Part shown: piece by piece, positions 1 through 42,283 of the stretch
Position numbering within the stretch: the stretch's first letter is position 1
Layout of the letters: each line of letters starts with the position of its first letter
Virus record (IMG/VR): IMGVR_UViG_3300033816_000128
Span: 1-42,283 of that record
Length of the DNA: 42,283 nucleotides
Direction: 5' to 3' (one strand)
Origin: a virus
Notes under the pieces: model-generated
What the model saw: only the letters and a program-made list of their open reading frames with translations
Told to the model about the DNA's origin: nothing
The model's database searches: none
Program-made: the position numbers and the translations under genes

Positions 1-128
1 ATACTTTCATGAATATCACTTTGTCTATACTTGATATTCGTTAAAGTCTTTGAAACTTTATACCCGTTTAATCTAATTATAGACCAAGCAGCCAACAATG
101 TCAAGCCGATGGCTAAAAAGTATTCCAT
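1..128 (-). CDS. Small single-pass membrane protein, partial (runs off left edge)
   Basis: An open frame starts with ATG at 128 and continues without a stop to the window edge. The visible 42 residues begin MEYFLAIGLTLLAAWSII, a strong N-terminal membrane segment, followed by a polar, basic stretch (RLNGYKVSKTLTNIKYRQ). The first gene upstream of it in the same direction ends 10 bases earlier, so it fits the tightly packed leftward operon. The family is not recognisable. An anchored cytoplasmic protein or a lysis accessory protein would both fit. That it is a real coding frame is fairly likely from the spacing and the hydrophobic segment. Confidence 0.5.
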   Translation of the reverse strand, partial: MEYFLAIGLTLLAAWSIIRLNGYKVSKTLTNIKYRQSDIHES

Positions 129-137
129 TTTTACCTA

Positions 138-299
138 TTATTCAGGTTTTGTTTTTGTTATTTTTGTAGCAGGAACTGGTTCTGCCTGCTGAACCATAAC
201 TCTATTTAACTTAAGTTGTGATTGTAGCAACTGAAATTCCAGATCTGATGCCTTTTGTCTATAGAAGTTAACTAATTGTTTAACTTCTTCAATGTTCAT
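138..299 (-). CDS. Hypothetical 53-residue helical protein
   Basis: ATG at 299, stop at 138-140, 53 residues. The first 40 residues (MNIEEVKQLVNFYRQKASDL and onward) are rich in Glu, Lys, Gln and Leu with heptad-like spacing of hydrophobics, so a short amphipathic helix or coiled coil is likely. The C-terminus is a charged Pro/Thr/Lys tail. It starts 12 bases after the stop of the gene upstream and stops 9 bases before the next start, as its neighbours do. A scaffold-like or chaperone-like role in the head module is possible from position only. No function is recognised. Confidence 0.55.
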   Translation of the reverse strand: MNIEEVKQLVNFYRQKASDLEFQLLQSQLKLNRVMVQQAEPVPATKITKTKPE

Positions 300-311
300 G
301 TCTTCCACTGC

Positions 312-683
312 CTACCCCTTTCTAAAACTGAATGGGCTACCTACCCACGCTTTGTCTGCCTTATCTCTTTCTCTTTCAACAATGGCACGGCTCCATGCAA
401 ACCCTGCATCTCCGCCCCATGCTTCCCACATAATTCTTCCATTGGAAGGAAACTCTGGACCATCGTAAAAACCTTTACCTTTTTTATCTACTTCATGACG
501 AGAGAAGAAAGAAAACATTCTCTTAACAGTATCAAGAGACATTGGTGAACCATTGACAATATCTGTTGCTCTACCCCAACCTACTGGAGTACCTGCGCCA
601 GTTGCCTTTCCATCTTCTTTCCACTTCAAAGCACGTCTTGCTGCGGCTTTCATTCCAGCATTAGGTGTGTATGTCTCTGCCAT
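312..683 (-). CDS. Phage head-module small protein (GWGRA/WGGDAG motif family)
   Basis: A 123-residue protein. It starts with YTPNAGMKAAARRALKWKED, followed by GTPVGWGRATDIVNG, SLDTVKRMFSFFSRHEVD and, near the end, WEAWGGDAGFAWSRAIVE. This order of motifs (basic Ala/Arg helix, GVGxARA turn, RM..FF.RH helix, WGGDAGxxWA) recurs in short phage proteins or domains carried near portal, protease and capsid genes. Its biochemical role is not known to me. The start ATG at 683 overlaps the stop of the 44-residue gene upstream (TAATG), so the two are translationally coupled. The family resemblance is recalled rather than searched; the coding call is firm. Confidence 0.75.
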   Translation of the reverse strand: MAETYTPNAGMKAAARRALKWKEDGKATGAGTPVGWGRATDIVNGSPMSLDTVKRMFSFFSRHEVDKKGKGFYDGPEFPSNGRIMWEAWGGDAGFAWSRAIVERERDKADKAWVGSPFSFRKG

Positions 684-817
684 TATTTATCCTTCTTTGG
701 GTGCTTTACTTCATATGGACTAAGAATAGATTTAACTGTACCGTTTTTATTCATACGAACAATCATTCCATCTTTAATTTGTGTTGAATTAAAAGACTGT
801 GCTTTTCTCTTTGGCAT
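683..817 (-). CDS. Hypothetical 44-residue basic protein
   Basis: ATG at 817, TAA at 683-685, 44 residues: MPKRKAQSFNSTQIKDGMIV and a Lys-rich tail ending HPKKDK. Both ends overlap the neighbouring genes by a single base in TAATG arrangements, strong evidence for translation by coupling. The central segment (DGMIVRMNKNGTVKSILSP) looks like a small beta-hairpin or SH3-like strand pair. No family recognised. A minor head or DNA-binding component would fit its charge and location, but that is inference. Confidence 0.6.
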   Translation of the reverse strand: MPKRKAQSFNSTQIKDGMIVRMNKNGTVKSILSPYEVKHPKKDK

Positions 818-2448
818 TACTTTACAAATGGATTAAGATCAAAAATTGATCCGCTCCAGTTGCCCATACCTTTCGTTGCATTGTTTCGCCAATCTTCAGG
901 AAGCATGTCCATCATACCCAGCGCTCTTGCACGACGAATGATATGCTCCTTTGCTGCTGCATAATTTGCTGCACGTCCAACAGACTGAATTGCATTTTGT
1001 AAATCTCCACCGTTTGCAATTGGAAACGATCCGTCTGGCATTGCCATTCCCGACTCAGCCATTGTGCGACGTGCATCCATTGAGTAGTCTCTTTTTTCCA
1101 TCTTTTCACCTGTTTCTGTATCTTCAAAAAGTATTGAAATTCTTTGTGGCTGGCCTACGTCTTTTGCAAAATCTTCAAATAAAGACTTCTTTGTAGATCT
1201 TGGATGACCCTTTGGAAATAAATCTAAGTCAAAAGGTTTTCTAGGAAATCTTCCTCTTAATCCAGCCATAAAAGCATTAACTCTTCCCATAGCCCATTGC
1301 TCTGCACTAGAGACAGTTCCACGCACCGATGAAGGATTAGTTCTGTATGCTCCAATACCACGGTTGTATACTTGTCTTAGCGCTCCTACGGTAATTCTTT
1401 TATCGCCTTCTTTATTCTTATTATACTCATCTGCTAATTCTTGTAGTCTTGCTGAAGAAACTTTTTCCATCTCTTCATCTCTGTCATACATTTTTTCATT
1501 ATCAATTGGCTCAGAGGACAATCTTAAAGAACTAAAAGGTTTTACAACACGTCTATCGGTTCTTGTTCTTGTGCCACCTTCATTTGTTGCATAGACTCTA
1601 ATAACTGCTACTGGATTATCTGAAGATGCTTCAACACTTTCATTGGTTCCAGGAAGTTTTACTGTGCCAGATCTTTCAACTCTTTCTACAACACCATGTG
1701 CAGATTCTGTTTTGTCTGGTGGCTTTGGAACTGCAAAGGTCACATGATCTCCAACAGATACAGACTTTGCTTTTTCTATTTCATCATCCATGTTATATGT
1801 TTTACCAACTGGAACACAATTTGGAACCATTCGTCCATCTTTTTCTTTCATTCCTTGTTGTTCATATCCAACCCAGCAAGATTTTGTAACGTTGTCCCAG
1901 TTGTCTACGCCTTCATAATCTTCATATGGAGCATTGGCCATTTCTCTTTTGCCAATCGATGAATCATACATTGCCATAGCAACTTCTGAATCCATTTCGT
2001 CATCGTCATCTTCTTCATCATCTTCCATGCTATGGTTATTTATATCTACAACCATCGCATCCTTATACATCATTCCAATACTGTATGCGGTTGGCTCCCA
2101 CTTACCGTCTTCTTCTTTATAAATTCTAACAGCCATTGCTGGATTTTCTGGTGGCATAGACTGAATTGCATATTCTGTTCCAGGAACTCCGTATACTCCG
2201 CCTTCTATCATAATGTGCTCAACAACTCCGTGAACCATTCCCTCGGATGTCATGCCCATAACAAAGTCGCCTTCTTTAATAGTCTGCATTGCTTTATCTA
2301 TGTTGCCTTCAGACATATTGATAGCATAAATCTGAGCAGCCGCTGCCGCTCTTGTGGTGTGACAACCCATAACTTCATTTGTTCCGTCTTTAATGGCGGG
2401 GTACCCAGAACAACCGTACGATCCCTTTTCTCCAATAGAATATGGCAT
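817..2448 (-). CDS. Mosaic head-module protein with several small phage-associated domains
   Basis: 543 residues. In order: residues 1-45, GCSGYPA...GCHTTRAAAAAQ, the motif often found at the end of prohead protease or portal-associated proteins; 58-135, an SH3/Tudor-like beta unit (GDFVMG...HGVVE...PAMAVRIY); 141-156, an acidic linker; 188-216, SCWVGYEQQGMK...VPNCVPVGK; 232-310, a second Tudor-like unit (GDHVTF...HGVVE...PVAVIRVY); 332-416, a helical block with RGIGAYRTNP...WAMGRVNAF...LFPKGHP; 453-520, a DUF6582-like block (MPDGSFPIAN...AIQSVGRA...HIIRRARALG). No serine protease triad is evident. As recalled family knowledge, all these blocks are common in actinophage and cyanophage head proteins, so a capsid-associated role is inferred. 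ATG at 2448 has no Shine-Dalgarno and sits 6 nt after a TATAAT. Confidence 0.8.
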   Translation of the reverse strand: MPYSIGEKGSYGCSGYPAIKDGTNEVMGCHTTRAAAAAQIYAINMSEGNIDKAMQTIKEGDFVMGMTSEGMVHGVVEHIMIEGGVYGVPGTEYAIQSMPPENPAMAVRIYKEEDGKWEPTAYSIGMMYKDAMVVDINNHSMEDDEEDDDDEMDSEVAMAMYDSSIGKREMANAPYEDYEGVDNWDNVTKSCWVGYEQQGMKEKDGRMVPNCVPVGKTYNMDDEIEKAKSVSVGDHVTFAVPKPPDKTESAHGVVERVERSGTVKLPGTNESVEASSDNPVAVIRVYATNEGGTRTRTDRRVVKPFSSLRLSSEPIDNEKMYDRDEEMEKVSSARLQELADEYNKNKEGDKRITVGALRQVYNRGIGAYRTNPSSVRGTVSSAEQWAMGRVNAFMAGLRGRFPRKPFDLDLFPKGHPRSTKKSLFEDFAKDVGQPQRISILFEDTETGEKMEKRDYSMDARRTMAESGMAMPDGSFPIANGGDLQNAIQSVGRAANYAAAKEHIIRRARALGMMDMLPEDWRNNATKGMGNWSGSIFDLNPFVK

Positions 2449-2454
2449 AGTTAG

Positions 2455-2463
2455 ATTATATCA
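2455..2463 (-). promoter_or_regulatory. Extended -10 promoter, probable leaderless start
   Basis: On the minus strand TGATATAAT lies between the stop of the 2461-2844 gene (its TGA forms the TG extension) and the ATG at 2448. Only six bases (CTAACT) separate the -10 box from the start codon, so the transcript would begin at or next to the ATG. No ribosome binding site is present. I do not see a convincing -35. Confidence 0.5.
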
Positions 2464-2844
2464 GACTTCTCTTGTTTTCAGGAGTCTCTTAATCTCATTA
2501 AGATGCCACTGATCATCCTTGGATAGCCTTGAAACCTCTGATTTATCCAAGGCTTTTTTGCCAATAGTTATAACTGGATCAGGCTTCATAAAATCAATCT
2601 CTAAAAATCCCATTTCCCAAAGTTTTAATACATTTTGATTTACATCTTTAATGTGTTGTTCATGTAGGTCTGGCATAAGTTCTTTGATCTTTGGAGTAAA
2701 GGCATATAGAAACTCACCGCTATCTGAATCTAGCCCAACAACTTCAAGACCACCATTTAATATTAGATAGTCTATAGAGTCTTGTTCTTCAGGTATCATA
2801 TTCTTACCATCAGGGTTGAATATCATCTTGAATATTTTTTTCAT
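2461..2844 (-). CDS. Hypothetical protein, possible winged-helix fold
   Basis: 127 residues from the ATG at 2844; a second ATG at 2826 (MIFNPDGKN) would shorten the 35-base overlap with the thioredoxin gene. It starts with a short basic segment, then an alternating helix/strand pattern: EEQDSIDYLILNGGLEVVGL, SGEFLYAFTPKIKELMPDL, VLKLWEMGFLEIDFMKPDPV, and a Lys-rich C-terminal helix. The succession LNGGLEVVG ... GEFLYAFT looks like a winged-helix or wHTH-type unit of the kind some small phage proteins carry. That is a weak resemblance. No function can be assigned. Confidence 0.55.
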   Translation of the reverse strand: MKKIFKMIFNPDGKNMIPEEQDSIDYLILNGGLEVVGLDSDSGEFLYAFTPKIKELMPDLHEQHIKDVNQNVLKLWEMGFLEIDFMKPDPVITIGKKALDKSEVSRLSKDDQWHLNEIKRLLKTREV

Positions 2845-3091
2845 AATTAATAAAATCCTCTAGTTGCTCTCTAGTTTGTGCCCCAGTAATTCTTTTAATT
2901 TCTATACCGTCTTTTAATAAAATAAATGTAGGTACAGAGCGAATCTCAAATCTTTTGACAAGTTCCATCTCTGAATCAACATCAATTATTTTAAACTTAT
3001 TGATACTTTCTCTATTAATTTCTTCAACAATTGGTCTTACCTTTTTACAAGGATTACACCAGTCTGCTGTAAAATAATAAACTGGGTTCAC
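2810..3091 (-). CDS. Thioredoxin-like protein
   Basis: 93 residues with the active site WCNPCKK (Cys12 and Cys15) after a beta strand (VYYFTADW), the cis-Pro segment SVPTFILLKDG and the GAQTREQL terminal helix, i.e. a complete minimal thioredoxin fold. Such proteins reduce disulfides, and in phages can also serve ribonucleotide reductase or act as polymerase processivity factors. Neither ribonucleotide reductase nor a T7-type polymerase is visible here, so general redox or protein-folding use is more likely. The start is GTG at 3091, overlapping the stop of the nuclease gene (GTGA), so expression is coupled. Family assignment is firm; role is inferred. Confidence 0.88.
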   Translation of the reverse strand: MNPVYYFTADWCNPCKKVRPIVEEINRESINKFKIIDVDSEMELVKRFEIRSVPTFILLKDGIEIKRITGAQTREQLEDFINYEKNIQDDIQP

Positions 3092-3495
3092 TTACCAGAC
3101 TTCTTTCTTGCTTTTGCAAGAGCATCAAAGTCCTTAACCTTTGTTTCTCCCATGTATCCCCAAGCATAGCCATCATTAATCATCTTATCATTAACAGATT
3201 CTGTTTCACCATTTACATATAGCCAACCTAAAATACGACCATACTTTTCAGATGAGTCCATCTTTTCAGTTTTAATCACAACAGACTTTGCATCTTTAAG
3301 ATGCTTCTTTAGATACTCTTTGGACTCAAGACCGAGAGCCTTTTCTTTAAGATCTTTTGTGCGAGACTCAGGGGTATCAATACCAGCCAATCTTACACGG
3401 GACTGAAATAAAATATCAAACCCTAAATCAATAAGAACATCGATAGTATCTCCATCTACAACATTCTCTACTTTTCTTACATAATATTGATACAT
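3088..3495 (-). CDS. Thermonuclease-like (SNase family) endonuclease
   Basis: 135 residues. It shows the staphylococcal nuclease signature in order: VVDGDTIDV (Asp14, Asp16), VRLAGIDTPE (Arg35, Asp40, Thr41, Glu43), YGRILG (Arg87) and a C-terminal helical end with DGYAWGY. The key calcium and phosphate ligands of the family are therefore all present. No signal peptide, so it should act in the cytoplasm, where degrading host DNA or trimming phage DNA is plausible. The ATG at 3495 follows the stop of the DUF7455 gene closely, and its own stop overlaps the thioredoxin start. Family call is confident; substrate is inferred. Confidence 0.9.
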   Translation of the reverse strand: MYQYYVRKVENVVDGDTIDVLIDLGFDILFQSRVRLAGIDTPESRTKDLKEKALGLESKEYLKKHLKDAKSVVIKTEKMDSSEKYGRILGWLYVNGETESVNDKMINDGYAWGYMGETKVKDFDALAKARKKSGK

Positions 3496-3497
3496 GT

Positions 3498-3728
3498 TTA
3501 TACCGCCAACTTTTCTCGTTCATCGACTATTGTTATGGCAAATGCCATCATTTTCTTGTATCCTTCAGGCTTATCCATTATTTTATTGTAGTGATGACCA
3601 CAAAACATTAGGTCTCCAGTTAGCCCAGTTACCTTTACAAGGGCTTCTGCTGCACATGAATCACAGCGGTCAGTTGCTTTTAGTATCCACTCTTTTGCTG
3701 CTACATCTTCTGTAATCATTGTTCTCAT
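3498..3728 (-). CDS. Small zinc-binding protein, DUF7455-like
   Basis: 76 residues. RCDSCAAEALVKVTG followed by LMFCGHHYNKIM gives a CxxC...CGHH metal site, typical of the small zinc ribbon family (DUF7455) that is common in actinobacteria and their phages. In hosts these proteins are tiny, uncharacterised and often lie near sigma factor or DNA metabolism genes. The ATG at 3728 has AAGGG eight bases upstream, better than the internal Met4. It may bind nucleic acid or protein. Family call rests on motif recall. Confidence 0.75.
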   Translation of the reverse strand: MRTMITEDVAAKEWILKATDRCDSCAAEALVKVTGLTGDLMFCGHHYNKIMDKPEGYKKMMAFAITIVDEREKLAV

Positions 3729-3739
3729 AGTATATACCC

Positions 3740-3916
3740 TTACTTTTTGTTGTCTGTTGAATAAAAACCCGAACCATTAAATATTACTCCGACAGAGCCT
3801 GTCCACTGTCTTTGCATTATTTCACTACAGCACGATGGCTCTCTGTCTTCACCAAATCCTCTTTCAAATTCAATGGACATTGAGCACTTCGTGCATTTGT
3901 AATCATACTTTGGCAA
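3740..3916 (-). CDS. FmdB-type zinc ribbon protein (TTG start)
   Basis: 58 residues, not obvious without allowing a TTG start at 3916. GAGG lies eight bases before the TTG, and the gene begins just two bases after the endolysin stop. The protein has MPKYDYKCTKCSMSIEFERG, then PSCCSEIMQRQW, and the closing GSGFYSTD, which is the hallmark order of the FmdB putative regulatory family: a two-CxxC-type zinc ribbon, one half CC here, followed by the FxGSGFYxTD tail. Its role is unknown, though a nucleic-acid or regulatory function is usually assumed. It sits between endolysin and DUF7455 in the same operon. Confidence 0.8.
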   Translation of the reverse strand: MPKYDYKCTKCSMSIEFERGFGEDREPSCCSEIMQRQWTGSVGVIFNGSGFYSTDNKK

Positions 3917-3917
3917 A

Positions 3918-4709
3918 TTACTTACCTCTTAGCACCTTTAATGTTGCTTGATCAACTACACCTGTTACTGGCAAAGAAGAGTTCTTTTGAAAAGACTTAA
4001 CTGCTTTTTCAGTTCCTGGACCAAAACTACCGTCTGCTTTTACCCCTAAAAGTTCTTGAATCTTTTTTACTGATTCTCCCTTTGATCCAACCTTGAATGG
4101 AGTAAACTGCTTCTTTTCTACATTTGCGGGTTGTGAAGTTGTAACAGGTGCTGGTTGTGAAACTGTTCCACCTTTTGAAAGCAGTGGAAGATTTTCTTCT
4201 CCAGCGTATACTGGACGGCCCCAGCCAACAACAGCATTCAAAATACCCTTCTTATTTTTTACATAAGCACGAGTTTTCTCTACGCACATTCCGCCATTTC
4301 TCTGATCTCCCTTTGAAGTTCCTGATGTGTTTCCTTCAATAACTTGGATAGTTCCATCTCCATTGTTCTTGATGCAAATACCAACATGTGAAATACGATT
4401 TACGCCATCATCTGGAAAATCAAAATAAATCCAATCTCCTGGAGTTGGGTCATCATTACGAGCATCTGCCCATCTATTATTCTTCTTAAACCAATCTGCT
4501 GCTGCTACTGTTGAAGCAGTCTTTGGGTACTTCTTTGCATCTAGGCCAGATGTAAACGCACACCAAGAAACAAAGGACTGACACCATGGCTGAAAGTTAA
4601 CACCACTCCACTTGCCATACTTTGTTTCATTATCTTTTGGACCTTCAATAGTTCCAATTTCTTTCTTTGCAATATCAATGATTGCTTCTAGCGAACCCTT
4701 AGTTGTCAT
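3918..4709 (-). CDS. Endolysin: CHAP peptidase plus peptidoglycan-binding domain
   Basis: 263 residues. The N-terminal CHAP domain (about 5-165) carries the catalytic cysteine in PWCQSFVSW (Cys43), the histidine in RISHVGI (His108) and an acidic partner in VIEGNTS (Glu125). A Pro/Val/Gln-rich linker (about 175-205) leads to a PG_binding_1 domain (about 208-262: VGSKGESVKKIQELLGV, FGPGTEKAVKSFQK, VTGVVDQATLKVL). It would cut peptide or amide bonds in host peptidoglycan at lysis. No signal peptide is seen, so release needs a holin; the nearby two-TM proteins are candidates. It has its own promoter at 4765-4793 and a GGAGA ribosome binding site. A virion-associated role is an alternative but less likely. 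Confidence 0.9.
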   Translation of the reverse strand: MTTKGSLEAIIDIAKKEIGTIEGPKDNETKYGKWSGVNFQPWCQSFVSWCAFTSGLDAKKYPKTASTVAAADWFKKNNRWADARNDDPTPGDWIYFDFPDDGVNRISHVGICIKNNGDGTIQVIEGNTSGTSKGDQRNGGMCVEKTRAYVKNKKGILNAVVGWGRPVYAGEENLPLLSKGGTVSQPAPVTTSQPANVEKKQFTPFKVGSKGESVKKIQELLGVKADGSFGPGTEKAVKSFQKNSSLPVTGVVDQATLKVLRGK

Positions 4710-4764
4710 TTTTATCTCCTAATATTAGTGAGCAGTTTAAACACATACTCAGGTGCATATGTCT

Positions 4765-4793
4765 ATTATATCCTATTGGTTACTTTTTAGCAA
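4765..4793 (-). promoter_or_regulatory. Sigma-70-type promoter for the endolysin gene
   Basis: On the minus strand TTGCTA (-35), a 17-bp spacer and TATAAT (-10), reading towards the endolysin start at 4709. The -35 lies in the last codons of hsp20. The leader would be about 50 nt. Confidence 0.65.
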
Positions 4794-5208
4794 CTTTGAT
4801 AGCGATTTCTTTTGGCTTCTTTTCTTCAGGAACAATACGGTCTATATCAATATGTAACATACCGTCCTTCATTTCTGCCCCAGTTACTTCCATATATTCC
4901 CCAAGAGCAAATGATCGTACAAATTTACGACCAGCAATACCCTTGTGAACTACTTCCGCATCTGTTACCTCAACAATCTCACCCTTAATAATCAGGGTTC
5001 CGTTATCCACAGAGATTTTTAAATCATCTTTTGTAAAGCCTGCAATTGCAAGCGATAATCTATATGTATCTTCATCTAGTTTAAGAAGATCATATGGAGG
5101 ATATGATTGTGAGTTTGTTTGATGTGCTGTGTTTAAACGGCTCAACTCTCTGTTGAAGCCAATAAAAAAAGGATCATTGAATAGATCCATAGCGTACTTT
5201 GTTACCAT
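4780..5208 (-). CDS. Small heat shock protein (Hsp20/alpha-crystallin)
   Basis: 142 residues. N-terminal arm with FNDPFFIGFNRELSRL, then an alpha-crystallin domain from about 38 to 128: PPYDLLKLDEDTYRLSLAIAG, FTKDDLKISVDNGTLIIKG, GIAGRKFVRSFALGEYMEVTGAEMKDGMLHIDI, and the C-terminal PEEKKPKEIAI containing the I-x-I-like anchoring motif. It is an ATP-independent holdase that keeps aggregating proteins soluble in the cytoplasm. Phage Hsp20 genes are known, for example in cyanophages, and probably protect virion or replication proteins. It lies between subtilase and endolysin with its own promoter and an operator-like inverted repeat. Good AAAGGGG ribosome binding site. Confidence 0.93.
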   Translation of the reverse strand: MVTKYAMDLFNDPFFIGFNRELSRLNTAHQTNSQSYPPYDLLKLDEDTYRLSLAIAGFTKDDLKISVDNGTLIIKGEIVEVTDAEVVHKGIAGRKFVRSFALGEYMEVTGAEMKDGMLHIDIDRIVPEEKKPKEIAIKVAKK

Positions 5209-5234
5209 TTTATTCCCCTTTCAAGCGAATAAGT

Positions 5235-5263
5235 TAGTGCACCCCCATAAGGCAGGTGCACTA
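5235..5263 (-). promoter_or_regulatory. Operator-like 9-bp inverted repeat in the hsp20 promoter
   Basis: Plus-strand arms TAGTGCACC (5235-5243) and GGTGCACTA (5255-5263), perfectly complementary, 11 bases apart; each arm contains the palindrome GTGCAC with centres 19 bp apart. The repeat begins four bases after the -10 and spans the expected transcription start, so most of one arm would not be in the transcript. That favours a protein-binding operator over an RNA hairpin, and no U-tract follows, so it is not a terminator. Confidence 0.55.
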
Positions 5264-5266
5264 CCT

Positions 5267-5295
5267 ATTATATCACTGTGCTAAAGGCACCACAA
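5267..5295 (-). promoter_or_regulatory. Promoter for hsp20
   Basis: Minus strand: TTGTGG (5295-5290), exactly 17 bp, TATAAT (5272-5267), with a TGA extension before the -10. The -35 is in the last codons of the subtilase gene. Leader to the hsp20 ATG is about 52 nt. Confidence 0.65.
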
Positions 5296-6106
5296 GGTTG
5301 ATAGATACTGACTTTAAATAGTCGTATGTACCCTGATAAGTACCCTTATAATTTTTAGCCCAATGTGCTGCTAGTGCAGCGGTAGATGGAGAGGTTCCCA
5401 TAATTCTTTCTCCTAAAATGTCATATGTGCCAAGAGCAAAGAAATCAATCTGTGGAGACCTATTGCTATAGAGTTCAACTCTATGGTCAGCATTAGATGC
5501 ACCTACTGCAATTGATTCAGAAATACAGGCTGGGTATCCAACTTGATTTGATTTATAATCATTACCTGCTGCAAAAAATGCACCAACATTTAGGCTTTGT
5601 AAATTTGCAATTGTTTTTTGCAAACCACCATTTACAGGGCAATAGTTTGCACCAGTTCTAAACCTTGAGTATTCCACAAAAGAAACAGAAGTTGCTACAA
5701 TATTAAACTTTTTCTTATTAGCAACTACCCAATCAAGTGCCTGCTTTACTGTGCTATTTGAATTTGCAGCAGCATACATAGGATTTCTGTCATTTCTGTC
5801 TGCTGGAATAATACGAATAAAAACAATATTTACATTTGGATTAATTGCTTGTGCAACTCTTACCATTCTTGTTCCATGCTCAAATCCATTTACGGCAGAG
5901 CGTGTTGCAGAGCCAGGACCTTCCATGAAAGTCTGCTTGTTTGGACAACGCTTTTCTTCCATGATGCATACCTCATGAAATACATTTACCTTTGATGTAT
6001 CTACACCAGTGTCAATAATTGCAATTGCAACCTTTTCTTCAGCCTGTACCGCTGGCAAAAATGCAACAGCAAACAGAATTGTAAAAATCCCCACTACTTT
6101 TTTCAC
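5273..6106 (-). CDS. Secreted subtilisin-like serine protease (S8)
   Basis: 277 residues with a signal peptide (MKKVVGIFTILFAVAFLPAV, cleavage probably after AVQA). The triad is in order: Asp32 in IIDTGVD, His77 in FEHGTRM, Ser239 in MGTSPSTAAL, plus the oxyanion Asn182 in FFAAGND. It is therefore a complete, short subtilase without a propeptide or C-terminal extension, roughly the size of a bare catalytic domain. It should be exported through the membrane by the host Sec system. Possible roles are processing of the phage's own secreted proteins, attack on host surface proteins, or help with lysis; none can be chosen from sequence. It follows the 72-residue gene by overlapping signals and precedes hsp20. 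Confidence 0.9.
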   Translation of the reverse strand: MKKVVGIFTILFAVAFLPAVQAEEKVAIAIIDTGVDTSKVNVFHEVCIMEEKRCPNKQTFMEGPGSATRSAVNGFEHGTRMVRVAQAINPNVNIVFIRIIPADRNDRNPMYAAANSNSTVKQALDWVVANKKKFNIVATSVSFVEYSRFRTGANYCPVNGGLQKTIANLQSLNVGAFFAAGNDYKSNQVGYPACISESIAVGASNADHRVELYSNRSPQIDFFALGTYDILGERIMGTSPSTAALAAHWAKNYKGTYQGTYDYLKSVSINLVVPLAQ

Positions 6107-6325
6107 TTAGATCTCCTTTATTTTAAATACTACTTGACATGGGTCGCCCCCTGCTTCCCATTCTGCTTCTTCTTCTTCGCTCATATATGGATCACCATCA
6201 TGAGTATTACAGAACGGTTCTGTTATCCATCCCCGCTCAATTCCATTATCAAGCCAAATCTCAAACTCATTAAAGTCTGATTCATTTTCTTGAATCTTTT
6301 TTAATATGTCGTCAAACTCTTCCAT
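6107..6325 (-). CDS. Small acidic protein typical of actinophages
   Basis: 72 residues, strongly acidic (MEEFDDILKKIQENESDF, SEEEEAEWEAGGDPC). The segment GWITEPFCNTHDGDPYMSEEEEAEWEAGG matches, from memory, a small conserved protein widespread in actinobacteriophages with Cys/His residues that may bind metal. Function unknown. The ATG at 6325 lacks any Shine-Dalgarno and lies six bases after a near-consensus -10 box, so translation is probably leaderless. It directly precedes the subtilase gene, with a stop/start gap of zero. Confidence 0.75.
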   Translation of the reverse strand: MEEFDDILKKIQENESDFNEFEIWLDNGIERGWITEPFCNTHDGDPYMSEEEEAEWEAGGDPCQVVFKIKEI

Positions 6326-6331
6326 ATATTT

Positions 6332-6360
6332 AGTATACTCTCATGCGTTCAAAAAGTCAA
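6332..6360 (-). promoter_or_regulatory. Strong promoter giving a leaderless transcript
   Basis: Minus strand: TTGACT (6360-6355), 17-bp spacer, TATACT (6337-6332), then six bases and the ATG at 6325. The -35 and spacer overlap the last codons and stop of the proteasome-like gene. Transcription should start on or beside the ATG of the acidic-protein/subtilase unit. Confidence 0.7.
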
Positions 6361-6859
6361 CTGGACCAATACAGGATGTACTAAACTGAATAGCACAGCC
6401 AACAGCAAGAGCAAGCCTACGCTTTGGGTCTTTATGATTTTGGGTAGCATGAAGAGAACCCATAGCGTAGTCTGCTCCTGATCCTATGGCAATATAGTCT
6501 CTGTCATAGGAAATCATAGTAAACCCTTCTGCTTCATGCTCATAAAGTTTACCTTTAATACCAATTAAAAGTGATATCTCACTATCTTTACCACCAATAT
6601 CCCATTCATTATAAAATGATTTAAGAGATTTTAAAAACTTTCCATGCATAAATTTATCTAAGTTGCCTTCAGGTGCAGGTGGAATAAAGTTATACTGAAC
6701 AATTTGTGCATCAAATGTTCCTGAATATCCAAAGATGTATGAACCAGACTTCCAAATTTTTGGTTTGTCAATAGACACAATGTAATTGTCTTGTGATGCA
6801 CCACGCTCACCAGCAATATAAACTTTGCCGTCTTTTACTATTCCTGCAACACAGGTCAT
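6341..6859 (-). CDS. HslV/20S proteasome-like Ntn hydrolase
   Basis: 172 residues. The N-terminus MTCVAGIVKDGKVYIAGERG aligns by eye with the beta-type proteasome/HslV start: after Met removal a Thr nucleophile would be at position 1, with a later lysine (SIDKPKIW) where HslV has Lys33, and YIFGYSGTFDAQI matching the GFAGGTAD turn. YIAIGSGADYAMGSL matches HslV IAIGSGGPYA. The Asp17 position is Glu (GER). It would be a single-ring or double-ring cytoplasmic peptidase or a non-peptidase relative of the same fold. No HslU or Mpa-like ATPase is seen, so a partner would have to come from the host. Similar proteasome A/B-type genes occur in some cyanophages and pelagiphages. It has the best promoter in the window and an AAGGGG site. 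Confidence 0.82.
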   Translation of the reverse strand: MTCVAGIVKDGKVYIAGERGASQDNYIVSIDKPKIWKSGSYIFGYSGTFDAQIVQYNFIPPAPEGNLDKFMHGKFLKSLKSFYNEWDIGGKDSEISLLIGIKGKLYEHEAEGFTMISYDRDYIAIGSGADYAMGSLHATQNHKDPKRRLALAVGCAIQFSTSCIGPVDFLNA

Positions 6860-6877
6860 GTCTACCCCTTAGATATG

Positions 6878-6891
6878 TATACTCAAGTATA
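6878..6891. repeat. Perfect inverted repeat over the -10 of the proteasome-like gene
   Basis: TATACT-CA-AGTATA, six-base arms around a two-base centre, covering the -10 hexamer and the likely transcription start of the gene at 6341-6859. It could be an operator, or it may simply reflect two overlapping TATACT boxes. Confidence 0.4.
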
Positions 6892-6914
6892 GCATCTACA
6901 CAAAATGGTGTCAA
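6886..6914 (-). promoter_or_regulatory. Near-consensus promoter for the proteasome-like gene
   Basis: Minus strand: TTGACA (6914-6909), 17-bp spacer, TATACT (6891-6886), then a leader of about 20 nt carrying AAGGGG before the ATG at 6859. Lies entirely in the intergenic gap 6860-6926. Confidence 0.8.
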
Positions 6915-6926
6915 GCAGGGTATTAT

Positions 6927-7250
6927 TTATTCAATAAAGTCATCAAAGTCATCTGCTACCTGATTAACTACAGGCTCAGATGTCTGACTAGGCTGTGAGT
7001 TATCTGAACCCCCGCCATTTTTACCAATTAAAATACCAGCAAGTGTGCCAGTAATAAATGTTGCTACAGATGATAATACATTAAAAAACATCTTGTCATT
7101 TTCTGACTGCTCTCCAATTGGCTGTGTTACAAAAACAAGGGCATATAGAATTCCCATTGTTGTAAACAATAGAATTGTTCCTAGTGTCATGCCAAGAAAA
7201 AATTTTAATCTTGCATCTAATTCATCTGATGTATATCTTTTTTTACTCAT
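6927..7250 (-). CDS. Two-TM membrane protein, holin candidate
   Basis: 107 residues with a short basic N-terminus (MSKKRYTSDELDARLK), a first membrane segment around 18-42 (FFLGMTLGTILLFTTMGILY), a second around 55-77 (FFNVLSSVATFITGTLAGIL), and an acidic, Ser/Gln-rich cytoplasmic tail (VADDFDDFIE). Size, two hydrophobic helices and location in the lysis region are compatible with a class II holin, but nothing identifies it as one. It follows the lipoprotein gene with an 8-base overlap and a GAGGG ribosome binding site. Confidence 0.65.
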   Translation of the reverse strand: MSKKRYTSDELDARLKFFLGMTLGTILLFTTMGILYALVFVTQPIGEQSENDKMFFNVLSSVATFITGTLAGILIGKNGGGSDNSQPSQTSEPVVNQVADDFDDFIE

Positions 7251-7452
7251 TTACGCTACCCTCCGTAGGATCAAAACCAAGTATGTCTTTAGTGCATAAT
7301 CCATCTGCTTGGCAGATTGGTGGATTACACTCTTTATTATACCAGTTTTCAGGGTCATGGCAATCATAGCGATACCTATTTTCTAATACCCCGCAAGAGG
7401 TCAATAATAAAGAAAGCAAAGATGCTGACAGTAGGGCTGCTATTTTTTTCAT
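7243..7452 (-). CDS. Small cysteine-rich lipoprotein
   Basis: 69 residues from the ATG at 7452. The upstream in-frame start at 7485 would add eleven mostly charged residues before the signal and is less likely. The signal MKKIAALLSASLLSLLLTSC ends in a lipobox (LTSC), so Cys20 should be lipidated. The mature part has YRYDCHDPENWYNKECNPPI and CQADGLCTKDIL, i.e. four further cysteines likely forming disulfides. A very similar short lipoprotein (C.DPENW...EC.PP.C...G.CT) is recalled from marine and freshwater phages, where it may mediate superinfection exclusion or assist lysis. That function is a guess. Confidence 0.75.
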   Translation of the reverse strand: MKKIAALLSASLLSLLLTSCGVLENRYRYDCHDPENWYNKECNPPICQADGLCTKDILGFDPTEGSVNE

Positions 7453-7465
7453 ATCAGTAACTATC

Positions 7466-7891
7466 CTACTCTTCTTTTTCTTCACGCAATGGAATTGTTA
7501 AAAGCCAGATAGCAGTAGCAATTAGTGTTGCCATTCCAACTACCTGCTGTGCTGTACCTGTAAGCGTAAGCCATGCAATAAAGAATCCAAGGAGTGTCCA
7601 AACTTGAGCAATACTTTCTTTAACTGCCTTCCAAAACCATGAAATAAAGCCTTTAACAATTTTTGTAAAAATTTTAAATATTTTTTTAATAATAGGAAAA
7701 GACTTTATGATGTATGCTTTTGGTTTTTCCATATTTATTTTTGGCATTTTGATGCTTGGAATAGATATTTTTGGCATTTTAAACTTTGGCATTTTAATGC
7801 TTGGCATCTTTATTTTAGGAATTACAACTTTAGGCATCTTTATCTTGCCTAAAATCACCTTAAATTTCTCTTTAACTTTATTCATAACCAT
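7466..7891 (-). CDS. Basic Ile-Lys-Met-Pro repeat membrane protein
   Basis: 141 residues. Residues about 15-52 are a run of short repeats built on IKMPK / IKMPS / FKMPK, at least seven Lys-x-Pro turns (KIKMPKVVIPKIKMPSIKMP and onward), with no acidic residue. It continues into a basic, aromatic amphipathic stretch (SFPIIKKIFKIFTKIVKGFI) and two membrane segments (about 88-108 and 112-132), ending REEKEE. The architecture, a cationic repeat anchored to the membrane, could bind DNA, phospholipid or cell-wall polymers. A holin or antimicrobial-like lysis effector is an alternative. AAGGAGG precedes the ATG at 7891. No known family is recognised. Confidence 0.7.
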   Translation of the reverse strand: MVMNKVKEKFKVILGKIKMPKVVIPKIKMPSIKMPKFKMPKISIPSIKMPKINMEKPKAYIIKSFPIIKKIFKIFTKIVKGFISWFWKAVKESIAQVWTLLGFFIAWLTLTGTAQQVVGMATLIATAIWLLTIPLREEKEE

Positions 7892-7895
7892 CCTA

Positions 7896-9977
7896 TTATA
7901 ACCTCCTTATTGACATAACAGAACTAACAATGTTTGATACTATAATTACTGGGATTATGACTTCTTGAACCTTTTCTCTTTGGTCATCAGTCATATCCTT
8001 TCCCCATTCCGCTGGATTTAGAACCTTTTCAAAATCTATGTTTGTAATTGCTCCCAAAGGATCTGCTAAAAATGCCTCTGTCTGTACTTCTGTTACTGCA
8101 TCTGCTAATGTAAATGGCATTGTGGTTTCTCCTGCATCCCCTGCTCTTTCTGCGAACTCAACAAATGCTGAGGCAAGTGCTGGGTTAGACTTCATCTGCT
8201 CAGCAATCTGTGCAACTTCTGAAGTTTTAATACCAAGGTCTTGTGCAACCTCTTGCTTTGCTTCTTGGGTCAATGCCCTCAGTGTTTGGCTAACTGCTGT
8301 GATTTGTTCTGCAGAAAGAGTAACTAACTTGTTATCTTTGCTTGTAAGGTTGGCAATAACATTAGATAGATCTTCTTCTGTTCCCGTTCCTTTTTCAGGA
8401 ACAAGTGCTGCTAAGACTTCATCAGTAATTTCTACATCTGGTTCATTCCAGGAGTTCTCTTCTGGCTTTGGATCTGGTCCAGGCTCTGGAGAGGGTTCTG
8501 GAGCAGGCTCTTCAGTTGGTTCTGGGGTTGGGGGTTCCTCTGGGGTAGGCTGGTCTGTAGGGTCCACGGTAGGCTCTGGAGAAGGCTCTGGTGTAGGAGG
8601 CTCTTCTGCTGTAGGTTCAGGGCTTGGTTCTGGTGTAGGAGGCTCTTCTGGTGTTGGCTCTGGACTTGGCTCAGGAGTAGGTGGCTCTTCAGCAGTTGGT
8701 TCAGGACTTGGCTCTGGGGTAGGCTGATTGGCTGCAGCGTTTGCTGCTGCTTGAGCAATGGCAGATTGAATTTCTCTTTGTGATTGTTCGTCATAGTAAC
8801 GCCATGCGTTATCAATTGCACTATTGAGATTATTAATTGCTTGCTCGTATCCATCTTCAGCATTATTTTTATTTTGCAATGCCGTTGCAACATTTAAAAC
8901 TGAGTTGTTATATTCATTTGTTTTATTAGTTAGTGTTTGATTGTAACCATTTAATGTTGAAACTGCTTGATTATAAACATTTAGTTTGTCATTATATACA
9001 TCTTGTGCTGAGTTCTTTGCAGCAAGTGCGTTGTTGTAGGCGTTTGTTTGTTCTTGGGTTGCTCCAGATCCATGAGAAAATGTATTAAGATTGCAACTAA
9101 AGTCTTGTCCCCATACTCTTGGGTTGCCAGCATAGTCACAACCTGCACCAGTCCATCCTCCAGGGATAGCCCAGCCAAGATGATAGGAACCTGGTCCTCC
9201 ACCGTTATACCACCATATTTCTACATCTAAAGTTTTGTCTTCACTAACATCATATACGGGAGAGTAGTCACTCCAAGTTGTCCCCTGCTCTACCCAGTTG
9301 TTAACGGCAAGTTGGCCATCTATATACATTCTAAAACCATCATCTGTATATCCCGCAAAGTAGGTTTGTGTAAACCATGAAGGAACTGTTATCTGTCCAG
9401 TAAATTTAACTATAAAGTTTTCGTATCTATTACCGCAAACTGGACGAGTCATATAGTTTCCATTTATTGTTCCACTACATAAGAATTGATCTGTGGCTGC
9501 AAGCCCATTAACTCTAATTAGACTATAAACATCGTATGCCAAACCAGCAGAACCAGCACTGTCTAATGCTTGCTGAGCGTTTGAAAGATTAATGTTGGCT
9601 ACTCCAAGTGCATCGTAGGCATCATTTTTATTGTCTAAAGCAGTGGCTACTGTTACTGTTTGTCCGTCTACTGCTGATTGGGCTAAGTCTTTTTCTTCAA
9701 GTGCCGTTGCTTTTAGGTCAAGGGAGTTGTCATACAGGTCAGAGGTCTGAGTCTGGGTTTCTTTTGCAGATACGGCAAGGTCATACTTATCTTCTGCCTC
9801 TTCAATTAGGGATATAAATTCATCCTGGTATCCAAGGTCGTCTACGCTGTCGTTTAGTTCTTGTATTTCTTGGGCTGCAATCGTTAGTGGGTCGTCTGAA
9901 TTAGCCTCTGTTGGTGCTATAAATAACCATCCAAAAGCAAGTAAAATAACCGTAGATATACGCAAGAGTTTATTCAA
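7896..9977 (-). CDS. Secreted PA14-domain surface protein with Pro-Glu repeats
   Basis: 693 residues from a TTG at 9977 (AGGAG upstream). A signal peptide (MNKLLRISTVILLAFGWLFI..., cleaved near TEA-NS) is followed by a coiled coil (30-140), a PA14-type beta-sandwich (about 146-276: YFAGYTDDGFRMYIDGQLAV, WSDYSPVYDVSEDKTLDVEI, YHLGWAIPG), a second coiled coil (300-400), a Pro-Glu-rich stretch (415-510) containing four 14-residue repeats, a globular helical region, and a hydrophobic C-terminus (VIIPVIIVSNIVSSVM) that may anchor it. PA14 domains bind sugars. The protein should be exported and displayed on the host, or be a virion decoration exposed after lysis. Receptor mimicry, cell aggregation or exclusion are options. 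Upstream terminator and extended -10 make it an own unit. Confidence 0.8.
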   Translation of the reverse strand: MNKLLRISTVILLAFGWLFIAPTEANSDDPLTIAAQEIQELNDSVDDLGYQDEFISLIEEAEDKYDLAVSAKETQTQTSDLYDNSLDLKATALEEKDLAQSAVDGQTVTVATALDNKNDAYDALGVANINLSNAQQALDSAGSAGLAYDVYSLIRVNGLAATDQFLCSGTINGNYMTRPVCGNRYENFIVKFTGQITVPSWFTQTYFAGYTDDGFRMYIDGQLAVNNWVEQGTTWSDYSPVYDVSEDKTLDVEIWWYNGGGPGSYHLGWAIPGGWTGAGCDYAGNPRVWGQDFSCNLNTFSHGSGATQEQTNAYNNALAAKNSAQDVYNDKLNVYNQAVSTLNGYNQTLTNKTNEYNNSVLNVATALQNKNNAEDGYEQAINNLNSAIDNAWRYYDEQSQREIQSAIAQAAANAAANQPTPEPSPEPTAEEPPTPEPSPEPTPEEPPTPEPSPEPTAEEPPTPEPSPEPTVDPTDQPTPEEPPTPEPTEEPAPEPSPEPGPDPKPEENSWNEPDVEITDEVLAALVPEKGTGTEEDLSNVIANLTSKDNKLVTLSAEQITAVSQTLRALTQEAKQEVAQDLGIKTSEVAQIAEQMKSNPALASAFVEFAERAGDAGETTMPFTLADAVTEVQTEAFLADPLGAITNIDFEKVLNPAEWGKDMTDDQREKVQEVIIPVIIVSNIVSSVMSIRRL
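8556..8723 (-). repeat. Four tandem 42-bp repeats coding for a Pro-Glu linker
   Basis: The stretch encodes about four copies of PTPEPSPEPT(A/P)EEP, the fourth copy diverging at its end (VDPTDQ). Several shorter PTPEEP-like copies follow to about 8450. The unit is likely an extended, rigid spacer in the PA14 protein, and copy number could change by recombination. Confidence 0.75.
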
Positions 9978-9999
9978 GTGGTGGACTCTCCTCTTGCTT

Positions 10000-10008
10000 A
10001 TTATATCA
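10000..10008 (-). promoter_or_regulatory. Extended -10 promoter for the PA14 protein gene
   Basis: Minus strand TGATATAAT, downstream of the terminator at 10038-10065 and about 22 bases before the TTG start at 9977; AGGAG lies between. No good -35 is seen. Confidence 0.5.
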
Positions 10009-10037
10009 AATTATTCAGTTAGACATAATAATATAAC

Positions 10038-10065
10038 AAAAAAGGGAGCCAAATTAATGGCTCCC
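10038..10065 (-). terminator. Rho-independent terminator after the S-layer-like gene
   Basis: Read leftward: GGGAGCC, eight-base loop, GGCTCCC, then six T residues (10043-10038). Seven perfect, G/C-rich pairs directly followed by the T-run; 17 bases after the stop codon of the gene at 10082-11209. Confidence 0.92.
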
Positions 10066-10081
10066 CTAGTTGTTGGATTAA

Positions 10082-11209
10082 TTACTTAACGTACTTAACC
10101 TTAGCCTTTGGATTCTTTGCATTCCACTGCTTAGCAAGTGCATTGAAAGCATCCTTGATTGACTTAAGTGCTACAGCATTATCTGCTGTTAACTTAGCGA
10201 TACTTGCATCCTTAGCAAGGACAACTGCATCGTGTGCAGCCTTTGCATCAGCAAGAGCCTTTACAGAAGCAGCCTTTTCTGCTGCAAGAGCAGCATCTGA
10301 AGCAACCTTAGCAGCAGCAGCATCTGCAGCAGCCTTTACGACTGCAGCATCTGAAATTGCCTTAGCAGCGAGTGCTGCATCCTTTGCAGCCTTTTCAGCA
10401 GCAAGTTCTGATACTAGATCACGAACTGCGATCTCTGCAAACGGTGCAAGTGCACGAGCAGGAAGACCAACTACATCTGCAGTTGTTGCATCAGATGATG
10501 TTGTAGGTGAGAATGTGATTAGTGATCGTGTTCCAGTTGCTGGAAGTGTTGCAACAAACTTTGCAACTCCAAAATCTGAAAGTGTAGCACCAGTTGTGAC
10601 TGTTGCTGTATCCATAACTGCTGTTGAAGCAAACACTGTTGCAGTGATTGACTTAGCAGATACCTTGTTACCAAATGTATCTGTTGCAGTTACTGAGATG
10701 TCTTGCTTTGTACCAGCAGCACCAGCAGAAGGAGCAGATACTGTAAGAGTATTAATCTTGCCAGCAGTTCCCTGTACGTAGTAGGTAAGTGTTGTTCCCT
10801 GATTTGTGATTACAACTGTACCAATTGCTGTTGTCTTTGTATAGACATAAAATGTTGCTGTTGTTCCTGTACCAGTTGCAATTGTCAAAGATGAAGATCC
10901 TGACGTTGCTCCTACTGGTGCAGCAGTTGTGTGTAGTGCAGACACGATTGTTGCATTTGTTGCTACTACAGAAACGTTTGTTCCAACATCAACTGTTGCT
11001 ACAAACTTTAGTGCATCTGCAGCATCAACTGTGTTGTCTGCAGGTACTGGCAATGATGCAGGTGTTGCGATTGCTGAGGCTGTTGTGTTAGCCGTTCCAG
11101 CAAGATCTACAGCAACTGTCATTACAGCAGCGTTTGCAGGCGTTGCTACCATTGTGCCCAATGTCATGGCTGCAACCATGGCAAGAGCGATCTTCTTAAA
11201 TGAATTCAT
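10082..11209 (-). CDS. Secreted S-layer-like protein with Ig-like and Ala-rich helical parts
   Basis: 375 residues. Signal peptide MNSFKKIALAMVAAMTLGTM with a cleavage site after PANA. The mature part is Thr/Ala/Val-rich beta sheet: two likely Ig-like/Big-type units (about 29-150 and 155-240; AGTKQDISVTATDTFGNKVS is the typical strand/turn of invasin/Big domains). About 255-350 is a long Ala/Lys helix (AAEKAAKDAALAAKAISDAA) and the end is KQWNAKNPKAKVKYVK. Such composition is common in secreted surface proteins of planktonic actinobacteria, so it may mimic host S-layer or be captured from the host. AAGGAG precedes the ATG; a strong terminator follows. High expression is likely. Confidence 0.75.
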   Translation of the reverse strand: MNSFKKIALAMVAAMTLGTMVATPANAAVMTVAVDLAGTANTTASAIATPASLPVPADNTVDAADALKFVATVDVGTNVSVVATNATIVSALHTTAAPVGATSGSSSLTIATGTGTTATFYVYTKTTAIGTVVITNQGTTLTYYVQGTAGKINTLTVSAPSAGAAGTKQDISVTATDTFGNKVSAKSITATVFASTAVMDTATVTTGATLSDFGVAKFVATLPATGTRSLITFSPTTSSDATTADVVGLPARALAPFAEIAVRDLVSELAAEKAAKDAALAAKAISDAAVVKAAADAAAAKVASDAALAAEKAASVKALADAKAAHDAVVLAKDASIAKLTADNAVALKSIKDAFNALAKQWNAKNPKAKVKYVK

Positions 11210-11225
11210 TTTTCTCCTTGTTTGA

Positions 11226-13001
11226 TTAAATTAATTTGTATTCATCTAGGAAATCCTTGATATCTTCAGGAATTTCCCTAGTTTCTAATTCTACCATATC
11301 CCTTTGCTTTTGTGCAAGTCGGGATGCAGTAGACCAGGTATGGATCTCAATTTCTAGGTTGGAATCCTTACTGGTATGGGATATTGCTCCAAATACCGCC
11401 CCACAAACGGCATCTGCTAAGTCCTTAGATTTCTTGCGTGGGTGGTCAACTCTGTTATTTCTCATAATCTTGAGTTCACTCATCTCTTCAAGCAATAAAG
11501 GAATCATTGGCATAGCAACTCTTTCTTCATATATCATCATTGCTAAATCTTCATAGTGTTTTTTAGCAACAGAAACAGTATCAGTTCTTATTCCAACAGC
11601 CTTTAATTCATTTTGAATATCAAAAGACTGCCATCTATCAAACGATACCATTCCAATATTAAATCCTTCTCTGCGAAGGTTTTGTATCCATAGTTTTACC
11701 TCAGATAGGTTAACTGGGCCTTCTACCTTTGGCTCCCACCAAGCAACGGCATCAACAATAACAACTGGTGCCACCTGCTGGTAATCTTTAATAACCTGAA
11801 TATTAACCCACTTATCAACATGTGCAATTGCTACTGCACACTTGTCATGCTTTTGTGCAAGGTCAGCATGAACATAATAAGTTTTATCTGGATCTGGCTT
11901 AAAGCCTGGATCAAATCTTCTATGACTATCCACAGGATTTCTTAAGGTCATACATCTTTCTAGTTTATCTTTTTGCTTAAAGAAAGCATCAGATGAATAT
12001 GTCGGGGTACAAAGGAAGCGCATCATTGCATCTCCCATATCTTTAAAGAAAGACATTTTAAAATCTTCAATACTTCTAGTAGGGTTTACTTCCCATGTAG
12101 GTCTTTTTAATGCATATACCTTTGGTATTTTATATGAAACAATATGGTCTTCTTCCCATACAATTTCAAGTTGATTACTTGAATCATCATGTGGTAAATC
12201 GGGATTAATTATATAGGTGTGTCTACGTTCTATTACATCTTTATCCATGATTACATCGTCATACCGCTTTGAAATAAAGTCACCCTGATATCTTGGGAAA
12301 GAAAGTAAAACAACCTTGCCTAGGTCTGGGAAACGAGAATCTACTGTACCGCTAAAGGCTTTATAGATATTTTCAGCAGTCTTTCCTTGATCATTTCCAG
12401 TACCTACCTCAGATGCAAACCCAGAAATTTCATCAAGGACTGCCATGAGTAAGTTCAAACCCTCATGTGACTCACGCTCTGAGTGTCCAGAATAAACAGT
12501 AATTGATTTATCAAACTCAACGCTGTCTGCTTTTGGATTATACTTGCCTGCAAACCATGGAGATCTTTCAATCTTGCTTTTAAAACCTTTGAAGAAAACG
12601 TTCTTAGCCTGTTGAGCGTTTACTGCAACGTTAATAATATCTATAGCGTCTCCGCTTGGCTTTCCAAAATATCTGGCAGGGTCTTTAAGGCAAAGTAACT
12701 TATAAACAACATAAGCACAAGCAACAGTGGAAACAAAATCTTTGCCACTACCTTTGCCCAACTGTAAAATGATTTCGTTTTTTGTATATTTTGCATAATA
12801 TTTGCTACCTTCTACTGATCCCATTAACTCTTCTAAGTCTTCTTTTTTATAAATCTGACTCATAGCCTCAACAATGTCGTATTGAATATCAGATAATGAT
12901 GGCTGCCCAAGAAAATCTGGAGACTCAACAAATGTCTTTGCGTCTACAGGTATTTCGTCAAAGTTGTTTTCCTTAAGTACTTCTAGGAAATCATTGAACA
13001 T
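11226..13001 (-). CDS. terL: Terminase large subunit
   Basis: 591 residues from ATG at 13001 (the TTG nine bases upstream is less likely). ATPase: Walker A variant LGKGSGKDF (about 82-88, with Asp in place of Ser/Thr after Lys, as in several large terminases) and Walker B LMAVLDEIS. C-terminal nuclease (RNase H-like): ADLAQKHDKCAVAIAH, GMVSFDRWQS and KDLADAVCGAVFGA supply the acidic metal ligands. It cuts concatemers and pumps DNA into the prohead using ATP. The start overlaps the end of the small subunit gene by 11 bases. Unusually it is followed by surface-protein genes, not by the portal gene. Confidence 0.93.
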   Translation of the reverse strand: MFNDFLEVLKENNFDEIPVDAKTFVESPDFLGQPSLSDIQYDIVEAMSQIYKKEDLEELMGSVEGSKYYAKYTKNEIILQLGKGSGKDFVSTVACAYVVYKLLCLKDPARYFGKPSGDAIDIINVAVNAQQAKNVFFKGFKSKIERSPWFAGKYNPKADSVEFDKSITVYSGHSERESHEGLNLLMAVLDEISGFASEVGTGNDQGKTAENIYKAFSGTVDSRFPDLGKVVLLSFPRYQGDFISKRYDDVIMDKDVIERRHTYIINPDLPHDDSSNQLEIVWEEDHIVSYKIPKVYALKRPTWEVNPTRSIEDFKMSFFKDMGDAMMRFLCTPTYSSDAFFKQKDKLERCMTLRNPVDSHRRFDPGFKPDPDKTYYVHADLAQKHDKCAVAIAHVDKWVNIQVIKDYQQVAPVVIVDAVAWWEPKVEGPVNLSEVKLWIQNLRREGFNIGMVSFDRWQSFDIQNELKAVGIRTDTVSVAKKHYEDLAMMIYEERVAMPMIPLLLEEMSELKIMRNNRVDHPRKKSKDLADAVCGAVFGAISHTSKDSNLEIEIHTWSTASRLAQKQRDMVELETREIPEDIKDFLDEYKLI

Positions 13002-13527
13002 CGTGGACAACTGTTATTACCTCTCCCTCTTTTGCAATAGAGGAAAGTCTTTGCATAATAATGTCACGTACCTCTGGATGAGATGAAGCAATATCTCTTA
13101 GAATTGCAACAAGAACCTCTTGTCTTTTTTCAATCGCAACCATTTCTTCTGCAAGTTCTTTGTTCTCAAGAAGCCCAGCCTTTTGAAGCATATCAATACG
13201 CTTGGACTCAATATCCATAACTAGTTTAATTGCTGCAGTCTTTGCACCAAGATTATTAGTCATTGACGCTTCATCAATAACTTCATATGATTTTGATATA
13301 AGTTTTGTATAGTGTGTGTCTGCTCCTACTAGTGCTTCTTTAGCACGAGCACGAATTGCTGAGTTGTCTGAGGCCATAGCCTTCCACTCATTGATAAGCG
13401 TGACGACACGAGTGCGTGGAATATCCAATTCTTTTGAGATAACTGTTGGGTCATTACCCTTAAGGTATTCAGAAACTACTGTATTTACCTGATCAAGGTG
13501 CTTAACTAGGTCTTCTTCAGTTGACAT
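12991..13527 (-). CDS. terS: Probable terminase small subunit
   Basis: 178 residues. An N-terminal HTH (about 20-50: YLKGNDPTVISKELDIPRTRVVTLINEWK) is followed by a long helical region with heptads (ALVGADTHYTKLISKSYEVIDEA, VMDIESKRIDMLQKAGLLEN) and a C-terminal helical/acidic tail. DNA-binding HTH plus oligomerisation helices and its position immediately upstream of, and overlapping, terL fit the packaging-initiation subunit that recognises pac or cos. Sequence families of small terminases diverge strongly, so the call leans on context. Confidence 0.75.
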   Translation of the reverse strand: MSTEEDLVKHLDQVNTVVSEYLKGNDPTVISKELDIPRTRVVTLINEWKAMASDNSAIRARAKEALVGADTHYTKLISKSYEVIDEASMTNNLGAKTAAIKLVMDIESKRIDMLQKAGLLENKELAEEMVAIEKRQEVLVAILRDIASSHPEVRDIIMQRLSSIAKEGEVITVVHDVQ

Positions 13528-13762
13528 TATACTTACCCTCTAGTCTATTAATTTCATCCTTGATATAAAAGATTGCTTTTTCTAAATCTTGAATAGTCTT
13601 TGACTCATCCTTAAGTCCTGCTCTCCACAAATACTTAAAGGCATTACCAATATTAAAATTACGATGACGAGTAATTTGTATGCACTCTACGCCAGAAGGA
13701 TCTGAGACATAGTGAGACGGATGATTGACTTGATCAACCGTAATATGTAAATTATCGCTCAT
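13517..13762 (-). CDS. DUF3310 protein
   Basis: 81 residues with the family's signature QVNHPSHYVSDPSGVECIQI, then FNIGNAFKYLWRAGLKD and TIQDLEKAIFYIKDEI. DUF3310 (SaV-like) occurs in many phages as a small helical protein in the nucleotide and DNA metabolism region; the activity is unsettled, although a nucleotide-related role is often assumed. Its ATG at 13762 overlaps the stop of the HTH gene (ATGA), and its stop overlaps the small terminase start by 11 bases. Family call is secure; function is not. Confidence 0.9.
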   Translation of the reverse strand: MSDNLHITVDQVNHPSHYVSDPSGVECIQITRHRNFNIGNAFKYLWRAGLKDESKTIQDLEKAIFYIKDEINRLEGKYNVN

Positions 13763-13914
13763 CGCTTACTCTTCCTTAATCCAAATTTTGCAAGGTAGAC
13801 ATACACTGTTTCCACTGTACAGCCACACTCCTTTGCAATTTCCTCTGGAGTCTTTTTATCTAATACGTAGCGCTTACGCATGTAGACTTCTGATGTATAT
13901 AGTTTACCAGCCAT
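13759..13914 (-). CDS. Small HTH protein
   Basis: 51 residues, ATG at 13914, TGA overlapping the next ATG. The segment KTPEEIAKECGCTVETVYVY followed by LAKFGLRK is a clear helix-turn-helix of the Sigma-70 region 4 / homeodomain-like type (EIAkxxgxsxxTVyxyL..fGLrk). It would bind DNA as a small regulator or as a packaging cofactor, since it lies three genes upstream of terL. It carries two cysteines (ECGCT), which do not form an obvious zinc site. Confidence 0.72.
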   Translation of the reverse strand: MAGKLYTSEVYMRKRYVLDKKTPEEIAKECGCTVETVYVYLAKFGLRKSKR

Positions 13915-13918
13915 AGTG

Positions 13919-14491
13919 TTATTTGTCAACCCCTAAAGCCTTATCCCAGTTATGAATAGCCCAATGCCCAATACCAGCAGCATCAGCAACATCATAATCT
14001 TCTATATTCTTATCATAAATAATGTCAAGTAATTTAGTTGTTCTTTTCTTTCTAAAGTCACGTTCATACGCCTTATACCAAGACAAAGACTTTCCAGGAT
14101 TTATTACTCTTACCTGTAGTTGTTCTTCTTTAGATAGTTTCTTATTACCTAGATAGTTTTGCCATGTTATTGGAGATACCTTGCCTACCGTTTTAATACC
14201 GCACATAGCCGCTGCACCTAGCAGTGCACCCTGCACAAGAGCAAGATCTGCTGCAGTCTTAGGGCTGTTCATAAAAACAGTATGTTCAATAACAATAGCA
14301 TCTACCTCAATGAACTCACTAAAGAATGCTCTAGTTTTAACTGCAGCATCCCCCACTTTGGAATAAATATCTTTGCCTTCAAAATTAATCTTGCCAACAC
14401 TATCAAGTTTGTCATTAATGTAAATAGCAAAGGCAAGGCTATTTGTGCTTGCATCAATTGCACAAATTCTGCTTGGTTTAGTTTTGTTCAT
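13919..14491 (-). CDS. RuvC-like Holliday junction resolvase
   Basis: 190 residues from ATG at 14491 (a TTG six bases upstream is in frame, but the ATG has GGGG 11 bases upstream). RNase H-fold resolvase: Asp13 in RICAIDASTNSLAFAI, Glu69 in AIVIEHTVF, the VSPITWQNYLG segment, and DYDVADAAGIGHWA with Asp167 and Asp170. The four acidic residues match the RuvC metal site. It would resolve branched recombination or replication intermediates before packaging. Neighbours include two other nucleases and RecA, consistent with recombination-dependent replication. Confidence 0.85.
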   Translation of the reverse strand: MNKTKPSRICAIDASTNSLAFAIYINDKLDSVGKINFEGKDIYSKVGDAAVKTRAFFSEFIEVDAIVIEHTVFMNSPKTAADLALVQGALLGAAAMCGIKTVGKVSPITWQNYLGNKKLSKEEQLQVRVINPGKSLSWYKAYERDFRKKRTTKLLDIIYDKNIEDYDVADAAGIGHWAIHNWDKALGVDK

Positions 14492-14774
14492 AATCAAAAA
14501 ACCCCTTTACCTCTTTTAACATTTTTGCTACTGCTTTTTCACTAATATTACAATTAGAACAAAATCCAGAGTCATTGTATATGGATAGTTGTACTCCACA
14601 TCCACCAAGACATCTTCTTGTCTTGCCTAAACGCTTTTGTCTTTTAGTTACTTGATATCTTTCAGCAATCTTTTCTTTTGTAGAAAGGTCTCTGCACTCT
14701 TCGCTACAATAAATTTGATAACTTACTTTTGGTTTAAAATGATTTTCACATTCAAACCTGCTACATCGTTTCAC
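14478..14774 (-). CDS. Double zinc-finger protein
   Basis: 98 residues starting with GTG at 14774, six bases after GAGG and overlapping the end of the Fe-S nuclease gene. Two metal sites: CSRFECENHFKPKVSYQIYC followed by SEEC (CxxxxC...CxxxC, as in HNH or MYND-like knuckles), and RCLGGCGVQL...GFCSNCN (CxxxC...CxxC). Between them is a basic linker (RYQVTKRQKRLGKTRR). The arrangement suggests a nucleic-acid-binding adapter, perhaps a partner of one of the flanking nucleases. No catalytic motif is visible. Confidence 0.68.
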   Translation of the reverse strand: MKRCSRFECENHFKPKVSYQIYCSEECRDLSTKEKIAERYQVTKRQKRLGKTRRCLGGCGVQLSIYNDSGFCSNCNISEKAVAKMLKEVKGFFDYEQN

Positions 14775-15549
14775 TCAATTCCTCCAGAGATGCAATCTTA
14801 ATAACTCCCGCCTCTGTTTTGTCACAATCTGACTTAAGCGGACAGTTTTTGCAAATCTTTGAGTTTGCTCTATAGTTCTTCATTGGAAGTTGTTGATCTT
14901 CCCAAGCCTTGCGAACAACTCTCATCCATTCAAATGCTTGATCAATCCAATTAATATAATTTTCATTGATGGCAACTGGTATTGCAAGAAGTTCATGGTT
15001 ATTCTTATTCTCATATACAAGAACACCTCTAGCCTTTTTAAGAACCTTCATATAAATCAACAACTGAATTACGTGTCCAGTCTTTGGTTTATTTGTTTTC
15101 TTACGATATTCAAACACCTGTTCATTTGTTGTCTTTACTTCAACAACAACTTCTTCGTCTTGCCATTTAACAAGACCATCGACCTTACCATAAATCGGAG
15201 GATCTGATTCACGCAAATCAAACTCTGTATCAATAAGAATTCCAGAGCCTGCAAATGCTTTTCCAAGAATACGATCATGAGAGATAATACCATTGGTCAT
15301 ATTTGCTACATCATATGGAGTGTTGTTGTCTTCAAAGTTTGCACCTTGAAATGCTAGGTACCAGTACCTTGGACATTCTCCATGGCCATATGCAATTGTA
15401 GAAGGACTAAAAGATTTTTTAGTTTGAAACTTTGTACCACGATCTGCTAGGTAGCCGTTCTGAATAGTCTCAACAAACTTCTCTGTCTCAAATGTATCGT
15501 TTTCTGTTGTAGGCTTAAGCATAATCTGTTTTAATAAATTTTTTGTCAT
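14761..15549 (-). CDS. Cas4/RecB-like PD-(D/E)XK nuclease with Fe-S cysteines
   Basis: 262 residues. Nuclease motifs: His91 (IISHDRI), Asp124 (YGKVDGLV), Glu137-x-Lys139 (VVEVKTT) and Gln162 (HVIQLLIYMK), the RecB/Cas4 order. Four cysteines frame the fold: Cys59 (GECPRYWYL) and Cys233, Cys236, Cys242 (KICKNCPLKSDCD), matching the 4Fe-4S cluster of Cas4 and AddB. It should be a 5'-3' or bidirectional ssDNA exonuclease acting in recombination or end processing. No Cas1/Cas2 or array is present, so this is not a CRISPR gene. AAGGG ribosome binding site before the ATG at 15549. Confidence 0.88.
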   Translation of the reverse strand: MTKNLLKQIMLKPTTENDTFETEKFVETIQNGYLADRGTKFQTKKSFSPSTIAYGHGECPRYWYLAFQGANFEDNNTPYDVANMTNGIISHDRILGKAFAGSGILIDTEFDLRESDPPIYGKVDGLVKWQDEEVVVEVKTTNEQVFEYRKKTNKPKTGHVIQLLIYMKVLKKARGVLVYENKNNHELLAIPVAINENYINWIDQAFEWMRVVRKAWEDQQLPMKNYRANSKICKNCPLKSDCDKTEAGVIKIASLEELSETM

Positions 15550-15569
15550 TATATTCCCTTGTTTATATA

Positions 15570-15578
15570 AGTATAGCA
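15570..15578 (-). promoter_or_regulatory. Possible extended -10 promoter
   Basis: Minus strand TGCTATACT in the 31-base gap before the Fe-S nuclease gene; same box sequence as in the 6886 promoter. No good -35, so modest confidence. Confidence 0.4.
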
Positions 15579-15580
15579 GG

Positions 15581-15898
15581 TTAGCGCATTATGTACTTAA
15601 GTGCCGATACTAAATCATTGATTGCTTCTGCTGCTGTATAGTAAATGTTTTTCTTTGCTCTGTCGCTCTTATCTACATTAGTTAGCCAAGTAGCCTTAAA
15701 TGACATTTTTGCTGCAATAGCCTGTAGCCTTACAATTTCAAGGCTTGCTACATGAGGAGGGATATCTGGTTTAATAATTAACTTAGCAATCATTGTAAGG
15801 GCAATAGTTAATTCTTCGTCTTTCATATAGTCTGCAATTTCTGCTAGTCCATTAACCATATCAATGGTTGTCTTTTCTTGTTCATTCTGCTGTGTCAT
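15581..15898 (-). CDS. Hypothetical helical protein
   Basis: 105 residues, predicted all-helical: TTIDMVNGLAEIADYMKDEE, LTIALTMIAKLIIKPDIPPH, VASLEIVRLQAIAAKMSFKA, then KKNIYYTAAEAINDLVSALK. AAGGG lies seven bases before the ATG, which overlaps the upstream gene by 17 bases. It recurs in similar places in my memory of actinophage replication regions but has no assigned function. Its location between two nucleases suggests a part in recombination or replication. Confidence 0.6.
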   Translation of the reverse strand: MTQQNEQEKTTIDMVNGLAEIADYMKDEELTIALTMIAKLIIKPDIPPHVASLEIVRLQAIAAKMSFKATWLTNVDKSDRAKKNIYYTAAEAINDLVSALKYIMR

Positions 15899-16184
15899 TT
15901 TTATACCCTTCTGTTAACTGCTCAAGCATTTCTACTTCTATTACCGCCAGCCTTACCTTGGCATTTCCCTCACCAAGCACCAGGAATATTGCTGGATCGT
16001 TTCCATTTCTAACAGCATCTGTTACTGCTTTTGCCCAAATGTCTTTGTTTACTGTGATACCTTTTGGATATTCCTTAAAATCAACTGTAAAATTTCTCCA
16101 AGTTGCATCACCTTTGTGTGTATTACGACCAGAGTTTTTGTGCTGCTTAGCACCAATTCTCTTGCTCTCTGATCTTTCACTCAT
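15882..16184 (-). CDS. Small putative PD-(D/E)XK nuclease (resolvase-like)
   Basis: 100 residues from ATG at 16184, chosen because it overlaps the upstream stop in ATGAGTGA; a longer reading to 16277 would overlap that gene by 101 bases. The order SESKRIGAKQHKNSGRNTHKGD, FTVDFKEYP, NKDIWAKAVTDAVRNGNDPAIFLVLG resembles the small phage family in which GSG...GD is followed by E/D-x-K and a helix ending DPALIV. Here Asp and Asp-x-Lys would be the metal site. If so, it is a second nuclease next to RecA. The glutamate normally at D/E-x-K is an Asp, so this stays tentative. Confidence 0.5.
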   Translation of the reverse strand: MSERSESKRIGAKQHKNSGRNTHKGDATWRNFTVDFKEYPKGITVNKDIWAKAVTDAVRNGNDPAIFLVLGEGNAKVRLAVIEVEMLEQLTEGYKNDTAE

Positions 16185-16362
16185 CTTCAAAATCCTTTTT
16201 CTTTTTTTTCTTTGCAAGCAATGCAACTCTTGATATGTGTTTTCTAGAACACATCCATGTAACATCTCCTGTTTCATACCAAAATCTTGCAGCAGTTAAA
16301 TCTTCTTTGCATTTTTGGCAAATAAATTTACCAGGAACTGGAAGGAATTTTTCTTCAGCCAT
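16177..16362 (-). CDS. Small zinc-ribbon protein
   Basis: 61 residues, ATG at 16362 overlapping the RecA stop (ATGGCTGA). ICQKCKEDLTAARFWYETGD then VTWMCSRKHIS supplies CxxC and CxxxH ligands. It ends in a run of six lysines followed by DFEDE. The poly-Lys codons are a homopolymer-like A-run on the coding strand. A nucleic-acid-binding accessory of the recombination module is a reasonable inference. Function unknown. Confidence 0.6.
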   Translation of the reverse strand: MAEEKFLPVPGKFICQKCKEDLTAARFWYETGDVTWMCSRKHISRVALLAKKKKKKDFEDE

Positions 16363-17371
16363 TTGCCAACTTTGATCTAAGGCTATCCTGTAGATCTAGG
16401 TCTTCCTTTACTCTGTTAATAAATCCTTCTCTGCCTTGAACCTTTGTGCCATCTTCAAGTTGATACCAAGCACCAGTGCGGGTAACGAGACCAGCGAGTT
16501 CTGCAGTATCCACAAGATCACCAATAGTGTCAATACCAACTTCATCTCCTCTAAAATAAAAATCATACTCACCAGACTGAAATCCAGGTGAAGTCTTTGA
16601 GAATTGCAGTTCCCATCTTACCTTTCTTCCAATCTTTTCTTCAATTAGTTTGTCTCCGACTTTAATCTTGCCCTTGATGGCTTGATTGTCTGACTCTGAA
16701 GAAAACAGTTTAATAACTGTAGATGAGTAAAACTTAGTAGCCTGACCGCCAGTAGGTTGCTGGCTTGTATACATAGCGCTAATATTATTACGTGATTGTG
16801 AAATTAAAACAAATAGTGTTGGCTTAACCTTATTGTTTGCATAATTAATCATCTTCCATGCATTTGAAAAGTCACGAGACTCAGCACCAATTTGCTTTGT
16901 ATTTTCTAATTGCTTTAATTCATCTGAATCTTTTTCAAAATAGATTGCTGGTAGAAGTGACGTAATACTATCTACAACAACCATGTCTACACCAGCATTC
17001 ATTAGACTAGTTCCAATATCTACCATTTCATTAATAGTCCTGCATTGTGAAACAATTAGTTTTGATGTGTCTACTCCAAGACTTTCTGCCCACTTCTTGT
17101 CATATGACATCTCAGCATCAATCCAAGCACAGATCTTTCCTTCTTTTTGTGCAAGACCAATCATCTGTAGGCACAAAGAAGACTTTGCAGAAGACTTTGA
17201 TCCCCAGATAAGAACCTGACGACCATATGGTAGACCACCATTTAAAGCCTTATTAAGACCAAAACTAGGAGTTGCTGCGTACTGTGTTGCTGGAATTGTG
17301 TCTCCAGCCATTACAGTCTTGCGTAGTTTTGGATTTAGTTGTGCTAAAACATCTTCTACTGTAACTACCAT
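16355..17371 (-). CDS. recA: RecA/UvsX-like recombinase
   Basis: 338 residues, complete and close to bacterial RecA length. Strand-exchange core: Walker A GSKSSAKSS at about 57-65, Walker B MVVVDSITSLLP, the glutamine switch/L1 region ISQSRNNISAM, and loop L2 QPTGGQATKFYSS. The Walker A has Ala62 where nearly all RecA proteins have Gly (GxxxxGK); UvsX-like relatives also vary at this position, so activity is still likely. It forms the filament for recombination-dependent replication or repair. Start overlaps the MazG-like stop (TAATG). Confidence 0.9.
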   Translation of the reverse strand: MVVTVEDVLAQLNPKLRKTVMAGDTIPATQYAATPSFGLNKALNGGLPYGRQVLIWGSKSSAKSSLCLQMIGLAQKEGKICAWIDAEMSYDKKWAESLGVDTSKLIVSQCRTINEMVDIGTSLMNAGVDMVVVDSITSLLPAIYFEKDSDELKQLENTKQIGAESRDFSNAWKMINYANNKVKPTLFVLISQSRNNISAMYTSQQPTGGQATKFYSSTVIKLFSSESDNQAIKGKIKVGDKLIEEKIGRKVRWELQFSKTSPGFQSGEYDFYFRGDEVGIDTIGDLVDTAELAGLVTRTGAWYQLEDGTKVQGREGFINRVKEDLDLQDSLRSKLANG

Positions 17372-17688
17372 TAAAATCTTACCCCATGCTTCTTTGGTCT
17401 ATTAGAGTTCTTTTCCATTTTTTCTTTAATTGCTGTATCTAAAGATTTAGTCATGTATCCTGCTTCTACCATTCCTGCGTATAAGTCTAGGGTGCGAATA
17501 ATAATATCTGCAAACTCATCTGATAGTTGGCCTGGATCCATCTCTTTTCTAAGTGCTTCCATAGCCTCAACAACCTCAGAGACAATCATCATCATTTGTT
17601 TAGTAACAAATATTTCATCTGCTGTACGATCCCAGAAGCCTTTTTCTACTGCATTCTTGTGTATCTTTACTGCTAAATCATCAAACAT
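17371..17688 (-). CDS. MazG-like nucleotide pyrophosphohydrolase
   Basis: 105 residues from ATG at 17688, which has GAGG six bases upstream; an in-frame ATG at 17700 is possible but without a good site. Helical all-alpha NTP-PPase pattern: ExxE in IVSEVVEAMEALRKEMD and ExxD in LSDEFADIIIRTLDLY, the two acidic pairs that bind Mg-nucleotide, followed by KMEKNSNRPKKHG. It probably hydrolyses dNTPs or (p)ppGpp-type nucleotides in the cytoplasm; phage MazG proteins are often thought to lower alarmones or clean the dNTP pool. Overlaps the dnaE stop. Confidence 0.85.
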   Translation of the reverse strand: MFDDLAVKIHKNAVEKGFWDRTADEIFVTKQMMMIVSEVVEAMEALRKEMDPGQLSDEFADIIIRTLDLYAGMVEAGYMTKSLDTAIKEKMEKNSNRPKKHGVRF

Positions 17689-20600
17689 TTTCCACCTCAT
17701 CCATTATAACAGTGCCATCCTTTGTCTTTCCAAACTTAAACTTGTAAACATTTCCTGCTTCAATTGTCATGTATGCTCTAGCAAATGATGTTGGAAATAC
17801 AGTAATTGCATGTAGTTCTCTACCAGAATCTGCTAAGGTTAGTGAAGCCATCTTCTTTCCAGTCTTTGTAATTCTTGGTTTAAAAGATACAACAAAGTGC
17901 TCACCTTCTTTAAATGGTAACATCTTATAGTTTAAGAACTTAACAAGTGCATCTTTGGACTCTTTGACTTCATCTGCTGGAACCGCAGACACGATTCTAT
18001 TATCATTAACTAAAGCAATATACGTTCTTCCAGCCTCAATGGTTGTATTCTCATCATCAAAAATACCAACAGATCCAGTTTTATCTAACAACTCTACCCT
18101 TGACCAGCCTTTGCTTCTCTTAATAGATTTTATCATACCCATAAGAATAAAGGCTCCCTTTTCTTCATATTCTTCAACATCATTTAAATATGCATAGTAA
18201 TGTTGTGGGATAGATGTATTAAACTCGGGTAGGTTTAAATACTCATATAGGTTTTCTTTTACTTCATTTGCATTAGCAGGATTATCTGTAAATGTTAATG
18301 CTCCTACCGCCCTCATTGCATTAAGTGCACGAGTGTTTACTCCATTGCCCTTTGTAAAAGTAAAGTCTTCTACTTCTTTGTATGTTTTAAAAGGACGGGC
18401 CTGGATATATCTTTCAGCGATAGTATCAGAAATAAACTTGATAGCAGATAGGCCAAAACGAATACCCTTTCCTTCAATCTTGAAGTCTTTGTCTGAATCA
18501 TTAATATGAGGCAACTTAACTGGTATGCCCATTCTTTTAGCCTCAATTAAATACTCTGTTCTAGTATCTTTATCTTTTTCATTTTTAAGCAATGCAAACA
18601 TAAACTCTAGAGGATAGTGATACTTTAACCACGCCGTCCAATACGAGAGCGTAGAGTAAGCAACCGCATGAGACTTGTTGAACGAGTATCCCGCATGTGC
18701 TTCAAAGTCATGCCATAAATCAAGAGCCTGATTGGGAGCAATATAGGCAGAAGCACCTTTGATAAACCTGTCTTTGAACTCATCAAACTCTTTAGCATCC
18801 TTTTTCTTTCCAATGATCTTTCTAACTTTATCTGCTTCCGACATGGACATACCGCCAAGTTGTACGCATGTTTGCATAACTTGTTCTTGGTAAAGAATGC
18901 AGCCATAGGTATCCTCCGTAAATTCTTTTAATATTGTATGAGTATAGTCGATGTTTTGACGACCATGCTTACGTGCAATATAATCTTTTCCAATAGTGTT
19001 CATGGCACCAGGACGAACTAAAGCATTTGATGCAGCCAGTTCTGATAGATTTTTAACACCCATCTTAATTAGGAGATTTGTATATGGTGCTGCTTCACAC
19101 TGAAAGATACCTTTTGTGTACCCGTCAGAAAGCATTTGATAAACATTCTTATCATCCATGTCTATCTCTAGCAGGTTAATCTTTTTCTTATCTCTTTCTT
19201 CAATCATGTCAAGAGTGTCTTTAAGAACACTGAGAGTTTTTAGTCCAAGAGCATCAATCTTGATTAAACCAATCTTCTCTGCTTCTTCCATGTCTACCGC
19301 AACCACGGGAATGCGAACATCACTGCCAGTAACAGAGCGTGTTTCTAGTGGAGCATACTTAAAGATTGGATCTTTACTGGTAACTACACCAGCAGCGTGA
19401 ATACCAGTTCCTCTAATGCGCCCACGCAATTGATCTCCATATACTTCTACTTCAGGATACTTCTCTCTAAACCATGCAGCATTTCTAGAACCACAGTAGT
19501 CGTCCCATGTATCAACTGTTTTTAAAACTTTGTTTACGTCAGGCAAAGGAATGTTTAGGGCTCTTGCAACATCTCTAACAACACCCTTATCTTTAAATTG
19601 AAGGAATGTAGCAATAGAGGCAACATGTCTGTACTGTCTAACTAGATAGTCTTTAACTTCATCTCGTCTTGAATCTTGAATGTCTGTATCAATATCAGGA
19701 AAGTCATTACGTTCTGGATTGATAAATCGGAAGAAAAGCAATCCATGTTTAATTGGATCAATATCTGTAATTCCAAGTGTATAGCAAAGCAATGAGCCAG
19801 CAGAAGATCCACGCCCTGGACCAACCATGATATCTTCTTTCTTTGCCCAGTTAAGCATGTTACGAACTACAAGAAAATATGGAGCAAAGTTTTTATTGTT
19901 AATGATAGTTAATTCTTCATCTAATCTGTCAAGGTAGTTTTGCTTGTCTGCCAAGCCACGTTCTTTAAGACCTTCTAGTGCAAGTTTCTTTAACTCTTCA
20001 CCTGGCTTTGGATATTGAACTGGAAGAAGGTTTAAGCCTTCTTTAATGTCATAATCTTGTACCTTGTTGGCAATCTCTATTGTTGAAGTAAACATATCTT
20101 CACGATCAATACCCTGCTTTAGCATTGCATCTTTCATTTCTTCGTATGAAAGTAGATGAATATCAAACTTATTAAAACTCATCATTCTATTAGCACCATA
20201 TAGGTAATCAAGTCTATCCATAAAGGATTCTTTTTTCTTTGACTTCTCATATGTTGCATCTTTTTCTAACTTAGCATGAGTATTGAGAATAAGCATTAAC
20301 TCTTGAATTTCTTTCTGACTGGAGTCAGAGTGATGGCAGTCTGGTGTTACAACAATCTTAATCTTCATTGCATCGGCAAGTTCAATAATTCCTTTATTGA
20401 TTTCTGCAGAGTTATGTGGCATTACCTCAATATAGTAGTCATCACCAAACTCATCTTTGAACCATTGCATATGTCTCTTTGCGGTTGCTAGTTCACCTAA
20501 TTCTACCGCCTTGGCAATCCAACCACTAAGGCAGCCAGATGTAACTATTAGACCTTCTTTGTATTTCTTTAATACATCAAAATCAAATCTTGGCTTACTA

Positions 20601-20956
20601 AAGAAACCTTCAGTCCAAGCAATTTCATTAATCTTATTTAGGTTTTCTAAACCTGTTTGATTCTTAGCGAGAAGAACTATATGATGATAGTTTAAGTCAA
20701 GAGGATCAGTGCGTTCTGCCTTTGCTCTCTTGTCATTCATATCTCTTGTCATATAGCCTTCTACGCCAAGAATTGGTTTGATGCCCTTTGCTTTTGCAAT
20801 ACGGTGCAGTTCCCTATGCCCAGATAAAGAACCATGATCTGTGATAGCCAATGCTGGCATACCAAGTTCAACTGCTCGGTTAACGTATTCTTCTGGAGTA
20901 GCAACACCATCCATTAAGGAGTAGTGTGTATGGACATGCAAACCTACGTAATTCAT
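17681..20956 (-). CDS. dnaE: DNA polymerase III alpha subunit (DnaE-type)
   Basis: 1091 residues. PHP domain at 1-250: LHVHTHYSLMDG (His7, His9), ITDHG (Asp40), GVEGY (Glu66), LNYHH (His91/92), TSGC (Cys142), TPDCHH (Asp206, His208); all metal-ligand positions look filled, so proofreading exonuclease activity is possible. Palm: GPGRGSSAGSL and FPDIDTDIQD carry two catalytic aspartates, the third in KIDALGLKTL. Fingers and thumb follow; C-terminal OB fold (GAFILMGMIKSIKRSKGWSR, DKTGSVGIFD) near 940-1010. This is the replicative polymerase. No sliding clamp gene is in the window. Compact compared with bacterial DnaE (about 1160). ATG at 20956 lies just after the SSB stop. Confidence 0.95.
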   Translation of the reverse strand: MNYVGLHVHTHYSLMDGVATPEEYVNRAVELGMPALAITDHGSLSGHRELHRIAKAKGIKPILGVEGYMTRDMNDKRAKAERTDPLDLNYHHIVLLAKNQTGLENLNKINEIAWTEGFFSKPRFDFDVLKKYKEGLIVTSGCLSGWIAKAVELGELATAKRHMQWFKDEFGDDYYIEVMPHNSAEINKGIIELADAMKIKIVVTPDCHHSDSSQKEIQELMLILNTHAKLEKDATYEKSKKKESFMDRLDYLYGANRMMSFNKFDIHLLSYEEMKDAMLKQGIDREDMFTSTIEIANKVQDYDIKEGLNLLPVQYPKPGEELKKLALEGLKERGLADKQNYLDRLDEELTIINNKNFAPYFLVVRNMLNWAKKEDIMVGPGRGSSAGSLLCYTLGITDIDPIKHGLLFFRFINPERNDFPDIDTDIQDSRRDEVKDYLVRQYRHVASIATFLQFKDKGVVRDVARALNIPLPDVNKVLKTVDTWDDYCGSRNAAWFREKYPEVEVYGDQLRGRIRGTGIHAAGVVTSKDPIFKYAPLETRSVTGSDVRIPVVAVDMEEAEKIGLIKIDALGLKTLSVLKDTLDMIEERDKKKINLLEIDMDDKNVYQMLSDGYTKGIFQCEAAPYTNLLIKMGVKNLSELAASNALVRPGAMNTIGKDYIARKHGRQNIDYTHTILKEFTEDTYGCILYQEQVMQTCVQLGGMSMSEADKVRKIIGKKKDAKEFDEFKDRFIKGASAYIAPNQALDLWHDFEAHAGYSFNKSHAVAYSTLSYWTAWLKYHYPLEFMFALLKNEKDKDTRTEYLIEAKRMGIPVKLPHINDSDKDFKIEGKGIRFGLSAIKFISDTIAERYIQARPFKTYKEVEDFTFTKGNGVNTRALNAMRAVGALTFTDNPANANEVKENLYEYLNLPEFNTSIPQHYYAYLNDVEEYEEKGAFILMGMIKSIKRSKGWSRVELLDKTGSVGIFDDENTTIEAGRTYIALVNDNRIVSAVPADEVKESKDALVKFLNYKMLPFKEGEHFVVSFKPRITKTGKKMASLTLADSGRELHAITVFPTSFARAYMTIEAGNVYKFKFGKTKDGTVIMDEVENV

Positions 20957-20959
20957 CTA

Positions 20960-21613
20960 TTACCAGTCGATATTCGTACTGGTTACAGATGGAGTATCAA
21001 ATCCAAAGTAGAATGCTTCTTGCTCTGGATAAGGAACTTCACGGACAACCTTTTCTAGGTTGAAGAACTCATAGCCATCCCATTTGAATGGCTCAGAGTC
21101 AGGTATGCTTGGAATTAATGTGTAGTTGGTTTCAGTTCCCTGACCATTACGCTTTAACTTCCACTGTAGATTGGATACGCTTCCTGTTTCAAGTGCGTAT
21201 TCACGAATTGTGTTGAATGCTGATTGCTTACTAATGCCCTGTGACCACACGGCGACATAGGCTTCTTCTGTTCCGTCATCAACAAGAACGTTTGTGTAGA
21301 AACGCAAACGTGCTCTCCAGCCAGATTTAGGCTCTTTACGAGCCATCTCACAGCCAAAGCAACGACCCTCAGACTCCTGAGTACATGCTGCTTTGCGCTT
21401 ATAGTCCTTTGGATTTGTATGCTCTGAACACACAACTGCTAGACCACGATCTTCATTATAGTTTGCTGAGTCTGCATCTAACTCATTAACAAAACGAATC
21501 TTTGCTGCTTGTCCGTCTGCTAACTTAACCCAACGAACCTTTGTTCCTGTACCTTCGTATTTTGGCTTGTCGACTAGGGCGTTTATATTTTTTAATCCCT
21601 TTACAATAGTCAT
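20960..21613 (-). CDS. Probable single-stranded DNA-binding protein (gp32-like)
   Basis: 217 residues. OB-like strands surround a zinc site: VVCSEHTNPKDYKRKAAC, then GRCFGCEMARKEP (CxxH...CxxC), as in the T4 gp32 core. Strand blocks are KVRWVKLADGQAAKIRFVNE, WRARLRFYTNVLVDDG and YVAVWSQGIS. The C-terminus is aromatic and moderately acidic (EEAFYFGFDTPSVTSTNIDW). It sits between primase and polymerase, exactly where a replication SSB is expected. Own promoter at 21640-21669 and AAGGAG ribosome binding site suggest higher expression than neighbours. The gp32-type family is inferred from zinc pattern and context. Confidence 0.7.
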   Translation of the reverse strand: MTIVKGLKNINALVDKPKYEGTGTKVRWVKLADGQAAKIRFVNELDADSANYNEDRGLAVVCSEHTNPKDYKRKAACTQESEGRCFGCEMARKEPKSGWRARLRFYTNVLVDDGTEEAYVAVWSQGISKQSAFNTIREYALETGSVSNLQWKLKRNGQGTETNYTLIPSIPDSEPFKWDGYEFFNLEKVVREVPYPEQEAFYFGFDTPSVTSTNIDW

Positions 21614-21637
21614 GTTTCTCCTTATATAAGTGTTTTA

Positions 21638-22561
21638 TTATTTTAGCATAGAGTCAATAACATTGTCAAACTGGAACTCAAGAGTTCTAATTTCATCATC
21701 TGTCATATCGCCTATGTCTTTGTATTTTTTGTCTGGTCTAATAATCGTAACTAAGTTACCCATCTTTTCAGTAAGTTTCTCAGACATAATCATTCCAGCA
21801 TCATCATTGTCTGCTACTAATACGACACCTGTAAAGTACCGTTTCAAAAGTTCAATCTGGCTTGATGAAACATTTGCCCCTAGGGTAGCAACCGCAGGGA
21901 AACCTACTTGATCTAATCTTATCGCATCAAAAGAAGATTCTACAACATAGACTATCTTTGATGCTTTTACTCTGTGAAGATTAAAAAGTATCTTGCTTTT
22001 TGGAAGTCCTGGAGTATTCTTAAACTCTTTGCCTTCAATTGTTCTTGCAACAAAACCGATAGACATTCCATCTGGAGATTGCATAGGAATAACAACTGAA
22101 TCTTGTTTTTCAGAATAACCTAAATCAAATTTTATCACAGATTCTCTTGTAAGTCTACGACCTTCAAAATATGTCATTGCTCTTGGAGAATCTAATGCTT
22201 GTTTGTTTAGTCTTTTAATAAGCAACTCATCATACTGAACAAAGTCAGGAATTTGATGTAATGCTCTATTAATAACTGCTTCAATATCTGTTTCTGTTTC
22301 TTTGCTTTTTATAAATCTAACTGTTTCAAAATATGTTCTACTTGTCATATGCATAATTAACTCAACAAGACTTCTAGTTGTTTGACAACCAAAACAAAAG
22401 AATAATCCAGACTCTTTTGAAACTTCCCCTGCTGGAGTTCTATTATTATTATGATAAGGACAAAAAATTATATAATCAGTTCCATACTCAGCCTCAATGT
22501 CAATTCCTGCTCCAGTGAGCACTCTATGTATTTGCTGCGTTGTATATAACTCTTTAGCCAT
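21638..22561 (-). CDS. DnaG-type primase
   Basis: 307 residues from ATG at 22561, which overlaps the helicase stop; the frame extends to 22603, but that start would overlap more. N-terminal zinc ribbon FCPYHNNNRTP...FFCFGC (Cys34, His37, Cys56, Cys59), then a catalytic TOPRIM: Glu208 in VVESSFDAIRL and Asp251/Asp253 in LVADNDDAGM. It is shorter than bacterial DnaG (about 580) and lacks a helicase-binding C-terminal domain. It lays RNA primers for lagging-strand synthesis with the adjacent DnaB-type helicase. Confidence 0.9.
   Translation of the reverse strand: MAKELYTTQQIHRVLTGAGIDIEAEYGTDYIIFCPYHNNNRTPAGEVSKESGLFFCFGCQTTRSLVELIMHMTSRTYFETVRFIKSKETETDIEAVINRALHQIPDFVQYDELLIKRLNKQALDSPRAMTYFEGRRLTRESVIKFDLGYSEKQDSVVIPMQSPDGMSIGFVARTIEGKEFKNTPGLPKSKILFNLHRVKASKIVYVVESSFDAIRLDQVGFPAVATLGANVSSSQIELLKRYFTGVVLVADNDDAGMIMSEKLTEKMGNLVTIIRPDKKYKDIGDMTDDEIRTLEFQFDNVIDSMLK
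21640..21669 (-). promoter_or_regulatory. Promoter for the SSB gene
   Basis: Minus strand: TTGACA (21669-21664), 18-bp spacer, TAAAAT (21645-21640). It lies inside the last codons of the primase gene, and the SSB ATG follows about 20 nt after the expected start with AAGGAG in between. Confidence 0.6.
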
Positions 22562-23780
22562 TTTTGTCTTCAAAGTCCTTATATCTGTAATAGCCCTTAT
22601 CAAAGTCTGCTTGTACTAGGAAGTCTCCCATAAAACCATTACGGTTCTTTCTAAATGCACATTCAATAATATCACTATTGGTACCACGACCAAGTGCTAA
22701 AACCCAGTCAGCATCATATGCAATCTGTCTAGACCATGCAGTTTGACCCAATGTTGGAACTGTGCTTAAATCTTTTACATCATCAGGTGTTGCAGATGAT
22801 ATAGCCATAATGGGAACTTCTTCACTAATAGCCATAAGTTTAAGTTCTCGTGAAAGGTTCTTCATTCGTACCGTTTCATTATCTGACTTTTGATTTGGAC
22901 TCATCAACTGCAAGTAGTCAACAATAACAAAGTCAGGCTTGTACTGATCAATCTTTCCACGAATAACTGAAGGAGTTACTTCTCCACCTTGATCATTTGA
23001 AATAATGTGAAAGTGTGGTTTTCCTTGAAGTTTGCTTTCGTGCCACTTCTTTAACATGTCAAGTTCAACATCTCCATTAGAAAGTTTTCTGTGTGACCAA
23101 AGACCTTCACCCATAATAGTAAAAGCACGATTTCTAACTTCTGTTTCTGACATTTCAAGACTGATGATTAGTGGAGTCTTACCCTGCTTCCATGCTTGTA
23201 CAGCAAAGTACAAAGCAAGCCATGACTTTCCAATACCTGGATAAGCAAGAAACACACCAAGTTGTCCTGGCATAATTCCAGAAGGCAAGTAGTTATCAAA
23301 TCCTGGAAGACCAGTTTTGATTCCAATATGACCTAGTTCTTGTTGCTTCTTTACATTTTCAAAATACGCAATCGCTGAATCAATGTCTGTAGCATCAATG
23401 TCACGAATTGCAGATGTATTTTTCTTTAACTCAGAAGTCTTCGTGATTAGTTCTTCTAGGGCTTTTGATCCTTCTCCCTGTTGAATCTCAGATGCAGCAT
23501 TACGAATAATATCTTTTAGGCTGTCATTTAAGTATTCTGTTTGTAACTCATCAAGATGATGCTTGGTTGCCCCAATACCCTCTGCTGGTGTAAAGTCTCT
23601 AAACTTTTCAACAACCAAGGATGTTGGCGGAACAGTTCCATTTGCTTCAGAATAGTTTCTGATAAAGTTCCATACATCGTTATGCGTTCTAAGAAGATTT
23701 TCAACATTTGCTTGAAGGAGTACGTGTACCTGCTTATCTGATAAAACTGCAGTGATTAATTTTGCTTCTGTATTATTCAC
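22554..23780 (-). CDS. dnaB: Replicative DNA helicase (DnaB-type)
   Basis: 408 residues from GTG at 23780, chosen because AAAGGAG lies seven bases upstream and the overlap with the preceding gene is only 8 bases; the frame stays open to 23906. N-terminal helical domain (about 1-120: KLITAVLSDKQ, FTPAEGIGATKHHLDEL), linker, RecA-like ATPase with Walker A AYPGIGKSW (about 179-187), LISLEMSETEV, Walker B FVIVDYLQLMSP and arginine-rich C-terminal AFRKNRNGFMG. It is a hexameric 5'-3' helicase. Usual DnaB length is about 450. Confidence 0.93.
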   Translation of the reverse strand: MNNTEAKLITAVLSDKQVHVLLQANVENLLRTHNDVWNFIRNYSEANGTVPPTSLVVEKFRDFTPAEGIGATKHHLDELQTEYLNDSLKDIIRNAASEIQQGEGSKALEELITKTSELKKNTSAIRDIDATDIDSAIAYFENVKKQQELGHIGIKTGLPGFDNYLPSGIMPGQLGVFLAYPGIGKSWLALYFAVQAWKQGKTPLIISLEMSETEVRNRAFTIMGEGLWSHRKLSNGDVELDMLKKWHESKLQGKPHFHIISNDQGGEVTPSVIRGKIDQYKPDFVIVDYLQLMSPNQKSDNETVRMKNLSRELKLMAISEEVPIMAISSATPDDVKDLSTVPTLGQTAWSRQIAYDADWVLALGRGTNSDIIECAFRKNRNGFMGDFLVQADFDKGYYRYKDFEDKNG

Positions 23781-24081
23781 CCAGCCACTCCTTTGCTCTA
23801 GCCCTGCGCTCTGTTCGCTCTTTGTCATCTTGTTCTTTATCAAGTTTACCATTAAGAATTTTTTCTGCATTGTATGCAAAGAAATTCCAAGTAGGGTCTT
23901 GTGCAATACTAAAGTAATAATCTAATAAGTCATAGCAAGCAGGAAGTCCGTAGGATTCAACAAGTGCATCTGATGCCCACTGCTCAACGTTTAAATTGAG
24001 ATTAGACTTTTGCTCGTATCTCTGCAAGTAAAGTTTATTGTAGCGACTGAGCAAAGCCATTCGGTCTTTGCGTTCAGCCAC
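23773..24081 (-). CDS. Hypothetical helical protein upstream of the helicase gene
   Basis: 102 residues from GTG at 24081, directly following the previous stop; the internal ATG (Met8) is an alternative. Helical: MALLSRYNKLYLQRYEQKSN, NVEQWASDALVESYG, LPACYDLLDYYFSIAQDPTW, ending in a highly charged helix (EQDDKERTERRARAKEWLGE). Its stop overlaps the helicase start. Location suggests a helicase loader or replication cofactor, which is inference only; no ATPase motif exists. Confidence 0.62.
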   Translation of the reverse strand: MAERKDRMALLSRYNKLYLQRYEQKSNLNLNVEQWASDALVESYGLPACYDLLDYYFSIAQDPTWNFFAYNAEKILNGKLDKEQDDKERTERRARAKEWLGE

Positions 24082-24082
24082 T

Positions 24083-24313
24083 TTACTCTGCTACGATCTC
24101 GGCTTTTGCTTCGTTTACTTTTTCAATTACCTTATTTTCAACGAATGCATAGACTCTGTCCATTGCTTCGTTTGTGGTTTCACCCTCACGAGTATAGTCA
24201 ACAACACCAAGATCAACTCTTAGTGATTGAAAATTTCCTAGATTAAGCGTATATCCTAATGTTACATTTACCTTTGTTGGTTCATTTGTTACTACGTAAT
24301 TACTATTTTCCAT
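24083..24313 (-). CDS. Hypothetical protein of the replication module
   Basis: 76 residues from ATG at 24313, 20 bases after the stop of the HTH gene (the frame extends to 24400 inside that gene, unlikely). Beta strands VNVTLGYTLNLGNFQSLRVD and LGVVDYTREGETT are followed by an amphipathic helix (EAMDRVYAFVENKVIEKVNE). The xxSLRVDLGV...Px(E)xxAxxxVYxFVE pattern recurs in small phage proteins near helicase genes in memory, function unknown. Confidence 0.62.
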   Translation of the reverse strand: MENSNYVVTNEPTKVNVTLGYTLNLGNFQSLRVDLGVVDYTREGETTNEAMDRVYAFVENKVIEKVNEAKAEIVAE

Positions 24314-24332
24314 TATCCCGCCCATTTCTAAA

Positions 24333-24875
24333 TTATATAGACTCATTCCACACTGGAATAAATCGTCCATCTTCTGTTCTCGTATAAACCAGTATACCAT
24401 CGCCAGTTCTTCGTGTCAACTCCTGACTTGTAGGAGTCATGTTATTAGTTATTAAATTATCTTTTCTTGGTCTTCCAATATGTATACTTGCAAGTATATC
24501 ACGTATCTCTTTTAGTTGCGATTCAGAGTAGTATGCTCTTACTTGCCAATCTCTTACCCCGTCCAATTGAGATCCCATTGGTGGAGGAATCACTCCTCGT
24601 TTAATTAACAATGGAATATATTTGCGATGCCTATTGACAAGTCTTGCAGTTTCTGCTACAGTGTATGCTCGTTCTCTATTTTTTCTAAAGTCAGAACGGA
24701 AGCATGTTTCTATTCTATCTTTTGTAATATTATAAACAGAAACCATTCCTGTTGATCTTGAACTATGATAAAGCCTAACTAAATCACCATTAAGAAACCA
24801 GATTTTTTTATTTCCAGTAACTACAGGCTGACTATTGTAGTTTTTGCTCTCAAGTTTTCTTGGTTTAAAATCCAT
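24333..24875 (-). CDS. HTH (MerR-like) DNA-binding protein
   Basis: 180 residues. Perfect AAGGAGG four bases before ATG at 24875. The centre (about 68-135) holds a winged HTH of MerR/excisionase type: AYTVAETARLVNRHRKYIPL, LIKRGVIPPP and WQVRAYYSESQLKEIRDILA. N-terminal beta (KIWFLNGDLVRLYHSSRSTG) and basic C-terminus (GRPRKD, TSQELTRRTGDGIL) flank it. It probably binds DNA as a regulator of early genes or an origin-associated protein; it heads the replication genes. No integrase exists, so an excisionase role is unlikely. Confidence 0.7.
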   Translation of the reverse strand: MDFKPRKLESKNYNSQPVVTGNKKIWFLNGDLVRLYHSSRSTGMVSVYNITKDRIETCFRSDFRKNRERAYTVAETARLVNRHRKYIPLLIKRGVIPPPMGSQLDGVRDWQVRAYYSESQLKEIRDILASIHIGRPRKDNLITNNMTPTSQELTRRTGDGILVYTRTEDGRFIPVWNESI

Positions 24876-25009
24876 CTACCCTCCTTGCTATCTGAAGGTG
24901 GGTGAAAAAATTTTCTTGAACCACAACAGATGCAATAAGTCTCAACATGTATCTGGCTAGAATATTGTCTATCAACAAACATCTTGCCATTGCATTTTAT
25001 GCAATGCAT
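24821..25009 (-). CDS. Small zinc-ribbon protein
   Basis: 62 residues from ATG at 25009 (GGGG eight bases upstream; the earlier start at 25039 would overlap the tail gene). CIKCNGKMFVDRQ and YCICCGSRKF give a CxxC...CxCC/CxxC ribbon, with aromatic and basic residues around. It overlaps the next gene by 55 bases, an unusually large overlap here, which may mean one of the starts is imprecise. Short zinc ribbons often bind nucleic acid; no more can be said. Confidence 0.6.
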   Translation of the reverse strand: MHCIKCNGKMFVDRQYSSQIHVETYCICCGSRKFFHPPSDSKEGRWILNQENLRAKTTIVSL

Positions 25010-25022
25010 TACCCAATCCCCT

Positions 25023-25466
25023 TTAGTTTGGAATACCAATAATGATAAGGTGCACTGCTAGAGAAAGATCTCCAGAAGCACCAAATCTAACAATACCTTC
25101 TACCCTTGAAGTTGTTACACTTTTTAGGATAACGTTTACATTTTGTCCTGCTGGTGTATTGCCAATATTAACTGCAGTAGCAGAGGCAATCGGTGCATAC
25201 TTAAAGTCTGACGGGAAATCATAAGAAAATGTTTTTTCGTTACCAGCACTGACTGTAGAGTTATTGGCAACCTCTACGTACCCACCTACAACTCTTGCCT
25301 CAGATGTTTTTATACTTTGCTTACCAGCAGAAACAGTATCTACTGTAGTGTAGTTATAGGTTGCAGATGATACCTGTGTTGCAACATCATTTAACGCATC
25401 TGCTAACTGATAGATGTATGTAACATCTAGCGGTTGTCCTCGTTCTGGTAGCGGTACTTTAGCCAT
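25023..25466 (-). CDS. Predicted tail appendage protein
   Basis: 147 residues. N-terminal helix LDVTYIYQLADALNDVATQV, then beta-rich: SIKTSEARVVGGYVEVANNS, VSAGNEKTFSYDFPSDFKYA, VNVILKSVTTSRVEGIVRFG, ending LSLAVHLIIIGIPN. The strong strand content with Thr/Ser/Gly turns fits a small tail fibre, tip or receptor-binding domain of the H-type-lectin-like class common in phages, though no specific family is recognised. Last gene of the tail cluster, so probably adsorption-related. Confidence 0.6.
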   Translation of the reverse strand: MAKVPLPERGQPLDVTYIYQLADALNDVATQVSSATYNYTTVDTVSAGKQSIKTSEARVVGGYVEVANNSTVSAGNEKTFSYDFPSDFKYAPIASATAVNIGNTPAGQNVNVILKSVTTSRVEGIVRFGASGDLSLAVHLIIIGIPN

Positions 25467-25475
25467 TATCTCTCC

Positions 25476-25484
25476 ATTATATCA
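25476..25484 (-). promoter_or_regulatory. Weak extended -10 candidate
   Basis: Minus strand TGATATAAT immediately before GGAGAG and the ATG at 25466. It is in the 18-base gap and could be chance, because the sequence also forms the ribosome binding site region. Confidence 0.25.
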
Positions 25485-26012
25485 TTAAACAGTCTGGTTT
25501 AGCAATCTATAAACTTTAAGAAAAGGTGTTCCAGCAGCCCCGTCAGATCTTTCAATTGGAAATCCTGGCAGATAGACCTCAACACTTAGTCTGTTTGGTG
25601 GAGATGGCTGAACAATATTATTTATTGTATATTGTGAGGGTATTGGAATAGACAAAGATGTTGTAGACAATCTTTCTTTATATAACCAATCACCAGCATC
25701 TCCTCTATCCCATCTCAGCCATATATCATATTGTGATTCTTTTCTAATAAAATATGTATTTGCTCCATCAACCTTATTTAGTGTAACAGAGTCCCAAACT
25801 AAACTAGCAATACTTCCTGCTTTATTAAAAACAATACTACCAGAAACAAATGTGTAGTCTGGTTGTACTAAATATATTGGAGACCAGTGAGATGTTCTGT
25901 TTTTATCAGAAGAAACAATCCTATATCTTAAGGAGTAGCCCTCTGTAACACTACTTATTGGTGGTAGGTCTGTAGTAGAAAGTTTAAATTTTTTAATTGC
26001 CTCATCTGCCAT
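25485..26012 (-). CDS. Minor tail protein with Ig/Fn3-like fold
   Basis: 175 residues, mostly beta: VTEGYSLRYRIVSSDKNRTS followed by HWSPIYLV, which is typical of fibronectin-III-like strands, then VWDSVTLNKVDGANTYFIRK and WLRWDRGDAGDWLYKERLST, ending IERSDGAAGTPFLKVYRLLN. Starts at ATG 26012 overlapping the stop of the previous gene (TAATG). Probably a tail-tip or fibre component contacting the host surface. The Fn3 call is by pattern and is moderate. Confidence 0.62.
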   Translation of the reverse strand: MADEAIKKFKLSTTDLPPISSVTEGYSLRYRIVSSDKNRTSHWSPIYLVQPDYTFVSGSIVFNKAGSIASLVWDSVTLNKVDGANTYFIRKESQYDIWLRWDRGDAGDWLYKERLSTTSLSIPIPSQYTINNIVQPSPPNRLSVEVYLPGFPIERSDGAAGTPFLKVYRLLNQTV

Positions 26013-27163
26013 TATGTTACCCCTACAGAAAATCTAAATTCAATATAATTGCTTGTATTTGGTGATTTAATAATCGTTTCAGCGTCTGTATTTTTAACAA
26101 CAGAATATCCTGTTAGTCCATATAATGGATTTGTTGTTGCAATGTTTTCTAATCTAAGGGCATCTAGTGCAATATAGTAGTCTGCAGATGGCACATCAGA
26201 AACTATTGCACAAGCATATATCTTTACTACAGTTACAGCATTCCACGTAAATCCTTGTGTTTGATATAACTCTTGTAGTTGAGTAGATGCTACATAATAT
26301 CTGTTAGTTTCAAAGTCATATGTTCCACCAGTACCGCTGCCATTTTCTAATTCAATTTCAAATCTTGCAAATTCTCCAGTATTTTCTGCATCTGTTTCTG
26401 CAAAATCTACAAGAATTCTTACCGTATCTGGAACTGATGCTGAGTCTCCATCTTTGCTAATAATGGAAAATGCAAGACGCAGTTCATCTATTGGAGAGTT
26501 TCTGCTAAAGTTAACATCTGCTCCAGTTAGGTGAATGTGATTTGAACCAGCCTCAATAATAAAATGTCCAGCAGAACTTCCAGTTGATGGATCAACTGTT
26601 AAGTCTGAATCATCTCCCTGTATCAAAATAATATTATTTAAAAATCTTGCACGTTCATATCTTTCAGGTCTTGGTGATTTATAAAATATTGAGTTATCTG
26701 CGTTAGTTTGAAACACAGGGTCTGCGGTAGCGATTACGTTATCATCTAGAGGATCATCTAATGGCTCAGTAATAGTAGGAATAGATGTCGCTGCTACGTT
26801 TGTATGATATTGCCAGTTTTCTCCTTGTGTAAAAGCAAATATAGTCTTGCTATCATATGCTCCAGCAGAAGGATTTGATCCCGCTGAGTATAGTCCAATT
26901 TCAGTTATTTCATATCTTTCTTCTGTTGGAAGTTCAGCAGTTAAAACTAATTTTTCTGTTGCACCATCATTAACAAATCCTCTAGAAGAAATTGGTATAC
27001 GAAACATCTCAAAATCTAGGTTTTGTTTATCAGAATAATCTCCATATGGGTCGGAGGTTGCTAATGGTTGTGCCCCACAGCCCACGGCAATGTATGAAGC
27101 GTATGCTGGTGCTTGACCAAGCAAATACTTTCCAATTATAGACTTTCCAGTGTTAGTTATCAT
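26012..27163 (-). CDS. Minor tail / tail fibre-like protein
   Basis: 383 residues. The N-terminus MITNTGKSIIGKYLLGQAPA...YIAVGCGAQP...ELPTEERYEITEIGLYSAG is the pattern of tail fibre and baseplate-attached proteins (strand pair ending ITEIGLY). The rest is beta-rich with an internal segment similar to carbohydrate-binding or LamG strands (HFIIEAGSNHIHLTGADVNF, ARFEIELENGSG). It would sit at the tail tip. Downstream gene overlaps by one base. Confidence 0.68.
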   Translation of the reverse strand: MITNTGKSIIGKYLLGQAPAYASYIAVGCGAQPLATSDPYGDYSDKQNLDFEMFRIPISSRGFVNDGATEKLVLTAELPTEERYEITEIGLYSAGSNPSAGAYDSKTIFAFTQGENWQYHTNVAATSIPTITEPLDDPLDDNVIATADPVFQTNADNSIFYKSPRPERYERARFLNNIILIQGDDSDLTVDPSTGSSAGHFIIEAGSNHIHLTGADVNFSRNSPIDELRLAFSIISKDGDSASVPDTVRILVDFAETDAENTGEFARFEIELENGSGTGGTYDFETNRYYVASTQLQELYQTQGFTWNAVTVVKIYACAIVSDVPSADYYIALDALRLENIATTNPLYGLTGYSVVKNTDAETIIKSPNTSNYIEFRFSVGVT

Positions 27164-28258
27164 TTAAATTTCCGCCTCATATATTGTACCACTTGCAGTA
27201 ACCTCTAGTTCAATTTGTTCATCTGCAAGCATATTTACTGACTCAATGACCAGTTCTCCTGTTGTTGTGTCAACATAAATATGTGCACCTGCTGGTCCTG
27301 TTGCTTCCAAAGGAACCTTTTCTTCAAACTTTATTGAAAAGTTTTGAAAGTATTTATCTGATGTTGCCTGAAGACTAACTATATTATTAGGGTTATACTG
27401 TTGCTGAATGGCAGTTAAATTTTTAATAGGTTGATAGACAATATTTTGTCCATTTACTGTATCATTTCTAGCAATATTGATTAATTCTTGCCCCCCAATA
27501 TTTTCAAATATTAGGTCTGCCATAATCTCAATTGGCACAGAGTCGTCATTAAAAAGAATTGTATCTATTGGTGCTGTTTTTACTGGTGGAGGTGGAATAA
27601 CTGTTGCAACTGGAGATATTGTTGCTGGTGTAAGCGGAGTTGAAGCAACTGGTTTTTCTTTTGGTTCAATAATTCTTGAAGACTGAAAATCTGTTTCTGT
27701 TTTTGCTGCTTTTGCTGCTTTTGCTGCATCTCTTGCTGTTGTATCTGCTTTTACTCCTGGAGCAATCATTCCTGGCCCAAAACCAATATCCCAACCTGCT
27801 GCTGCAAAACCTTGCCCTGTAGCAGATGCTGCAACCTGAGATGCGGAAAGTTGTTTTCCAGATTCATCATAAAAAACTTTTTTTGAACCAGTTGCGTTTG
27901 GATTATAATTTGGCATTCCCTTTGCTGCAGGATCATTTGTTTCCACAGTAGAAAGATCTTGTCTTCCATATTGATCTTTAGAGGTGTCAGAAGTTAGTTT
28001 AGATGCTGTAAATATGCCAGATGAACCTGTTGGCTCTAAGACTGTTTTGCCAACGTTCTCGCCTGGTTGACCTGGAATAATCATACCTCCATATCCAGTA
28101 GCCAGGCTTTTTAAACCTTGCTCCTGCATTATTTCCATAAGTCTTTTATCTATTTTATATTGTATGTTTGGATTCCATGGAGCAGCAGACTGTTCTTCTA
28201 GTAAAAGAGCAAGTTGTTTATCTGGTTTTATTAAACTGTCTGGATCAAGATCTGCCAT
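27164..28258 (-). CDS. Hypothetical tail-associated protein, low-complexity centre
   Basis: 364 residues from ATG at 28258 (GAGG six bases upstream; the GTG at 28270 is weaker). N-terminal helices (PDKQLALLLEEQSAAPWNPN, MEIMQEQGLKSLATGYGG), a Thr/Gly/Ala/Lys-rich centre (TARDAAKAAKAAKTETDFQS), a Pro-rich spacer (VIPPPPVKTAPIDTI), and a beta-rich C-terminus (AGAHIYVDTTTGELVIESVN). Perhaps a connector between tip and fibres. The surrounding genes are tail structural ones; no specific function recognised. Confidence 0.6.
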   Translation of the reverse strand: MADLDPDSLIKPDKQLALLLEEQSAAPWNPNIQYKIDKRLMEIMQEQGLKSLATGYGGMIIPGQPGENVGKTVLEPTGSSGIFTASKLTSDTSKDQYGRQDLSTVETNDPAAKGMPNYNPNATGSKKVFYDESGKQLSASQVAASATGQGFAAAGWDIGFGPGMIAPGVKADTTARDAAKAAKAAKTETDFQSSRIIEPKEKPVASTPLTPATISPVATVIPPPPVKTAPIDTILFNDDSVPIEIMADLIFENIGGQELINIARNDTVNGQNIVYQPIKNLTAIQQQYNPNNIVSLQATSDKYFQNFSIKFEEKVPLEATGPAGAHIYVDTTTGELVIESVNMLADEQIELEVTASGTIYEAEI

Positions 28259-28259
28259 A

Positions 28260-31200
28260 CTACACCTCACTCAAATAAATAGTCATAGAAGGACCTGACA
28301 GACTTCTTCCATATTCAATATTATATACTACAAACCTATCAGATGTTGTAGCAACTAAATCTAGTCCATCACTATTTTTATAATCTAGTGTGACAATATC
28401 TCCAAGTTGAAGTGTTGGAATTGAAAACATATTGATTCCAATAGACTTTTTAGGAGTCATAACTTTATTTATGATCCAGCCCATAAGTTCATCGGCATCG
28501 TCTTGTGTTTGTATGTATTGACTATCAATTGTAAATTCGTTCTTACCATAGATAAGCCTGCTCAATTTAATTTGATCATATTTTGCTTTTTCTATCAATG
28601 GAGAAGTTATAAGTGTGCTACCCTGCAACTCTGGATCTGACAGGTTGCTTTGTTTTTTAAAGTATTCATCTACGGTTAATTCATAAGATGTGTCCTGAGT
28701 AAATGTAATTCCTTGAATTCTAAGATAGTTTCCAGTGGTATCGTCTAGGTTTAAAGCAGTATCTGTAGCATTAAATATTAAAAATTCTGCTCCATAAGAA
28801 TCAGCCTGAAAGCCAGATACGGTATAGCCCTTAATTCTATTAAATGTTGGAGATAGTTGTGCATATAGTGCTGGGTAAGATCTGTCATACTTAATATCAA
28901 AATAAGCACACTCTCTCATGATTGATCCAAATTCATCAAAATACATATTGTACTGGGGAGGTTGTTGAGAACTTATTCCAGAAAGATATGTCCCCTGTAT
29001 TAATCCACTAACTGCATATTTTCTAAATGATTCATTTGCATCAATTTCTGTATCTCCGAATACACTTGATAAGGTTTGCCCAACAACCGAAACTGTATTT
29101 TGAGAATAGTTATTTGTTAATGCATAAATATTTTCAAACATGCATCTAGATGAACCACGGACAAACAATGCCATATTATTATAAATTGGCAATGGATCTG
29201 TATCGTCAACTATTTTTATAAGTTTATTATTAACATACAGGAAAAACCTTCTAGTAGTTCCAATATCTTGATACTCTACGTATAGATCATATACTGTTGG
29301 CTTGTCTTCTCCAGACATTCTATATTGTCCAGTAAATCTTCCATCATCAACGATAATGCTGGTTAGTCCACCCCATAGTTTAATTGGTATTGCATTATTG
29401 TTAGATGAATCTTTTTTAACTTTATAAAAAACAATATTGTTAATATTTACTTCTGCTTGACCGTTTTTATCTAACTTTAGATAAGACTCTATGTTTGTTT
29501 CTGTTAGTGCTACTATTTCAAAGTAATATCCGTTATTTGTTTCTGGATTCAACAGCACAGCCATACCGCCAGATCCTCCACCAATGCTAACGTTTTGGTT
29601 TGTTTGCGCTCCAGTAACTTGATAATAAGGTATGCTGCCAATTGGTGTTTGTCCACGAGTCTCATTGTTTTCAATCTTTCCAACAATTCTTACTCTTGTT
29701 CCAAAACCCCTGTAGGCGTTGTTTAATTCTTTGTATTGATAAGAAACAAAATTAACTGGTGTTTCTGTTGTTTTAAAAGACGGACCATTCATGACTAATG
29801 CCGATGACTGAATTGTTCCAGTCTGTGTTGATTTCAAACTGTTTACGTCTGTCTCTGTAAGATAACTGGTTGACATAAAGTTTTTAATCACGCCATTTCT
29901 TGTTGTCTGACGTGCAAGTGTATTATTTACTCCAGCGGCACCGATTGTTGTTGCTGGCACAGAAACGTCTTCATCTAGTATGGTTGTAAACAAATACTGG
30001 GTCTGCATGTTACAGCCACGCACATACGAGTTGTCGGACCAATAGGGGCTGATTCCTGCTGCATGAGAGACTACTGGTGTCCCAAACTGGCCCCTACCAT
30101 GCTCATATACGGCTCCTGGCTGTAGTCTATCAATGCCATCAATGGTTTCATAGTAAGGGGTAGAGAAAATTCTTATTAGTCCTGTTGGATATATTTTGCC
30201 ATTAAACGGTATAGATGAAAAATATTTTTGATACTCTTGATTGCTACTAATCCATACATTGCCAGTGCCAGTTACATTAAACTCTGCTGCATCATATCTA
30301 ATAATTTCACCAGATGCATATAGGTATCCTTGATATCTTGTAAGCCAATAAACATTTTCTCCTATATCAAGTATGTTTTTTGTTACAATGCCGCCGCTTA
30401 CTACTGGCAAATCTGAGGACAAGTCGGAATTAAGGGGCATTGCTCCTAAAACATAGTTTCCTTGTTTAGAGGCTACTTCGTTTATTGTTTTTGTGTTTTC
30501 TGTTCCTGCAACTTCCCATAACAGTGAAGGCTTATATATCCAGGTCTTATCACGATCTACCATGCTTGATTGTCTAATTGAACCATAAGATCTTTGTATA
30601 TACCTAGTTGTATAATTAATCTGTCCATCATTATAAACTTTTCTATCTTCTGATGCAATGGCAAGAATATTAGGAAGATTTCCAGATGTATTATTTTCTA
30701 CTACTCCAGAATCAGTCTGATTGTTTGATCCAGAAAGAACAAAGTCTGTTGGTCGTTCTGCTGTGTCTGGCATTAAATAATTCTTACTCATTACGATAAA
30801 GTTGTTAAACTCGTCAAAGAACATCGCAGTTTGTGTTGCTATTGCCAACTGGTTTAAAACTTCTGCAACATTTTGATCTGGAGCAACAAAGAAAAATGGT
30901 ATTATTGGATCTGATTCTGTATCTAATCTTCTAAAAGAATAGTTACTAAATCCAATATAGTCAAGCAATGTAACAATTGCCATACTTAAAGATGTTTGTG
31001 TCATTAGAAGTCTTGGTGCAGGCATAGACTCTAAGAAGAAATAAAAATCACGTAAAGAAATTGATAACGTTCCTGCAGTTATGTCTGCCTGTGGCATACC
31101 TTCAGAGTAAAGTGTTTTAATTGGAACATAGTAATCAAATCCATCTACATCTACAATAATTTCATAAAAGTTAAATTTAATATTTTTTCTTACATAGTCT

Positions 31201-32582
31201 GCAATAATGCTTTCTGAATTATTAATATTGAATGCTTGATCATCATCAAAAATAGAAATCTGACCAGTTGATGCAAGAAGTTGTCCAACTGGTAAAGAAG
31301 TCATACCGATATCAGATAAAGTTTTTGTAACTCTAAAATCAATAACTTTGTCAGAAACATCAACAACCATTCTTGGTGACATTTCAATTAAATCAAAAGT
31401 AGAATCAAACTTGTTCATTACCTCTACAACAACTCTTATTCCCTGTACATAAGCAAACTCTCTATAAACTGTGCCGCCATTAATCTCATCAGTAAACTCT
31501 TCTGGAGATGTTAGGTCTGTAACAAAGTTGGTCTGGTTTGTTATTGTTTCTGATCCTAAAGCCCAGCCATACTCTGGAACAAAAGAATCATATCCATCGT
31601 CCTCTCCAGTTCCAGTATAAATATAAAATATGCCCTTGTCTCCAGTTGTGGGTATTACTAAGTATGCATAACCAATTGGCGCTATTGCTGGCCTTAATGT
31701 TACAGATGAAATAGTTTCAGCATAAACAAATATGTCTCTATACTGCTCAGGAATTATAAGACCATACTCTAGTTCTACGTATCCGTCTGCTTTAACTATT
31801 GCTGTTCCATCTGGACGAGTATCTGTTTCTAAGAAAGAGTAAGCATCTACCCAGTTGTTATTATTTAAATACTGAACTCTCCACCTTGATGGGCTTGTTT
31901 TGTTTGTATCTCCAAAAAGTGGGTCATCTATTGCCCCAGTGCTTGTAGTAAAAGGTCCAAGATTAACTGTTCCAACATTTGTTTGCATTTTGATAACAAA
32001 TCTATTTGCTGGCACTGGATTTTTATAAACTACGAAAGGTACTGCATCTTCTATATAGTTTAAACCATTTAATATATTGGTTGCAATGCCACGTTCAAAA
32101 TTATCTTCTGTTCTGTATGAAGTCCAATATTTAAACTCATCATACCTTGATGGCATATAGTATCTTGGTCTTTCTGCAATACTTGCTCCAGAATTTGCTA
32201 AGTACGTTCCAGAAAAGTATAGGGGTTTGTTTATTCCAGATCTGGGTCTAAATGGCTTGGTACAGTCTTCTAAAGAATATATCATCTTCATTTTGTCTTT
32301 AGGAAGTGTAAACTGCTGTGGTACTCCAGAGTTATTAACTCCGCCATCAACTACAACATCTGCATCTGTTGCACCTGTGTAGTAATTTCCTTCATCAATT
32401 GGATCAAAATTTACTGGTAGTGTAGAATATATAGAATCTGCTGTTGTAGGCCTATATCTATAATTACCTAATTTTTGAATATTGTCTGGCATATTCATAT
32501 TCCACTCAGCCAAAACTAAAGACTGAAGCCTTAGTGTTGCAGAGGTTTCTAGATGTGTTTTTAATGCTTCATTAACAAACAC
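28260..32582 (-). CDS. Large tail tip protein (Tal-like), lectin-like domain
   Basis: 1440 residues, GTG start at 32582 six bases after GAGG and next to the stop of the distal-tail-like gene. N-terminal baseplate-hub-like region with Tyr/Asn-rich strands (KLGNYRYRPTTADSIYSTLP), middle beta repeats, and near residues 1060-1170 a LamG/concanavalin-like unit (YDLYVEYQDIGTTRRFFLYV, NNMALFVRGSSRCMFENI). The C-terminal MTPKKSIGINMFSIPTLQLG has a DUF1983/phage tail 'site-specific' look. The place after tape measure and distal tail fits the central tip or receptor-binding protein of siphoviruses. Confidence 0.72.
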   Translation of the reverse strand: MFVNEALKTHLETSATLRLQSLVLAEWNMNMPDNIQKLGNYRYRPTTADSIYSTLPVNFDPIDEGNYYTGATDADVVVDGGVNNSGVPQQFTLPKDKMKMIYSLEDCTKPFRPRSGINKPLYFSGTYLANSGASIAERPRYYMPSRYDEFKYWTSYRTEDNFERGIATNILNGLNYIEDAVPFVVYKNPVPANRFVIKMQTNVGTVNLGPFTTSTGAIDDPLFGDTNKTSPSRWRVQYLNNNNWVDAYSFLETDTRPDGTAIVKADGYVELEYGLIIPEQYRDIFVYAETISSVTLRPAIAPIGYAYLVIPTTGDKGIFYIYTGTGEDDGYDSFVPEYGWALGSETITNQTNFVTDLTSPEEFTDEINGGTVYREFAYVQGIRVVVEVMNKFDSTFDLIEMSPRMVVDVSDKVIDFRVTKTLSDIGMTSLPVGQLLASTGQISIFDDDQAFNINNSESIIADYVRKNIKFNFYEIIVDVDGFDYYVPIKTLYSEGMPQADITAGTLSISLRDFYFFLESMPAPRLLMTQTSLSMAIVTLLDYIGFSNYSFRRLDTESDPIIPFFFVAPDQNVAEVLNQLAIATQTAMFFDEFNNFIVMSKNYLMPDTAERPTDFVLSGSNNQTDSGVVENNTSGNLPNILAIASEDRKVYNDGQINYTTRYIQRSYGSIRQSSMVDRDKTWIYKPSLLWEVAGTENTKTINEVASKQGNYVLGAMPLNSDLSSDLPVVSGGIVTKNILDIGENVYWLTRYQGYLYASGEIIRYDAAEFNVTGTGNVWISSNQEYQKYFSSIPFNGKIYPTGLIRIFSTPYYETIDGIDRLQPGAVYEHGRGQFGTPVVSHAAGISPYWSDNSYVRGCNMQTQYLFTTILDEDVSVPATTIGAAGVNNTLARQTTRNGVIKNFMSTSYLTETDVNSLKSTQTGTIQSSALVMNGPSFKTTETPVNFVSYQYKELNNAYRGFGTRVRIVGKIENNETRGQTPIGSIPYYQVTGAQTNQNVSIGGGSGGMAVLLNPETNNGYYFEIVALTETNIESYLKLDKNGQAEVNINNIVFYKVKKDSSNNNAIPIKLWGGLTSIIVDDGRFTGQYRMSGEDKPTVYDLYVEYQDIGTTRRFFLYVNNKLIKIVDDTDPLPIYNNMALFVRGSSRCMFENIYALTNNYSQNTVSVVGQTLSSVFGDTEIDANESFRKYAVSGLIQGTYLSGISSQQPPQYNMYFDEFGSIMRECAYFDIKYDRSYPALYAQLSPTFNRIKGYTVSGFQADSYGAEFLIFNATDTALNLDDTTGNYLRIQGITFTQDTSYELTVDEYFKKQSNLSDPELQGSTLITSPLIEKAKYDQIKLSRLIYGKNEFTIDSQYIQTQDDADELMGWIINKVMTPKKSIGINMFSIPTLQLGDIVTLDYKNSDGLDLVATTSDRFVVYNIEYGRSLSGPSMTIYLSEV

Positions 32583-32583
32583 A

Positions 32584-33222
32584 CTATACCTCTTCCAGTG
32601 TTACCGAAATATTCCAAAGGTCAAAGTTGTTGCCTCCACGCTTAACAACAGAATAATTAAAATCTGCAAAATAAACTTGAACAATTTGGTTATACTGTGC
32701 AAGATGAGTAAATGCTGAATTGTCATCTCCAAAATTAGAATACTTATCATATGCTAGATACATCCAGAATGGCCCTGTATGATTTTGATACCAGTCTAAA
32801 ATTTCAACACCTCCAGCACCACCGTCTGCTGTAAACTCTTGAGTATTATTTTCATATGGAGAGATTCCAGTTGCTGGATTAAATTCAGCATTTTGATAAA
32901 AAGAACGAGATGGAAGCATGTTCCATGACCAAGAAATGTTAATTTTATCTGCTATATGATAAGAGCGCATTCTTCCATTTATTGTTCTTTGTCTTTGCTC
33001 AAGTCTTTGATTTTGAAAACTAATTTCTCCACGGTTATGATCTGATAGTATTAAAAATTGATCAATAAGACTTGGATCTGTGTCTACTGGAACATTTGTG
33101 CCAACTTCGTATCCATTTGGAACATATAGTCCATCAACAAGTGTCCCAGGGTTATCTGCCCACAATATAGCCTGTGGTCTTTGATATCTTTTTCTACCCG
33201 TTAAATATGCTGCAGTAGCCAT
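32584..33222 (-). CDS. Distal tail (Dit)-like protein
   Basis: 212 residues, start overlapping the tape measure stop (TAATG). Beta-rich with KINISWSWNMLPSRSF, a loop region (EFTADGGAGGVEILDWYQNH) and FNYSVVKRGGNNFDLWNISVTLEEV at the end, resembling the terminal strands that pack in Dit hexamers. Position immediately after the tape measure and before the tip protein is classical. Family call mostly from synteny and strand pattern. Confidence 0.65.
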   Translation of the reverse strand: MATAAYLTGRKRYQRPQAILWADNPGTLVDGLYVPNGYEVGTNVPVDTDPSLIDQFLILSDHNRGEISFQNQRLEQRQRTINGRMRSYHIADKINISWSWNMLPSRSFYQNAEFNPATGISPYENNTQEFTADGGAGGVEILDWYQNHTGPFWMYLAYDKYSNFGDDNSAFTHLAQYNQIVQVYFADFNYSVVKRGGNNFDLWNISVTLEEV

Positions 33223-36200
33223 TATCCTCTTTGTCCTCTAACTCTTTGTGAATCAACATACCTTATTTCATTCATAACCGATTTAGCAATTGAGTCAGGA
33301 TTAATATTTGATCCACCAACATTAATACCCACACTATAATTATACACTGTGTTGGAGTTGCTATTGTATGATGGCGCATTAACAGATGTGATTGGGGCAG
33401 ACATCATAGTTGGTGAAGAAATAGAATAAGATGGCTGAGAAAAAGATTTTGGACTGCTGGACATACCAAAACTTGGCTGTGACATTCCTCGTGGATACTG
33501 TCCTTTATTCAAACTAGCAAGTAGTGGGCCAAACTTTTTTGTTGCATTTTTATTCATTACAAACTCTCCAGGAGTTAGCATTGCTGGAACAGTATCTGTT
33601 CCTTTTGCAAGACCTCCCCTGCCCATATATTTTGGAACCATTCCACCCTTTGACATATACTGGTATGAAACCATTCCACCGCCGCCACCGCTTCCAGCAG
33701 ATGTTGAATTTGCACCCGTTACACGATCATATTCGGCCAATGCGTCTTTTAATATAAGATCTGCTGCTGCTTTTTTCTGTAGCAGTTCGCTAAATCTCCA
33801 CCATTCTCCAGAATTTGATGCAAGATCGAATGCTTCCGCTGCTGCATCTGCTGCTGCCTGTGCAGCATCAACTGCCTGTGCTGCTGATATTAGCGAGTTT
33901 AAAGATGCATCATCTGCAGCACTGCTCGATGGAGCAATATAAGCATCGTTCAAACCAAGTTTTCCTGAAGCATTAGCAGCCGCTAACGCTATATCTCTCC
34001 ACTTTTTTTCAATATCATCTAATAGTTTTAAGGTTGCTTCTATAACATCATTATAATCTCCAGCAGCAATTGCTGCCGCCATCTCAGCATCCGCTGCTGC
34101 TTCCCAAGCATCTCTTTGTAACTCAACTGCATCTAGTCTTGCTTGCAACTCTTCTCTAAGTTTGTCAAGATTTCTTTGTGCTGCATCAAGATTTGATTGT
34201 GCAGTTTTTAGTTGATTATTAGTTATTTCATAAATTCTATCTTCTTCTTTACGAATAGCAATTAATCTTTTTTCACGCTCTTCTTCTAAGTTATAAATTT
34301 TATCTTGAATTGTTAGTATTTCTTCATCAATTGATTTTCTTTGTTGATTAAGTGCAAATGTTCGACGCTCAATTTCAAACTGACGTTGTTCAATTTGAAG
34401 TCTAGTAAGACCGCTTACTGGGCTTCGTAGTGCTGATATTTCTGCCTGTCTTCCTGCTTCAATAATATCTCCAGCACTCTTTGCTGCAGACTCTGCTTGA
34501 CTAGCCCTCATTTCTTGGGCTGCATTTGCTGCCGCTGAAATGTCTCCTTGAGTAAGCGCATCAGCAAGACCAATTTGTTGTTTTTGCTGGCCAATTATTT
34601 CTTGATTAATATCAGATATTTTTGTTAATGCTTCTGCCTGAGCGTCATATTTTTTGTTTATTCCTTCAGCAACTCTATCCATTACTGTAAGTTCTTCAGA
34701 AAGCATTGATGATTCATCAGATAGCGCTGCAAGTGGTCTTTCAAATTCTAACTCTATAACTCTTTGAAGGTCACTTATTTCTTCTTGGAAATCTTCAATA
34801 GGTCTTGTAATTTCTTTTTCAATGCTACGCTGCTCTTTTTCAATAGCATCTTGAATTCCCTGAATTTCTTTTTGTACAGCATCAACGGCATCTTGTGCAC
34901 TCTTAACTTCTTTTTCAGCATCAATAATTTTTGGCTTATATTCACGTTGGGCTGCTCTTTCAAGGAATCCAAATAGTTCTTCTGCTTTTTTCTTTAATTC
35001 ATTTTTTGCTTCATCTGGATTAAACATAAGTGTAAACTTAAGATCAATTGCTTCGCCAGATCTTACAGCATCTAAGTATTTTTTGATTCTTTCCATTATT
35101 CGTTCAGCAGTAGCAGATTTATCTACAAAAGATTCCATCAATGTTGGATTGTTAAAAATTGCTTCAATATCTTTTACTGTTCCACCTAATGCCAAAACTT
35201 GAGGAACAATTTTCAAGAAATCTTCCTTAAGAGTATTTTCTGTTCCAAGTGAATCTAAAAACTTTCTTATTGTTTCAGATCCAGCACGTTTTTCAATATC
35301 CTCCATAAGTGTTTTAACTTGATTAAGTTGTTTTGTACTAATCTTGCCTGTTGCAAGTCCTAGTGCAATAACAGAATCTTCAGCATATTTTGTTGCCGTG
35401 GCTGCATCAAATCCTGCCTTTTTAAGCATGTCGTATGCAATCTTAGTATTTTTTAATTCTAGTTGTTGTTTTTCTAATTGTTCAATTGCTAACTGAAATG
35501 CAGATTTTTCTGTTCCGCCACCAGCACCGCCGCCACCAGTTCCTTGAACCTTGTTTAACTCTTTTGAAAGTTCTAAGGCTTCTTTCATTGCTTTATTTAG
35601 TAATATTCTAGCATCTACAGAAGCATTGTTAGCAAAACCTCTTGTTGCTGCCTGGTCAGCAGTTAAATCTTTAACTCCAAATGCTGCTAGATTTGCTGCT
35701 GCTACCTTATTAAGGGCTTCTGCTGTTCTAAAAGCAAGAGCAGCACTAGCAATCAAATTAGCAGATACTCCAGCAATTGCAGCCTTAAGAAGTAATTGCA
35801 TATCCTTTAGGTCTTTAACGCCCTTAACTGCTTTAGAAAGTGCTGGATCTATCGCATTTAAAGTTGCATTAAAAATTCTAATTTGCATTGATGCATCTGG
35901 TGCTGATTTAGAAATACTAGCAAACATGGTGTCTGTTATCTTAGTAAGGTCTTCTAGTCCTATTGACCCACTTGTTGCAAGCCTGTTTAAACTTTCTGCA
36001 TAAGATCCTACTAGTTTTCCAGCATTTTTAATTGCTGCCTTTGCTTCATCATTTGGAACTAACTTTTCAACAATCTGTATTCTTGCAGCACGACCTTCTC
36101 CGACTGCGACCTGTTGGAAAACTTTTTCAAAGCCTTTTTGTGCTGTATCTGCAAACTCTTTTATAGATACATCAAACTGAGCATTTAATCCGCTCATTCC

Positions 36201-39200
36201 TTTTTCATCAAAGGTAATACTCTTGAAATCAAACTTTAGATCTTTCTTTCCTGCTTCTTCTTTAATTGTATCTATAAGTAATTGAACCTGCTCTTTTGCC
36301 ATACCCTGAGAAATTAAATCAAGTCCCATAAAGGATAGAGAGGTTTGCGCTTGTTGATCTGACATTCCACGAACTTGCTCTATATTTTGTCCGTATGTTT
36401 CTTGAAATCCTTCAGATGCTTTTAATTCTTCTCTTGCTGTTCGTACTTTTACAGATGTTGCTTCAAGGTCTTTTCCAAAAGTTTCTAAAGATCCTTTAAC
36501 TGGAACAAAATTAAACTGTTCAGATAAAAACTTTAACTTATCAGTACTTACTGTTATTACATCTGAAAATGCTTCTAGTTTTTGTCTTTCTTTTTCTCTT
36601 GCTGCATTTATCATTTTAGTTATAGAATAAAGACCAAGAAGACCTGTTGTTACAAGACCAATTGGACCAAGGAATCTTAAAAGAAATTTTCCAGCATTTA
36701 GCAGATTCTTGCCAAATCCAGCAATTCCTCCACCTTTACTAAACAAAGATTTAAACCCAGTTCCACCCATTGCTGTTGCAACAGTTGACGCTCTTGTTGC
36801 AACTAATTCTGTAACCTTTGCCTGTGTAAGTAATTGTGTAACAGACATTAATGCAAACAGCAGTCCTGAATATTTCATTACCTGTTGAGATAGATTTCCA
36901 AGTGGGCCACTTGCCATGGACCCTGCGCCAGCAAGAGTGGTTAATGCAAATGTTCCAGCCATAAGGCCTTTATTCATTGAGTCAAGTTTTTGTGCAGAAG
37001 TTTTTCTTGCTTTTACTTCTTGATCAATTGCTTCTTTCATTCCTGGAGATACCGCTGCGCTTGCAGCACTTGAAAGTCCCATTGTTCCTGGAGCACCCTG
37101 TGGTCGTACGGCACGTCTTCTTTGTTTTGCTCCACCACTTTGTGTGCCACTAACTGCTGCTGAACCTAGTGCTTGTCCAGACGCTGCAACTTCATCTTGC
37201 TGATTTGCCATGCCAACCTGAAGGCCACGAGCAATGTCTTCACCAATAGGAATTGTTTTTCTTGATGGTGAGTTTGTTCCTGCTGCTTGTGCTGTTGCCA
37301 AAACTGCTTGATTAGTAACTTGTGCTGCTGTTTGTGTAAGTAAAGATGCATCAATGCTTCCCATACCTCCAGCGCCTCTTCCAACAAGATGCTCTCCACC
37401 TAAACGAATATTTTTACCGCTTGGAAGTTGAACTTTCTTTTTCTTTGACATTTCTCCTGGAAACTTTTTACTTGGAACTTGGAAAGGAGTAAGTCCAGCA
37501 CCTACGGCTGTTTGTTCATTAATATTAAATCTAACTTCAGTCAATGCCTGTTGAGCAGTATCAAGTGCTTGACGAAGTTGTGAAAACTCTGGTAAAGTGC
37601 TTCTTATTTCTCTTTCAATTGCAGCAAATTGATCCGATGTAATTGTTGCGTTTTGATCAATATCAATCATAGATCTAACTGCATTTTGTAATTTTGCGTC
37701 ATATGTTGCTAGTTCTTCAGCAACTGCATCAGTCTTTACTCCAGCAATGCTTAATGACTTATTCCATTTTGCCAAACCTTGTTGTTCAAAGTCAGATAAG
37801 AAATCTTGTGCAGAAACAGCCTTACCGCCAGCCATGCCTATATTTAATTGCTTTGATTGTGTAAACCCTAATCCAGAATAAATAAATACCTTTAGTTGTT
37901 CTCCAAAAACAGTAGCAAGTTCTTTTAATGTCATCATCATTGACTGAGAAAGTGTCTTTGGTGCACTCTCAAGCATCTTTAATAATGAACCAATTTGTAC
38001 CTCTGCTTTATCTGTTATGTGTGCAAAGTCTGTTGCTCCTGGCAATCCTCTTCCAACTTGATACCCTGGAATATTTCCTGCAATCATTCCGTTAATTAGT
38101 GAACCATACTTCTTTGACATATCTGCTGGAATTACTGTTTCTCCAGGCATTAATAGTGCTAATTCTGTGTCTTGATTTCCAGTACCGCCAACAACTACTG
38201 GCTTTCCCTTTGCTCTCTTAGTAGGTGCGCCACCTGGTGCTCTCATCATTCCAGGATTGATTGCTGCAAATTTTGCACCTGCTGCTGTTGCTTGTTGATA
38301 TGCTGCTATAAGTTGTGTAATAGCACTTGTTTCTGCTGTAAATGTTTGTGTTAGTCTTGCATGTGATTGATCTAAAGAGTGAGATGCTGCCGCTGCATCA
38401 ATCTGCTCCATTGTCAAATACTCAGTTTGTTCACCAAGTATTTGTGTTTGTCCAGTTAGTCTTAGGTATCCATTACGCAAAACCATTGCGCCCTTAACAA
38501 TATTTGCCAAACCATTTGCAAGCAAACCAAACGTCATTAATGCTACAGGACCAATTGCTCCAATTGCAACTGTTAATACAACTATTGCTTTTTTTACTCC
38601 AGAAGATAGGTTGTTAAACTTTTCTACTATTCCACCAACAAATTCTAAAATTGGTGTTACTGCTTGTAAGAATGTTTGTCCAACTGGAACAAGTGCAAGT
38701 TTTAGATCTTCAACAGATTTACGGAACTTGTTCATTGCTGAATCAGCAGTTACTCCAAGTTCTGTTTCTGACAATAGCGCAAGATCTTCAATTGATGTAC
38801 CAGCCAATTCAAGAACACGTGCTGCCTGACCAGTTTGATTTGTTACGTTATCAAACAAAGTTGACAAACGGGCAAACTGGAACTTACCAAATAGTTGCTC
38901 AATTGCTCTTGCACGAGTTAATGGATCAAGTGTGTCTAGTGCTTTGGCAAAGTCTACAACTGTTGCCTTTAAGTCTCCCTGGTTTCCTTCAACAATTTGT
39001 TTAATGTTGATTCCATAACCTTGAAGAATTGCAGAGGCTTTTTCAGTTGGATTAATAAGAGCGGCTAGACCAGACTTAAGTGCGTTGGCACCTTCTGATG
39101 CATTAATTCCACCTTCTTTCATTGCGGCCATAAAGAATGCTAAATCTTTTACGTCACCACCGAGTTGTTGAATAACTGGTGCAACTTTAGGAATTGCAGT

Positions 39201-40214
39201 TGTAATATCATCAAGAGATACAACAGTTTGGTTTTCTACTGCGTTAAGAAAATCAATTGATCCTGCAAGTTGGTCTGAAGACATCTTAAATGCATTTTGT
39301 AATGAAATGGTTGTTTCAAGTGCTTTGTTTGCTTCAATTTGTCCAAGAACAGAAAGTCTTGTTGCTTCAGTTGTCTGTCTTTGTAGATCTACTCCTTGGA
39401 AACCTGCTGCTGCAGCCTCTGCTGCAAGCCCAACTGTTTGAGAAACGGCAACGCCATACTTTGTAAACATTTGACCAAGAGCAGTTATGCTTTCAAGCGC
39501 AGCATCTGTTTCTGCTTTAGGAGTAAATAAATCCCCATAAACTTTTCTAAACTTAATTGTTTGCTCTTCCATCTCCATGAAAGTGCGAGTTGCTGCTGTT
39601 CCTAAAGCAATTAATGGCAGGGTAAATCCAACCATCAATTGTCTACCAGCCCACTGGGTATTCTTACCAAAGTTCAGTAAATTTGTAGAACCTTGCTTAA
39701 CCAGTTGATTAAATATTGCTTGTTTTTGTGCTGCTATTTGTGTTTGAGTAGCAAAATTACTCATATCAAGTTGATTAGGCATGATGGCAATTGCCTTCAT
39801 TGCACCGCTTGTATCACGACCTAATTTAATATATTGAGTTTGTAGTCTCTTAACACGATCTTCTGCTACTTTGCCGATTGTGTCAAACTCTGACTTAAAC
39901 AAACTACCAAATGTTTTAGTTGCTCCTCCAGCAAATCTGAAGTATTCTCGCATTGAGAATTTGTTTTTTTGAAGTGAGTCTGTAAAAGATTCTGCGGTTG
40001 TTTTTACGGTGCGGAGTTCTGCAGAGAATGATCCAATAGCATTTACGCTATTAAGAAAATTCTTCTGCAGATCTCTCTGCGCCAATGCAGCAGACTCGCT
40101 GCTTTTAGCGATAGATGTATGAAACTGAGATATCTGACGTTGTAAAGCCTTTAGTTGGGCTAACGCTGCAGACGTATCAATATTAACGCCAATATTAGCA
40201 TTAACATCAGCCAT
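33222..40214 (-). CDS. Tape measure protein
   Basis: 2330 residues, the largest gene. N-terminal coiled coil (ALAQLKALQRQISQFHTSIA), hydrophobic segments (IVVLTVAIGAIGPVALMTFG near 530-550 and FLGPIGLVTTGLLGLYSITK), an extended coiled coil (about 1730-2050: DAVDAVQKEIQGIQDAIEKE and onward), and two TPGE-type motifs: LLMPGETVIPADMSKKYGSL (about 688) and AMLTPGEFVMNKNATKKFGP (about 2218). It sets tail length and is ejected into the cell. Using the usual 0.15 nm per residue, a tail of about 350 nm is implied. GAGGTG precedes the ATG. Confidence 0.95.
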   Translation of the reverse strand: MADVNANIGVNIDTSAALAQLKALQRQISQFHTSIAKSSESAALAQRDLQKNFLNSVNAIGSFSAELRTVKTTAESFTDSLQKNKFSMREYFRFAGGATKTFGSLFKSEFDTIGKVAEDRVKRLQTQYIKLGRDTSGAMKAIAIMPNQLDMSNFATQTQIAAQKQAIFNQLVKQGSTNLLNFGKNTQWAGRQLMVGFTLPLIALGTAATRTFMEMEEQTIKFRKVYGDLFTPKAETDAALESITALGQMFTKYGVAVSQTVGLAAEAAAAGFQGVDLQRQTTEATRLSVLGQIEANKALETTISLQNAFKMSSDQLAGSIDFLNAVENQTVVSLDDITTAIPKVAPVIQQLGGDVKDLAFFMAAMKEGGINASEGANALKSGLAALINPTEKASAILQGYGINIKQIVEGNQGDLKATVVDFAKALDTLDPLTRARAIEQLFGKFQFARLSTLFDNVTNQTGQAARVLELAGTSIEDLALLSETELGVTADSAMNKFRKSVEDLKLALVPVGQTFLQAVTPILEFVGGIVEKFNNLSSGVKKAIVVLTVAIGAIGPVALMTFGLLANGLANIVKGAMVLRNGYLRLTGQTQILGEQTEYLTMEQIDAAAASHSLDQSHARLTQTFTAETSAITQLIAAYQQATAAGAKFAAINPGMMRAPGGAPTKRAKGKPVVVGGTGNQDTELALLMPGETVIPADMSKKYGSLINGMIAGNIPGYQVGRGLPGATDFAHITDKAEVQIGSLLKMLESAPKTLSQSMMMTLKELATVFGEQLKVFIYSGLGFTQSKQLNIGMAGGKAVSAQDFLSDFEQQGLAKWNKSLSIAGVKTDAVAEELATYDAKLQNAVRSMIDIDQNATITSDQFAAIEREIRSTLPEFSQLRQALDTAQQALTEVRFNINEQTAVGAGLTPFQVPSKKFPGEMSKKKKVQLPSGKNIRLGGEHLVGRGAGGMGSIDASLLTQTAAQVTNQAVLATAQAAGTNSPSRKTIPIGEDIARGLQVGMANQQDEVAASGQALGSAAVSGTQSGGAKQRRRAVRPQGAPGTMGLSSAASAAVSPGMKEAIDQEVKARKTSAQKLDSMNKGLMAGTFALTTLAGAGSMASGPLGNLSQQVMKYSGLLFALMSVTQLLTQAKVTELVATRASTVATAMGGTGFKSLFSKGGGIAGFGKNLLNAGKFLLRFLGPIGLVTTGLLGLYSITKMINAAREKERQKLEAFSDVITVSTDKLKFLSEQFNFVPVKGSLETFGKDLEATSVKVRTAREELKASEGFQETYGQNIEQVRGMSDQQAQTSLSFMGLDLISQGMAKEQVQLLIDTIKEEAGKKDLKFDFKSITFDEKGMSGLNAQFDVSIKEFADTAQKGFEKVFQQVAVGEGRAARIQIVEKLVPNDEAKAAIKNAGKLVGSYAESLNRLATSGSIGLEDLTKITDTMFASISKSAPDASMQIRIFNATLNAIDPALSKAVKGVKDLKDMQLLLKAAIAGVSANLIASAALAFRTAEALNKVAAANLAAFGVKDLTADQAATRGFANNASVDARILLNKAMKEALELSKELNKVQGTGGGGAGGGTEKSAFQLAIEQLEKQQLELKNTKIAYDMLKKAGFDAATATKYAEDSVIALGLATGKISTKQLNQVKTLMEDIEKRAGSETIRKFLDSLGTENTLKEDFLKIVPQVLALGGTVKDIEAIFNNPTLMESFVDKSATAERIMERIKKYLDAVRSGEAIDLKFTLMFNPDEAKNELKKKAEELFGFLERAAQREYKPKIIDAEKEVKSAQDAVDAVQKEIQGIQDAIEKEQRSIEKEITRPIEDFQEEISDLQRVIELEFERPLAALSDESSMLSEELTVMDRVAEGINKKYDAQAEALTKISDINQEIIGQQKQQIGLADALTQGDISAAANAAQEMRASQAESAAKSAGDIIEAGRQAEISALRSPVSGLTRLQIEQRQFEIERRTFALNQQRKSIDEEILTIQDKIYNLEEEREKRLIAIRKEEDRIYEITNNQLKTAQSNLDAAQRNLDKLREELQARLDAVELQRDAWEAAADAEMAAAIAAGDYNDVIEATLKLLDDIEKKWRDIALAAANASGKLGLNDAYIAPSSSAADDASLNSLISAAQAVDAAQAAADAAAEAFDLASNSGEWWRFSELLQKKAAADLILKDALAEYDRVTGANSTSAGSGGGGGMVSYQYMSKGGMVPKYMGRGGLAKGTDTVPAMLTPGEFVMNKNATKKFGPLLASLNKGQYPRGMSQPSFGMSSSPKSFSQPSYSISSPTMMSAPITSVNAPSYNSNSNTVYNYSVGINVGGSNINPDSIAKSVMNEIRYVDSQRVRGQRG

Positions 40215-40245
40215 CTATTTACACCTCGCTTTTTAGTTTTTGTTA

Positions 40246-40554
40246 TTAATCGTTAGAGTCTGCAGCAAGTGTTGTACCTGATGCTGCTTCTACGATCTTG
40301 TAGACAGTTGGTAAATCTAGAACTTCTTCTAGTTTCTCAATGTCTTCGGCTAGTTCTGGCTTATACTGCTTCATAGCAATCTGAACACATTCAACAAGAA
40401 GAGTCATTGACTTCTCGTTATTATCCGCCACCGCCGCAACTCCCTCAAACTTTGCCATGAATGGTCGAAGTAGAGAGATTTTTAATGGACGAACAGAGAT
40501 TTCTGTACCATCCATAAGTGTGAGTTTTTGAGCCTCATACTTTGTTGTTGCCAT
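40246..40554 (-). CDS. Tail assembly chaperone, short form (G-like)
   Basis: 102 residues. It is a paralogue of the N-terminal part of the upstream gene: MATTKYEAQKLTLMDGTEIS, PLKISLLRPFMAKFEGV, LLVECVQIAMKQYKPELAED, LDLPTVYKIVEAASG each match that gene. It lacks the C-terminal extension. AGGAGG lies four bases before the ATG, and an extended -10 (TGCTATAAT) lies in the gap, so it may be made in larger amount than the long form. It would bind the tape measure during tail assembly, as gpG does. Confidence 0.82.
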   Translation of the reverse strand: MATTKYEAQKLTLMDGTEISVRPLKISLLRPFMAKFEGVAAVADNNEKSMTLLVECVQIAMKQYKPELAEDIEKLEEVLDLPTVYKIVEAASGTTLAADSND

Positions 40555-40576
40555 TTTGCCTCCTATTTAGGTTAAC

Positions 40577-40589
40577 CTTAATTATAGCA
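40577..40589 (-). promoter_or_regulatory. Extended -10 promoter ahead of the short chaperone
   Basis: Minus strand TGCTATAAT at 40589-40581 in the 42-base gap between the two chaperone genes; expected start about 20 nt before the ATG at 40554, with the palindrome AGGTTAACCT and AGGAGG between. No strong -35. Confidence 0.5.
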
Positions 40590-40596
40590 TGAAACA

Positions 40597-41307
40597 CTAG
40601 TTTTTAGGTTTCATTAGGTTTGGGTCTCTTTCATCAGAATAATCGAGCCCCATTCCAATTCCAAAGCCTACTTTTCTAGCATTCTGGCCTTGAAGTGAAA
40701 GAACGTCGTTACTGTCACTTGTTGCACCTCTGCTAAATACCCTGGCTTTCATGTCTTCCCATTCTTTTTGACCTTTATCAGGATTAGTAGATCCTTCTAA
40801 ATCTACACCCTGTATTGCTGCCAAAAATTTCTTTTCTTCATAATCTAATTCTCTTTTACTGGCTAGAGTAACCATTAGTTCTGGCATAGATAATGACTCT
40901 TCTAGTTCTTGATAATCTTTCCAAATACCTAGAATAAATACCTCTGCTTCTAATTTTGCAAGATCTAGATCATCCCAAGTCATACCGCTGGATTTTGCCT
41001 GTTCTACAACTGGCTCTTCTGATTTTTTGTTTATTTTAATTCCAGCAGCAATGTCAATAACCTTATATATTGTTGGTAGGTCTAGATAATCTTCTACTGC
41101 ATCAGATATTTTTGGATAGTATTGTTTCATGCAAACACCAACACATTTTACCAAAATTTCAATTGCAGAATCATCGTCTGAGGCATTTTTTACACCTTCA
41201 AACTCAAACATAAATTCTCTTAAATATTTAATCTTTAATGGTAGTATTTCTAATTCTGTTCCATCAATTAAATAAATATTGCCTCTGTTATATACTTCTG
41301 TAGCCAT
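40597..41307 (-). CDS. Tail assembly chaperone, long form (GT-like)
   Basis: 236 residues in one open frame. The N-terminal about 95 residues (MATEVYNRGNIYLIDGTELE, PLKIKYLREFMFEFEGV, LVKCVGVCMKQYYPKISDAV, LDLPTIYKVIDIAAGI) match the short gene; the rest (SGMTWDDLDLAKLEAEVFIL, ASKRELDYEEKKFLAAIQGV) corresponds to the T-like extension usually reached by frameshifting. The start has no clear Shine-Dalgarno and lies 7 nt after a TAGAAT box, so it may be leaderless and weak. Order long-then-short is opposite to the usual overlapping G/T arrangement. Confidence 0.82.
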   Translation of the reverse strand: MATEVYNRGNIYLIDGTELEILPLKIKYLREFMFEFEGVKNASDDDSAIEILVKCVGVCMKQYYPKISDAVEDYLDLPTIYKVIDIAAGIKINKKSEEPVVEQAKSSGMTWDDLDLAKLEAEVFILGIWKDYQELEESLSMPELMVTLASKRELDYEEKKFLAAIQGVDLEGSTNPDKGQKEWEDMKARVFSRGATSDSNDVLSLQGQNARKVGFGIGMGLDYSDERDPNLMKPKN

Positions 41308-41314
41308 TTTATCT

Positions 41315-41323
41315 ATTCTATCA
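41315..41323 (-). promoter_or_regulatory. Extended -10 with probable leaderless start of the long chaperone
   Basis: Minus strand TGATAGAAT, seven bases before the ATG at 41307, just behind the terminator of the major tail gene. No -35. Confidence 0.35.
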
Positions 41324-41326
41324 TAG

Positions 41327-41358
41327 AAACAACAAAGCCCACCCCCGAAGGGATGGGC
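41327..41358 (-). terminator. Rho-independent terminator with UUCG loop
   Basis: Read leftward: GCCCATCCC, TTCG tetraloop, GGGGTGGGC, then TTTGTTGTTT. Nine pairs, including one T-G wobble that only pairs on this strand (plus-strand reading would be C-A), which fixes the direction. 22 bases after the major tail gene. Confidence 0.92.
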
Positions 41359-41380
41359 CTGTTATTAATCTAAAACTAGA

Positions 41381-42016
41381 TTATGTTGCTGGTGTCCAGG
41401 TACGATCTACGATCTTACCGTATGAACCAGATGTGTCCTCTGGTAGGAGACGGAATGAAACTTCAAACATTGAAGCCTCATCACGCTTTGCAGATACTGT
41501 TACATTCTCAATTGAGAGTGCACGGTATGCGCTGTAAACACGCTCTACGTATGCTGAGTCCGCACAGTCACCTGTACCTGGACCAACAGCAATAATTCCA
41601 CGCTCTACTGGACATTCGCCAATATCGCCTGCGGATAGGTCAAGTGCCTGTCCGTTAGATGTGCTCTTTGTGCCTGACAACTGATCAGAGTTGTAAGCAA
41701 GTGCAAGAAGAAGGTTCTCAAGTGTTGCTTCAGCAAAAGCCGTTGCCATATTAACTTGCATTCCTTGCTTGTATAACTTAGCAACGTCAAGAAGTTGGTC
41801 AACCTGTACTTCGCCGAAGTCTGGTTGGAACTGCAATTCAAGGCCGTTCATTGTATAACCTACGTTAGTAAAATCATTGTCATCAGCGATTGTCTCTCTG
41901 TATGACTCGGATGATGTATAAGCAGGTAGGGTTCCAGCAGTTAGTGTTGTGTCTGCGACGAAAAGCGCTGCAGCACCAACAATAATGTTAGTAGACGTAC
42001 CACGAGTGTATGCCAT
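41381..42016 (-). CDS. Major tail (tube) protein
   Basis: 211 residues, starting MAYTRGTSTNIIVGAAALFV, beta-rich in the middle (NVGYTMNGLELQFQPDFGEV), helix KAFAEATLENLLLALAYNSD-like (actual: ATAFAEATLENLLLALAYNS) and C-terminal strands (ENVTVSAKRDEASMFEVSFR). The GLEL...FxPDxGEV(Q)VDQ segment is typical of tube proteins. Own promoter candidate, AGAGGTG site and terminator fit a highly expressed gene. Position before the chaperones and tape measure is decisive. Confidence 0.85.
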   Translation of the reverse strand: MAYTRGTSTNIIVGAAALFVADTTLTAGTLPAYTSSESYRETIADDNDFTNVGYTMNGLELQFQPDFGEVQVDQLLDVAKLYKQGMQVNMATAFAEATLENLLLALAYNSDQLSGTKSTSNGQALDLSAGDIGECPVERGIIAVGPGTGDCADSAYVERVYSAYRALSIENVTVSAKRDEASMFEVSFRLLPEDTSGSYGKIVDRTWTPAT

Positions 42017-42078
42017 ATTTTTTCACCTCTACTTTCAATAGAATCTATATTAAGTTGTTGGGGTGTTTCCTCAAAATA

Positions 42079-42087
42079 AGTATAACA
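42079..42087 (-). promoter_or_regulatory. Extended -10 promoter for the major tail gene
   Basis: Minus strand TGTTATACT in the 77-base gap; leader to the ATG about 55-60 nt. No clear -35. Confidence 0.45.
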
Positions 42088-42093
42088 GCATTT

Positions 42094-42283
42094 TTAAGTG
42101 TAAGGATTAGTATATGTTACCCCATTTAGGGTAATTTGGTCATTAGTATGATAGTCGTACTCAATAATTAGTTTGTTTGCGTATACCGTTCTGGCTGAGG
42201 CTAGTTCTAGAACGTCTCTGGTCTCGTCTGCCTGATATACCTTTAAGTTATGAAAATAAACATTGTATGGCTCTATGCCAGTG
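42094..42283 (-). CDS. C-terminal end of an upstream tail or connector protein, partial
   Basis: An open frame enters from the right edge and stops at 42094-42096. The 62 visible residues (TGIEPYNVYFHNLKVYQADE, LELASARTVYANKLIIEYDY, QITLNGVTYTNPYT) are beta-rich. Because the gene directly precedes the major tail protein, a head-tail connector, tail terminator or a tail-associated decoration protein would fit. Too little is visible to name it. Confidence 0.6.
   Translation of the reverse strand, partial: TGIEPYNVYFHNLKVYQADETRDVLELASARTVYANKLIIEYDYHTNDQITLNGVTYTNPYT

Follow-up and report, generated by a model that had tools for sequence, protein, structure and literature searches.

We propose, with about as much confidence as doubt, that four adjoining minus-strand genes of a phage genome fragment form a conserved accessory locus of independently transcribed units, comprising a proteasome homologue, an acidic protein, a slot for a protease, and an hsp20 gene with a thermosensing-type leader (Table 1). 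The window, by which we mean the entire stretch of 42,283 nucleotides analyzed (IMG/VR record IMGVR_UViG_3300033816_000128), had been described in a first-pass annotation as carrying three adjacent proteolysis or quality-control genes together with an acidic gene, and both the ORF listing and the family assignments (Hsp20, S8, phrog_1040) confirmed this arrangement. At the level of sequence, the four ORFs are genuine genes under purifying selection and not chance ORFs, because the median dN/dS against relatives was 0.12–0.18 across all four. Megablast of window positions 1–25000 found no near phage. The phages of the lineage are ~110 kb in size, and their hosts are probably actinobacteria, mostly freshwater. 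The protein families themselves are already known, but our literature search found no description of the locus, of the hslV and slot exchanges described below, or of a phage ROSE-like leader.

Table 1 Coordinates of genes, promoters, and leader elements of the locus in the window
Feature	Positions	Strand	Description or basis
hslV promoter TTGACA-N17-TATACT	6886..6914	minus	conserved promoter score
hslV-like gene	6341..6859	minus	172 aa
Acidic gene promoter TTGACT-N17-TATACT	6332..6360	minus	conserved promoter score
Acidic gene	6107..6325	minus	72 aa
Shine-Dalgarno AAGGAG of subtilase	6113..6118	minus	within the final part of the acidic gene; sequence
Subtilase (S8)	5273..6106	minus	277 aa, GTG start
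hsp20 extended -10 promoter TGATATAAT	5267..5275	minus	invariance in aligned loci
Leader hairpin I	5237..5261	minus	covariation
Leader hairpin II	5210..5232	minus	fold z, UCGCU:SD pairing
hsp20	4780..5208	minus	IbpA-like small heat shock protein, 142 aa

The first-pass annotation gave every unit a good promoter of its own, which held for hslV and the acidic gene and failed for the other two. Promoter scores of at least 10/12 were found in 38/38 distinct regions upstream of hslV, compared with 0.8% of shuffles, and in 28/28 distinct regions upstream of the acidic gene, where the pattern recurred in 75/79 wider loci. The -35 element of the acidic gene promoter lies inside the last hslV codons and the -10 element ends 6 nt before the ATG, so that a leaderless mRNA is predicted. 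The S8 subtilase has no promoter of its own, and hsp20 has an extended -10 (TGNTATAAT), invariant in 27/27 aligned loci, with no -35; its TGA doubles as the subtilase stop codon. Since the window contained no clear surplus of promoter-like sites (48 versus 40.5 expected, sd 5.9), conservation and not scan score constitutes the evidence for these promoters. The absence of a U-run and the position of the hairpin, 3' of the hsp20 -10, make an intrinsic terminator ahead of hsp20 improbable. On the evidence of the separate conserved promoters we reject a single proteostasis operon, and the earlier idea that the genes act as a coordinated cluster maintaining the solubility of tail proteins finds no support: they form separate units of transcription within a region of lysis and accessory genes, and nothing connects them to tail assembly.

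The subtilase matched Peptidase_S8 (PF00082, 1.2e-11) and carries an N-terminal signal-like segment together with Asp, His, and Ser motifs; the motifs D, HG, and GTS were present in 22/28 sequences, the other 6 having TSGA at the Ser site. Its GTG directly follows the stop of the acidic gene and its Shine-Dalgarno lies within that gene, so its translation may be coupled to that of the acidic gene. The position is, as far as comparison of sequences goes, an exchangeable slot: of 57 loci, 31 held S8, 3 an M6 metalloprotease unrelated to S8, and 13 other genes, with 10 empty. Whichever protease fills the slot, which is near lysis genes, would be secreted and act outside the membrane.

Linkage in relatives, which the first-pass annotation had treated as decisive, was found for hslV, the acidic gene, and hsp20 but not for the subtilase, which is exchangeable or absent. 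The hslV and acidic genes were linked in all 72 related loci with enough sequence, even though insertions separate them in 17; hsp20 lay downstream in most of 28 representative loci despite insertions, and within 3 kb of the acidic gene in 40 of 66 acidic-gene loci. Linkage inside one phage lineage can stem from shared descent instead of function. A quite plausible alternative, to which we give rather less than even confidence, is that the stretch flanked by the terminase side and by the lysis and nuclease genes is a hotspot that tolerates accessory insertions, with each gene acting singly. The separate promoters, the many relatives with an empty or replaced S8 slot, and the interleaved genes (for a PstS-like protein, glutathione peroxidase, 2OG-Fe(II) oxygenase, carbamoyltransferase, and HNH nucleases) are consistent with such a hotspot, as is the situation in other phages, where the proteasome homologue sits among nucleotide-metabolism or unrelated genes and no annotated hsp20 was present in the neighbourhoods read. 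The invariable pairing of hslV with the acidic gene, the persistence of hsp20 downstream, and the filling of one slot by two unrelated protease families count against it.

The protein of 172 aa belongs among the group-I proteasome homologues and resembles AAH and BPH. It matched phrog_1040 ('peptidase HslV family', 3.5e-20), and its best PDB sequence match was BPH (5ovu, E 7e-4). The Thr noted earlier after the initial Met is indeed there and is accompanied by the other triad residues (Thr1, Glu17, Lys33); T1, D/E17, and K33 were retained in 35/35 family-tree sequences as well as in 73 distinct phage proteins, in two of which a 2-aa insertion offsets the triad. The gene has an omega of 0.126. 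The structure predicted by AlphaFold (modest confidence, pLDDT 62.8), with helices at 50–57, 67–85, 133–137, and 145–159, shows the H1/H2 and H3/H4 helix pairs of the Ntn fold without a C-terminal extension, and Foldseek matched it to 20S proteasome subunits, BPH, and HslV (E ~3e-7 to 1e-6, probability 1.00). The Ntn-hydrolase fold on which the first reading depended was likewise recovered by profile-profile comparison, at 99.7%, with alpha-proteobacterial and actinobacterial homologues, the partners being plasmid homologues from Sinorhizobium, Streptomyces, Paraburkholderia, and Bacillus, whose identity as AAH is deduced from their distribution. The nearest cellular relatives found, recovered by tblastn against plasmids, came from plasmids of Sinorhizobium (alpha-proteobacterial) and Streptomyces (actinobacterial), matching an AAH-like distribution; two genome-contig scans, run with phage proteins or profiles, yielded none, and an alignment of distant homologues gave no usable aligned stretch.

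The HslV-like core described in the first-pass annotation stood as to fold and triad but not as to family. The protein shares 25% identity, start, triad spacing, and fold with HslV (ClpQ), but scored 19 bits against NCBIfam curated cut-offs of 137–158, and no HslU was present in seven related contigs. Nor is it a PPH (~140 residues, without helix H2), as it has 172 residues and both helices are predicted. The reported lack of an ATPase partner was borne out, since a search that was positive in 14/14 control genomes found no AAA_2 unfoldase in the seven related contigs, which span 54–114 kb and may be incomplete; a generic AAA match was, where checked, a small APS-kinase/AAA_33-like protein. 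A lack of an AAA+ partner is reported for the whole family (Fuchs 2021, PMC8665760), and the phage protein shares with the AAH, BPH, and PPH homologues the compact group-I subunit of ~170 aa, Thr1/Asp17/Lys33, and the absence of a propeptide and of a dedicated AAA+, but differs in having Glu in place of Asp17 in many type I members. Phage proteasome homologues had no known function and no suggestive gene context, and AAH was not found in any actinobacterial phage (PMC8665760), whereas here the homologue has a conserved neighbourhood (acidic gene and hsp20) in a probably actinobacterial phage lineage. BPH, which is only distantly similar and has other neighbours, also has no ATPase partner and exposes an epoxomicin-reactive Thr1, and its gene lies in one species in the same operon as that of the chaperone Hsp33 (PMC5777263). 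Since neither peptidase nor casein assays revealed activity of BPH (PMC5777263), proteolysis by the phage relative is not assured. We hypothesize that the protein loses its Met, exposing Thr1, and probably forms an HslV/BPH-like ring that works without a phage AAA+ unfoldase, with wholly or partly unfolded proteins from the dying host as its most likely substrates.

The hslV gene exists as two types, 44% identical, that have replaced one another upstream of an acidic gene that stays constant: nucleotide similarity stops ~55 nt inside the hslV 3' end (window position 6395), and identity across the exchange was 97% for the acidic gene, 89% for S8, and 97% for Hsp20. Such swapping might reflect hosts evolving resistance to an HslV-like protein that eliminates a single specific host protein of defence or regulation, or a small number of them, and the same superfamily offers a precedent for specific action, the specific protein ligase connectase (PMC8665760). 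We regard this as unlikely, as dN/dS within type I is low (0.067–0.202) with no sign of diversifying selection, and no link to defence was seen. The first-pass annotation overlooked this exchange, the protease slot, and the RNA leader.

The 72-aa protein is strongly acidic and has invariant C and H residues in an aligned core, W-x3-G-x3-G-W-[IV]-[ST]-x-P-[FY]-C-x-T-H-[DE]-G...G-G-D-P-C. It matched no Pfam or PHROG family and, with an AlphaFold model at pLDDT 75.7, no fold. Expressed from its embedded promoter, it is probably a regulator or adaptor. Its acidity and invariant residues, its omega of 0.133, its own conserved promoter, and its unfailing linkage to hslV would also suit a dedicated partner of the HslV-like protein (a pore cap, adaptor, or inhibitor) that replaces the ATPase. 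This more specific role seems improbable to us: the two hslV types, though very different, are accompanied by one and the same acidic sequence, contrary to tight co-evolution, and the intervening insertions, the absence of a fold match, and a weakly similar gene in Mycobacterium phage Aminay (39% over 51 aa, E 0.2), a phage absent among the matches listed in the HslV search, also count against it. The suspicion that the motif is widespread in cultured actinophages found no backing, as the search for it recovered Aminay alone.

The Hsp20 protein matched PF00011 (2.3e-18, residues 44–138), phrog_432 (1.7e-37), and NCBIfam IbpA (6.9e-30), and has an alpha-crystallin domain and an aligned C-terminal IAIKV/IKIK motif that fits I/L-x-I/L. 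The Hsp20 proteins of cyanophages and pelagiphages (PMC3037559, PMC5028025) belong to the same phrog_432 at ~34–41% identity, the cyanophage one being a working holdase in vitro, and those sampled share the leader layout, whereas here the gene occurs in an actinobacterial-type phage lineage and is linked to a proteasome homologue. Hairpin I of the leader, with 98.8% of cells paired and double changes at 4 pairs, showed 15 double-change cells versus 2.4 in shuffles. In hairpin II (fold z = -3.2), UCGCU (5228-5224) pairs with the Shine-Dalgarno AGGGG (5219-5215), leaving an unpaired G. UCGCU occurred in 50/50 distinct leaders of the lineage and in 7/299 genes overall, three of them hsp20; all five UCGCU:SD pairs were possible in 27/27 leaders, and hairpin II changes just once, between two clades.

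These features suggest that the leader is ROSE-like and resembles a bacterial-type RNA thermometer. A UYGCU close to the SD has been described as a shared trait of ROSE thermometers (PMC9450479), and Pseudomonas ibpA has a two-hairpin ROSE-like leader (PMC3669281); likenesses to such thermometers (RF02523; PMC3669281) include the sHSP gene, two hairpins of which the second has UYGCU opposite the SD, and compensatory changes in hairpin I. Differences are a phage-type hairpin I with UGCC, an extended -10 promoter in place of sigma-32, and scores under the Rfam curated threshold, thermosensing being predicted here from sequence. Rfam ROSE_3 matched 3 of 7 sampled unrelated phage hsp20 leaders (E 6.5e-4, 0.047, and 1.3; 34.1, 26.8, and 21.1 bits, all under the curated 43), covering the full model in the correct place and strand; a leader of the window's own lineage, L020, scored 11.2 bits against 43, and the window leader had no ROSE match, with nothing meaningful in the window region. 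A model built from lineage leaders (R2) found the hsp20 leader of pelagiphage HTVC103P (E 0.0012 in 372 kb).

Whether the hairpins sense temperature has a competing answer, which we consider somewhat doubtful: hairpin I, which begins near the predicted +1, might shield the mRNA 5' end, with hairpin II incidental or protein-binding. The computed SD accessibility of hsp20 is not unusual (0.40 versus a median of 0.47 for these phages), computed melting of the window leader is weak below 50 C, and the lysin leader likewise pairs its Shine-Dalgarno. Against this explanation, UYGCU opposite AGGR was retained in 50/50 lineage leaders and preceded the SD in the same layout in 6/7 sampled unrelated phage hsp20 leaders, and the ROSE_3 matches span the whole model. 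We tentatively consider, at slightly under even confidence, that a ROSE-type leader precedes the sHSP genes of several tailed phages unrelated to one another: this probably actinobacterial lineage, pelagiphages, a rhizobium phage, and Kyanoviridae both cyanophage-like and of methylophages. It would give them their own heat-sensing chaperone control, placed in the window lineage beside an ATPase-free proteasome homologue and its conserved acidic companion. The hairpin would hide the ribosome-binding site of an IbpA-like holdase until temperature or stress opens it and Hsp20 is translated.

With this locus, viral proteasome relatives gain a conserved gene neighbourhood, and hslV in front of a constant acidic companion, in two swappable types, offers a concrete test system for phage proteasome homologues. 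The ROSE-like leader suggests viral temperature control of a chaperone. If this is true, phages whose hosts differ widely adjust a chaperone in the course of infection with a regulatory device known from bacterial heat-shock genes, and varying the temperature would provide a direct test of why hsp20 is carried by so many aquatic phages, a question of long standing.

The virus contig of 42,283 bases, whose ends are unclosed, carries four minus-strand ORFs between 4780 and 6859. As annotated, the gene order runs from TerL through a large secreted-looking protein, small membrane and lipoprotein genes, the hslV-like gene, the acidic gene, the subtilase gene (S8) and hsp20 to a CHAP lysin, a zinc-ribbon gene, DUF7455 and an endonuclease. 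DUF7455 is a mainly actinobacterial domain, and its presence, together with a DNA polymerase that shares 55% identity with the enzymes of BillNye and other Streptomyces phages, suggests that the host is probably an actinobacterium. The 693-aa secreted-looking protein, with its long PEPSPEPT repeat linker and C-terminal hydrophobic segment, varies strongly among relatives. The CHAP lysin gene changes place: some relatives have it upstream of hslV, others downstream of hsp20 (L017, L019, L020, L039 and L041 compared with the window).

Features of the locus and of compared sequences
Feature	Sequence	Position	Strand
TerL (annotation)	window	11226-13010	
Large secreted-looking protein	window	7896-9977	
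hslV-like gene	window	6341-6859	-
Acidic gene	window	6107-6325	-
S8	window	5273-6106	-
Hairpin I	window	5237-5261	
Hairpin II	window	5210-5232	
hsp20	window	4780-5208	-
Lysin promoter and leader	window	4707-4808	
M6-family metalloprotease, secreted, replacing subtilase between acidic gene and hsp20	L028	8762-10210	
M6-family metalloprotease, secreted, replacing subtilase between acidic gene and hsp20	L059	3832-5286	
Proteasome homologue, Sinorhizobium fredii plasmid	L156	3001-3546	
Deformylase and HslV-like gene region, Vibrio phage V6Aob	L128	2283-3528	

One scan returned 66 viral loci, on contigs reaching 114 kb, with conserved gene order and mostly 75-100% identity in the 172-aa protein; bacterial genome contigs yielded no match. 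Of the 80 loci retained when the acidic protein served as query, 79 were newly retrieved and examined. An hslV homologue lay upstream of the acidic gene in all 72 loci with at least 650 nt of upstream sequence; the two genes adjoin directly in 55 of these, whereas an insertion lies between them in the other 17. The linkage in the first-pass annotation thus holds for these two genes, but not for the subtilase, which is exchangeable or absent: among 57 distinct arrangements of the gap between the acidic gene and hsp20, 31 held S8, 3 an M6 metalloprotease (TIGR03296, 3.8e-15) and 13 other genes, and 10 were empty. S8 and M6 proteins both start with a signal-like segment, and outside the cell they might, among other roles, aid lysis, remove receptors or harm competing phages; one protease secreted by an actinobacterium is reported to lower phage titres (PMC13175485). 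In four relatives (L024, L028, L041 and L053) the region also carries carbamoyltransferase, glutathione peroxidase, PstS-like binding protein and 2OG-Fe(II) oxygenase genes, with numerous HNH nucleases nearby.

The hslV genes form two sister types, type I (172 aa) and type II (174-176 aa), about 44% identical. Three relatives (L164, L165 and L167) match window positions 4180-6395 at ~89% nucleotide identity and diverge beyond, which places the exchange boundary ~55 nt inside the hslV 3' end, immediately ahead of the -35 element that serves the acidic gene. The hslV-like protein's conserved C-terminal GP[VI]D is thus partly DNA of its neighbour's promoter. Each unit had been credited with a good promoter of its own, which is borne out in full for hslV and the acidic gene. 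The hslV promoter (TTGACA-N17-TATACT type) occurs in 38/38 distinct loci and that of the acidic gene in 28/28, its -10 ending 6-9 nt ahead of the ATG, so that a leaderless mRNA is expected. The hsp20 promoter, TGNTATAAT, is invariant (27/27) and kept irrespective of the upstream gene, and in the window its TGA doubles as the S8 stop. S8 is without a promoter, starts immediately 3' of the acidic gene's stop and has its Shine-Dalgarno within that gene.

Sequence and profile searches gave the hslV-like protein weak but consistent scores against BPH, HslV and 20S beta subunits, and its AlphaFold model (pLDDT 62.8) matched the proteasome family with a Foldseek probability of 1.00. The predicted proteasome fold is upheld; the scores lie far under the HslV cut-offs. 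Thr1, the residue noted after Met, is retained with Asp/Glu17 and Lys33 throughout a 35-sequence tree. Phage homologues are widespread (158 records) and include Actinomycetia phage DSL-LC01 and OX376640 (record name LanE43-AprE7), which we take to be Ca. Planktophila phage E7 (PMC10202952); a Gordonia phage protein matches by structure. Among cellular proteins, the closest ones found are encoded by plasmids of Sinorhizobium and Streptomyces, and profile comparison groups the phage protein with them (99.7%). We file it as group I, AAH-like, a candidate AAH member. Fuchs and colleagues found AAH in no actinobacterial phage, and described the gene context of such homologues as not suggestive (PMC8665760). 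Nor did they find AAA+ partners (PMC8665760); a search of seven relatives here found no AAA_2 protein, in line with the ATPase partner reported missing. The S. fredii homologue is flanked by nifQ and by iron-sulfur assembly genes/nifS. In V6Aob, a peptide deformylase gene, whose product could help to expose Thr1, lies two genes ahead of the HslV-like gene.

Two hairpins separate the hsp20 promoter from the gene, the same plan as in Pseudomonas ibpA leaders. In hairpin I, 98.8% of cells are paired; double-change cells number 15, compared with 2.4 in shuffles, and slid controls fail. Hairpin II pairs an invariant UCGCU, present in 50/50 distinct hsp20 leaders, with the Shine-Dalgarno, leaving an unpaired or opposed G between (z = -3.2 for the window leader). 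UYGCU near the Shine-Dalgarno, the stretch described for ROSE thermometers (PMC9450479), occurs in just 7/299 genes of these phages, three of the seven being hsp20. In six of seven unrelated phage hsp20 leaders, UYGCU and AGGA/AGGAG come after a hairpin; Rfam ROSE_3 matches three of the seven at the correct place, strand and full length, with scores under the curated threshold. An RNA model built from this lineage matches the leader of pelagiphage HTVC103P (E 0.0012, to which a shared TATAAT contributes part) and, in a small search, ranks Melnitz second. Thermosensing is nevertheless a supported proposal rather than a result, because Rfam gave no ROSE match to the window leader, folding energies revealed no exceptional Shine-Dalgarno occlusion and computed melting is shallow. 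A paired Shine-Dalgarno is likewise predicted in the leader of the lysin gene, which has a TATAAT promoter and is matched weakly by the hsp20-leader model (E 0.28).

The literature searched held no description of this locus or of a phage ROSE-type hsp20 leader, an absence that is no proof of novelty. The original observation was mostly right, but its reading as proteostasis for tail folding is unsupported. A better description of the locus is a set of separate units centred on a viral, ATPase-free proteasome homologue, accompanied by a secreted protease that can be exchanged and by a chaperone gene with a ROSE-like leader.
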